Shown here: one piece after another, positions 1-41,443 of the stretch
Layout of the letters: every line of letters begins with the position of its first letter
Position numbering within the stretch: position 1 is the stretch's first letter
DNA from: a virus
Reading direction: 5' to 3' (one strand)
DNA length: 41,443 nt
Virus record (IMG/VR): IMGVR_UViG_3300020202_000142
Span: 1 to 41,443 of that record
Position numbers and translations under genes: made by a program
Notes under the pieces: generated by a model
The model's database searches: none
Told to the model about the DNA's origin: nothing
Seen by the model: the letters and a program-made list of their open reading frames with translations, nothing else

Positions 1-137
1 TACAATTCTTTCTCGCTCCAACTTCTATTCTGCCGTTCACGATATTTACCAAGAGCTTGTTCATTTCGGAACCGGTACGATGATCATTGATGAGGATCTT
101 GAAGAATACCTTCAATGTCGTCCGCTCACTGTTGGTG
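1..137. repeat. Terminal direct repeat, left copy
   Basis: Bases 1-137 match 41307-41443 with two mismatches, at 7 (t versus a) and 134 (g versus c). The 126 bases between them are identical. The repeat lies inside the portal gene and keeps its frame, so it is best read as assembly overlap of a circular or circularly permuted genome. The first mismatch is silent (Ile); the second changes Gly to Arg at the very end of the window and may be a sequence-end error. Confidence 0.93.
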
Positions 138-1336
138 AATACTATCTCAGCTTAGATGGCCGATATAAACCTGGCAGCCTTTACAGGCAATTATCTCTTA
201 CTGCTGGTCAAATTCGAGAGTTGTTTGGACAGGGCAAAGATAAGTTAGACGGTCTTCCCAAAGAAGTCGTTACCGCGATTCAGAAGAATCAAATTGATCA
301 GAATTTCGAGGTCGGTCACGTCATCGAAAAAGCTTCGTTTACTCAATACGGAAAAGCTGATTATCGAGGCTGGCCTTACAAGTCTTGTTATTTCCCGCTG
401 ACTGGGGATGAAAACGTTGTTTACCGAAAACATGGCTACCGCTCGCGCCCATTTATCGCGGCACGTCTTATGGGGCATCAAGAAGATGCTTATGGATATG
501 GCATTTCGATGGAGACGCTTGGCGACATCAAAGGTCTTCAGCAAGAAGAAAGAGATAAATTAGAAGCTCTCCGCAAAATGATTCGTCCGCCGATGAACGG
601 ACCGGCGAGCATGAAGACCCAAGGCGGAAGTATTCTTTCCGCTGCAATTAATTGGATCCCCGATAATCACACGGGCAAAGGCTTTACTCCAGCCTACCAA
701 GTAGATCCTCGGATGCATGAAATTCGCCAAGAGATCGCTGCAACAGAAGAACGAATCAGAGACAGTTACTACGTCAAAATGTTTCTTGCTGTTTTGGGCC
801 TCGAGAAGCGTGATGTGACTGCCTACGAAATCGCGAAGCGTTATGAAGAAAAGGCGATCGTGCTTGGTCCAATGATGGAACGCCTAGATTCTGAGGTGCG
901 AAGTCCTACGATCGAAAGAGTTTTTTCCATCGCAACAGAAAACTTCTGGCTGCCTCCTCCTCCTCCGGATTTGCCAGTCGGTACGCCAATTCGAGTCGAG
1001 TACATTTCTTCTCTTTCCCAAGCGCAAAAGGTTGTTCAAGGGCAACCTCTTCAAGAGTTTATTGGCGTGGTCGGTGGCATGATCGAAGCGTTTCCTGAAA
1101 TCCGAGACAAGATCGATGCCGATGAAGTGGTTGATCAGCTTGGCGTCAATTACAACGTGCCGCCAAAGGTTATTCGTTCTGATGATCGCGTCATCGAAAT
1201 TCGAACGGAGAGAGCAAAGGCCGAGCAAGCACAGCAACTTCTAGAAAGTGCCAAGCCCGTGGCCGATGCCGTTAAGGCTCTAGGTAACACGCCACAAGGT
1301 GAAAGCACTGTTCTCGATCAACTCACTGGCCAATGA
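2..1336 (+). CDS. Portal (head-to-tail connector) protein, C-terminal part
   Basis: This is the downstream part of the portal, the dodecameric ring at the capsid vertex through which DNA enters and leaves and to which the tail is attached. The frame is open from base 2. The ATG at 80 is an internal methionine, not the start: the gene begins at 40957 and crosses the junction. Joined across the repeat it has 561 codons, the normal size for podoviral connector proteins (Bacteriophage head-to-tail connecting protein family). A proline run near window position 955 and an Ala/Gln/Glu-rich tail are visible. The stop overlaps the next start (ATGA at 1333-1336), implying translational coupling. Confidence 0.92.
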   Translation, partial: TILSRSNFYSAVHDIYQELVHFGTGTMIIDEDLEEYLQCRPLTVGEYYLSLDGRYKPGSLYRQLSLTAGQIRELFGQGKDKLDGLPKEVVTAIQKNQIDQNFEVGHVIEKASFTQYGKADYRGWPYKSCYFPLTGDENVVYRKHGYRSRPFIAARLMGHQEDAYGYGISMETLGDIKGLQQEERDKLEALRKMIRPPMNGPASMKTQGGSILSAAINWIPDNHTGKGFTPAYQVDPRMHEIRQEIAATEERIRDSYYVKMFLAVLGLEKRDVTAYEIAKRYEEKAIVLGPMMERLDSEVRSPTIERVFSIATENFWLPPPPPDLPVGTPIRVEYISSLSQAQKVVQGQPLQEFIGVVGGMIEAFPEIRDKIDADEVVDQLGVNYNVPPKVIRSDDRVIEIRTERAKAEQAQQLLESAKPVADAVKALGNTPQGESTVLDQLTGQ

Positions 1337-1689
1337 GCGATACTTTTCACAAAGAGGAGCATGCTGAGGACATAACAGCGGATCCGAAACAGGTCACTAA
1401 GTCTAAGAAGGCAGAAAAGAAAAAGAAGATTGAGCGCATTCAGCACTTAAAAGATTTGCGCGACATATGCAATACGCCACAAGGCGAGCGGTTCTTTCGT
1501 AAATTCTTAAAAGAAGCCGGGCTCTTTAGTCAGCCTGCTCGTTCACGTGATGCGGACACTTACTTCGCTTGTGGAGAGATGAATACCGGGCTTCGTCTTC
1601 TTGCCGATCTCGATGAGGCTTTAACACCCGAAATGATGGGCCGACTGCTTTTTCGCAAAGTCGGGAATGAGGTGGATGAGTCCGAGTGA
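1333..1689 (+). CDS. Bbp19-family phage protein
   Basis: This 118-aa protein lies directly behind the portal and overlaps it by ATGA. A Lys-rich N-terminus is followed by a core with the pattern LRDICNTPQGERFFRKFL, an aromatic/Gly stretch (YFACGEMN) and a Leu-rich helix. This fits the Bbp19 family found between portal and scaffold in BPP-1-like phages. Its molecular role is unknown; a virion or assembly function is inferred from position. The last codons (KVGNEVDE) contain the second copy of the GTCGGGAATGAGGTG box, so the 3' end doubles as the promoter for the scaffold gene. Confidence 0.8.
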   Translation: MSDTFHKEEHAEDITADPKQVTKSKKAEKKKKIERIQHLKDLRDICNTPQGERFFRKFLKEAGLFSQPARSRDADTYFACGEMNTGLRLLADLDEALTPEMMGRLLFRKVGNEVDESE

Positions 1690-1695
1690 TAAAAC
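1660..1695 (+). promoter_or_regulatory. Putative late promoter P2 (15-base box plus -10)
   Basis: GTCGGGAATGAGGTG lies at 1660-1674. Exactly 15 nt later comes TAAAAC (1690-1695). The same box with the same spacing occurs at 7719, 16412 and 40643. Transcription would start near 1702, about 13 nt before the scaffold ATG, which has no clear ribosome-binding site. It would serve the scaffold, capsid and tail-tube genes. The -10 is the weakest of the four. Confidence 0.62.
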
Positions 1696-1714
1696 CGAAG
1701 CATAGCCACATTCG

Positions 1715-2419
1715 ATGGAAAAAACTGTAACAGCCCCGAGCGCAACTACTGAACCAGCAAAAACTTCTGCTGGCGCTGCGCCTCAAAATCCACCGGCTAA
1801 CACGCAGCAACCTCCTCCCCCTGCTGCTACTTCTACGGATTCCAATGTTCAAAAGGCAACCGATTCCAATACTCCGGAAGCGAAGGCTGCCGCAGAAAAA
1901 GCTGCTGCTGATGCTCAGAAGTCGGCTGATGATAAAGCAAAGAGTGAAACTACCACTCAGAATTATGAATTTAAGAATGCTGAGAACTTAGACAAAGAGG
2001 TTCTTGGCGAGTTTACGAACATTGCCAGGGAAGCGGGGTTAAAGGGTGAAGTCGCTCAGAAGATTGTGGATTTGGCGCCGAAGCTTATTGAGAGAGTTAC
2101 TCAGGCCCAAAACGAAGCATTCCAAGAGCAACGCAACGAATGGGTCAAAGAAGTTCAGGCTGATAAGGACGTTGGGGGGCCTAAGTTTAAAGAATCTCAG
2201 GAATTAGTATTTCGAGGCGTCAACTTCCTCGATGCAAAAGTTCCAGGCTGGAAACAATTTTTAGATACGACTGGCTGGGGAGACCACCCCTTATTTTTCA
2301 AAGTCCAGCGCGTTATCGGTCAAGCTTTGGGTGAAGACAAAACAATCAATGGTACTGGAGAAAACAAATCCCTCACAGATGCCCAGCTCTTTTACCCAAG
2401 TATGAGGAAAAAGGAATAA
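1715..2419 (+). CDS. Capsid assembly scaffolding protein
   Basis: This 234-aa protein sits immediately before the major capsid gene, the usual scaffold position. The first roughly 80 residues are low-complexity Ala/Pro/Thr/Gln; then follow charged helices (residues about 90-180) and a C-terminal tail ending in basic residues. Scaffolds fill the immature procapsid and leave it during maturation. Identification rests on position, composition and size. The ATG at 1715 has no obvious ribosome-binding site, and a late promoter box lies just upstream. Confidence 0.78.
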   Translation: MEKTVTAPSATTEPAKTSAGAAPQNPPANTQQPPPPAATSTDSNVQKATDSNTPEAKAAAEKAAADAQKSADDKAKSETTTQNYEFKNAENLDKEVLGEFTNIAREAGLKGEVAQKIVDLAPKLIERVTQAQNEAFQEQRNEWVKEVQADKDVGGPKFKESQELVFRGVNFLDAKVPGWKQFLDTTGWGDHPLFFKVQRVIGQALGEDKTINGTGENKSLTDAQLFYPSMRKKE

Positions 2420-2449
2420 TTTTAACCCCAACAAAATCAGGAGAAATAT

Positions 2450-3439
2450 ATGGCTGCTTTAGGTGCTAATTACGTAACGCTTTTGGATCATGCAAAGAGC
2501 ATGGAACCCAATGGCAAAATCGCAAAAATTGCTGAACTTTTAAAGGATACGAATGAGATCCTTGAGGATATGCCTTGGTTGCCAACCAATGGCCCTACAA
2601 GTCATCAGCACAGCATTCGTACCGGCATGCCTACCGGAACTTTCCGCGCAATTAACGAAGGTGTTGCGGTTGAGAAAGGCACTCAAATCCAAGTGGAAGA
2701 TGGCTGCGGTATTTTGGAAGGGTGGAATGATATTGATAAAGACAACGCTGAAATCATGGGCAATGCCGAAGATTTCCGTCTTTCTCAAGATCGCGCGTTC
2801 ATCATTGGTATGAACAAGACGATGGCTTCAACGATTTTCTACGGAAACGCGTTGACTGAGCCCAAGAAATTTACAGGGTTTTCCCCTCGCTTCAATTCGA
2901 GTACGGCAGAAAATGGTGGAAACATCATTAAAGCTGGTGGCTCTGGTTCCGATAACACCTCCATTTGGTTGGTAGTGTGGGGACCCGATACTGTTTTCGG
3001 TTTATTCCCGAACGGATCTAAGGCTGGATTACAGCATGACGATCTCGGGCTTCAAACTGTAACTGACTCTAACAACAAGAAGTTGCTCGCTTATCAAAGC
3101 CGATTCCAATGGAAGGCTGGCTTAGCGGTCAAAGACTGGCGCTATATTTGCCGCGCTTGCAACATCGATGTAAGTGATCTCACCAAGAATGCTGCTTCTG
3201 GTGCGGACCTTATCGACATCATGGCAGATATGCTCGAGCGAGTTGAAGATCTAGTCATGGGTCGCCCTGTGTTCTACGCCAACCGAAAAGTGAAAAGCTT
3301 TTTGCGACGACAGATCTCCAACAAGTCGAACGTGAATCTCAGTCTTGAAAATGCTGGCGGAAAACATGTCCTGCATTTTGACGGTGTTCCTGTTCGCTTG
3401 TGTGAAGCGATCACCAATGCGGAGGCCGCAGTTTCCTAA
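2450..3439 (+). CDS. Major capsid protein (Bbp17-like)
   Basis: This 329-aa protein follows the scaffold. The start MAALGANYVTLLDHAK, the segment EILEDMPWLPTNGPT and the later GMNKTMASTIFYGN are typical of podoviral major head proteins related to BPP-1 Bbp17, which have the HK97 fold. It forms the icosahedral shell. A good ribosome-binding site (AGGAGA, 2440-2445) precedes the ATG. The Bbp16-type cement gene directly downstream supports the assignment. Confidence 0.92.
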   Translation: MAALGANYVTLLDHAKSMEPNGKIAKIAELLKDTNEILEDMPWLPTNGPTSHQHSIRTGMPTGTFRAINEGVAVEKGTQIQVEDGCGILEGWNDIDKDNAEIMGNAEDFRLSQDRAFIIGMNKTMASTIFYGNALTEPKKFTGFSPRFNSSTAENGGNIIKAGGSGSDNTSIWLVVWGPDTVFGLFPNGSKAGLQHDDLGLQTVTDSNNKKLLAYQSRFQWKAGLAVKDWRYICRACNIDVSDLTKNAASGADLIDIMADMLERVEDLVMGRPVFYANRKVKSFLRRQISNKSNVNLSLENAGGKHVLHFDGVPVRLCEAITNAEAAVS

Positions 3440-3487
3440 GCGTTAGGAGCTGAGAACTTTTAAAACAAAAAACATAAGGATTCTTTT

Positions 3488-3910
3488 ATGGCAATTCTAG
3501 ATGCACAACATCAGCTCAGTAACGCGCAAGCGATTACTGGTGACGCGGTTTCAACAAACAGCTATGACATCGGTTCCGGAGCCAAGGACATTGGCACCGG
3601 CAAGCCGATTCACGTCATTGTTGTTATTGATGAGGCGTTCGATAACTTAACCAGTTTGGCTTTTGAACTGATTAGCAGCGCAAGCTCTAACTTGAGTTCG
3701 CCAACTACGGTTGCAACGCTGGGAACGGCTCTCTTGGCTGGCCTAACGGCTGGTGCCCGTATTGATCTCGGGCCTCTGCCTTCTGGCATTTCTCAGCGCT
3801 ATGTCGGTCTTAACTATAACGTGACTGGTACCAACCCTAGCACTGGTAAAGTAACTGCCTTCCTGTCTCCGATGGGCAAGGAACGAAACGTTCCGACATC
3901 TGACGATTAA
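3488..3910 (+). CDS. Bbp16-like capsid cement protein
   Basis: This 140-aa protein is encoded just after the major capsid gene. Its start (MAILDAQHQLSNAQA), the STNSYDIG segment and the closing SQRYVGLNYNVTGTN/GKVTAFL pattern match the Bbp16 family, whose BPP-1 member binds between capsomers on the outer shell. The composition is rich in Ser, Thr, Gly and beta-branched residues, as expected for a jellyroll. An AAGGA element precedes the start. A strong hairpin after the stop closes the capsid block. Confidence 0.85.
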   Translation: MAILDAQHQLSNAQAITGDAVSTNSYDIGSGAKDIGTGKPIHVIVVIDEAFDNLTSLAFELISSASSNLSSPTTVATLGTALLAGLTAGARIDLGPLPSGISQRYVGLNYNVTGTNPSTGKVTAFLSPMGKERNVPTSDD

Positions 3911-3921
3911 TTAAGTGGTTC

Positions 3922-3954
3922 GGGCTCCTAATTACAGAACGTAGTTAGGAGCCC
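3922..3954 (+). terminator. Strong hairpin after the capsid genes
   Basis: GGGCTCCTAA (3922-3931) pairs perfectly with TTAGGAGCCC (3945-3954) around a 13-nt loop. No T-run follows directly; a short TTTT appears only at 3968. It may be a weak terminator or a 3' stabiliser that keeps capsid and cement mRNA more abundant than the tail genes downstream. Confidence 0.6.
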
Positions 3955-3985
3955 TGCCTCAATAACTCTTTTACCTTACACTTTT

Positions 3986-4312
3986 ATGCCTAAGTATTAT
4001 TGCAAAACCAATTCAGGATGTTTTTGGCGTGATCATTTTTGGGCTAAAGGTGCAGAGATCAATATTCGGCCTGAAGATAAGCTTAGTGACCTTGATAAGA
4101 AGGTACTCTCGCGTCATTTTCAGACTGATGAAATCGCTCTCAAAAAGGTAGAGGATGACACCATTGCTCTAAGCCAAATGGGCCGAGGGCAAGCTAAAGA
4201 TTTTGTGACATTGATGCGCTCTCGTCCGCGATTGGATGATGAGATTCCAGTTAAAGAATCGGTAAAAGAAATCAATCAACCGTTTAAAGCGCCTCCAGGT
4301 AAGGCTTCCTAA
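3986..4312 (+). CDS. Unknown protein between cement and tail tube A
   Basis: This 108-aa protein is not recognised. It starts MPKYYCKTNSGCFWRDHFWAKG and has two Cys residues, aromatic residues, a charged middle and a Pro-rich end. Its place between cement and tail-tube A genes suggests a small head-completion or virion protein. There is no clear ribosome-binding site; the next gene starts 18 nt after its stop. Confidence 0.7.
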   Translation: MPKYYCKTNSGCFWRDHFWAKGAEINIRPEDKLSDLDKKVLSRHFQTDEIALKKVEDDTIALSQMGRGQAKDFVTLMRSRPRLDDEIPVKESVKEINQPFKAPPGKAS

Positions 4313-4330
4313 AACGGGAGGTAACCCCCC

Positions 4331-4930
4331 GTGGCTAACGAAGTCGAAATTTGCAATGCGGCCTTAGATCTTATTGGGTGTTCACCCATTGAGAATCTAA
4401 CGGATCCTGATAGCCGGGAAGCAGAGACTTGCAATAAGCATTACGCCATTCAGCGTGACGCTACTCTGAGAGAGTACAATTGGGGCTTTGCTCGAACAAA
4501 GCCCATTGCCCTGACTCAGCTTTCCGAAACAAGCGATGAATACGATTATGTCTATTCGTATCCTCTTGATTGTGTCGAGGTGAGAGAAATCTTTAACCCG
4601 AATAAAGCACATGATGATGACTTGTTGCCATTTGCTAGGGGGATCAGCGAGGATGGTAGCACGCTCGTCATATTTACCGACGAATACCAAGCAAAAGCAA
4701 TTTGCACCCGCCGAGTTACTAACGCCGCTTTATTTGATCCTCTTTTTGCTGACGCTTTTTCCCTTCGCCTCGCTTCTAAGATCGCCTTCCCATTAAAGCG
4801 GGATCCTGAATTGGCGAGATCTCTTTTCCAGCAATATCAGCTTTATGCGGGTGTGGCAGCAGCCAAATCGCTAAACGAGCAATTCAAACTACCTGAACCC
4901 TCGAATGGTTACATCGATGCGCGTCAATGA
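4331..4930 (+). CDS. Tail tubular protein A (adaptor, T7 gp11-like)
   Basis: This 199-aa protein starts at GTG, preceded by GGGAGGT (4317-4323). The N-terminus (EVEICNAALDLIGCSPIENLTD) and NKHYAIQRDATLREYNWGFA are hallmarks of gp11-like adaptors, which sit under the portal and hold the nozzle. The TGA overlaps the ATG of the nozzle gene, its direct partner in the tail. Confidence 0.9.
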   Translation: MANEVEICNAALDLIGCSPIENLTDPDSREAETCNKHYAIQRDATLREYNWGFARTKPIALTQLSETSDEYDYVYSYPLDCVEVREIFNPNKAHDDDLLPFARGISEDGSTLVIFTDEYQAKAICTRRVTNAALFDPLFADAFSLRLASKIAFPLKRDPELARSLFQQYQLYAGVAAAKSLNEQFKLPEPSNGYIDARQ

Positions 4931-7449
4931 GTGTTTCATTAGCTCAAGAATCATTTACTGGTGGAGAGTGGGCGCCGGCACTTCATTCGCGAAGTTCGCA
5001 TGCCAAGTATGGCACAGCTTGCGCGAAGCTGCTTAATTTCATTCCGCTGCCTCATGGTGGAGCGCAAAGCCGTCCAGGGTTCGAGTATATTGCATCAACA
5101 AAAGATCATTCGAGAAAGGCTCGATTAAGGCGTTTTCAGTTTAACACCGAGCAAGGCTACATTCTCGAGTTTGGTCATCAATACATTCGCTTCTATTTTC
5201 AGGGCGCTGGCCAGATTACTTCGACAAAATCGGTTACGGGTGCGGTCAACAATGGCTCTGGATTAATAAGGCTGACTGTCACGGCCCATGGTTTTGCTAC
5301 GGGCAACACTGTTACCGTTGCGAGTGTCGGGGGCGTTCCCAACGCAACAGGCACTTGGATCATTACGGTTATTGATCCGAACACGATTGATTTACAGGCT
5401 TCTACTTTCGCCGGAACATATACGTCTGGAGGAACAGCCGTCGCGATCGTGGAGGTTGCTAGCCCGTACAGTGAATCCGATTTAGCGCTTTTGAATTTTG
5501 AGCAGTCGAATGACGTGCTCTATATTGCACATACCTCACATGCTCCAAGAAAGTTAACCAGAACAAGTCACTATGCTTGGACATTAAGCACGATCACTTT
5601 TGGGGCCGGTATTGCTTCGCCAGGAAGTCCCGCTATCGGCGGAGCCGGAAAAACTTTTGGTGTTACGGCTGTCAGCGAAGACGGCATTGAATCCGTCCCT
5701 GCTGAGGATGAAGGCGATTATGGAAACACGTTTACGTGGTCGGCTGTTACTGGAGCGGTTGAATACAAGGTCTATCGCAAGGTTGATGGCCTTTGGCAAT
5801 TTATAGCACGAACGGGATCAGGGACCACTTCGTATGCTGTGCCGGCTTCGCCTACTCTAGATCCTGATATTTCGCCCCCTCTTCCTAAAAATCCATTTGG
5901 TAGCTCCAACAACTATCCGGGGGCAGTTGGCTTCTGGAAGCAGCGGCTCGGATGGGCTGGAACTAATAATGACCCGCAAAAATTTTGGTTAAGCGTTGGG
6001 TCTGATTTTGAGAATCTAAATGTCTCATCTCCGGTTCAGGATAATGACGCTATTTCGAAAACTCTCGATGGTGGTGGCCAGGTAAACCGTATCAAGTGGA
6101 TTGCTGAACTTAAGTTTTTGGCAATTGGTACCGCGGGAGCGGAGTTTCGAGTTTTCTCTGATGGTGCAGTTACCCCAAGTGCTATTGATGCAGAAGTGGA
6201 ATCTGATTGGGGCTCGGCGGATATTCAGCCTATCAGGATCGGGAAATCTCTTCTGTTCGTGGATTCCACTCGGGCAATCGTGCGAGACATGTTTTATACG
6301 TTTGATGCCGAAGGTGATGATGGATATGCCGGCAATGATCTTACGATTCTTTCAGCCCACTTATTCAGCGATTCTAATGGAATTAAGGAATGGTGTTATG
6401 AAAAGGGGCAAAACTCATTGATCTGGACTGCTCGGGATGACGGAAAATTTCCTGCTCTTACCTATCACAAGGAACACGTGATCTATGGCTGGCATGTGCA
6501 TGAAACTGATGGCGTTGTTGAAAGCATTGAATCTATTCGCACGCCAAATGGCACAAGTGAGGTTTGGGCCATCATCAAGCGCACGATTAACGGAGCAACC
6601 AAGAGATATGTCGAGCGGCTACACGATCGAGATTTTGAAGATATTGAGGATGCGTTTTGCTTAGATAGCGGTCTTACCTACGTCAATTCGATAGCAACAA
6701 CTTTGGCTCTTGGTACTGGTGCAGACGTTCAGGGCACCGAGAATGTTCTCTTTACTGCCGGCTCTGGTGTTTTCGTTTCCGGAGATGAAGGGCGCTTTAT
6801 TCATCATCGGTACTATCATGAGAAAGAAGATGAAAATGATGAGCTAGAAACAGGATATTATACCGCAATCATTGAGATCACTTCTTACGTTTCAGCAACT
6901 CAAGTGCGCGGCCTAGTTCGATTACCATTCCCATCTTTGACTACGATCGAATCCGGTAAATGGCGAATGAGCGTAAAGACGGTTACGGGGCTAAGTCATC
7001 TCGAGGGAAAGAAAGTTACTGTCTTGGCAGATGGGAGCATTGTTGACGGACTAACCGTTTCAAGCGGATCGATCACCCTGGAAGATCCGGCAAGCAAGGT
7101 GCATATCGGGCTTCCTTATGATTGCGATTTAGAAACCTTGGATTTTGTCTACCAGGCTAGAAACGGAACAGTTCAGGATCGGGTGCGAAGCATTCCCAGT
7201 GTTGTTCTGGCTCTTTCAAAGACGCGAGGCTGTTTTGTTGGCCCCGATGAGGATCATTTGAGGGAGGTTCATTTCAGAACAACAGAACGCTATGGAGAGC
7301 CCACTCGGCTATTTACAGGGCTGACGAAGGACAAGGCGATTGATCCCGGAAAGCAAGAACGGTCAAGTCGCATTTTCATTCGTGGGGTACCAGGTTTACC
7401 GATAACCGTCCAAGCCATTTATCCGCGCGTTGTTCACGGAAATTCATAA
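4927..7449 (+). CDS. Tail tubular protein B (nozzle, T7 gp12-like)
   Basis: This 840-aa tail nozzle subunit begins SLAQESFTGGEWAPALHSR and has the typical LLNFIPLPHGGAQSRPGFEYI segment near residues 36-57. Its length matches the T7 gp12 family. An inserted Thr/Gly-rich stretch near residues 95-150 resembles an Ig-like surface domain. The protein forms the lower tail tube and carries the fibres. The gene overlaps its neighbours at both ends (ATGA upstream, TAATG downstream). Confidence 0.9.
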   Translation: MSVSLAQESFTGGEWAPALHSRSSHAKYGTACAKLLNFIPLPHGGAQSRPGFEYIASTKDHSRKARLRRFQFNTEQGYILEFGHQYIRFYFQGAGQITSTKSVTGAVNNGSGLIRLTVTAHGFATGNTVTVASVGGVPNATGTWIITVIDPNTIDLQASTFAGTYTSGGTAVAIVEVASPYSESDLALLNFEQSNDVLYIAHTSHAPRKLTRTSHYAWTLSTITFGAGIASPGSPAIGGAGKTFGVTAVSEDGIESVPAEDEGDYGNTFTWSAVTGAVEYKVYRKVDGLWQFIARTGSGTTSYAVPASPTLDPDISPPLPKNPFGSSNNYPGAVGFWKQRLGWAGTNNDPQKFWLSVGSDFENLNVSSPVQDNDAISKTLDGGGQVNRIKWIAELKFLAIGTAGAEFRVFSDGAVTPSAIDAEVESDWGSADIQPIRIGKSLLFVDSTRAIVRDMFYTFDAEGDDGYAGNDLTILSAHLFSDSNGIKEWCYEKGQNSLIWTARDDGKFPALTYHKEHVIYGWHVHETDGVVESIESIRTPNGTSEVWAIIKRTINGATKRYVERLHDRDFEDIEDAFCLDSGLTYVNSIATTLALGTGADVQGTENVLFTAGSGVFVSGDEGRFIHHRYYHEKEDENDELETGYYTAIIEITSYVSATQVRGLVRLPFPSLTTIESGKWRMSVKTVTGLSHLEGKKVTVLADGSIVDGLTVSSGSITLEDPASKVHIGLPYDCDLETLDFVYQARNGTVQDRVRSIPSVVLALSKTRGCFVGPDEDHLREVHFRTTERYGEPTRLFTGLTKDKAIDPGKQERSSRIFIRGVPGLPITVQAIYPRVVHGNS

Positions 7450-7913
7450 TGAGCTGCTATAGCGTAGTTCCGGCAGCCATAGAGCACGTCGAAAGCTTCA
7501 TGGGAAGGTTAAGGGCATCAGATTTAATGGAAATCGAGGCAAGCTCCGGAAGAGATCCGAACGATGCTTTGATCCTAAGTTGGAAGAAATCTGAAGCATG
7601 TTGGGTGTTTCTCATGGATAGCTTGCCAATCGCGATTTTTGGCGTTGTGCGGCCGTCGATCGCTTCAAGTACAGGATCGCCTTGGATGCTCGGCTCAGAG
7701 GAGCTGAATATGCCTAGGGTCGGGAATGAGGTGGGTAAGAGGTCGAGATATTATGTCTTAGAAATGAAGCGCCACTTTCAGCGGTTGGAAAACTATGTCG
7801 ATGCGCGGCAGAAGAGATCTATACGCTGGCTAAAATGGTGCGGCTTCACAGTCGAAAATCCTAAACCTTGGGGAACGCTTGGGCTTCCCTTTCACCAATT
7901 TTGGATGGAGTAA
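7449..7913 (+). CDS. Acetyltransferase-like internal virion protein A (T7 gp13-like)
   Basis: This 154-aa protein resembles the DUF2833/GNAT-like family encoded between nozzle and ejection proteins in T7-like phages. Visible matches are IEHVESFMGRLRASDLMEIEASSG at the start (cut here: residues 11-34), ACWVFLMDSLPIAIFGV and VDARQKRSIRWLKWCGFT. T7 gp13 helps assemble the internal core; enzymatic activity is unproven. The third late promoter box is inside the gene (residues RVGNEVGK), so its 3' part overlaps the control region of the ejection genes. Confidence 0.8.
   Translation: MSCYSVVPAAIEHVESFMGRLRASDLMEIEASSGRDPNDALILSWKKSEACWVFLMDSLPIAIFGVVRPSIASSTGSPWMLGSEELNMPRVGNEVGKRSRYYVLEMKRHFQRLENYVDARQKRSIRWLKWCGFTVENPKPWGTLGLPFHQFWME
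7719..7754 (+). promoter_or_regulatory. Putative late promoter P3, inside the gp13-like gene
   Basis: GTCGGGAATGAGGTG at 7719-7733, then 15 nt, then TATTAT (7749-7754), the closest of the four -10 hexamers to TATAAT. Transcription would start near 7761 and give a leader of about 155 nt before the ejection gene at 7917. Its location within a gene suggests separate dosing of ejection proteins. Confidence 0.65.
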
Positions 7914-7916
7914 AAT

Positions 7917-8453
7917 ATGTGTTTACCGGCAGTCCCAGCAATAGCGGTCGCAGGCTTGGCTTTGACGGCAGGAACAGCGGCATTGGGCGCTTTTTCATCG
8001 TATCAACAAGCGCAATCCAACAATAAGGCGACGGAATGGAATGCGAAGCTTTTGGAGCGAAATGCTGACATTGAGAATATAAAAGCCAGGGATGCCATTG
8101 AGCGTGGAAAGGTGGCAGAAAATGAGCAACGGCAAAAAGTTAAACAGTTCGCTAGTTCTCAAAAGGCAGCTTTTTCAAGTTCCGGCTTATTGGCTGATGA
8201 AGGAACTAACCTTGATATTATCAAAGACACGGCGGGCTTTGGTGAGCTTGATGCTTTAACGATTCGGCGAAATGCTGGGGTTGAAGCATGGAGCTTTAAC
8301 AATCAGGCAGAGGATTTAAAAGCCCAGGCGTCCCTTACGCGCATGCGGAAAACCAATCCTCTTCTTGCAGCTGGTGGATCTCTCATCACCGGCGGATCGC
8401 AGCTGGCAAGCCAATTGTACTCTTACAAGGATGTCTTTAAAGGCCGCACCTAA
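7917..8453 (+). CDS. Internal virion protein B-like (ejection protein)
   Basis: This 178-aa protein begins with a hydrophobic Ala-rich segment (residues about 3-28), continues as long charged helices (ERNADIENIKARDAIERGKVAE) and ends Gly/Ser-rich. This is the architecture of gp14-type ejection proteins, which leave the virion first and help form the DNA channel in the cell envelope. GGAG stands just before the ATG. The two larger ejection genes follow. Confidence 0.8.
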   Translation: MCLPAVPAIAVAGLALTAGTAALGAFSSYQQAQSNNKATEWNAKLLERNADIENIKARDAIERGKVAENEQRQKVKQFASSQKAAFSSSGLLADEGTNLDIIKDTAGFGELDALTIRRNAGVEAWSFNNQAEDLKAQASLTRMRKTNPLLAAGGSLITGGSQLASQLYSYKDVFKGRT

Positions 8454-8459
8454 ACTATT

Positions 8460-10115
8460 ATGCCTGCTGTCCCTAGATACCCCACAGGTCGCGTTGAAAA
8501 TGCTCCAGTTCCGGGTTTCCGGTCCGGAGCTTTTGCAAATGCCGACTCGTTTGGTGGTGCTCAAGCTGAAGTGCTCGGAAATGTGGCTGCCGGCATGGGG
8601 AAAGCTGGCTATATGCTTTCAAATCGAGCTGTTGAAGAACAGGACCAGCTTAATAAGTCATTGGTTCGTGAGGCTCTGAATCAGGCAAAGATACAAACGC
8701 GCGATTACCTAACGAGTGACGTTTATTTGCGGCAGGGATCGAATGCAATCAATGTCGTTCCAGAGGCCCAAAAGAAGTTTGGCCAGATTCGCGATGGCTT
8801 ACTAAAGAACCTGCAAAACGATGCTCAGAAAGAAATGTTTCGCCAGCTCTACACCGATTTGGAGACGGATCATATCGGTAGCGTGATGACCTTCCAGATG
8901 CGTGAGCGCAAGCAATATGAGCATCAAACGATTTCGGCGGAGAATCAAAACGCAGTCGAGGATGCGGTTCTGAATCGGTCAAATCCGGAGGCGATCAAAA
9001 AAGCGGAGGAAACGATTGCGTTTAATACTGCGTACCAGCATCGCGGCTTCGGTCCAGAAGTTCGAAAAACCGAGGCAACGAAGGGCCTCAGTGTTTTGCA
9101 TAGCAAGATTCTCGAAGCAACAATGATGGAGTCCGCAAGAGCTGGGTTGGCTTACCTCGAAAAGAATAAATCTAAGTTTTTGCCTACGGATTACCTGAAG
9201 TATCGGAAGACTTTAGAGCATGAGGTCATGAGCGAAGCGGCAAACGAGATGGCTATCAGCCTTGCGAGCCAACCCGATATGACGGCTGATAAGGCCCGCT
9301 TTGTCATCGATGAGCAAGTTAAAGATGAGAAGCAAGCGGCTCTTGTAATGTCTGGTGTAAAGGCTCGCCTCGCAGAAAAGGAAGCTGCCATGACGCTGCA
9401 GCAAAAACAATTTGTGGAGTCTTCTTGGAAAAGTTTCATTGAAAATCCTTCCCAAGAGATTCCGAAAGCTTTACCGGCGGATGAGCAAATCAAAATGCAG
9501 GAGTACCGGGAAAAAGCTGCAAAGCGAACAATCGGACAGTCTCAAGAAGATTCTTACGGAAAGCTTCTAAGTTTTCCGGCGAATGAATTTGTAAACCTCA
9601 ATCTCTTCGAGCATAGAGCGGAGTTGAGTCAGCATGATTTCAATTATCTATTCAAGCTTCAGGAAAAGATGCGAAAAGGGGGGGATCAAGAGACTGATAA
9701 TTTTAAAGAGGGTCTTCGGTTAGCTAAGGATCAAATGAATTTAATGACCTACTTCGATACGAGTAAGGAACGTGTTGAAGCAGAAGCGGATCGATTAAGA
9801 AACGAAAGGCGGCAACAGGAGTTTCTCGCTGTGTTTTCGAGGCGGCTCCAAAAGCTCCCGGACAATCAGCGTAACGATTATAAGAAAGTTCAGGAGCTTG
9901 TGAGCGAGTTGCTTACAAATGTTGTTTTAAATAATACCGATAACGACTGGATTCCGTTTAACGAAAAGAAAGCGAAGCAATTTGAAATTGAAGCTGGCTC
10001 TGCGAGCGTTCGAACGTATGCCAGCGTTGCTGAAGTCCAAGCGGATTTCAAAGCCGGTAAACTTACACGGGAACAAGCCCGCTCGGAATTGATGAAGCTG
10101 GGCTATAAACCATGA
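8460..10115 (+). CDS. Internal virion protein C-like (ejection protein)
   Basis: This 551-aa, almost fully alpha-helical, Gln/Lys/Glu-rich protein is the second of three ejection genes. The N-terminal RVENAPVPGFRSGAFANADSFGG type motif (residues about 10-33) and the following helical repeats recall gp15-like ejection proteins. It is expected to be packaged in the internal core and exported with the DNA. The 3' end overlaps the giant next gene by ATGA. Function is inferred from position and composition. Confidence 0.75.
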   Translation: MPAVPRYPTGRVENAPVPGFRSGAFANADSFGGAQAEVLGNVAAGMGKAGYMLSNRAVEEQDQLNKSLVREALNQAKIQTRDYLTSDVYLRQGSNAINVVPEAQKKFGQIRDGLLKNLQNDAQKEMFRQLYTDLETDHIGSVMTFQMRERKQYEHQTISAENQNAVEDAVLNRSNPEAIKKAEETIAFNTAYQHRGFGPEVRKTEATKGLSVLHSKILEATMMESARAGLAYLEKNKSKFLPTDYLKYRKTLEHEVMSEAANEMAISLASQPDMTADKARFVIDEQVKDEKQAALVMSGVKARLAEKEAAMTLQQKQFVESSWKSFIENPSQEIPKALPADEQIKMQEYREKAAKRTIGQSQEDSYGKLLSFPANEFVNLNLFEHRAELSQHDFNYLFKLQEKMRKGGDQETDNFKEGLRLAKDQMNLMTYFDTSKERVEAEADRLRNERRQQEFLAVFSRRLQKLPDNQRNDYKKVQELVSELLTNVVLNNTDNDWIPFNEKKAKQFEIEAGSASVRTYASVAEVQADFKAGKLTREQARSELMKLGYKP

Positions 10116-13100
10116 GTGACAATCTAGATTCACTGTTGGACGAATCATCGGCGTCCAAGCAGCCTAGTGATGCGCTGGATAGCATTCTAGATGGCAATGC
10201 TGCCGAGCTTCCTGAGCCGATCAAGCAAAGCGCTTTTGCTCAAGATATTGTTCCTGAGCTGTCTTCTCGCGGCCACCAAGGATTTGATCAGGCCGTTCAA
10301 ATTGCCCGCGGCGATCTGCAATGGGCGCTCAAAACATTTCGTGGCGTCAATCCAGATGTGGCTGCTCGCGTGCAGAAGCTCGCCAGACAAAAAGGCGTGC
10401 CTGTCGGTCTCGTGATTAAAAACCAAGGAGAGTTTGAACAAGCGGATGAAGCTGAAAAACTTTTGCAGTCTCTTCACGAAAAGGATGCTGATGGGAAGTT
10501 TAAATATCCGAACACCGTTAATTGGATTCGGGATCCGATCAATCTAGCGAAGTCTCGGGACGATGTTCAGGCGCTCAAAGAAATCGAGGGTGCAATTCGC
10601 ACTAGGAAAAGCAAGGCTCAGGGAGAATTGGGTCTTGGTGAAGAAATCAGACGCGGTCTCGTTCGCGGAACTTATCAGATTCAATCATCAGTTGGTGGGT
10701 TGGAATCTGCTCTCGCGCGTACAACCGGTCGATCAGACGCGATGGGCAAGTTTATCACCCGAGATGCGCAAAAGGAAATTGAGGCAAATGCTCCAAGCGA
10801 ATCTGTAACACAAGGAGTTTTTCAGCCTGGCAATCCTGCATGGTGGGCGGCCCGTGGTAGCGAGATTGTTCCTCAGATTCTCGGGCAAACTGCTTTGGCT
10901 GTAGGTTCACGCGGCGGGTCCTTAATTCCGTCTATCGCTTCAGCAATGGGTGTCAGTGGATCGCTTATGGCTGGCGATGCCTATAACGAATCTTATGAGG
11001 ATTTACTTAATCGCGGATTGTCACCTGAAGAAGCAAACTCGATTGCGCTTCAGGAAGCGTCAATTGTTGGTGTGATCGGTGGCGGAATCGAAATGATTCC
11101 CGGAAACGAATTTCTGACTGAGAACCCCGCTGTTAAAAAGGTCCTATCTCAAGCGATCAAGAACAGATTTGCGCGTCGCGGCGTAACTGGTTTTGCGGCG
11201 GAAGGACTAGAAGAGTTCGGCCAGGAAGTCGTGACTGACTTGGCTGCTCTTGGCCTGCGTGATGACAGCGAGCGCTTTAAAGACGCCTGGCAACGTTATG
11301 CTGCTTCTTTTGCTCTCGGTGGAGTCGTTGGCGCTGGGATGAATGTTGCTACACCAAAGGCTGATGATTCGGCTCCTAAGCTGAGTTCTGAAGCGGATGC
11401 TGCGCTGCAAGCGAGTCTGAACAAAACCGAAAATCTTAATCAGGAAATTCGGAAAGCAAGCAATGATTTAACGGGCTTGGAGAAGCTGGAGGCGATTTTG
11501 GACAAGTCTGCTTTAGCCAAAAGGGATCCAGATGGCATCGAAGCATTCATTGATCAAAATCTTGTTGCTCAAGGCCAACCTGCGGAAGTGGAAGTTGATG
11601 CTCAGAAGGTCGCTGAAGTGTTTTATCAGGATGCTCAAACGCCAGATCAAATTGAAGAAGCAAAAGCTCAGTTAAATCAATTTGCTCAAGAGGTTCTCAT
11701 TTCTCAAAAGGAGATGGAAGACATCATTCTTTCGGGTGGAACCGTTTCGATTAGTAAAGGCAAGCTCCTTGCAAAGTATCGCGGCACTCCCATGTACGAG
11801 GCTATCAAGAAAAGTGCTCAAGAAACGTTGCAGGGAAAAAAGGAGGAGCTGAGAGATCTGATAAAAGAATCGCAGGATGAGATAAAGAGAGTTCAGCGCG
11901 ACGTGGAGCCAAAGCAGGCTCAAGACATGCGCTCGAAGCTCATGCTTCCAGTAGAGGAAGGTGGCCGAGGCTTTACAGCTCAAGAAGCTGATCTAAGCGT
12001 TAAGTTTTTAATGACTGGTTTGCGAATTGCGGCAACAAAGCGCGGGCAAACGCTTGAGGAGTATTTAGAACAGAATCCAGTTGAATTGAGCATTGGAGAA
12101 GATGGGAAAGCTTTCATTCAACGGAGTGGGCGCTCGCCATTACCTGCTTACGTACCTCCTCCCATCATTGAAGGTTCTGTCCGGGACCGCGATCAATTAA
12201 CTCCGGAAGAGTTGGCTGCGATCGAAGCAGAGCACCAAGGCAAGCGGGCTTTAACGCCGGAAGAACAAAAGATTCTGGAACGTCTGGCGAGACAGGAAGA
12301 AGAGAAGGCGTTGCGTGAGCACGTTAAACAAGGCGCTATTCCATTTCGTGAAGCTCTTAAAAAGAGTGGCGGTCTTCCTTCGGTCAGCGCATTGAAGGGT
12401 GCGAATGATCCACTTTCTGGCGATCTGCGTATAGCTTTAGAAAACAAAAAGATTCCTGGCTTAACGCGAAACGATGCTCCTCCTCTCGATATTGTTCGCA
12501 GCAATCTAGAAGGCCTGGGCTATCGCTTCGATACTCCAGCTGAACTTTTAGATGCTGTGAGCGAGTGGTTGAGAACAGGAAAAGATCCTGAGTTTAGTGG
12601 TTTCAATTCTCCTGACGCTCTTTTTCAGGACAAAAAGGCTCCTCGTGGGGCTGTTGAATTTGTTGGCACAAAGAGAGTTATTCATCTTTTTAAAGACGCT
12701 GACTTTTCTACGTTCCTGCATGAGTCGGCCCATATTTTCTTGAGGGATATGCGAGCGTTGATCGATGCAAGTTTGGCAGACGATCAAGCGATTAAAGATT
12801 ACGAATCTGTCCTCGAGTGGGCGGGGGCTAAAAATGGAGTCGTGACAGAAGAGATTGAGGAAAAGTTTGCCAGCGGGTTTGAGGCATATCTCATGGAAGG
12901 GAAAGCCCCTAGTGTGGATTTGGTTGAAGCTTTTCGCCGATTCAGAAAATGGCTGGTAAATATTTATAGAACCGTTCGAGGATTAAACATCGAGATCAAC
13001 GATGAAATCCGCGGGGTGTTCGATCGCATTCTTGCCTCTGAAGCGGACATCATGGAAGCGCGGGAGTATTACGGCAATCATAAAGACCTTTCGGAATTGG

Positions 13101-16100
13101 TCACTAAAGATGAGAAAGCAAGGGCGAAGATTCGCGCAAAACACCAAAACGCACAGGAGACAAGCGTAGAGGCTTTGATTCAGCAACGGCTTTTTGCCTA
13201 TCAGAAAACTTTGGGCGGGATCAAAGGAATGAAGGATTTGGCAGCCCAGGAAGTGGATGCCGAGCCATTCTATCAGATGCTTTCTAAATCGAGGAAAGAA
13301 AAAATCTCTCTCAATTCAATCAAGGAGAATTACGGAGAAGAGACAGCAAGTATCATCCAGGAAAAATTCTTCGATTACGTGAGCGAAAAAGGAAAGCTCA
13401 CGGTTGAACAGCTGGCTCTAGATCATGAGTTTGAAAGTCCTGAAGCCCTGATTGAAGCTCTGACATCTCAACCATCGAGGGATCAGGCAATTCGAGATAG
13501 ACTGAACGCGATCTTAAAAGCGAAAGAAGCTGAGATTGCCAATGAAGTACAGGGAATAACGAAAGCTGATGAGGCTACGCATACAGATGAAACTCTGGCG
13601 GCTCTGGCTGCCGAGGCTCAAGTGCTGCAAGAAGAAGTGGAGAAGCGCAAAGTTCTTCGGGCTGCCCAATTAACGGATAAAGTTTATAGAGATCTAGCGC
13701 GGGAAGAACTTGCGAAGATGGAAGTGGGCCGGGCCGCTCGCTACGATCTATTTGCAAAAGCTGAAGCACGTCACGCTCGTCGAGTGATCCGGTTTTTACG
13801 AGAGAAGAAAATGGCTGAAACGCTGGAAGCTCGAAAGCTGCAACTCTTCAATCATGCAATGGTGCAAGAATCGATTCGCTTCCGAAGCGAGTTAGTCAAG
13901 ATTCAGAATCGTTATGCTCCGAAGAAGTTAGATTCAACTCTCAAGGGGGTTGAAGATGCCTTTCAAAAGCCAATTATCGAAGCTCTGAACCGATACGGGT
14001 TCACACAACGGCAGAATGAACCTGCCTATGATTTGAACGAGATCAAGGAGCTGGATGAAGATTTGCCCGCTATGATGCCGGGTTTTGTGAAGCGCGGAGA
14101 GAAGCGCGCCGGGATGGTTGAGGTCAATGGCAAGCAGGTGTTCCGTGATTATCGGCAGCTTTTGACGGTCGATGAATTGCGAGACTTGGACGGCTTCGTT
14201 CAGTCTATCATTGCAAGCGGTCGCGATGAAATGCTTTCGCTCATCGAAAAAGATGCGATGAAGTTCAGTGAGTTTCGAGATAAGGCCGTTGAGCGAATCG
14301 GCCAACTTAAAGTTCGTAACGTACCGCAAAAGGGAGACAAGTGGCTTGGCTTCATTCCGAGTTACTTTCCAAGAAAGTTTTGGGATTCGCTTACGGGTAG
14401 CAACATTCATGCTCAATTCATTTTCGAGATCGCTGATAACTTCCAACTCCGAACAACCGGAAAGATGGGGCCGCAAAGAAAATTGTATCAGCTCGTTACC
14501 GAAGCGGACACCAGGCAGCTCGAGCTTGAGAATGGTTTCTACTTAAAGGCGAAGCCTTATTTTGAAGTTTTAACTGAGGCGGCTTTGCGGATCAAAAAGG
14601 AGAAAGGAACTAACTTCGACATCGAGGGATTGCCTCTCCCGGAAAAAGCAAAAGCAATCGGAGAGTCCCGTTGGACGGCTGAGAAAGCAGTCATGGTGAT
14701 GCTCAATACAGGGAACGCCCAAAACTATAAGGCGCTCGAAGATGGTCTTGCGATTACCGAAGACAAGCTCCGTTTGATCTCTCAACTCTTTGAAGAGAAC
14801 GAGATTAAAGCGTTTCAAGGTATTTGGGATTTGATCAATGAATTTCATGCTCCATTGGATGAAGTCCATTTCGCAAGATACAATCGACATATTGGCAAGG
14901 TTCAGCCCAAAGAACGCACCTATATCGTCAAGGGTGGAAAGCAAGTGAAGCTCGCTGGTGGATATTTCCCTCTCATTTATGACAGTCAATTGAGCGATAG
15001 GGCTGCGATTCTTGAGGAAGAAGACATCATGCACAAGCAGGCAGTCATTCGTCCTAACAAACCTGCGGACAGTTTTACAAAAGGCCGCGTAGCAGGAAAG
15101 AAGGATGCCCCCAAGCTGAATCTCAATGTGCTATACCGGCACGTTTCGGAAACAACACGCTACATCACGCATGCGAAAGTCCTACACGACGTAAACAGGT
15201 TAATTAAAGATCCTTCCTGGAAAAGCGTCTTCATTGACAATGTCGGCAACCTGGAATGGAAGAACTTAAAAGATTGGGTTTCAAAAACTGCCAACCCGAA
15301 CATAGCAGCAAATTTTGTTGAGAGCGATGTTTCAACGGGCCTCGAAAAAGCCGTTGAGTTCAATCGTAAGCTTTCAACGTATTTGTTGCTTGGGTTCAAA
15401 ATCAGCTCGGCGGTAGTTCAAAAGACTGGTTTGGTCGTGGCGGGTCGTCGGATTGGATGGCGCTGGATGTATGAAGGATTTAAAGCCTTTGGTGTCACCG
15501 GGCAGCTTACGACTACCATAGGGGTTAAAACGGAAGCATGGGATGAAATAACCAAGCTTTCGAGGTTTATGAGAACCCGCGAAGAAGCCATCGATCGCGA
15601 TGCGTATGAAGCATCTCAGAGCATTAAAAGGGTCGGTGGATGGAGGTTAAAGCTGGGAGATAAAACCTTGACGCTTAAGGATGCTCAAAATTTCGGGTTT
15701 AAGATGATGCAATGGTCTGATCGTGGTGTTGTCGGGCCAACATGGATGGGAGCATTTCAAAAACATCTGCAAACCCAGGCTGATCCCAAGCTGACTCACG
15801 AGGAGCAAATTCAGGAAGCCGTAAAATTTGCGGATACGATCGTTCAGGAAACGCAGCCCACGGGCTTGACTTCTGACCGAAACTGGATTCAGAGAAGTCC
15901 GAATAAGTTTTTGAGAGTGTTTACCATGCTCATGACATGGAGGTTTAAGTATGGCTCCATTCTTTTTGCTGAGCATCGTGCATGGCAGCAAGGAGCGATC
16001 TCAACAAAAGAGTATGTAAACCATCTTGCTCAATCGGTGCTCTTGGCTGTGATTCTTGAAGAATTGATTCGTGGCGCGTTGCGTGCTGAATGGCCTGACT

Positions 16101-16411
16101 GGTTGAATGTTTTAGTAAAGCTTTTTGAGGCTCCAATTTCTTGGATCCCTGTTCTCGGGAATCTTCCTTCAACGCTCTATCGAGGTAAATCCATCGACAG
16201 CATCGACAAAATCACGCCTGCCGGGGCAGCTCTCAAAGAGGTTGGTAAGGAGCTATATAATGCGAAGAAAGCTTTAGAAAAAGAAGAAGGTGCGTGGAAA
16301 GAAGTCATTTGGTCTGGCGCTCGAGCTGCTTCTGTGGCTTCTGGTGTCCCTGTTGGAAATGCGGCCAAGGATATTAATCGATTTGTCGAAAACGCTTCAG
16401 AAGAAGAATAA
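10112..16411 (+). CDS. Giant internal virion protein D-like with zincin motif
   Basis: At 2,099 aa this is the largest gene and the third ejection protein. Residues 870-874 are HESAH, an HExxH zinc-protease signature, followed by EKFASGFEAYLMEGKAPS, a pattern seen next to zincin domains in phage polyvalent proteins. Long coiled coils follow (residues about 1000-1300). The C-terminal region (about 1780-2090) has hydrophobic stretches and the segment WIPVLGNLPSTLYRGKS, like the C-termini of large podoviral ejection proteins. No lysozyme or transglycosylase motif was recognised. The likely role is envelope penetration and DNA transfer, with processing or attack on a host protein by the zincin. 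The fourth late box begins right after its stop. Confidence 0.82.
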   Translation: MSDNLDSLLDESSASKQPSDALDSILDGNAAELPEPIKQSAFAQDIVPELSSRGHQGFDQAVQIARGDLQWALKTFRGVNPDVAARVQKLARQKGVPVGLVIKNQGEFEQADEAEKLLQSLHEKDADGKFKYPNTVNWIRDPINLAKSRDDVQALKEIEGAIRTRKSKAQGELGLGEEIRRGLVRGTYQIQSSVGGLESALARTTGRSDAMGKFITRDAQKEIEANAPSESVTQGVFQPGNPAWWAARGSEIVPQILGQTALAVGSRGGSLIPSIASAMGVSGSLMAGDAYNESYEDLLNRGLSPEEANSIALQEASIVGVIGGGIEMIPGNEFLTENPAVKKVLSQAIKNRFARRGVTGFAAEGLEEFGQEVVTDLAALGLRDDSERFKDAWQRYAASFALGGVVGAGMNVATPKADDSAPKLSSEADAALQASLNKTENLNQEIRKASNDLTGLEKLEAILDKSALAKRDPDGIEAFIDQNLVAQGQPAEVEVDAQKVAEVFYQDAQTPDQIEEAKAQLNQFAQEVLISQKEMEDIILSGGTVSISKGKLLAKYRGTPMYEAIKKSAQETLQGKKEELRDLIKESQDEIKRVQRDVEPKQAQDMRSKLMLPVEEGGRGFTAQEADLSVKFLMTGLRIAATKRGQTLEEYLEQNPVELSIGEDGKAFIQRSGRSPLPAYVPPPIIEGSVRDRDQLTPEELAAIEAEHQGKRALTPEEQKILERLARQEEEKALREHVKQGAIPFREALKKSGGLPSVSALKGANDPLSGDLRIALENKKIPGLTRNDAPPLDIVRSNLEGLGYRFDTPAELLDAVSEWLRTGKDPEFSGFNSPDALFQDKKAPRGAVEFVGTKRVIHLFKDADFSTFLHESAHIFLRDMRALIDASLADDQAIKDYESVLEWAGAKNGVVTEEIEEKFASGFEAYLMEGKAPSVDLVEAFRRFRKWLVNIYRTVRGLNIEINDEIRGVFDRILASEADIMEAREYYGNHKDLSELVTKDEKARAKIRAKHQNAQETSVEALIQQRLFAYQKTLGGIKGMKDLAAQEVDAEPFYQMLSKSRKEKISLNSIKENYGEETASIIQEKFFDYVSEKGKLTVEQLALDHEFESPEALIEALTSQPSRDQAIRDRLNAILKAKEAEIANEVQGITKADEATHTDETLAALAAEAQVLQEEVEKRKVLRAAQLTDKVYRDLAREELAKMEVGRAARYDLFAKAEARHARRVIRFLREKKMAETLEARKLQLFNHAMVQESIRFRSELVKIQNRYAPKKLDSTLKGVEDAFQKPIIEALNRYGFTQRQNEPAYDLNEIKELDEDLPAMMPGFVKRGEKRAGMVEVNGKQVFRDYRQLLTVDELRDLDGFVQSIIASGRDEMLSLIEKDAMKFSEFRDKAVERIGQLKVRNVPQKGDKWLGFIPSYFPRKFWDSLTGSNIHAQFIFEIADNFQLRTTGKMGPQRKLYQLVTEADTRQLELENGFYLKAKPYFEVLTEAALRIKKEKGTNFDIEGLPLPEKAKAIGESRWTAEKAVMVMLNTGNAQNYKALEDGLAITEDKLRLISQLFEENEIKAFQGIWDLINEFHAPLDEVHFARYNRHIGKVQPKERTYIVKGGKQVKLAGGYFPLIYDSQLSDRAAILEEEDIMHKQAVIRPNKPADSFTKGRVAGKKDAPKLNLNVLYRHVSETTRYITHAKVLHDVNRLIKDPSWKSVFIDNVGNLEWKNLKDWVSKTANPNIAANFVESDVSTGLEKAVEFNRKLSTYLLLGFKISSAVVQKTGLVVAGRRIGWRWMYEGFKAFGVTGQLTTTIGVKTEAWDEITKLSRFMRTREEAIDRDAYEASQSIKRVGGWRLKLGDKTLTLKDAQNFGFKMMQWSDRGVVGPTWMGAFQKHLQTQADPKLTHEEQIQEAVKFADTIVQETQPTGLTSDRNWIQRSPNKFLRVFTMLMTWRFKYGSILFAEHRAWQQGAISTKEYVNHLAQSVLLAVILEELIRGALRAEWPDWLNVLVKLFEAPISWIPVLGNLPSTLYRGKSIDSIDKITPAGAALKEVGKELYNAKKALEKEEGAWKEVIWSGARAASVASGVPVGNAAKDINRFVENASEEE

Positions 16412-16447
16412 GTCGGGAATGAGGTGGGGTTTAGCTCGGTTTAGTAT
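16412..16447 (+). promoter_or_regulatory. Putative late promoter P4, before the tail fibre
   Basis: GTCGGGAATGAGGTG at 16412-16426, then 15 nt, then TAGTAT (16442-16447). It lies in the 42-nt gap after the giant ejection gene. With a usual start 6-8 nt after the -10, the transcript would begin at about the GTG of the fibre gene (16454), so the fibre mRNA may be leaderless or nearly so. Confidence 0.65.
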
Positions 16448-16453
16448 GGCATC

Positions 16454-18397
16454 GTGGTCGAAACCGAAAATCCGCATCCCCAGTATACCGGCAACGGCGT
16501 TGTCACTCAGTTCGCCTATAATTGGCCGATAACAGACAAAACCCACATCAAGGTTACCAAGAAGGTTTCAGGGGTTGAAAGTGTTTTGGTAGTCGATGTC
16601 GATTACTCAGTTCAGGGAGTAGGAAATCGTGACTCAAACACTTGGAAAATCACTTGCCCGATCTCTGGTAGCCCACATGACAGCACTGTTCACCTAACGC
16701 TTACTCCGAATTTACCATATAAGCAGAAGACCAATTTTAGAAATCAAGGCGGTTTTGCTCCTGAGACGCATGAGAGTGCTTTTGATTATCGTGCTGTTGT
16801 AGAGCAACAGCTTAAAGAAGTTACCGATCGATGTCTTAAGGCTCCCGTTTCCGATACGAGCCCAACAACCGAACTTTCAACTGCGTCAAGTCGCGCGAAC
16901 AAAATGTTTGGCTTTGATGCTAGCGGGAACCCTAAATATGTAGCAGACGCTTCTGATTCGGCAGTTGCGGCGGCAGCAAGTGCAACCTTGGCCCAAAATT
17001 GGGCGATCAAAACAGACGGCTACGTTTCCGGAACGGATAATTCTTCTAAATCTTGGGCAATTGGTGGAACTGGAAATGGTCAGCCATCAGCGGGCGATGC
17101 TAAATCGTGGGCCACGAAGACGAGTGGAAACGTCAATGGGTCAGAATTTTCTGCCAAAGAATACGCTCAAGGGTCTCAAGCTTCGACAGGTGGAAGCGCT
17201 AAAAATTGGGCGCAACAAACTGGAGCTGATGTCACTGGAGCGAGTGCAAATAGTCGAAGTGCTAAATCTTGGGCTCAAGAAGTTATTACTGGCGCGACAC
17301 TTGGAGGATCCGCAAAGGATTGGGCTCAAACTACTGGCGGCACGGTTAACGGCACTGAGTTCAGCGCGAAAGAATATGCAGTTGGTACTTCCGTGACGGC
17401 TGGCTCGGCTAAGGACTGGGCAACGAAAACTTCTTCAACTGTAATCACAGGTGAGTATTCGGCGAAGGAATGGGCTCGCGGAACTCAGACGCGTGGAGCT
17501 GCAAATGGTGGATCTGCCAAAGACTGGGCAAACTACACCGGCGGGACGGTGGACAATGCAGAGTACTCGGCGAAAAAATATGCTCAAGATGCGGCGGCAA
17601 GCGCGGCTTCTTTTCCTAGCACTCCATTTTCTATTGCTAACGGAGGAACGGGTCAAACGACCGCAACGGCAGCTTTCGACGCCTTAGCTCCTACTACGAC
17701 TCGCGGAGATATTATTTATCGCGGAGCCTCTAACAATCAGCGCCTTGCCAAAGGATCTACTGGTCAGGTTCTCGTTCAAGGAGCTAATGATCCCGCATGG
17801 TCTGCGGTTGCTGCGGCCCTCGGGTTAACTACTCAAGGCGATCTTCTTTATTACGATGGTTCTGCTTTACAGCGCTTACCGAAGGGAACATCCCTTCAGC
17901 AATTGAGGATGAACTCAGGAGCAACGGCTCCTGAATGGGCGACTGTTTCTACTAATAATGATTTGATTGTAATAGAAGATCAAAAATCTTCTGGAACCGC
18001 TGGTGGAACTTTTACAAGCGGTGCTTGGCAAACCCGGGATCTTAACACTGAAGTGGTTGATACTGGAAACAATGCTTCGGTTGCTTCAAATCAGATTACA
18101 TTAGCAGCTGGCACGTATCGTTGCATTATCCGTGCTCCGGGTGGCGTGGACTTTCATCAAGCTCGTTTGTACAACGTTACTGATTCGGCTGTTCTGCTTT
18201 TAGGCTCTAACGGGGATTCTCGTTCGGGCGGCGACGCTTCAAGCGACTCCATTATTATGGGGAGATTTACGCTCGCAACTTCAAAAGTTTTAGAAGTTCA
18301 GCATCGGTGCAATAGCACCGTCGCGACTTATGGTTTTGGATTTCCTACTTCGTGGGGAACTGAAGTCTATACCACAGCAATGTTCTGGAAGGAATAA
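16454..18397 (+). CDS. Tail fibre protein
   Basis: This 647-aa receptor-binding fibre has a GTG start. The N-terminal region (residues 1 to about 125, with NGVVTQFAYNWPI, then FDYRAVVEQQLKEVTDR) matches T7-like fibre attachment domains. Residues about 165-385 hold tandem SAKDWA/SAKEYA-type repeats separated by Thr/Gly segments, as in trimeric fibre shafts. Next come two GDxxY...LxKGxxxQxL repeats near residues 420-490 and a beta-rich head, presumably the host-binding tip. No ribosome-binding site is visible, and a late promoter box lies just upstream. Confidence 0.88.
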   Translation: MVETENPHPQYTGNGVVTQFAYNWPITDKTHIKVTKKVSGVESVLVVDVDYSVQGVGNRDSNTWKITCPISGSPHDSTVHLTLTPNLPYKQKTNFRNQGGFAPETHESAFDYRAVVEQQLKEVTDRCLKAPVSDTSPTTELSTASSRANKMFGFDASGNPKYVADASDSAVAAAASATLAQNWAIKTDGYVSGTDNSSKSWAIGGTGNGQPSAGDAKSWATKTSGNVNGSEFSAKEYAQGSQASTGGSAKNWAQQTGADVTGASANSRSAKSWAQEVITGATLGGSAKDWAQTTGGTVNGTEFSAKEYAVGTSVTAGSAKDWATKTSSTVITGEYSAKEWARGTQTRGAANGGSAKDWANYTGGTVDNAEYSAKKYAQDAAASAASFPSTPFSIANGGTGQTTATAAFDALAPTTTRGDIIYRGASNNQRLAKGSTGQVLVQGANDPAWSAVAAALGLTTQGDLLYYDGSALQRLPKGTSLQQLRMNSGATAPEWATVSTNNDLIVIEDQKSSGTAGGTFTSGAWQTRDLNTEVVDTGNNASVASNQITLAAGTYRCIIRAPGGVDFHQARLYNVTDSAVLLLGSNGDSRSGGDASSDSIIMGRFTLATSKVLEVQHRCNSTVATYGFGFPTSWGTEVYTTAMFWKE

Positions 18398-18400
18398 TCC

Positions 18401-18727
18401 ATGATGCCTTTACGTGATGTCGTTGAAAAAATGTTTCCTGGGGAAAATGTCTCTCCTGATTTTTCTTCTTATCAAGCAATGGTTGCAAAATGGAGAGGCT
18501 CTAAGCCTGCTCCGAGTGAAGCGGAAATTGAATCGAAGCGAACAGAATATTCGGCTGAATATCAAAAGACACTACGAGACGCTGCCAGGAGAAAGCGCTA
18601 CAACGAACTTGGTGTAACTGTCGAGGCTTTGGTCATAGCCAAAATCGAAAAAGACGAAGAAGGCCGTCCGCAAGAACTTCAGCGCCTCATGACTCTTCGC
18701 CAACAAGTGAAATCCGAAATCCCATAA
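18401..18727 (+). CDS. Small fibre-associated protein, possible assembly chaperone
   Basis: This 108-aa helical, charged protein starts 3 nt after the fibre stop, with AAGGA upstream. It has a central SKPAPSEAEIESKR pattern and a C-terminal helix ending VKSEIP. The position and the PSEAEI segment fit small tail or fibre assembly chaperones encoded after fibres, but no family is certain. Confidence 0.7.
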   Translation: MMPLRDVVEKMFPGENVSPDFSSYQAMVAKWRGSKPAPSEAEIESKRTEYSAEYQKTLRDAARRKRYNELGVTVEALVIAKIEKDEEGRPQELQRLMTLRQQVKSEIP

Positions 18728-18732
18728 CTTTT

Positions 18733-19203
18733 ATGAAGAAATATATCCTCTCAATCTTAACCGTTCTTTCTGTTTGCGCGTTCGCTGGAGATCGCGTCTA
18801 CCAGGGAACTCTTTCAAACGCGGTTCAGTTTATCGCTGCAACCAGCACGAACGAAACCAAAGGACCGATTCTTGATCTTTATGATCCTCCGAATGGAGTT
18901 GTGCTCGATGGTATTTCTATTTTTGGCCGCTGCGCTGGCCATACCGCTGGAGCGACGAACGCGACTGGAAATGCAACTGTTATCGTTTACGTAGAACGCT
19001 CCTGGGACGGAGTGAATTTTGATACAGCTCTTAATTCAGATTTGAAGCTCACGATTCCGATCAATGGCGTAGCAACAAATCAGGTAAGCATTTATAAAAA
19101 CGTGGGTGGAGCTCGCTATCTCCGTATCGGCAGAACCGAGCATATCAGTCTTGGAATCGGCACTAACTTCGCTTTCGGGGTCTCTGGCGTCTATAGGCGG
19201 TAA
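18733..19203 (+). CDS. Secreted beta-rich protein of unknown function
   Basis: This 156-aa protein has a clear signal peptide: MKK, a hydrophobic stretch, then AFA at residues 16-18 before GDR. The mature part is Thr/Gly/Val-rich and probably beta-sandwich (VIVYVERSWDGVNFDTAL, then GGARYLRIGR). A secretion signal between fibre and lysis genes is unusual. It could act in the periplasm during lysis, block superinfection at the receptor, or bind the envelope. No family was recognised. Confidence 0.75.
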   Translation: MKKYILSILTVLSVCAFAGDRVYQGTLSNAVQFIAATSTNETKGPILDLYDPPNGVVLDGISIFGRCAGHTAGATNATGNATVIVYVERSWDGVNFDTALNSDLKLTIPINGVATNQVSIYKNVGGARYLRIGRTEHISLGIGTNFAFGVSGVYRR

Positions 19204-19222
19204 TCTACTTCATATCCATCTT

Positions 19223-19543
19223 ATGACTAGCAACTTAAGATCGGCGGCTGACAAAACATTAAATGAAGTGCTCGATGCAAAGGGATCGCTGATCTCGGGA
19301 TTGCTCGCTCTCACTCTCAAATACGGCATGGCTCCATTATGCTGCATGTTCCTTGGCTGGGTCTGCCTGGAGCAAAATAAAATTATTCGTGAGCAGAATG
19401 CGCAAATGGTGAATCAAAGCAATGCCTATGCGGAACGGTCTATCGAGGTGATTGCTAAAAATACCGAGGCAATTACCAAGTCGGTCGAGGTTCAAGCCAA
19501 CCTGGTAAAAATCATCGAAGATCGTCGAAGAGTTCTCCCGTGA
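19223..19543 (+). CDS. Single-TM lysis protein (holin or inner-membrane spanin)
   Basis: Starting at the ATG at 19223, this is 106 aa with a 24-residue N-terminus, one membrane segment (about 25-50) and a charged helical tail (51-106, with ENKII/EVIAKN-type heptads). A TM segment followed by a periplasmic coiled coil is the plan of an Rz-like i-spanin, and the next gene overlaps it by GTGA and encodes a lipoprotein. A single-TM holin is the alternative; no other holin candidate was seen. An upstream start at 19106 would overlap the previous gene and is not preferred. Confidence 0.68.
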   Translation: MTSNLRSAADKTLNEVLDAKGSLISGLLALTLKYGMAPLCCMFLGWVCLEQNKIIREQNAQMVNQSNAYAERSIEVIAKNTEAITKSVEVQANLVKIIEDRRRVLP

Positions 19544-19866
19544 AATTTTTGAGCCTTCTTCCTCTTTTGCTTTTAGTCGGCTGTTCCAGTTACGGAACTC
19601 GCTTTGAAGTGGTCACGCCTGATGGAACAAGAGCCAGTTTAGAAATTGAAAAGGAGGTTGATGCCGATGATCCGATGTTCGTTTATGACCCGAAAACGGG
19701 GTTTATTATTTTTTCTGCAACTAAGTGGCGCTCTCGAAATGCAGAAAGCATCAAAGCCGATGGAAAGCGAGCAGAGGGCGTCTTGGATAAAACCTCCAAT
19801 CTCGTTGAGAAAACCGCCAAAGGAGCGGCTGAGGGTGCTGCAAAAGGTTTAATTCCAATCCCATGA
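19540..19866 (+). CDS. Lipoprotein in the lysis cassette (possible outer-membrane spanin)
   Basis: This 108-aa protein has a GTG start overlapping the previous stop. Residues 1-15 form a signal peptide with the lipobox LLVGC (Cys15), followed by SS, an outer-membrane-type +2 residue. The C-terminus is Ala/Lys-rich and helical. Adjacent to a single-TM coiled-coil protein, it could be the o-spanin that fuses the membranes at lysis. It is longer than typical Rz1 and not Pro-rich, so the role is uncertain. Confidence 0.7.
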   Translation: MKFLSLLPLLLLVGCSSYGTRFEVVTPDGTRASLEIEKEVDADDPMFVYDPKTGFIIFSATKWRSRNAESIKADGKRAEGVLDKTSNLVEKTAKGAAEGAAKGLIPIP

Positions 19867-20501
19867 AAAACATTCCGGTAAAATTTCGGGAGTATGAATT
19901 TTTCTTGGTAAACGGTATTCGAACCCGAAAGGATATTCATGGATGGTGTCCTCGCTCTGAAATTTGGATTGAGCATCGTCTTGGTCATGCAACTTGGTTC
20001 CACTATCACGCATGGGCTTCTACGCGATGGATGACACAAGGAAAACATCTAAGAGAGATGTGGGAGGAGCTGGCGAAGATCAAGCGACCCATTATCTACG
20101 TAGGCCATTCAAACGGCTGCGAGCTTTTCTCACGAACAGTAAAAGAGCGACCGGAGTTCAAGTTTGCCGCGGCTCATTTATTCGCTCCAGCATGTCATCA
20201 GGATTTTGAGGAGAACGGCTTTAACAAAGCTCTCCTTGATGGTCAGGTTGGTAGGATTTACGCCTATTGCAGTAAAGGAGATGGAACTTTGAAGTATTGG
20301 GCTTCTTTCTCTCGTGTAGCGAAATGCGTCGGCCTTGGATACGACTCAATGGGGTATTGCGGTGCCGACAAAGAGACCATTCATCCAGGCGTAAAAGCCA
20401 AAAAGCTCTATGTCGAAGAGTGGTATCCCGATGATTACGATCATAATGATTGTTACGAGCGGGATTTTGAAAAGTTCAATGTAAGCATGCTCCGGGTATG
20501 A
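19863..20501 (+). CDS. Alpha/beta hydrolase in the lysis cassette
   Basis: This 212-aa protein has the serine-hydrolase nucleophile elbow GHSNG at residues 81-85 (Ser83). Possible triad partners are Asp140 (CSKGDG) and His194 (DYDHND); VNGIR near 16-20 could form the oxyanion hole. It overlaps the lipoprotein upstream and the endolysin downstream by ATGA, placing it firmly in the lysis operon. Such a neighbour recalls LysB esterases of actinobacteriophages, but that context is unexpected in a genome with Gram-negative-type lipoproteins. The substrate is unknown: an ester in an outer lipid layer, or a lipoprotein. There is no signal peptide. Confidence 0.78.
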   Translation: MKNIPVKFREYEFFLVNGIRTRKDIHGWCPRSEIWIEHRLGHATWFHYHAWASTRWMTQGKHLREMWEELAKIKRPIIYVGHSNGCELFSRTVKERPEFKFAAAHLFAPACHQDFEENGFNKALLDGQVGRIYAYCSKGDGTLKYWASFSRVAKCVGLGYDSMGYCGADKETIHPGVKAKKLYVEEWYPDDYDHNDCYERDFEKFNVSMLRV

Positions 20502-20947
20502 TTTCTTTGGCGCACGCTGCGGCAATCACTAAAGCCAAACTGGATACGCTTCAACCTGAGTTTCGGAAGAAGGCCCAAGATTGGTTTGAGGCCTGTGTTC
20601 AGGCTGGTCTTGCTCCGTATATTTACGAGGGATTTCGATCAATGCAGCGGCAAGCAGAGCTTTACCTAAAAGGGCGCGGTGCTCCTGGTAAAATCGTGAC
20701 AAATGCTGAACCTGGTCAGAGCTTCCACAATTACGGCCTAGCCTTCGACTGGGTTCCTCTTAAACGAGTTGAAAAAGCTGAAGGTATGTACGAGGCAGAT
20801 TGGGGCAATGAGGCTGCCTATGCGCTTGGTAATTCGATTGGTGAGAAGTTAGGAATGCGCCAACTTTCCTGGGAGCGACCACATCTTGAAGACGCGAGGT
20901 TCAACAACTGGCGAGAGCTGAAAGTTAGTTTTCCCAGTAAATCGTAA
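20498..20947 (+). CDS. Endolysin, M15-type peptidoglycan endopeptidase
   Basis: This 149-aa protein is the L-alanyl-D-glutamate or VanY-like peptidase that cuts peptide cross-bridges at lysis. Motifs are EGFRSMQRQAELY (44-56), SFHNYGLAFDW with zinc ligands His77 and Asp84, and SWERPHLE with His129. There is no signal sequence, so release depends on a holin. It is the last rightward late gene; its final 23 bases overlap the last gene of the leftward early operon. Confidence 0.92.
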   Translation: MISLAHAAAITKAKLDTLQPEFRKKAQDWFEACVQAGLAPYIYEGFRSMQRQAELYLKGRGAPGKIVTNAEPGQSFHNYGLAFDWVPLKRVEKAEGMYEADWGNEAAYALGNSIGEKLGMRQLSWERPHLEDARFNNWRELKVSFPSKS

Positions 20948-21173
20948 TATCTTCTTCGGTTGCTAGATTCGCTCCACGCTCAAGCAACCATTCAGCAAAA
21001 GTTTTGTATTCCTTATCAATTCCAGTGTGATATTTCGAGTAACGCCATTCAGTGTGCAATTGGTTTTCTGTTTCTAGGTTCATTCCTTCAGGTATGATGA
21101 GATGGTCGACGCCTGCATCGTTCCAATCGCCTCCACTTAAAAGAGCAACAAGTTTGATTCCAGGTTTGTTCAT
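20925..21173 (-). CDS. Conserved phage protein (LLSGGDW family), end of the early operon
   Basis: This 82-aa protein starts at 21173, overlapping the upstream stop by ATGA. The N-terminus KLVALLSGGDWNDAGVDHL and the closing KTFAEWLLERGA are shared by a widespread phage family of unknown function. It is the last gene of the leftward operon and converges on the endolysin with a 23-bp overlap. No terminator is visible between them. Confidence 0.78.
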   Translation of the reverse strand: MNKPGIKLVALLSGGDWNDAGVDHLIIPEGMNLETENQLHTEWRYSKYHTGIDKEYKTFAEWLLERGANLATEEDITIYWEN

Positions 21174-21610
21174 TGATTCATCACTACTTTCAAAGCAGCT
21201 CGGCAAATCGCGAGGGGGGCGGTTTTTCCTTCACCCGATAGTTCAAAGGATTCATATTGCAACCACCCTGCCAACCAATGGTTTTCGCCAGTCTCTACGA
21301 TAGCAAAATCCCAGTCTGGTTTTTGCTTTCTGAATACGTCCTTTATCTTTTCAACAACCTGCCACGCCGCAGCGATGTCGGTGCTATAGCTTGGAACTCT
21401 TCTAAAAGAGCCGTTTTGTAAAAACGCATAATCCCACTGTCCATTTTCGTCATAGCGAGCGTCATCTAAAAAACAATCAAAATGATCAAATCTATCGACG
21501 TATATCCATTTTTTGTAAGTATCGAGGTTAAAGATTCTATCCGCAATAAGCCGATCCATCTCCCTGCCAGCTTCCATTGTGTCTATTTGTTCTTGAGTCA
21601 TATTATTCAT
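21170..21610 (-). CDS. Phage ABA-sandwich domain protein
   Basis: This 146-aa protein carries the pattern REMDRLIADRIF, then VPSYSTDIAAAWQVVEKI (residues about 72-89) and a C-terminal APLAICRAALKVV. This is characteristic of the phage ABA-sandwich / BC1872 family, which is common in early operons and of unknown function. It overlaps both neighbours by ATGA. A second member of the family is encoded at 25301-25675. Confidence 0.82.
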   Translation of the reverse strand: MNNMTQEQIDTMEAGREMDRLIADRIFNLDTYKKWIYVDRFDHFDCFLDDARYDENGQWDYAFLQNGSFRRVPSYSTDIAAAWQVVEKIKDVFRKQKPDWDFAIVETGENHWLAGWLQYESFELSGEGKTAPLAICRAALKVVMNQ

Positions 21611-21927
21611 TCCTTCTCGCTGCCGCTAGCCGGAGATAGTTCAGCGTCGATTGCTACTATCAGTCCATCAAACGGATTCCATAATTCAATCTTGTCTCTC
21701 GCCTGCTTCAAAAGTTTCTTTAATCGCTTTTCTCTTGTGCGTTTGTTCCAAGAATCTAAAGCGTTTTTTTTACCACCCTCCATGTTGGTAGTGTAGAACT
21801 CGGGACTTGTCGCGTCGCACGTTAGGCATTCAATCCAAGATCCAAAATGATTCCCCTGATCAATACTAAACCAAGTAGCTTCTTCCCCACAGAACGGGCA
21901 AGGCAATGGCTTCAATTCTTCGCTCAT
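21607..21927 (-). CDS. Lar-like restriction alleviation protein
   Basis: This 106-aa protein has an N-terminal zinc ribbon, CPFC at residues 10-13 and CLTC at 34-37, in the LKPLPCPFCGEEA context typical of the Lar family. Rac-prophage Lar dampens host type I restriction. The C-terminal half is helical with KKNALDSWNKR, the usual NA..WN.R element. Anti-restriction is inferred from family only. Confidence 0.78.
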   Translation of the reverse strand: MSEELKPLPCPFCGEEATWFSIDQGNHFGSWIECLTCDATSPEFYTTNMEGGKKNALDSWNKRTREKRLKKLLKQARDKIELWNPFDGLIVAIDAELSPASGSEKE

Positions 21928-21928
21928 G

Positions 21929-22495
21929 TTAGTCCTTCAGCTTAGAGTATTGTATCGTTAGTCCAACCTCGTTCCACACGTTACTGAGTAGCGTTCCGCA
22001 AGAACCGGTAGCTCCGTTTTCATGGGTGATATTATCGAAGCCGGGAGTGTCTCGATACCACTGAATCTTTTGATCAAAGAGTTTCATCACATCTTTAAAA
22101 ATAGCTTCTTTTAGCAAAGCATTCTCCCGCTTGAGGTCGTCAATTGCAGAAAACAAAATTTCAATATCTTTACCATCGATGCCGACCTTGGGGTCTAGTG
22201 ATCTTTTCTTGATGTCTTCTATCGCTAGCTCCTCAAACCCTCCTCCCTCAGTCTCAACTGGCTTGCTCATAGAAGTTACTATTGGTGGGTTCTTAAAAGT
22301 ATATCCGACAATCTTCCCATCCTTTACATAAGGCTCATATATCGGATCTTGTTCCTTCTCAACTGGCTTGCTCAAATTCACTGGTTTCATGGCTTTAATT
22401 TCCTGAGCAACGTCTTTCTTGAGCTGCTTAATCTCAGCATCTAATTGAGCCTTAGACTTGCCGGGTATCTTCTCAACTGGCTTGCGTGGGGTCAT
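21929..22495 (-). CDS. Unknown helical protein with KPVE repeats
   Basis: This 188-aa protein is unrecognised. Its N-terminal half has three S/R-KPVE-K/T motifs (residues 4-8, 43-47 and about 77-81), each encoded by an identical 15-base DNA repeat. The C-terminal half is a coiled-coil-like region (IDDLKRENALLKEAIF) ending in a Gly/Cys segment. The start overlaps the upstream stop by ATGA. Confidence 0.75.
   Translation of the reverse strand: MTPRKPVEKIPGKSKAQLDAEIKQLKKDVAQEIKAMKPVNLSKPVEKEQDPIYEPYVKDGKIVGYTFKNPPIVTSMSKPVETEGGGFEELAIEDIKKRSLDPKVGIDGKDIEILFSAIDDLKRENALLKEAIFKDVMKLFDQKIQWYRDTPGFDNITHENGATGSCGTLLSNVWNEVGLTIQYSKLKD
22252..22485 (-). repeat. Three 15-base direct repeats inside one gene
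   Basis: TCTCAACTGGCTTGC on the + strand occurs at 22252-22266, 22357-22371 and 22471-22485, 105 and 114 nt apart, always in frame. On the coding strand it encodes the KPVE motif. The flanks differ, so this is more than one recent tandem duplication. Confidence 0.85.
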
Positions 22496-22686
22496 ACTCC
22501 TTGCTTTCTAACAATTCCCATTAGTTCCACAAATTCTTTGAAATGAGCTTTGATATTGATTCGCTTAGAGAATGCTGGATAAACCACTTCGCCATTCAGA
22601 ACAGCCGGAGGCACAAACACCTCAACATAAGGCCGTGGGTTCCTCGTAAATGGCTTCTTAACAGCCTTCCTCCTAACGCGTCTCAT
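22492..22686 (-). CDS. Small basic protein
   Basis: This 64-aa protein starts at the ATG at 22686, overlapping the upstream stop by ATGA. The N-terminus is strongly basic (RRVRRKAVKKPF), then VEVFVPPAVLNGEVVYPAFS and a final helix. It could bind nucleic acid. No family was recognised. Confidence 0.68.
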   Translation of the reverse strand: MRRVRRKAVKKPFTRNPRPYVEVFVPPAVLNGEVVYPAFSKRINIKAHFKEFVELMGIVRKQGV

Positions 22687-22976
22687 ATTTCCTTTCCTTC
22701 CCCTGCCGTTGTGGGTCGACTTGAAAGAATTTGAATTATTTCCCACCCTTCGCCCCTTAAATCATTAATCCATTCCTCAGTTGGAACGCCGATCAAGCAC
22801 AGTGCATTCTTATCGCTCTGTTGCCTTGCTAGAACGAAAAACCCAAGGTCGAAATCGGGGTAGAACCTTACTCCAATTCCATATCCCATTAGCATCTGAA
22901 CCGTATCCATCAATGGATACTTATTGTTGTTCGTGTGATTGCCCTCAATTCTGGCACTATTGCTTAGAATCTTCAT
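22683..22976 (-). CDS. Unknown protein of the early operon
   Basis: This 97-aa protein is unrecognised. It has an Asn-rich start, a hydrophobic middle (MLMGYGIGVRFYPDFDLGFFVLAR) at residues 29-52 and a helix WINDLRGEGWEIIQIL. It ends in an ATGA overlap with the next gene. Coding status rests on operon packing. Confidence 0.68.
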   Translation of the reverse strand: MKILSNSARIEGNHTNNNKYPLMDTVQMLMGYGIGVRFYPDFDLGFFVLARQQSDKNALCLIGVPTEEWINDLRGEGWEIIQILSSRPTTAGEGKEI

Positions 22977-22978
22977 CT

Positions 22979-23158
22979 CTACCTCTTCTTTCTATTCTGT
23001 TTAAGGGAGGCGTGCTTGGCGACGATGCGAGCAGCCTTTGTTGCAGCGGCCTTCCCAAAGATTACCTCGAAGAATTTGCTTTTAGGCACAGTCACGCCGT
23101 CAATACTGTAAACGGCCTTCTGCTTCGCTCCTGCGCGGGGTTTAGGGGTGGTTTTCAT
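22979..23158 (-). CDS. Small Lys/Ala-rich protein
   Basis: This 59-aa protein starts at the ATG at 23158, directly after the upstream stop. It is highly basic, with KAVYSIDGVTVPKSKFFEVIFG in the middle and a C-terminal run of Lys/Arg. Nucleic-acid binding is a guess from charge only. Confidence 0.65.
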   Translation of the reverse strand: MKTTPKPRAGAKQKAVYSIDGVTVPKSKFFEVIFGKAAATKAARIVAKHASLKQNRKKR

Positions 23159-23159
23159 A

Positions 23160-23504
23160 TCAATAAATAATGCTAGTTGAGGACATGCATCCACCATTCG
23201 AGTAAGGCTCCTCAGCTTTTTTAATTACTCGGTAAATTTCCAAGCAGTCGTTCCGCTCGTAACATTCTGTAAGATAGCCCCATTGATCAACGAGCTTGTC
23301 CCAAATGCGATTGAATCCCCTCATGCATTCTATCTTTATTTCAGGACACTTTTTTAGAAGCCGGTAGCATCTTCCAAAATCTCCTGAATCATGCGGGTAT
23401 CCAAAAGGCTCATTGGATTTAAGACCATGCCAAACTCTAAGAATCTGCTTAGATGAAACTCCTGTGTCGTCACTTGTTACCCAATCAATGATTTCAGTAT
23501 TCAT
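23160..23504 (-). CDS. Conserved phage early protein
   Basis: This 114-aa protein begins MNTEIIDWVTSDDTGVSSK and contains YPHDSGDFGRCYRLLKKCPEI, both features of a family seen in many phage early regions with no known function. It ends with a poorly conserved Ser-rich tail. It lies in the same operon, 28 nt downstream of the previous gene. Confidence 0.75.
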   Translation of the reverse strand: MNTEIIDWVTSDDTGVSSKQILRVWHGLKSNEPFGYPHDSGDFGRCYRLLKKCPEIKIECMRGFNRIWDKLVDQWGYLTECYERNDCLEIYRVIKKAEEPYSNGGCMSSTSIIY

Positions 23505-23532
23505 TTGTCTTCCTTCCTTCTACGGGGGCGGT

Positions 23533-23901
23533 TCATGGCTTCTTCTCTAATGCCTTAAACAACATTTGCCATTTCTCGCTAGGCTTGATGTCGGGAGAAT
23601 TGGTAGCCATCGCCTTCAGATCTTCGGCGTATTCTTCAGGGAATTTGAAATAGATATCCGCGTAGGTGCAATCGAAGTCGTCATCCCGGTCGTAGAGGTA
23701 GCAAGGATGTTTTGCTAACTTGTCGATCGTGTCTTGATAATCCTCTCTATTTCCACCGCCATTTCTGGTGTGGATAACGATTTTATCACCGTCGATGTAG
23801 CAATCACGGAATCGCCCGCAATCACCTCTTGTTATGCCGAGGCATGCCAGAAGCATATCGGCTTTGTCGTTTGTTCCGAATAACATGTTGTACATACTCA
23901 T
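23533..23901 (-). CDS. Conserved phage early protein (MYNMLFG family)
   Basis: This 122-aa protein starts MSMYNMLFGTN and has the distinctive FRDCYIDGDKIVIHTRNGGGNRE and DDDFDCTYADIYFKFPEEY segments of a broadly distributed phage protein family. The function is unknown. ATGA overlap with the upstream gene. Confidence 0.82.
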   Translation of the reverse strand: MSMYNMLFGTNDKADMLLACLGITRGDCGRFRDCYIDGDKIVIHTRNGGGNREDYQDTIDKLAKHPCYLYDRDDDFDCTYADIYFKFPEEYAEDLKAMATNSPDIKPSEKWQMLFKALEKKP

Positions 23902-24227
23902 AAATCTTTCTCCCGTTCAGGACTTGCAGCGGAGGGGGTAGATGGCGGCTTCTCTTCATATTTTCCACAAGCTTCCCATCCCGCTTTATGGTCGGTTCCG
24001 GGGCCATTGGTATTAGGTCGCAATCCGCATTTAATATATGTTTTGGAATAGCGTTTCCTGTGAAGATGGGTGCAGTGTTTGCAAATCTTCCCCTCTGGAC
24101 CTTTGCCGAATACAGGAATACAGGGATTGCCTTTTGGCTTAGTCTTAACCAAGGCACCGTCATATACTCGGTAGCCATGCTTTGCCAGTTGATCAGCAAG
24201 CCATTCGTCTGAAACTAGGTGTTTCAC
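23898..24227 (-). CDS. Cys-rich putative zinc-binding phage protein
   Basis: This 109-aa protein has CKHC near residues 49-52 and later Cys67 and Cys87 (GWEACGKY), enough for one zinc site. The GPGTDHKAGWEAC segment resembles a common phage family of unknown function. The N-terminal 30 residues form a helix-rich start. ATGA overlaps on both sides. Confidence 0.75.
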   Translation of the reverse strand: MKHLVSDEWLADQLAKHGYRVYDGALVKTKPKGNPCIPVFGKGPEGKICKHCTHLHRKRYSKTYIKCGLRPNTNGPGTDHKAGWEACGKYEEKPPSTPSAASPEREKDL

Positions 24228-24472
24228 TTCTCCTCCCCTTGTCGTTGCTCAGAGGAGCGGGTGGGGTGCTTCCATAAATTATCATCTTCTATTGGAAGCC
24301 AACGAATCTCGTCCTTGCGAAACCACCGTCTCTCAATAATCCATGCTTTATAAAGATAATCATCAATAACTCTAACGTCTCCAATGCTTACTCCATTTTC
24401 ATAGCTTAGCCATTGCGGGAAATGCTCTGTCCCTGCTAGTTGGTACTTACCATCTAAAATAACCTTCTTCAT
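24224..24472 (-). CDS. Unknown small early protein
   Basis: This 82-aa protein is rich in aromatic residues (FPQWLSYENG, WIIERRWFRKDEIRWLP) with a charged C-terminus. A GGAAGG element lies just before the ATG. No family was recognised; the reading frame is supported by ATGA coupling with both neighbours. Confidence 0.7.
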   Translation of the reverse strand: MKKVILDGKYQLAGTEHFPQWLSYENGVSIGDVRVIDDYLYKAWIIERRWFRKDEIRWLPIEDDNLWKHPTRSSEQRQGEEK

Positions 24473-24819
24473 TCCTTCCCTCCATCTTCCCCTTTATCGC
24501 CAGAGGGGGACTTGAGGGTGTCGTAGGCCTGTTTCGCTTCGGCTATTCTTGAGAATCCTTTTTGTTTCAACCAAAAAGGTTGATATGAGCCTACAGCCTC
24601 CACAACCTTCCTAGCCGCTTCCAGCTCAGTTCTGAGATTGTAATTATCATTATTTTGATCCAGAAGTTTGTTATGCAGGTCAGTGTAGTCCTTACGAAGC
24701 GCGAGAAGGTCGGCTTTCAGTTCTTCCTCTCTAAGACTGGTACTAGTCCCGGTTATCCCGCATTTCTGGCAATACCACTTCTCAGGACCGTAGATTATTT
24801 CGTGACAGCATTTGTTCAT
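24469..24819 (-). CDS. Small zinc-ribbon and coiled-coil protein
   Basis: This 116-aa protein has CCH at residues 4-6 and CQKC at 17-20, a possible zinc knuckle. Residues about 30-75 form a coiled coil (EEELKADLLALRKDY). The tail is Gly/Lys-rich. Function unknown. Confidence 0.7.
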   Translation of the reverse strand: MNKCCHEIIYGPEKWYCQKCGITGTSTSLREEELKADLLALRKDYTDLHNKLLDQNNDNYNLRTELEAARKVVEAVGSYQPFWLKQKGFSRIAEAKQAYDTLKSPSGDKGEDGGKE

Positions 24820-25304
24820 TTCTTCTCCTCGCGGGTTAGGTCTTCATAAAGGAGCCTTCTGGCTTCGGTTGTAGCCGACTGACAGTCTAAACAGTAATCA
24901 TCGCTTTCTGCGAAGCATGTACAACCAACTTGTGACAGCAACTTTTCAACAATATCTGCAAGCTTCTCTACTCTATTTCTTTCGTAGTTGAGGCTTAATC
25001 GAAGTACATCTATAGCAAGTTGCGGATTCTTTTCCCCCTCGCATTGGCAGGGAGTGGAGAGGGCTTCGTTTATAACCCTCATTTCTGGAGAGTGTTGGTA
25101 TTCTTTCCACGCAATATTGCCATGCCATGCGTAAATCGTCTCTTTGGCCTTCTTTAACGCCTTTCGCAACTCTTTGCAGCAGTTAGTCGCTGCTTTTTCC
25201 TTCTTATTAAAGAACTCAGGATTCTTGCAAAGATGATGATCCATGTGAATCTTGGCATCTTGCAATGTGTAGCCGCAGCTTGGGCATCTACGCTCGTTAT
25301 TCAT
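24816..25304 (-). CDS. Cys-rich coiled-coil protein
   Basis: Taking the ATG at 25304 (ATGA overlap), this is 162 aa. It has an N-terminal zinc-finger-like CPSCG followed by HMDHHLC, a long helical middle, and several further Cys residues (CQCEGE, CTCFAE, CLDC). The last ones resemble a second metal site. No family was recognised. Confidence 0.72.
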   Translation of the reverse strand: MNNERRCPSCGYTLQDAKIHMDHHLCKNPEFFNKKEKAATNCCKELRKALKKAKETIYAWHGNIAWKEYQHSPEMRVINEALSTPCQCEGEKNPQLAIDVLRLSLNYERNRVEKLADIVEKLLSQVGCTCFAESDDYCLDCQSATTEARRLLYEDLTREEKK

Positions 25305-25675
25305 TCCCTCGCTCCTTCCTTGGCCTCTACCCACTTTCCGATAGTCCTTAGAAATGCTTCTGCTCTTTGGGCGGCGGTTGCTTGCGCAATATCGTAATAT
25401 CCCAATCCATTCGGAGAAAATTTCTCTTCAAAGAACTCTTCCCCAAAAACTAGGACGGCCAACTTGTCGCCATACTCGAACCTTTGCTCATCGGATAAAA
25501 GGCAGACAGCCTCATTCATTGCATTTAGATCGTTGGGGTAATCGGGTATGCCCTCCATTGGGTTTCTCTCTCTGCTCCATTTTGATCTGTAGGGAGGAGG
25601 ACCATAATTTGTATGTTCAGTCATCTGCCACCCGCACGCCTCTGCTATTGCTATTCGTTGATCTTCAGGACTCAC
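25301..25675 (-). CDS. Phage ABA-sandwich domain protein (second copy)
   Basis: The preferred start is GTG at 25675: an AAGGAGG sequence stands 6 nt before it, the best ribosome-binding site in this operon. That gives 124 aa beginning SPEDQRIAIAEACGW and containing IPDYPNDLNAMNEAV, the hallmark of phage ABA-sandwich proteins. It overlaps the upstream gene by 11 nt. A start at 25729 is possible but lacks such a site. Confidence 0.82.
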   Translation of the reverse strand: MSPEDQRIAIAEACGWQMTEHTNYGPPPYRSKWSRERNPMEGIPDYPNDLNAMNEAVCLLSDEQRFEYGDKLAVLVFGEEFFEEKFSPNGLGYYDIAQATAAQRAEAFLRTIGKWVEAKEGARE

Positions 25676-25895
25676 GGGACGCCTCCTTTTCCTCGGGTTC
25701 GAACCATCGGCCACGTCTACCGCAGACACCCATAAGAATATCCCAAGGCCATGTCTTTAACCGGTGAGTATCGCAGTAGATCCATTGGTAACTAGCTCGG
25801 CCAGTAACAATATTGATATCACTTTTATTTTGTGGAGCCTCACATTCTCCAAAAGTCCTAAGTCTATACCACTTACAATCAGCGCAGATCTTCAT
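25665..25895 (-). CDS. Small Cys-rich protein
   Basis: This 76-aa protein has CADC (residues 4-7), Cys18, Cys41 and Cys58 (GVCGRRGRWFEP). This is the layout of a widespread small phage protein with one zinc site and a final GxxFEP motif. Function unknown. ATGA overlap with the previous stop. Confidence 0.76.
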   Translation of the reverse strand: MKICADCKWYRLRTFGECEAPQNKSDINIVTGRASYQWIYCDTHRLKTWPWDILMGVCGRRGRWFEPEEKEASRES

Positions 25896-26425
25896 TCCCC
25901 CTCCTTCGCTTCAGTGCCAGACAGGGCGGCTTCCTTTACCTTCGTTAATCCCAAGAACTCCTTTTCGCTTATGTCATGATTGATTGCCTCAAGATACAGA
26001 AGCTCAATAGCTTGATCCTTCCTCTCTATGGCCTGCTTGAGGGAGGTGAGTTCTGCTTCTAGCTGATTCTTCACCATTAAAACCCTGTCGTAAGCTGCCG
26101 CTATCTTGTGATAATCATGGGCAATCTTTTCACGCTCCTCCTTGAGCCTCTCTAATTCTGCTACGTCAACGCTCTTAACGTTAGCCATAACTAAGTTCAT
26201 AGACGAATGAGCGGTCTTCGTAGCTTCGTGTAATTGCTTTTGGAGCCTCTCTATCTGTGGGAGGTAGTGGGCAACTGCATATTCAATACCAACTTCAACC
26301 CAAACAGAGTCGCCTTTGCCAACATATCCTCCCGGCTGAAGAAGACGATTTCTCCAAAGATCTATAAGCTTATTGCGTTCGGCTTCAAACCGCTCTTCCG
26401 AGGTGGTGGGGGTGGGTGAGGTCAT
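25892..26425 (-). CDS. Coiled-coil phage protein
   Basis: From the ATG at 26425 (ATGA overlap) this is 177 aa. After an N-terminal helix and a GDSVWVEVGIEYAVAHYLPQ segment come long heptad-rich helices. Such coiled-coil proteins are common in early operons; no specific function can be given. Confidence 0.72.
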   Translation of the reverse strand: MTSPTPTTSEERFEAERNKLIDLWRNRLLQPGGYVGKGDSVWVEVGIEYAVAHYLPQIERLQKQLHEATKTAHSSMNLVMANVKSVDVAELERLKEEREKIAHDYHKIAAAYDRVLMVKNQLEAELTSLKQAIERKDQAIELLYLEAINHDISEKEFLGLTKVKEAALSGTEAKEGE

Positions 26426-26823
26426 ATCCTTGCCTTTCTCCATGTATTCCAACTAGTATTCCATTCACCACTCTCAATGAGCCTAATACGTCTTTCGTTT
26501 GCGATTTTAACGGCATGTTGTGCATCTTTAGCCCACATACAGAAAGCAACGTGCTTGTTGTCATCATAAGGACGCCATTCTTCTTCCCATTGGTCTCGAC
26601 AGTCACGCACTGAGACTTCTTCGGTATTACCTTCTTTATCCATGATAACGACGTAATAAAGCATTCCCCGAGGGTGGTCTGGAATGTCGTCTAACTCGAT
26701 TTCTTCAATATCATTCAAGGCATGAAACAATCTTTTTGCATACTCAGCTTTCTCTCTTGTCGAGTAAATGCCCTCAACGCGATAATCTGAATAATCACCG
26801 TCTGTTACCATATATAATTTCAT
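26422..26823 (-). CDS. DUF7336-like phage protein
   Basis: This 133-aa protein begins MKLYMVTDGDYSDYRVEGIYSTREKAEYAK (residues 1-30; the first 20 are the diagnostic part), as in the DUF7336 family. A later segment CMWAKDAQHAVKIANE resembles its C-terminal helix. Function unknown. Unusually, 19 nt separate it from the gene upstream. Confidence 0.78.
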   Translation of the reverse strand: MKLYMVTDGDYSDYRVEGIYSTREKAEYAKRLFHALNDIEEIELDDIPDHPRGMLYYVVIMDKEGNTEEVSVRDCRDQWEEEWRPYDDNKHVAFCMWAKDAQHAVKIANERRIRLIESGEWNTSWNTWRKARI

Positions 26824-26842
26824 TCTCCGCTCCGGTTAGTGT

Positions 26843-27178
26843 TCATAAAATTCTAAATACGATTCGATTTATAACGGCATCGTATCGGCATCCATTAGCA
26901 TTGCAGAAGAACCCGATGAATTGCGCTGGAGTCATCTCTGGAAAACCTTCGCGGTTCACCTCTTCTTGAGTGATGGAGTCCAGCCGTTCTGGTGTGTTTG
27001 AGATGCAAACACATTCACCGAGCTTTACAACCTTCTCACCTTTTTTGAGGCCCATTGCTTTTTCAACTGCCATGAAGTGATCTCCGGGCTTTAGATATTT
27101 CCATCCAAGTCGACGAGTAACGTCCTTTTCTCTAGCTTTGAATTGTCGCTTGGTGAGAGCGAATGACATCATTCTCAT
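26843..27178 (-). CDS. ASCH/PUA-like domain protein
   Basis: This 111-aa protein contains MSFALTKRQFKAREKDVTRR at the start, then LGWKYLKPGDHFMAVEKAMG, and a closing RIVFRI strand. This is a phage version of the ASCH fold, which is related to RNA-binding PUA domains. RNA or modified-base binding is possible from the fold. ATGA overlap with the gene upstream. Confidence 0.8.
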   Translation of the reverse strand: MRMMSFALTKRQFKAREKDVTRRLGWKYLKPGDHFMAVEKAMGLKKGEKVVKLGECVCISNTPERLDSITQEEVNREGFPEMTPAQFIGFFCNANGCRYDAVINRIVFRIL

Positions 27179-27390
27179 TTGGTTATTCCTGCAATGTGGC
27201 GCTCAACCATTCTGATGTGCTTACATGGTTTGGGTTCTTCTTTTTCCCAAGATTTCGTTTCAAACCATCTACAAAAGCAGCAATGTCTTCCTGGTCCGAA
27301 GTAGTTCAACTGTACGAGGTAAGCGATTTCTTTGTCCTTAATCACAAGCCAACGCTTTGGATTGTCGTATGGCTCAACTCTGTAACTCAT
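27175..27390 (-). CDS. SWIM-like zinc finger small protein
   Basis: From the ATG at 27390 (ATGA overlap) this is 71 aa. Cys38 and Cys40 (CFC), then Cys56 and His58 (CKH) fit the SWIM pattern CxC...CxH. The N-terminus is a short beta-rich segment. A role in DNA or protein binding is plausible. Earlier starts would overlap the upstream gene more and are not preferred. Confidence 0.76.
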   Translation of the reverse strand: MSYRVEPYDNPKRWLVIKDKEIAYLVQLNYFGPGRHCCFCRWFETKSWEKEEPKPCKHIRMVERHIAGITK

Positions 27391-27590
27391 GATTGCGCAG
27401 CTAAAAGTTTTTCCATCTCTCCCGAGAAAATGAAGTAGTGGCAAAGGCGAATGTCGTGATGCGCTACATCATCGAAATTGATAGCGTTGTCGCTAATCAA
27501 TCCAAGCTGGCCTTGTAGAACATTCATAGAATCGAGGCCTCGCTCTTTAAACCAGGCCTCGATCCTCTTCTTCATTTCCTCGATCGGCAT
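27387..27590 (-). CDS. Unknown small early protein
   Basis: The ATG at 27590 lies directly after the upstream stop and gives 67 aa (PIEEMKKRIEAWFKERGL, then NVLQGQLGLISDNAIN). A TTG start at 27614 is possible. The first helix and the following segment resemble short phage proteins of unknown function. Confidence 0.68.
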   Translation of the reverse strand: MPIEEMKKRIEAWFKERGLDSMNVLQGQLGLISDNAINFDDVAHHDIRLCHYFIFSGEMEKLLAAQS

Positions 27591-27591
27591 G

Positions 27592-28062
27592 CTAGTTGGC
27601 CGGTGCGGGTTCAACTGCTGGCGCTTCTTCCTTGGGAACTACTGCTAAGGCAGGTGCCTCAACTCGAAGCTCGAGAAGCTTGTTCTGCTCATCAAATTTC
27701 GATTGAAGTTTATACCCTTGAATTTCTTGAAGCTCCGCATCGGGAATGGTGAGAGCGCCCCCGTTTCTTCGGATTAAAGCGATGAGAATGTTGTAAGAGC
27801 CTTGCAGTCTTGTCTTAAAGTCCATCGCGGCGACTTCTGCATCTCTCGCGGTTTTTACTAAATCCAGTTCTTCGACGTGAGTTTTAGGCAGTCCCTTGAT
27901 GACCATTGATTTTCTGCCAATGGAATCTACGCGGAATTTTCCGCCTTTAACGGGAATCACTTCGCCAAGGTGAACAACGCAATGCCCATCGGCTTCGAGT
28001 TCTTTGGCTAAAGCTGCATCGGTTACTGGTTCCAGTTCTCCTGTTTGTTGGTTCTGTATCAT
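27592..28062 (-). CDS. Unknown 156-aa early protein
   Basis: The ATG at 28062, one base after the nuclease stop, gives 156 aa. Residues about 20-60 are beta-rich (GHCVVHLGEVIPVKGGKFRV), followed by a helical part and an Ala/Pro/Glu-rich tail. A start at 28341 would overlap most of the nuclease gene and was rejected. No family was recognised. Confidence 0.75.
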   Translation of the reverse strand: MIQNQQTGELEPVTDAALAKELEADGHCVVHLGEVIPVKGGKFRVDSIGRKSMVIKGLPKTHVEELDLVKTARDAEVAAMDFKTRLQGSYNILIALIRRNGGALTIPDAELQEIQGYKLQSKFDEQNKLLELRVEAPALAVVPKEEAPAVEPAPAN

Positions 28063-28063
28063 T

Positions 28064-28474
28064 TTATTTTGTTTGGTTTTTAAGGTTTCGCACGTGCTCA
28101 ATCGCCTCGATTGCTTTTGTGCAAATGAAATAGGGGGTTCCGCTTTCTTGGAGTAAGTTTTGGAATTTGATTTGTTCCTCGGACTGCGTTTCTCCTGGCA
28201 TTTTAAATTCGATGCAAATGGCCCTGCCTTGGTGCATGACGGTAAAATCGGGCGCTCCAACCGCGATTGTGCTGCGTTTGTCGGTGCGAGCGTGGATGAA
28301 TGGAGTTCTAGAAAGCCTGAGCCAATCACCAAAAATTTCATGCATTTCCTTTTCCTTGCGTGCGTTATAGAGCTTGGTGACTTCTTCGGCTGTGAATCCT
28401 GAGTTGCCCAATAACTTGCGATCTTCCGGGCTCATGAGGCGCAAGATGTGTTCTGGAAGAACGGGAGCGCTCAC
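28064..28474 (-). CDS. VRR-NUC domain nuclease
   Basis: This 136-aa protein has a PD-(D/E)xK core: GAPDF with Asp76, then IEFK with Glu89 and Lys91, followed by SEEQIKFQNLLQESG with Gln101. This matches VRR-NUC nucleases, which include Holliday-junction resolvases and flap nucleases. In the operon with RecT it may process recombination or replication intermediates. The first 50 residues are a helical extension. Confidence 0.87.
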   Translation of the reverse strand: MSAPVLPEHILRLMSPEDRKLLGNSGFTAEEVTKLYNARKEKEMHEIFGDWLRLSRTPFIHARTDKRSTIAVGAPDFTVMHQGRAICIEFKMPGETQSEEQIKFQNLLQESGTPYFICTKAIEAIEHVRNLKNQTK

Positions 28475-28746
28475 TTGATATGCCCCCCGGCTTTGAGCAT
28501 GTCATCAGCGTAGGCGTACTTAGCTTCTGCTCTGGTTCGCTGCCTTATTTGTATGATCATGCCATTTGCGTCCGTTATTTCTTCATCTCGGTAATTCTGA
28601 ACGTCGAAGTCGGTCGCATGTGCTGCGAAGTAATCCCGAAGAGACATGCCATTAGCGGGAAGATGATATTCGATATACTCCCCATTAAAATCGTCGTACT
28701 TTTTAAATTCCTTGAAAGCCGGGAAAGCTGGTCCGCCGTTATTCAT
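28471..28746 (-). CDS. Conserved phage protein (GMSLRDYFAA family)
   Basis: This 91-aa protein begins NNGGPAFPAF, has NGMSLRDYFAAHA at residues about 33-45, and ends AKYAYADDMLKA. These are signatures of a very common phage family of unknown function. ATGA coupling on both sides. Confidence 0.83.
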   Translation of the reverse strand: MNNGGPAFPAFKEFKKYDDFNGEYIEYHLPANGMSLRDYFAAHATDFDVQNYRDEEITDANGMIIQIRQRTRAEAKYAYADDMLKAGGHIK

Positions 28747-28928
28747 ATTTCTGGTGGTAGGATTAGGGTTGGAGAATCGAGTCCGGATCGAACAAGCTGG
28801 CTATGCGCTTGATTGAGTCGCTTAAAGCAATCCATGCAGACAAATATTTGTAAGTGACAATCCCATGCCGGAAGCTTTTTCCACTCTTCGCCTAGGCCAC
28901 ACCCGCCTTCTTCTGGTATGTGTTCCAT
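28743..28928 (-). CDS. Small Cys-containing protein
   Basis: The ATG at 28928 gives 61 aa with CGLGEEW, WDCHLQIFVCMDC and a Leu-rich end. The CxxxxxxCMDC pattern could bind metal. A TTG at 28982 would extend it by 18 residues and overlap the gene upstream; neither start has a clear ribosome-binding site. Confidence 0.62.
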   Translation of the reverse strand: MEHIPEEGGCGLGEEWKKLPAWDCHLQIFVCMDCFKRLNQAHSQLVRSGLDSPTLILPPEI

Positions 28929-28941
28929 AAATCGTTTGCGT

Positions 28942-29280
28942 TTATAAAAGTGAGAGCTGGGGATTCCGCTTCTCCTCCTCAATTTGTTCTAAAATTTTTG
29001 CGCGCTCCCACGCTGGGATTGCTTTGACTTGCCTGACCTTTTTGCCAGTAACGGGATCAGAAACGTTGCCGACTTCTTTTGCCCAATGCTTTTGAACTAG
29101 CTCGGTGATTCGAGGTCGGACCGCATTCATGTCCGAGTAGCCAAGGGCTTTCATAACTTCCCTGTCCGTCATTCCATTGAAGCTTTGATGAAGCACCCCA
29201 AGAACTTCTTTTTCCCTCCGGGAAAGATTGTCCTTTTCTTCTCTCAGAGTTTGCTTTGAGTTTTCGTGTACGGATTTCAT
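28942..29280 (-). CDS. Winged-helix DNA-binding protein
   Basis: This 112-aa protein has RREKEVLGVLHQSFNGMTDREVMKALGY followed by DMNAVRPRITELVQK at residues 21-62, a winged-helix domain seen in many phages beside replication genes. It ends in a charged helix. It may regulate transcription, possibly the switch to late genes, or assist replication. ATGA overlap with the initiator gene. Confidence 0.8.
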   Translation of the reverse strand: MKSVHENSKQTLREEKDNLSRREKEVLGVLHQSFNGMTDREVMKALGYSDMNAVRPRITELVQKHWAKEVGNVSDPVTGKKVRQVKAIPAWERAKILEQIEEEKRNPQLSLL

Positions 29281-30116
29281 TTCATTTTCCTAATCATTTC
29301 CTGAAGCTCCTTACTCTTGGCTTCGAGGTCTTTGATTGCATCAATCGCTTCCTGTTTAAGAACCCATGTACCCATTTCTGTCTGTTTCTTGTTTTTTGGG
29401 TCGGCCTTCATCCGATTGATTTCTTTCTGACATTCTTCGAGAGCGATCTTTGCCTGGAATGGGCTTTTGATGTTTCCACCCTCCTTTGCCTCGGTTTCTT
29501 TCCGCTTGTTGTCGTGCCACCAAACGACTAACCGAGAACGCCAGCTATCGATCGGCTGGCCCTTTACCGTCCACCCGATGCTGTTGTAATGATGGTAGAA
29601 CTTGTCGGCGTCTTCTTCCGGGATGCTCTGTGAAAGGGCATGTTTTTTAACTTCTTCCAAAGTTGGCTTTTGGAAGCCTTGCGCGTGTGCGCGCGGTAAC
29701 GCACTCGGTTCCGATAACGGTTTCTGTAACGGTAACGGTTTAGGTAACAAATGCTTGCAGCTGCTTGCATCTGTAAACATTTGCTCGCAAGTGCTGTCAA
29801 ACGCTGGGAACTTGCTGGCTTCTGCTCTCGGCTTATTAGTCCAGTTAGTGAATTGGAGATACTCTTTTCCGTCCGCCTTGTAGAAGATCGCAAGTTGAGC
29901 TTTTGCCAGGTCTTGGCATAATTCAAGAACCTGCGATGTCCTAATATCTTCACGGAGGGGAAAGGCGTGGTTACGAAGCAAGACAGGGCTGGCTTCGTAA
30001 CGCCCGTAATCATCTACCAATGTCAGTAATCGGATGTAAAAAGATTGAGCCATCCAGTTCATTCCATCCCACTTTTCGCTAGTCGTGATCCCTGGTTTTA
30101 AAATCCTTTGGGGCAT
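29277..30116 (-). CDS. Replication initiator (DnaD/O-like)
   Basis: This 279-aa protein has an N-terminal winged-helix-like part (KWDGMNWMAQSFYIRLLTLVDDYGRYEASP, residues 16-45), a Pro/Leu/Ser-rich linker near 125-145, and a DnaD-like helical segment (DADKFYHHYNSIGW...SWRSRLVVWW, about 164-200). This plan fits phage initiators that recruit the host helicase or loader. The genome lacks its own helicase and polymerase. Repeats encoding the linker may act as the origin. Confidence 0.78.
   Translation of the reverse strand: MPQRILKPGITTSEKWDGMNWMAQSFYIRLLTLVDDYGRYEASPVLLRNHAFPLREDIRTSQVLELCQDLAKAQLAIFYKADGKEYLQFTNWTNKPRAEASKFPAFDSTCEQMFTDASSCKHLLPKPLPLQKPLSEPSALPRAHAQGFQKPTLEEVKKHALSQSIPEEDADKFYHHYNSIGWTVKGQPIDSWRSRLVVWWHDNKRKETEAKEGGNIKSPFQAKIALEECQKEINRMKADPKNKKQTEMGTWVLKQEAIDAIKDLEAKSKELQEMIRKMK
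29695..29748. other. Candidate replication origin repeats within the initiator gene
   Basis: TAAC units at 29697, 29715, 29727, 29733 and 29745 (four of them TAACG) are spaced by multiples of 6, followed by two TGCTTGCA units (29752-29770). They encode the Pro/Leu linker. Lambdoid initiator genes carry iterons in such a place, but codon repetition alone could explain this. Confidence 0.35.
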
Positions 30117-30119
30117 TGG

Positions 30120-30260
30120 CTAGGCGGTCAAAAGTTTGAGCGAGATTTCTTTCAGCCTAAGTCTTTGACGCTGGCGCTGAGCTTTCGTGATTCGATGAAG
30201 TTGCACCGATGAAGAAAGAACAGCTAAGGTCAGAAGTTTTCTCAGGCTTCGATGATTCAT
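30120..30260 (-). CDS. Small basic 46-aa protein
   Basis: This short gene fits exactly between the clamp-like gene (stop 30262) and the initiator (start 30116). It begins MNHRSLRKLLTLAVLSSSV and ends with a basic helix (QRQRQRLRLKEI). The basic helix suggests nucleic-acid or membrane association. Support is operon packing only. Confidence 0.5.
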   Translation of the reverse strand: MNHRSLRKLLTLAVLSSSVQLHRITKAQRQRQRLRLKEISLKLLTA

Positions 30261-30261
30261 G

Positions 30262-30780
30262 CTATTTCAGTGGCATGATTGCGCCCCTGCATCCTGCCTT
30301 TGTGGTAACTAAAACAGCTGCCGATTCGTTTTCATAAAACGAAAGCCTTATTTCTTCGGTGCCCATAGCCTGGGCTAGATCAAAGAGGAGTTTGGCATTT
30401 AACGTTACGGAATGAACCGGCTTATCTCCATCTTTGTCAGGGAAAACCTCGTTTACATTAGGGAAAGGTTTTTCAATGATTGGGCGCTCGCTTTTCCAGC
30501 CGTTGCGGAAAGCAATTTGATTGTTTGCTGTCATGTGGATATGCGTTTTCTGTTTTGATCCACCTTCACGAATGGCCGATCTCTTTCTTCCGTAGGTCAA
30601 CTGTTCTGCTGTGATGAGTCCTGGAAGGTCATCAACCTCCATTTCTATGGGAACAACAGCTGCAGCGATCCCGTTTGTTGCGACTGCCTTGCCTTCTCCG
30701 ACATAAATGTGATGAAGCAAGGGACGGTTTTCGTCCTTCGAAACTAACTTCTCTAATAGAAAGTTCTTTTTGATTTTCAT
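30262..30780 (-). CDS. Sliding-clamp-like protein (DNA polymerase III beta-like)
   Basis: This 172-aa protein has the beta-clamp strand/loop pattern: HHIYVGEGKAVATNGIAAAVVP at residues 23-44, a later VTLNAKLLFDLAQAMGTEEIRL and the final CRGAIMPLK. It is about half the length of bacterial DnaN and probably has fewer clamp domains. It may redirect host polymerase to phage DNA or act in recombination. Confidence 0.7.
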   Translation of the reverse strand: MKIKKNFLLEKLVSKDENRPLLHHIYVGEGKAVATNGIAAAVVPIEMEVDDLPGLITAEQLTYGRKRSAIREGGSKQKTHIHMTANNQIAFRNGWKSERPIIEKPFPNVNEVFPDKDGDKPVHSVTLNAKLLFDLAQAMGTEEIRLSFYENESAAVLVTTKAGCRGAIMPLK

Positions 30781-30786
30781 GAGTGA

Positions 30787-30939
30787 TTATTTGTGAGTTT
30801 GTTTTTTCTTTTCCTCGGCTTCGATGCGGGCCTTGGTGCTCGGTCGGTCGCCTATAGATTTCGGAAAATGTTTTCGGTTCAGGATCTTTTGCTGACGCTG
30901 ATGTGCTCGGCGGATTGATTTTTGGGACTTATTCGCCAT
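30787..30939 (-). CDS. Small very basic 50-aa protein
   Basis: This gene lies between the coiled-coil gene (stop 30944) and the clamp-like gene. It encodes MANKSQKSIRRAHQRQQKIL, a middle with KHFPKS and a Lys-rich end. It is rich in Lys, Arg and Gln, with no acidic cluster until the end. Support is tight packing and a plausible ATG. Confidence 0.52.
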   Translation of the reverse strand: MANKSQKSIRRAHQRQQKILNRKHFPKSIGDRPSTKARIEAEEKKKQTHK

Positions 30940-30943
30940 GGAA

Positions 30944-31705
30944 TTAGGTTCTGACAGTGGTTGAAATATCCTCGTAGATTCGAAGGCCGGGGCACTCGCG
31001 CATCCCCCCAGAGATCATTCCGCGAATAGCCGCGTTATTCGGAGTGATAACGCACAGATCAGGCTTTGCTTTGAAAAGCGCATGGATATCGATGACTTCA
31101 AACTTCCATGATTTTTTAACGACCATTCCGGCGGTGCGGGCAGGAGCAATTGAGTTTTCAGCTTGAGCTGTTTGGCGAACAGCCTCTTCAAGCTTCTTTT
31201 CCTCGGCCTCTTGCTGTTGAAGTACATCAAGCTTTTGAGCGGCTGTCTTCGCGGCTGCTTCCTGGGCTTCCAGTTGTAGTCGTTTCTCTTCTGCTTCCTT
31301 CAAGGCTTTAGCTCGGATGGCTTCTTGTTCCCTGCGAAGCTTTTCAGCCTTTTCGATTTCCTCTTTTTGAAAACTTGAAATGAGTTTTGAGAGACGTGAG
31401 ATCTCATCAAGAACCGGTCCTACAAAATTTTTGGCGGTGTTATCGATTAGGCTGCCGATTTCCAGGACTGGCTTCTTTACAAGAACCCGACTAGCTTCAA
31501 CGCCCTTTGTAATGGACTTAAGAACAGCCATCGCCTTAACAGCGTCCTCTTGGCTCTGAGCGTCCTTAACAAGAAGAATTTTTGATGACTCCTGAAGCGC
31601 ATGTTCTTTACGCTCCATTGCCGATTGGCTGATAATAATTAATGGAGTTTTTAGTCCATCAACAATGATTTCGGTGTTGGTTTCGATTACTTCGTTCATA
31701 TGCAT
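30944..31705 (-). CDS. Coiled-coil protein linked to RecT (DUF1351-like)
   Basis: This 253-aa protein has a long central coiled coil (residues about 85-175) and a C-terminal beta-rich part with KSWKFEVIDIHAL, then RECPGLRIYEDISTTVR. That ending is typical of phage proteins beside RecT or Erf genes. Function is unknown; a role in recombination or nuclease control is inferred from gene order. Confidence 0.75.
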   Translation of the reverse strand: MHMNEVIETNTEIIVDGLKTPLIIISQSAMERKEHALQESSKILLVKDAQSQEDAVKAMAVLKSITKGVEASRVLVKKPVLEIGSLIDNTAKNFVGPVLDEISRLSKLISSFQKEEIEKAEKLRREQEAIRAKALKEAEEKRLQLEAQEAAAKTAAQKLDVLQQQEAEEKKLEEAVRQTAQAENSIAPARTAGMVVKKSWKFEVIDIHALFKAKPDLCVITPNNAAIRGMISGGMRECPGLRIYEDISTTVRT

Positions 31706-31710
31706 GATGA

Positions 31711-32679
31711 TTAAGATTTAGATGCTTGTTCCTTGGCGGTTTTGAGATCAATCGCAGCGGCGTCGAGAGCTGCTCTTAAAGCGAGGTCTTCGAGTTTGTG
31801 CTTCCCTTCAACTTCCTTGGGTTCCCATAGAAGAAGGACTTCAAACGCTTTCGGGATTTCCTTCTCAATTTTGCCGAGAGATTTGCCTTTGATCGCAAAT
31901 AGCGCCGGGCCAGCAGGAAGATCAAAGTGAACCTCTACCTCGCGCCAGTTCCAGGCCTTAAAACCATCCAAAAGTTTTTGATAAGATTTTGCTCCGCGAA
32001 AGCCGATTGGTTGAGGTGAGGCATTAACTTCTTTGGGTTCAACTAGAGAGCAATTTTCATCGAGCGGATACTTTGATGGATCCACTCTAGTAACGGACTC
32101 GGCTGGCAAATCAATCACTGGCTCATGTACGGCCATACCTTTCAGAACGTCCGAGAAATTGTCATCTAAATTGAAACCTCGGGCTCGATACATCAGCATG
32201 CGGTCAGGATATTTTGCCCAAGTGTTAGTTCCCCAAAGACCTGCTATCTTCGCGTCTTGAACTGAAAACGTAGTTGTTTTCGGATCGCTCTCTCCGCGGC
32301 GTTTCGTGGTACAAACTGCCTTGCGATTATCGCCCGTTCCCTCGATTGTTTCTTTGATCCATTCTAGTTGGCCGGAAGCTCTAACTAGAGCCAATGGCAT
32401 CGATCCGTAAATCTTTGGCTTTCCGTTAATGACTCCGATATTTTGGAGTGCAGCCATCGGTGAAATTCCCAGCTCGAGGCCCATTTGGATTGCGATGAAA
32501 ACCGATTCAGGCTTCTCTAGTCCTTTTGGGCATAGTCCTGCCGCAACTACGGCCCTCGAAAACCTAAATAAATCTTCAATGCTTGTAAGCTGGACCCCAT
32601 TTCTATTGAGTGGAATTTGCGAAAGCGCAGCGGGGGCCTCTTGCTTGACTACTTCGTTTGTTTGTGGTGTAGTGCTCAT
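31711..32679 (-). CDS. recT: RecT-family single-strand annealing protein
   Basis: This 322-aa protein shows the RecT core: MGLELGISPMAALQNIGVIN and GKPKIYGSMPLALVRASG at residues about 71-110, then WAKYPDRMLMYRARGFN. RecT anneals complementary single strands for recombination and repair of phage DNA. The usual RecE-type exonuclease was not found; the VRR-NUC protein or a host nuclease might serve. No clear promoter was found upstream. Confidence 0.87.
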   Translation of the reverse strand: MSTTPQTNEVVKQEAPAALSQIPLNRNGVQLTSIEDLFRFSRAVVAAGLCPKGLEKPESVFIAIQMGLELGISPMAALQNIGVINGKPKIYGSMPLALVRASGQLEWIKETIEGTGDNRKAVCTTKRRGESDPKTTTFSVQDAKIAGLWGTNTWAKYPDRMLMYRARGFNLDDNFSDVLKGMAVHEPVIDLPAESVTRVDPSKYPLDENCSLVEPKEVNASPQPIGFRGAKSYQKLLDGFKAWNWREVEVHFDLPAGPALFAIKGKSLGKIEKEIPKAFEVLLLWEPKEVEGKHKLEDLALRAALDAAAIDLKTAKEQASKS

Positions 32680-32700
32680 TCTTATTGTGAGTTCGTTTTA

Positions 32701-32733
32701 GCCTCGAGTTCGTAGCTCGAGGCTTTTTCTTTT
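32701..32733 (+). terminator. Rho-independent terminator facing right, antisense to the early operon
   Basis: GCCTCGAG (32701-32708), loop TTCGTAG, CTCGAGGC (32716-32723), then TTTTTCTTTT. The T-run follows only on the + strand; on the - strand the hairpin is followed by TAAAACG. It sits in the gap upstream of recT and would stop rightward antisense transcripts before the control region. Confidence 0.75.
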
Positions 32734-32736
32734 GGT

Positions 32737-32997
32737 TTAAGGTGTGGCGCCCAGCTCCGTGGTGATTTTTAACGTTGCTGTTTCTCGCGTTTGGGAAGTC
32801 ACTGAGGCATTCCAAGCCTTCACGTGCTGAGCGGAATTTTCAGACTGATGCTGAAAGTTGTATGCGTCTTCATCTTCGCAACTGCTGAGCCATGCGAAGA
32901 TTGTGAAAGCGGTTAGGTAAACGCCTAACGCTTTAAAAATCGTACTGAGCCAAGTTTCATTTTCGTTGTGGTGGCTGTCCGTAGAATCGGGGTGCAT
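32737..32997 (-). CDS. Small single-TM membrane protein
   Basis: The ATG at 32997 has AGGAG 5 nt upstream and gives 86 aa. Residues about 17-36 (WLSTIFKALGVYLTAFTIFA) form one membrane segment, followed by a polar tail. It overlaps the end of the gene upstream by 41 nt in another frame. It may act in superinfection control or early host interaction. No family was recognised. Confidence 0.66.
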   Translation of the reverse strand: MHPDSTDSHHNENETWLSTIFKALGVYLTAFTIFAWLSSCEDEDAYNFQHQSENSAQHVKAWNASVTSQTRETATLKITTELGATP

Positions 32998-33148
32998 GTT
33001 TCTCCTTGGTTTTTGGGAAATTCTTGTACTGAAGCTTGATGCGTTCGATTTCGCACTTGGCGCATGAGTAATAGGTGCTGCTTCCAATCTGATAGGGCCT
33101 GAACTCTTCGCCCTGTACATCGCATGTAAAACATGTCTTAGTTTTCAT
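32957..33148 (-). CDS. Small zinc-ribbon protein
   Basis: This 63-aa protein has CFTC (residues 6-9) and CAKC (29-32), a four-Cys zinc ribbon, then a basic tail. ATGA overlap with the HTH gene. Its 3' end overlaps the following membrane-protein gene. Function unknown. Confidence 0.7.
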   Translation of the reverse strand: MKTKTCFTCDVQGEEFRPYQIGSSTYYSCAKCEIERIKLQYKNFPKTKEKHAPRFYGQPPQRK

Positions 33149-33402
33149 GCGGCTTTAGACTTTCCGTAGGCGGTTCCGCCAAAGGTGTGGGCTTCGTGAT
33201 ATTTATCTGCCCAATCTCGTCGAATGGCGTAGTTGCTTGCTCCCTTGGGTTTGCCCTTATCGGTTTCCTCGGGGAGCGTCGATCGACTGTATTTGACTTT
33301 GCCTTTTTTAAGGATGGAGACCCGGACCCACTCAGGATGCTTCCCAACTTCAGCTGCAAACTCCTTCAAACTAAGCCAAGGTTTGTCGAATCGGATCGTC
33401 AT
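33145..33402 (-). CDS. Small HTH protein, possible excisionase
   Basis: This 85-aa protein begins TIRFDKPWLSLKEFAAEVGK and continues HPEWVRVSILKKG, a helix-turn-helix of the MerR/excisionase type with a wing and a basic tail. As an early gene of the leftward operon it could be Xis or an early regulator. The integrase lies elsewhere and in the same orientation. Confidence 0.72.
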   Translation of the reverse strand: MTIRFDKPWLSLKEFAAEVGKHPEWVRVSILKKGKVKYSRSTLPEETDKGKPKGASNYAIRRDWADKYHEAHTFGGTAYGKSKAA

Positions 33403-33415
33403 AAATAGTTGCAGC

Positions 33416-33703
33416 TTAGTGGTTTCCCCGATTTTTCTTTAAATTTATCAGGGAATTGCCGATACTGAGGGTAGGTCCTTCCACTGGCCTAACTTGTGCT
33501 ACCTTGCATTCCAGAGGTGTCCCTTGATTGGGAGACCACCGATTATTCAAACGACTACCCTGTCGCTTGCCCTGTCGTTTCCACTGAGGCCGGTAAAAAT
33601 GGCTCGCATGGAAGCGAGCTAGACTTTTTGAGCCCCCGAGCTTTTGGCCCGCAACAGGACTCACGCCAGGATAGCCATTTGAATAATCAGATGCGTTTTT
33701 CAT
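33416..33703 (-). CDS. Basic 95-aa protein, first gene of the early operon
   Basis: This frame would be the first gene after the leftward promoter. It is very basic (about 17 Lys/Arg against 3 Asp/Glu) with an Arg/Lys-rich patch, YRPQWKRQGKRQGSRLNNRW. Its position and charge recall lambda N, but there is no sequence match and it could equally be a DNA-binding protein. It ends 13 nt before the HTH start. A 21-bp inverted repeat and a terminator-like hairpin lie inside it, so a non-coding structured leader is the main alternative. Confidence 0.5.
   Translation of the reverse strand: MKNASDYSNGYPGVSPVAGQKLGGSKSLARFHASHFYRPQWKRQGKRQGSRLNNRWSPNQGTPLECKVAQVRPVEGPTLSIGNSLINLKKNRGNH
33541..33688. 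repeat. Imperfect 21-bp inverted repeat
   Basis: 33541-33561 and 33668-33688 are inverted copies with 18 of 21 matches. Further partial pairing continues inward. Between them lies GCTCGC/GCGAGC (33602-33619) with five T on the - strand just after it. No target-site duplication flanks the repeat. Confidence 0.6.
33602..33619 (-). terminator. Terminator-like hairpin in the early leader or first gene
   Basis: GCTCGC (33602-33607) and GCGAGC (33614-33619) around a 6-nt loop. On the - strand CA and then five T follow; on + TAGAC and then five T follow. It is about 150 nt downstream of the leftward promoter and might act as an attenuator. Confidence 0.4.
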
Positions 33704-33772
33704 TTTTACCTTTGGCCGTGGAGGCCGCCTGTCAGCTCCCTGATCTGGGGATCAGTGAATCGACGGTGAGTT

Positions 33773-33799
33773 TCTATACCGCATGCGGTAGCATGTCAA
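33773..33799 (-). promoter_or_regulatory. Leftward early promoter
   Basis: On the - strand, TTGACA (33794-33799) is followed 15 nt later by TATAGA (33773-33778). The -35 is perfect and the spacer contains the first operator palindrome. It faces the early operon, with a start near 33766 and a leader of about 60 nt that can form a CTGATC/GATCAG hairpin (33740-33755). Confidence 0.72.
33777..33790. promoter_or_regulatory. Operator O1, perfect palindrome
   Basis: TACCGCATGCGGTA is a perfect 14-bp palindrome lying in the spacer of the leftward promoter. A protein bound here would block RNA polymerase. The repressor-like HTH gene starts 44 bp away. Confidence 0.75.
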
Positions 33800-33814
33800 T
33801 ACCGCAAGCGGTAT
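33799..33814. promoter_or_regulatory. Operator O2, near-perfect palindrome
   Basis: ATACCGCAAGCGGTAT is palindromic except for the centre. Its centre is 23 bp from that of O1, about two helical turns, and it touches the -35. The shared half-site ATACCGC supports one dimeric repressor binding both. Confidence 0.75.
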
Positions 33815-33833
33815 TTTTTAATGAAAAGATTTT

Positions 33834-34253
33834 ATGGTATCCATAAAAGATATTTATGGATTGCCTTGGCGTGATCTGATTCTGAAGTTGCTCGAGGAGA
33901 GAACAGAAGATCAGGTTGCAACAATTTTAGAAGCTAGTCAGGCTGCGGTGAGTGACTGGAAAAGCGGAAGGAGACCGCTAAACAACGCAAAGCGACAAGA
34001 ACGTTATCGAAAAAAACTTGAAGCGTCTCTTTATCCGACTGAGGCATCGATCAAAAAAACTTTCGCTGATTCACTATGGGAAGATCTTGAAAGGCGATGG
34101 ATCGAGGCTGACGATGAAAAGCGATCCATGATTGAAGGCGCTTTAAAAATGCTCTGGCGTGACAGGAGTTCCGAAATTCTTCGTGAACTCCAAAAAAGGG
34201 GATCGAGACGTTTACAAAAATGTACACCAGGTGTTCACAAAAAGGTCGCATGA
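33834..34253 (+). CDS. Repressor-like HTH protein
   Basis: This 139-aa protein has an N-terminal helix-turn-helix (EDQVATILEASQAAVSDWKSG, residues about 24-44; the diagnostic part is QAAVSDWKSGRRP). A helical C-terminal domain is present, but there is no LexA-type peptidase. It lies divergently from the early operon with two operator palindromes just upstream, so it is the best lysogeny-repressor candidate. There is no clear ribosome-binding site and no obvious rightward promoter. Confidence 0.75.
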   Translation: MVSIKDIYGLPWRDLILKLLEERTEDQVATILEASQAAVSDWKSGRRPLNNAKRQERYRKKLEASLYPTEASIKKTFADSLWEDLERRWIEADDEKRSMIEGALKMLWRDRSSEILRELQKRGSRRLQKCTPGVHKKVA

Positions 34254-34364
34254 GGCCGACAAACGTTACCTACCTCTCTCGACGCGCTTTTTTAGCGGGT
34301 GTGTCATACATTGTCCGACACCAAAAAAGCAGCAACTCAATTCGGGACTCATTAAAGCTCGTGC

Positions 34365-34577
34365 ATGAAGAAGCAGATGCGGATCAGCGTGCGCTTGAGC
34401 GACGAGGAGAGAGAAGATCTAGAACGGTTGTCCCGTACGACAGGACTACCTTTATCGGATTTAATAAGGAGAGCAATTCTAGCAATGATTGAATATTCCG
34501 AAAAACACGGAGGAAAGCTTGTATTGCCACTGAAATTTGAAAATAATTTTAAATCCAAATCAAAAAGGAAAGATTAA
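34365..34577 (+). CDS. Ribbon-helix-helix DNA-binding protein
   Basis: This 70-aa protein has RISVRLSDEEREDLERLSR followed by TGLPLSDLIRRAILAMIEY, the strand and two helices of a MetJ/Arc-type RHH domain. The 111-bp gap upstream holds an inverted repeat, GTGTC/GACAC (34301-34321), a possible autoregulatory site. It may control lysogeny genes or the late promoters. Confidence 0.78.
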   Translation: MKKQMRISVRLSDEEREDLERLSRTTGLPLSDLIRRAILAMIEYSEKHGGKLVLPLKFENNFKSKSKRKD

Positions 34578-34578
34578 C

Positions 34579-34884
34579 ATGAAATATGTTCTTTTATTAG
34601 CGTGCTCGGTTCTACTTGCATCATGCGTTGGTCCTACTTCTTACACTGGCGAAAAACCTCTCGCTGAAAGTGAGGTCACAAAAGACTGGAAAAAAATTGA
34701 AGTGGTTCATCTTAATCAATTGAAAAAGGATTACGAAATCATTGGTGAGTGCCGCGGTGATGCGTGGATGGATAACGCTGTGAGTTTGAAAAAGCAGGCT
34801 GCACGACTTGGTGCCGATGCGATTAGCATCCCTGTCAATGATGGGGTGTATGTGACTTCGCAAGCAATTCGATATAAAAAATAA
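34579..34884 (+). CDS. Small lipoprotein
   Basis: The ATG at 34579 follows AGGA and gives 101 aa. The signal peptide ends in the lipobox LLASC (Cys17). The mature part has CRGDAWMDNAVSLKKQAARLGADAI, typical of small outer-membrane lipoproteins with a DUF4156-like flavour. It sits in the lysogeny region and may be expressed from a prophage as a surface-altering gene. Confidence 0.72.
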   Translation: MKYVLLLACSVLLASCVGPTSYTGEKPLAESEVTKDWKKIEVVHLNQLKKDYEIIGECRGDAWMDNAVSLKKQAARLGADAISIPVNDGVYVTSQAIRYKK

Positions 34885-34893
34885 TCAAAACGC

Positions 34894-35673
34894 GTGACGA
34901 AGTTCTTTTGTCTTCTGGTGGTTGTTTTGCTTGTTTGCAACAGCGGATCGCTTCTTGCAGAGCCTTCAGACAAAGAAATCTTAAAGCAAAAGCTAACTGT
35001 CCGAGATGTAAGCGGGTCTCTTCTATATCCAGAAACCTTCGAGTGGGTTTCAAAACATTCGAATCTTCATCTAACAATTAAGGATGTTGAGGAGCTTCAA
35101 GAACTAGAGGCAGAAAGGAAGAAGGGGAAAATAGCTTCTAATGAGCGTTCCGATTTCGATCCCTTCAAAGACGGTCGAGCCACTGAGATTAAACCTAAAG
35201 CGCGGGATGTAATTGACGATTTTCTGGATGGAAAAATAACCGCTGAACAACTAGAAGCGTGGCGTGTTAAAAAGCAGGCGGAACTAGATCGCCACATTGA
35301 GATGAATAGCCGTCCTGCAAAAGCTGACGAGTGGGGAGAGTTGATTCCAATTCAGTCTCAAAAACAAAAGAAGGATCCACTGGAAGCAGCGATAGCGGGA
35401 GGATTTGCGGCTTTGATATTATCTGTCATTATCTCGACAATTATTTTGATTAAGAAAAACTTTGCAAAAATTAAAAATTTTATATGGGTGCGAGTGCTCA
35501 CGGTTAGAGCGCTAGTAATCGTAGTAAATATCGGTCTTTTTCTTTTGGGGTTGTCAATGTGCGCTAGTGATTCAGGTTTCGAGAATCAATCATTTGTCGC
35601 CGCGCTTATTATGATTCCTCCCACGATTTGCCTTACAACGCTTACTGTGAAACATCTTTGGCCGCAGGCATGA
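34894..35673 (+). CDS. Membrane protein with signal peptide
   Basis: This 259-aa protein has a GTG start. A signal peptide ends near LLAEP (residues 19-23). The mature part has an SHOCT-like short helix (FLDGKITAEQLEAW, about 109-122) and three hydrophobic segments near 164-187, 203-220 and 233-252. It is probably an envelope protein expressed in lysogens; superinfection exclusion is possible. AT content is higher than in the structural genes. Confidence 0.7.
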   Translation: MTKFFCLLVVVLLVCNSGSLLAEPSDKEILKQKLTVRDVSGSLLYPETFEWVSKHSNLHLTIKDVEELQELEAERKKGKIASNERSDFDPFKDGRATEIKPKARDVIDDFLDGKITAEQLEAWRVKKQAELDRHIEMNSRPAKADEWGELIPIQSQKQKKDPLEAAIAGGFAALILSVIISTIILIKKNFAKIKNFIWVRVLTVRALVIVVNIGLFLLGLSMCASDSGFENQSFVAALIMIPPTICLTTLTVKHLWPQA

Positions 35674-35700
35674 GCCTTCAATCCCTTTCCAGGAAAAGCC

Positions 35701-35934
35701 ATGCGCTTCCATATTTCTCGTCACCATGCAGAGCGTCTCGAACTACGAGGCATCTCCCAAGAAGACGTTAAAAATGTTGTGCGTTACGGTCAAAAGTCAC
35801 CGGCACCTGGAAGACCAAAGAATGGTGGAAAGGTCTATAAATTTGAAAAGAAGCACGGGGACATTACCTTAATTGTGATTGTTGAAATCAAAAGGGAGGA
35901 GTACTATCTTGTCACTACATATGAAAGGAAGTAG
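35701..35934 (+). CDS. DUF4258 protein, toxin-like
   Basis: This 77-aa protein has HHAERLELRGISQEDVKNVV (residues 8-27), a basic centre and a final EYYLVTTYERK strand, as in DUF4258. That family shares features with RelE-like and BrnT-like toxins. A DUF2283 gene follows after 34 nt. AGGA lies before the ATG. Toxicity is inferred. Confidence 0.75.
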   Translation: MRFHISRHHAERLELRGISQEDVKNVVRYGQKSPAPGRPKNGGKVYKFEKKHGDITLIVIVEIKREEYYLVTTYERK

Positions 35935-35968
35935 GCATCTCATGGTAGTTCAAAGCAAGGAGGCTCCT

Positions 35969-36211
35969 GTGATTACAATCGATCATGGAGTTGATGCAAT
36001 TTATGTCTATTTCAAGAGAAAAGCTAAGGTAGCTCGAACTATCGAGCGCGAAACCAAAGATGCGATTGTAAATGTTGATCTTGATGAAAATGGCGACGTG
36101 ATTGGAATAGAATTGATTGGCGTTGGAGAAATCGAGATCGGTCAAATCTTAAAAAAGGCCGGCGTAAAAGCACCTTCCGTCAATTGGGAAAAGGCTGCCA
36201 TCGCGGCTTAA
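35969..36211 (+). CDS. DUF2283 protein, partner of DUF4258
   Basis: The GTG at 35969 is preferred because AAGGAGG stands 5 nt upstream. It gives 80 aa starting ITIDHGVDAIYVYF, the usual start of DUF2283, followed by VNVDLDENGDVIGIELIGVG. DUF2283 is often next to DUF4258, as an antitoxin-like partner. Its TAA shares CTTAAG with the integrase stop on the other strand. Confidence 0.78.
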   Translation: MITIDHGVDAIYVYFKRKAKVARTIERETKDAIVNVDLDENGDVIGIELIGVGEIEIGQILKKAGVKAPSVNWEKAAIAA

Positions 36212-37332
36212 GCAATAATTTCCCAAAACTTCTTGCCCTCGCTTTTTGGGATGGGTCTGCGGTAGTTTTTCCGTAGGACTTTTACATCATGTCCTGCCAA
36301 GTGAGCGGTAAGGGCTTCGTTTTGAAAGAATGCGAGATGATAGGAACAGTAGGTATGTCTCATTACATCATGCGGCCATTTCATCCCGTTTGGATTTTTA
36401 TCCCTGATTCGAAAGCCAGCCTTTTCTAGAAACTGTTCCCACCTTCTACGCCAATTCCCAGAAATCATAGGGCCTTCCCATTTAGGACTTAGGAGTGCAT
36501 TCTTGACGCCATTCTCCATGCGAACATAGCGAAATTGCGAGGTCTTCGAGGATTGGACCCTAATGTCTCCGGTTTCGCGAATATCTTCCCGTTTGAGCTT
36601 CATGGCTTCAGCTTCCGGTCTTAATCCTGCAAACATGCAAACCGTGACAAAGCGCTTAATGTCCGGATCTGAAGCGCAGGCGGTATGATAAACTTTCATT
36701 GCTTCTTGTACGGAGAAGATAGAGACCTCGATTTCTCCGATTCGGAATTTTACGCGCCGGATTGGATTAGAAGAGATCCAGTGCTGGGGGAAAATGCACC
36801 ACTCAAAAAACTCAAGAAGTGTTTTTCGATAATCGAGCTTTGTCCAGGTGGATCCATCGAGATCATGAAGCCAGGAATGCGCGATGGTATGAGTGAACTG
36901 ATCAACGCGAGTCTTCCCATGTAGCTCGCAGAACTTTTTAAGCCTATATTTGTGACCTCGGAGGGTTTCCTCGGAGATTTTCTCTTTAGCTTTGTAAAGC
37001 TTCCATTTTTCAGATGCTTCCTGAATCGTAGGTAGCGGCTTGGCTTGTCGATTTAAGTGCTCAGCATAAAATTCGCAGGCCTTTAGGAGATTTCCACCAT
37101 AAGGTTTTAAGAGATCCAACCCCCGTTTAGCATCAAACATCACATCCGGCGGAAGGGTTTCTATTTTTAGATCCGGATTAAAAATCTTATTAAAGAGCGT
37201 TTCCGCTCGCCCTTGGGCTTCTGCTTTGGTAGGGAAGTACTCGCGCTTTTCACCATGATAGCGGCCGTCCATAACCCAGCATTTTGTGCCGTGCATGGTG
37301 GTTTCAAAGACGTGTGGAATCTTTCTTTTCAT
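36208..37332 (-). CDS. int: Tyrosine integrase
   Basis: This 374-aa protein has an arm-binding N-terminus (1 to about 100), a core-binding domain (about 101-190) and a catalytic domain with Arg238 (AGLRPEAEA), Lys263, His321-Arg325 (HDVMRH), His348 (AGHDV) and the nucleophile Tyr357 (KNYRRP). All catalytic residues are present. It is transcribed away from attP. The DNA upstream holds arm repeats and a tRNA half. Confidence 0.95.
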   Translation of the reverse strand: MKRKIPHVFETTMHGTKCWVMDGRYHGEKREYFPTKAEAQGRAETLFNKIFNPDLKIETLPPDVMFDAKRGLDLLKPYGGNLLKACEFYAEHLNRQAKPLPTIQEASEKWKLYKAKEKISEETLRGHKYRLKKFCELHGKTRVDQFTHTIAHSWLHDLDGSTWTKLDYRKTLLEFFEWCIFPQHWISSNPIRRVKFRIGEIEVSIFSVQEAMKVYHTACASDPDIKRFVTVCMFAGLRPEAEAMKLKREDIRETGDIRVQSSKTSQFRYVRMENGVKNALLSPKWEGPMISGNWRRRWEQFLEKAGFRIRDKNPNGMKWPHDVMRHTYCSYHLAFFQNEALTAHLAGHDVKVLRKNYRRPIPKSEGKKFWEIIA

Positions 37333-37338
37333 GAAAAG

Positions 37339-37368
37339 GTCTGAATTAAGTCTGAAATTTAGTCTGAA
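37339..37368 (+). repeat. attP arm-type repeats, integrase side
   Basis: GTCTGAA occurs at 37339-37345, 37350-37356 and 37362-37368, spaced 11 and 12 nt. Likely binding sites for the integrase N-terminus. Confidence 0.78.
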
Positions 37369-37393
37369 TATATCGTTTTTGGGTAAAACATAT

Positions 37394-37433
37394 CCGTGAA
37401 AGGGTGGTGAGCTAACCGCTACTCCAAGGGGTC
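37394..37433 (-). other. tRNA-Glu(UUC) 5' fragment, putative integration core
   Basis: On the - strand this is nt 1-40 of a tRNA: acceptor GACCCCT, U8, D-stem GAGT/GCTC, A14, G18-G19, A21, anticodon loop CTTTCAC with U33 and anticodon UUC, then GG. After GG the anticodon stem no longer pairs (CCACC faces GGATA), so the match ends in the anticodon arm. This marks the likely crossover in a host tRNA-Glu gene. Unusually the phage keeps the 5', not the 3', part. Confidence 0.75.
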
Positions 37434-37441
37434 AGAGCTCG

Positions 37442-37477
37442 AAAAATTCCCTCTGAGATTGCGCTTCCACGAGGGAA
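37442..37477 (-). terminator. Terminator-like hairpin within attP
   Basis: On the - strand, TTCCCTC/GAGGGAA (37471-37477 with 37447-37453) closes a 17-nt loop and is followed by five T (37446-37442). The stem is short and the loop long, so it is a weak terminator at best. It lies between the promoter at 37512 and the tRNA fragment. Confidence 0.42.
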
Positions 37478-37511
37478 ATTCAGTCATGGCTTTCTTGTTC
37501 CACGTTCAACA

Positions 37512-37539
37512 ATATTACCAGCAATTTAAAGGGTTTCAA
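37512..37539 (-). promoter_or_regulatory. Putative leftward promoter within attP
   Basis: On the - strand TTGAAA (37534-37539), 16 nt, then TAATAT (37512-37517). It faces the tRNA fragment and the integrase and would be on the far side of the core from int, so integration would separate them. Confidence 0.5.
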
Positions 37540-37559
37540 ATGCTTTCAAAGGTATTTTA

Positions 37560-37576
37560 GTCTGAAATAGTCTGAA
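37560..37576 (+). repeat. attP arm-type repeats, packaging side
   Basis: GTCTGAA at 37560-37566 and 37570-37576, in the same orientation as the three copies beside int. Extended consensus: A/T-AGTCTGAA. Confidence 0.78.
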
Positions 37577-37619
37577 CTTCTTGACGTGATTATGATCAGT
37601 TGCGGTATGCGTCGGATAG

Positions 37620-38009
37620 ATGCCCCATGCTTGTCCGGCTTATGAGCCGAATGAACCTGAAGAACATGAAGCGCTGGTCGATCCATGCATTAACATCTTG
37701 ATTCATGTAATCAAGCAAACGGCTGACGATTACCGTTTCGGCAAGACGTGCAGAATTAAAGATGTCCGCAAATATCGATCGGTTCAGTTTTGGGCACGTG
37801 ACGCAAAAGAATTTATCGATCGCAAGGAACATGGCTTGGCGGATCTATGGAGAATTATGACGCATGACGGAGATGTTCACGTTGATCGTCTTAAGCGCGC
37901 AATCGAGTCCAGTGATGAGCGGCTATTTCACTTCGAGAAGCGTTTGGGCAGGGCGTATTCCCGAATGGTTCCAAAAGAGCATGTAGAAGAAATAGGAAAG
38001 GAAGTCTAA
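37620..38009 (+). CDS. Unknown protein before terminase
   Basis: This 129-aa helical protein has CINILIHVIKQTADDYRFGK and SVQFWARDAKEFIDRKEHGL, then a charged second half. Its stop overlaps the start of terminase small subunit (TAATG). It may be a packaging or regulatory protein. No family is certain and no strong promoter was found (a TTGACG at 37581 has poor spacing). Confidence 0.68.
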   Translation: MPHACPAYEPNEPEEHEALVDPCINILIHVIKQTADDYRFGKTCRIKDVRKYRSVQFWARDAKEFIDRKEHGLADLWRIMTHDGDVHVDRLKRAIESSDERLFHFEKRLGRAYSRMVPKEHVEEIGKEV

Positions 38010-38446
38010 TGGCAAAATCAAAGAATCCAATTTGGTGGGAAGTCTTTATCAGCGAGTACCTTAGGAATGGGCAGAACGGCAAACAGGCGTACCTCAAAGC
38101 AAGGCCAAAGGTATCGGAAAGAACTGCTGAGGTGGAGTCTGCAAAACTCCTGAGAAAACCTGAGTTTGAGAAACTTCTCAATAAGGCAACTGAGCAGGTC
38201 TGCAAAAAGATCGGAATGAGCAACGAAAAGTGGCTTGAGGAACTGATTTCTGTTGCTGAGACAAAAAAGGTAAAGGTCAGTGCGATTTCAAAACTAAAGG
38301 CTTTAGAGATAATCGGCAAGTCACTCGGTTATCTCACTGAAAAAGTCGAGCATTCAGGAACGATCGATCTTGCGGCGCGAATTGTTCAAGCCCGCAAACG
38401 GGCAGGAGCTCCAAGTCAGACAGAAGCACAAGAGGGAGGGTCATGA
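38009..38446 (+). CDS. terS: Terminase small subunit
   Basis: This 145-aa protein has NGQNGKQAYLKARPKVSERTAEVESAKLLRKPEFEK (DNA-binding HTH, residues about 21-56), a helical oligomerisation region and a Gly/Gln-rich tail. It recognises phage DNA and regulates the large subunit. A GGAAG element precedes the start. It overlaps the next small gene by ATGA. Confidence 0.88.
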   Translation: MAKSKNPIWWEVFISEYLRNGQNGKQAYLKARPKVSERTAEVESAKLLRKPEFEKLLNKATEQVCKKIGMSNEKWLEELISVAETKKVKVSAISKLKALEIIGKSLGYLTEKVEHSGTIDLAARIVQARKRAGAPSQTEAQEGGS

Positions 38447-38616
38447 AGAAAATCTTAACGAGTGCCGCAGAAAAAGAATGTCGCTTTAGACATCTTCATC
38501 CTAACGCCGTGGTTTATTATGTTAGCGCCGATTTGGCCAGAAAGTCTCGTGGAAGGTTTGTTCTCTTTATTAAGATCTGGAAAGAGAAAATTGATGCGAG
38601 GTGTTTAAACCAATGA
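38443..38616 (+). CDS. 57-aa gene between terminase subunits
   Basis: The ATG overlaps the terS stop (ATGA) and the TGA overlaps the terL start (ATGA), with GGGAGGG ahead. The product starts MKKILTSAAEKECRFRHLHP, then VVYYVSADLARKS and a basic end. The exact double overlap is strong evidence for translation. Function unknown; a packaging accessory role is possible. Confidence 0.72.
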   Translation: MKKILTSAAEKECRFRHLHPNAVVYYVSADLARKSRGRFVLFIKIWKEKIDARCLNQ

Positions 38617-40136
38617 TGCAAGTGGATCCTGAAGCCCAACTTGCCGAGGACATGGGGAAGTTTTACGATGATCCTCTTGGATTCGTGCTTTACGCTTTTG
38701 ATTGGGACACGGACCCGAGCTTGCAACTCGTCAAGCTTCCTGAGCCGTGGGCATCTAAATACAATTTGAAATACGGTCCCGATCAGTGGGCCTGTGAATT
38801 GTTGGAGCAAATCGGTGATGAAGTTAAGAAGCGAGGGTTTGACGGAAAAACTGCTGTGGACCCCTTGCGCGTTGCTGTCCGGTCAGGTCATGGTATCGGG
38901 AAGTCAGCGATGACGGCATGGTTAATTCTTTGGATTATGTCCACTCGTCCGTTTTGCCAAGGAACAGTGACGGCAACGACTGCACCACAATTGCAGAATA
39001 AAACATGGGCGCGAGTCGCAGATTGGAGAAAGCGGTGCATTACCGGCCATTGGTTTGAAATTTCGACTGGTCGCGGCAACATGAAGCTTTGGCATAAGGA
39101 GCATAAAGATACTTGGTTTTGTTCTGGCCAAACGTGTAAAGAGGAAAATTCGGAATCATTTGCTGGTCAGCATGCAGCAAATTCCACTTCGTTCTACCTA
39201 TTCGATGAGTCATCTGGTGTTCCGAATAAAATACCAGAGGTAGCGGAAGGAGGATTGACGGATGGTGAGCCGATGATTTTCGCGTTTGGCAACCCGACGA
39301 GAAACACGGGCTGGTTTTATGACTGCTTCAACAACATGAAGCATCGATGGATGACGAAGAGTGTGGATAGCAGGAACGTCCAGATTTCAAACAAGAAGCT
39401 GATTGAGGAATGGATTCGGGATCATGGGGAGGATAGCGACTTTGTTCGTGTGCGTGTCAAAGGCGTAGCTCCATCGGCAAGCGTCAATCAACTTATCCCT
39501 CGCGCTCTTGCGGAAATGGCGTCAAAGCGCCAAATACATTCCTCGCAATACGAGTGGGCTGCGAAAATCCTCGGGGTCGATGTGGCATGGATTAATGGGA
39601 ATGATAAATCTACGATCGTTTTGAGACAGGGTAATTTCTCTAAGGTTCTCGGCGTTTACTTCCATATTGATAACATGGCTCTTGGCGCCTTGGTCAGTCA
39701 GTTTTGGGAACAATGGCAGGTGGATGCCTGCTTCATTGATGTCGGCTGGGGAACTGGTGTGATCGACTATCTTCGTCTAATTGGGCGTGAGCCGATTCCT
39801 GTAAACTTCGGTGGTAAGGCGATTAATCCGCTCTACAAAAACAAACGTACTGAGATGTGGTGCGACATGTACAAATGGCTGCAAGATGGTGGAAAGATTG
39901 ATGATAATACCGAGCTGATTGATGAACTTTGTGCTCCTGAAATTTACGAGATGCCCAATGGTCAGCGCATGCTTCAACCAAAAGATGACATGGATGTTCC
40001 TTCTCCAAACATTGCTGACGGTTTGTGCTTAACTCATGCCATGCCAGTAAAGCCGATGAGTCCTGAAGAAAAACTTGCGCGACGATTTAAGGGTGGCTCG
40101 GAGATGTGCAGGGTGGATGACAACGTTTTGGATTAA
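38613..40136 (+). CDS. terL: Terminase large subunit
   Basis: With the ATG at 38613 (GAGGTG 9 nt upstream, ATGA with the small gene) this is 507 aa. The ATPase has Walker A SGHGIGKS (91-98), Walker B FYLFDESSG (194-202) and FGNPT. The nuclease has acidic residues Asp323 (GVDVAW), Asp376 (FIDVGW) and Asp469 (IADGL). It cuts and pumps DNA into the procapsid through the portal. A GTG at 38601 is a less likely start. A terminator follows. Confidence 0.94.
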   Translation: MMQVDPEAQLAEDMGKFYDDPLGFVLYAFDWDTDPSLQLVKLPEPWASKYNLKYGPDQWACELLEQIGDEVKKRGFDGKTAVDPLRVAVRSGHGIGKSAMTAWLILWIMSTRPFCQGTVTATTAPQLQNKTWARVADWRKRCITGHWFEISTGRGNMKLWHKEHKDTWFCSGQTCKEENSESFAGQHAANSTSFYLFDESSGVPNKIPEVAEGGLTDGEPMIFAFGNPTRNTGWFYDCFNNMKHRWMTKSVDSRNVQISNKKLIEEWIRDHGEDSDFVRVRVKGVAPSASVNQLIPRALAEMASKRQIHSSQYEWAAKILGVDVAWINGNDKSTIVLRQGNFSKVLGVYFHIDNMALGALVSQFWEQWQVDACFIDVGWGTGVIDYLRLIGREPIPVNFGGKAINPLYKNKRTEMWCDMYKWLQDGGKIDDNTELIDELCAPEIYEMPNGQRMLQPKDDMDVPSPNIADGLCLTHAMPVKPMSPEEKLARRFKGGSEMCRVDDNVLD

Positions 40137-40172
40137 GAATCTATGAAAAAGAAATTTAATTTTTGGAACATG

Positions 40173-40193
40173 AAGCCCTGGAACAATGGGCTT
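40173..40193. terminator. Hairpin between terL and the reverse gene
   Basis: AAGCCC (40173-40178) and GGGCTT (40188-40193) around a 9-nt loop; on + a GTTCTTGTTCTTC stretch follows, on - an A/T-rich stretch. It probably ends the packaging operon and perhaps also the converging reverse gene. Confidence 0.6.
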
Positions 40194-40204
40194 GTTCTTG
40201 TTCT

Positions 40205-40606
40205 TCATTCTTCATATTTATTTAAGAATGTATCAATAGCTTGTTTTGCAGGGCATTTATGATCTTTTCCTCTTGAGCAATAAAACGCTTGCGGGTGAAG
40301 AAGATCTCCTAAAGCTAGCACCAAGTAGCCGATACACTCCGGCGTAGCCCATGCTTTGCTCTCAATTTGAAAAATCCAGTCTAGGATTTCCGCACTAGAT
40401 TTGATGGGCTCAAGATCAATCTCATAAACTTCGTCAAGGTGGGTCAAAGTATAGTTCCGTTTATTAAATTTCCAAGGACCCCATTGGAGGCGTTTAACTT
40501 TCTTTTGCCATTCCTGACGAGCGTACTTGTCGAGATCTGCCATCGTCATGATTTCGGGAAGCGGCTCTTTAAATACCGGCGATAGTGGAAGTTTCCTAGA
40601 TGGCAT
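40205..40606 (-). CDS. Isolated reverse-strand gene between terL and portal
   Basis: The ATG at 40606 gives 133 aa: PSRKLPLSPVFKEPLPEIM, a YEIDLEPIKSSAEILDWIFQ segment (about 68-87) and CSRGKDHKC near the end, perhaps a metal site. Its divergent orientation inside the late region suggests a moron or regulator expressed separately. It lies back-to-back with late promoter P1, whose box starts 36 bp upstream of its ATG. No family is certain. Confidence 0.75.
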   Translation of the reverse strand: MPSRKLPLSPVFKEPLPEIMTMADLDKYARQEWQKKVKRLQWGPWKFNKRNYTLTHLDEVYEIDLEPIKSSAEILDWIFQIESKAWATPECIGYLVLALGDLLHPQAFYCSRGKDHKCPAKQAIDTFLNKYEE

Positions 40607-40642
40607 TCGGAAACCATATACGCAAAAGCGTGACAATGCCAA

Positions 40643-40678
40643 GTCGGGAATGAGGTGAGCGGTTCGGCATGGGAATAT
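40643..40678 (+). promoter_or_regulatory. Putative late promoter P1, before the portal operon
   Basis: GTCGGGAATGAGGTG at 40643-40657, then 15 nt, then GAATAT (40673-40678). The copy is non-coding. Transcription would begin near 40685 and run into the 79-aa gene and the portal. Confidence 0.65.
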
Positions 40679-40682
40679 GGGG

Positions 40683-40709
40683 CTTTAATTACCTGAACAT
40701 GAATTAAAG
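40683..40709 (+). promoter_or_regulatory. Leader hairpin overlapping a ribosome-binding site
   Basis: CTTTAATT (40683-40690) and AATTAAAG (40702-40709) form a perfect 8-bp stem with an 11-nt loop. The AAAGGT ribosome-binding site (40706-40711) of the next gene is partly in the stem. Confidence 0.55.
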
Positions 40710-40717
40710 GTCGCCCA

Positions 40718-40957
40718 ATGTGTCTTCCCAAACTTTTTCAAAGTTCTTCTCCAGCTCCGATGCCTCAGCTTCCTCCGGTGCAAGCTCCTCCTCCTGTGGT
40801 CGATACCACGAAGGACAATGAGCAATCGAAGAAAGCGCGCTCTGATGCCGAGAAAGCGGCGAGAGCTGCTAAAGGCCGGCAATCGACGATTTCAACCACT
40901 CCGCTGGGTCTTACTACGCCGCCTGAAACCAAAAAGCCCGAAGTGCTTGGGTACTAA
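40718..40957 (+). CDS. Small conserved protein before the portal
   Basis: This 79-aa protein starts MCLPKLFQSSSPAPMPQLPP, is Pro-rich, then a Lys/Ala helix and GRQSTISTTPLGLT near residues 53-66, ending VLGY. This pattern (RxxTxxTxPLGL...LG) is common in podoviruses just before the portal; it may be virion-associated. Its stop overlaps the portal start (TAATG). Confidence 0.78.
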   Translation: MCLPKLFQSSSPAPMPQLPPVQAPPPVVDTTKDNEQSKKARSDAEKAARAAKGRQSTISTTPLGLTTPPETKKPEVLGY

Positions 40958-41443
40958 TGCAAGAGACGGAAACAGCGTGTTATCGTCGCAGACTTAAAAC
41001 CCTGCATAACGAATGGGTTAGCAAAGGGTGGCAATCTCATTGCCAAGAAGTCGTTGATTATGTCGCTCCTTTCCGTGGACGTTATCTCAATGGAACTTCA
41101 GCCGATCAGAAGAATGACGGCAGCAAGAAGCACCAAAAGATCATAAACAATACGGCTTCTCGCGCCGCGATGATCTGTGCGAATGGCCTAAATAGCGGAC
41201 TAACTCCGCACTGGAGTCCTTGGTTTCTGTTCACTCTACAGGATGAGGATCTCGCTGAGTTCGGCCCGGTCCGTGAATGGTTGCACAATGTCCGCAATGC
41301 CATCCTTACAATACTTTCTCGCTCCAACTTCTATTCTGCCGTTCACGATATTTACCAAGAGCTTGTTCATTTCGGAACCGGTACGATGATCATTGATGAG
41401 GATCTTGAAGAATACCTTCAATGTCGTCCGCTCACTGTTCGTG
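40957..41443 (+). CDS. Portal (head-to-tail connector) protein, N-terminal part
   Basis: The gene begins at the ATG overlapping the previous stop and is open to the end of the window (162 codons visible). Diagnostic features are VDYVAPFRGRYL and ANGLNSGLTPHWSPWF (residues 75-90), as in connector proteins. It continues at base 1 via the terminal repeat to 1336. The full length is 561 aa. Confidence 0.93.
   Translation, partial: MQETETACYRRRLKTLHNEWVSKGWQSHCQEVVDYVAPFRGRYLNGTSADQKNDGSKKHQKIINNTASRAAMICANGLNSGLTPHWSPWFLFTLQDEDLAEFGPVREWLHNVRNAILTILSRSNFYSAVHDIYQELVHFGTGTMIIDEDLEEYLQCRPLTVR
41307..41443. repeat. Terminal direct repeat, right copy
   Basis: Matches 1-137 apart from 41313 and 41440. 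It shows that the window is a circle cut within the portal gene. Confidence 0.93.

Follow-up and report, generated by a model that had tools for sequence, protein, structure and literature searches.

Judged from its gene content, the virus represented by the IMG/VR record IMGVR_UViG_3300020202_000142 is a temperate phage of the podovirus type. The alpha/beta serine hydrolase in its lysis module represents a family of phage enzymes not described before, new in itself but within a known functional niche. The whole record, positions 1 to 41,443 (41,443 bases), was analysed and is called the window hereafter; the hosts of IMG/VR contigs are unverified, and gene starts were set mechanically in this analysis. 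Starting from the observed fold, catalytic triad, gene coupling, recurrent lysis neighbourhood and genome matches within one phylum, the explanation that we consider the likelier one, with some reservation, is that this enzyme is a holin-released esterase of the lysis module attacking the outer membrane or its attachment in a diderm host, probably one of the Verrucomicrobiota.

The window encodes a head-tail connector, a major head protein, tail tubular proteins, internal virion proteins, RecT, an integrase and a terminase. One internal virion protein (8460-10115) shows an N-terminal match to an endolysin-type PHROG (phrog_10475, E 1e-18) and is probably, from this match, a virion-borne wall hydrolase for entry. 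On the 3' side of the tail-fibre region lies a compact row of + strand genes encoding a signal-peptide protein, a protein with one transmembrane (TM) segment, a lipoprotein, the hydrolase and an M15/VanY endolysin. The signal-peptide protein (18733-19203), just 5' of the lysis genes, has a homologue at the same place in L098 (L098:3969-4397; 29% identity, E 6e-9; L numbers designate the loci of relatives), both being encoded between tail-fibre and lysis genes, and fibre-like proteins with signal peptides, unusual among phage structural genes, also occur at that place in L098, L099 and L084. The one-TM protein (19223-19543), whose reading frame is listed at 19106-19543 and whose start was taken at the in-frame ATG at 19223, ends in a C-terminal coiled-coil-like tail; no family match was found for it in the PHROG and Pfam searches, and its topology and position make it a candidate holin or inner-membrane spanin. 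It is followed by a small lipoprotein of 108 amino acids (19540-19866; lipobox LVGC, lipobox sequence MKFLSLLPLLLLVGCSS), by the hydrolase of 212 amino acids with its ATG start (19863-20501), and by the endolysin, an M15-family (VanY) peptidase of 149 amino acids (20498-20947; PHROG endolysin E 8e-17, Pfam VanY E 1.3e-11). The ATGA coupling of the hydrolase to the lipoprotein and endolysin genes, claimed in a preliminary description of this DNA, was found on both sides, as the hydrolase start overlaps the lipoprotein stop by four bases (19863-19866) and its own stop overlaps the endolysin start in the same way (20498-20501).

That description had also assigned to the hydrolase a GHSNG motif with Ser83 as nucleophile, together with plausible Asp and His partners. 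GHSNG indeed occupies residues 81-85 of the reading frame present at 19863-20501, and the partners are Asp140, conserved in 58 of 58 family members, and His194, conserved in all 57 members that cover it. Structure prediction, which had been proposed as a check, agrees with this assignment: AlphaFold2 (AF2) supplied with a 12-member alignment gives a canonical alpha/beta-hydrolase core (pLDDT 80.8, pTM 0.83), whose order of elements fits that core from strand 3 through strand 8, whereas prediction from the single sequence, without alignment, is poor (pLDDT 44.0, pTM 0.46). In the alpha/beta-hydrolase superfamily the nucleophile follows strand 5, the acid strand 7 and the histidine strand 8, and Ser83, Asp140 and His194 stand at these places, with N17-G18-I19 as the oxyanion loop. 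Besides Ser83 and Asp140, the residues His82, Asn84, Gly85 and Ala110 are invariant across the 58 members, and Gly18, Trp28, Tyr48 and Gly164 are, like His194, unchanged in the 57 members covering them. The window hydrolase itself sits on a long branch of the family tree and deviates at three family-conserved places (His47 for Glu, His62 for Arg, Asp161 for Gly). Close family pairs have dN/dS values of 0.06-0.30, a sign of purifying selection which rules out that the hydrolase is a chance reading frame. The PDB neighbours retrieved by Foldseek are esterases, lipases and thioesterases of the alpha/beta-hydrolase superfamily, including YdeN-type structures, and among the viral ones there are partial matches to LysB; since the global TM-scores are modest (mostly 0.4-0.6), these matches back the fold class and not any particular substrate. 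The model is a small lid-less core, and the protein amounts to a catalytic domain alone, devoid of signal peptide, TM segment, lipobox and carbohydrate-binding module, the aligned members beginning near the first strand of the fold.

Single-protein searches came back empty from INPHARED phages, plasmids, PDB sequences, PHROGs, NCBIfam and viral contigs, and the first relatives were obtained with a degenerate DNA pattern made of two motifs, NGI ... VGHSNG, set at a variable distance. This pattern hit 14 viral loci, and at 11 of them the encoded protein is clearly homologous (phmmer 1e-13 to 3e-28); an alignment of the first members then recovered 47 loci from viruses and 15 from bacterial genomes, and 58 distinct members were left once duplicates were removed. 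No PHROG or NCBIfam model was found for the family, and its Pfam matches are marginal: the window hydrolase scores 22.9 bits against PF06821 (E 9e-5), above the gathering cut-off of 22, and at E 0.1 or better PF06821 is matched by 4 and PF05990 (DUF900) by 6 of 12 members, the assignment to PF06821 being weak. A compact alpha/beta-hydrolase core is common to the family, PF06821 (Ser_hydrolase, YdeN/RBBP9) and PF05990, whereas W28, Y48, R55 and a GYG.LG motif are family-specific, as is the phage lysis context. The hydrolase was not found in 50 records of podoviruses with related capsids, and no description of the family, or of lysis cassettes in Verrucomicrobiota phages, was found in the open-access literature.

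The recurrence of the gene beside endolysins in other phages, another check that had been put forward, holds in part: the hydrolase does recur beside endolysins and lipoproteins, but in roughly half of the relatives no endolysin can be recognised within 1 kb of it. An M15/VanY endolysin adjoins it in the window, L121, L119 and L099, the last with a hydrolase-M15 unit joined by a 4-base overlap, and peptidoglycan-hydrolase proteins with an M15 domain do so in L102 and L133. Elsewhere the neighbour is a CHAP-like endolysin (L092, L104, L110, L116, L142, L145, L152), a GH108 endolysin (L109, L112, L122, L123) or a T4-type lysozyme (GH24; L158), while tail-type genes adjoin the hydrolase in four members (L132, L138, L140, L143). 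In 19 of the 58 members, including L141 (recognised by phmmer only), a peptidoglycan hydrolase gene lies no more than about 300 bases away, and 27 of the 58 have an endolysin within 1 kb when weaker candidates are included, namely a 180-aa family (six loci), an SLT-like protein and a YkuD protein; the seeds for these counts were taken from the same neighbourhoods, and the counts thus describe the loci rather than constitute a test. Near-same hydrolases stand beside a CHAP-like endolysin in L104 and a GH108 endolysin in L109 and L112, so that one hydrolase is retained across an exchange of endolysins. As for the lipoprotein, a lipobox reading frame adjoins the hydrolase in 20 of 54 members, a frequency reached by none of 2000 random draws; among 236 control genes from the same loci, 3 have such a neighbour. 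The window lipoprotein is homologous to those found directly 5' of the hydrolase in its nearest relatives (phmmer 1.3e-12 for L092/L100 and 1.4e-10 for L121), where the gene order is lipoprotein-hydrolase-CHAP (L092/L100) or lipoprotein-hydrolase-M15 (L121). Lipoprotein and hydrolase therefore travel together, with an endolysin that varies between M15 and CHAP.

Verrucomicrobiota is a diderm phylum without mycolic acids, and it accounts for all of the family's matches in cellular genomes: a scan of 84,980 bacterial and archaeal species genomes gave 15 matches in 13 genomes, assigned to Verrucomicrobiaceae, Prosthecobacter, Verrucomicrobium sp. BvORR034, Opitutus/Opitutales and subdivision 3. 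Among 388 sampled genomes of the phylum, the hydrolase was present in one, the search centre itself, a rarity which points to a prophage-type rather than a housekeeping gene, and the Verrucomicrobiota entries are scattered across the hydrolase tree. The closest counterparts of the window's head and terminase genes are those of Salmonella/Pseudomonas/Vibrio-type podoviruses, and searches with the window terminase and integrase found no decisive Verrucomicrobiota relative. The hydrolase of the L118 phage groups with Verrucomicrobiaceae loci. The host of the window phage is probably a member of the Verrucomicrobiota, mainly on the strength of the hydrolase, to which the upstream homologue in L098 and one gene common with L118 are added. 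In the window, a small gene on the - strand (26422-26823) with a DUF7336-like start is 53% identical to L118:8924-9322; it had no match in INPHARED and does not place the host.

Within the favoured explanation, we infer the timing of action, the release by a holin, the outer-envelope substrate and the host of this phage. Devoid of an export signal, the hydrolase would stay in the cytoplasm, like the M15 endolysin, and would reach its substrate only once the inner membrane is opened by the cassette's own membrane protein or by another holin. The Ser83-Asp140-His194 triad would then cut ester (or thioester) bonds of the outer envelope, the likeliest targets being acyl esters in the outer membrane or in whatever attaches it, and, after cleavage of the peptidoglycan by the endolysin, the outer layer weakened by the hydrolase would give way. 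The tie to a lipoprotein, taken with the confinement to one diderm phylum, favours such a substrate over generic peptidoglycan.

An unlikely alternative is that the hydrolase modifies peptidoglycan, stripping the glycan of O-acyl groups (or the wall of some other decoration) on behalf of the paired endolysin. Its direct coupling to several kinds of endolysin gene, a route to the periplasm identical to that of the endolysin and the small lid-less core of the AF2 model would all suit such an enzyme. To our knowledge, however, the peptidoglycan O-acetylesterases that have been well described belong to the SGNH/GDSL or CE4 enzymes, from whose folds the alpha/beta-hydrolase fold differs; besides, the recurrent lipoprotein points to the outer membrane, and O-acetylation is so widespread that a restriction to one phylum would not be predicted. 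That the hydrolase is a cytosolic enzyme, with a metabolic, anti-defence or lysogenic-conversion function, merely placed in a late operon, appears quite unlikely: the lack of a signal peptide and the position of about half the relatives away from any recognised endolysin would fit, but the strong enrichment of lipoproteins and the translational coupling with unrelated endolysins across phages speak against it. Very unlikely, finally, is a depolymerase or lipase freed at lysis to clear host exopolysaccharide, vesicles or membrane debris that would otherwise trap the progeny, a role like that proposed for PghP and a Pseudomonas syringae phage lipase (PMC12173070) and compatible with the tail-type genes beside some members, but ill-matched to a bare catalytic domain with neither carbohydrate-binding module nor signal peptide.

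The holin-released outer-envelope esterase invites comparison with LysB (Lysin B, PHROG 102), the mycolylarabinogalactan esterase of phages that infect mycolic-acid bacteria (PMC6116005, PMC5707550). LysB has been proposed to reach its substrate after the holin opens the inner membrane (PMC6116005). In both cases a serine alpha/beta hydrolase is encoded in a lysis cassette, beside an endolysin, in phages of one envelope type; the LysB motif is nevertheless GYSQG instead of GHSNG, and the genome matches of the window family are diderms lacking mycolic acids. Profile comparison with hhalign gave a probability of 1.3 for the LysB of D29 and Bxb1, against 2.4 for E. coli BioH, by which homology to LysB was rejected, and PHROG 102 was not matched by the window protein and by only 1 of 12 members (E 0.0076). 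Of the earlier idea of a new envelope-degrading lysis enzyme in a phage with Gram-negative-type lipoproteins, the real alpha/beta hydrolase in a lysis cassette and its recurrent context stand; envelope degradation and an effect on lysis would be predictions. By the profile comparison the hydrolase is distinct from LysB, though its mode of action may resemble that of LysB, a logic made reasonable in a Gram-negative-type phage by the family's genome matches, all of them to diderm Verrucomicrobiota. A partial precedent comes from siphophages of P. syringae pv. actinidiae, in which a GDSL lipase gene lies next to holin and endolysin genes and for which the authors proposed an action on the outer membrane or EPS (PMC12173070); it is likewise a serine esterase gene in the lysis cassette of a Gram-negative phage, but the enzyme has a GDSL/SGNH fold and a carbohydrate-binding domain and concerns other hosts. 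Membership of the window hydrolase among GDSL/SGNH lipases was rejected on its GHSNG nucleophile motif and alpha/beta-hydrolase fold.

Two-component spanins of the Rz/Rz1 type resemble the present system in serving the stage of outer-membrane removal in diderm hosts and in the presence of a lipoprotein gene in the cassette, but they are non-enzymatic and act via membrane fusion, whereas the window protein is a hydrolase alongside a lipoprotein. With neither TM segment nor lipobox as an anchor in its sequence, the hydrolase was rejected as a spanin itself. Its neighbours at 19223-19543 and 19540-19866 might, from their predicted topology, form a spanin pair, which would lessen the need for an outer-membrane enzyme and counts against the favoured explanation. 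The hydrolase and lipoprotein may replace spanins, or the hydrolase may act in addition to a spanin pair. To the broader proposition that Verrucomicrobiota phages carry their own outer-envelope esterase, a separately arisen analogue of LysB that works with a small lipoprotein apart from spanins or in their place, we give somewhat less than even credence.

About 13% of 677 surveyed genomes have no recognisable spanin, and how the outer membrane is disrupted in such cases is an acknowledged open question (PMC6139136). If true, a conserved, phylum-specific serine hydrolase of the lysis cassette would represent an enzymatic route of outer-membrane breach parallel to LysB, and would make this question testable in culturable Verrucomicrobiota. 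It would also hint at an undescribed ester-linked feature in the envelope of these bacteria, and the family provides a sequence marker for the phages of this poorly studied phylum.

Two further observations concern the surroundings of the hydrolase. The 180-aa reading frames found 3' of it in L139, L146, L147, L150, L151 and L153 have no PHROG match and share the motif PWWVVG.LHSME (PWWVVGILHSMECGLSFHQHLHNGDPL); they are possibly an undescribed endolysin. Some relatives have genes for DNA methylases, of C5 and D12 types by the Pfam tally, near the hydrolase (L134:5097-5972, and downstream of it in L114 and L115).
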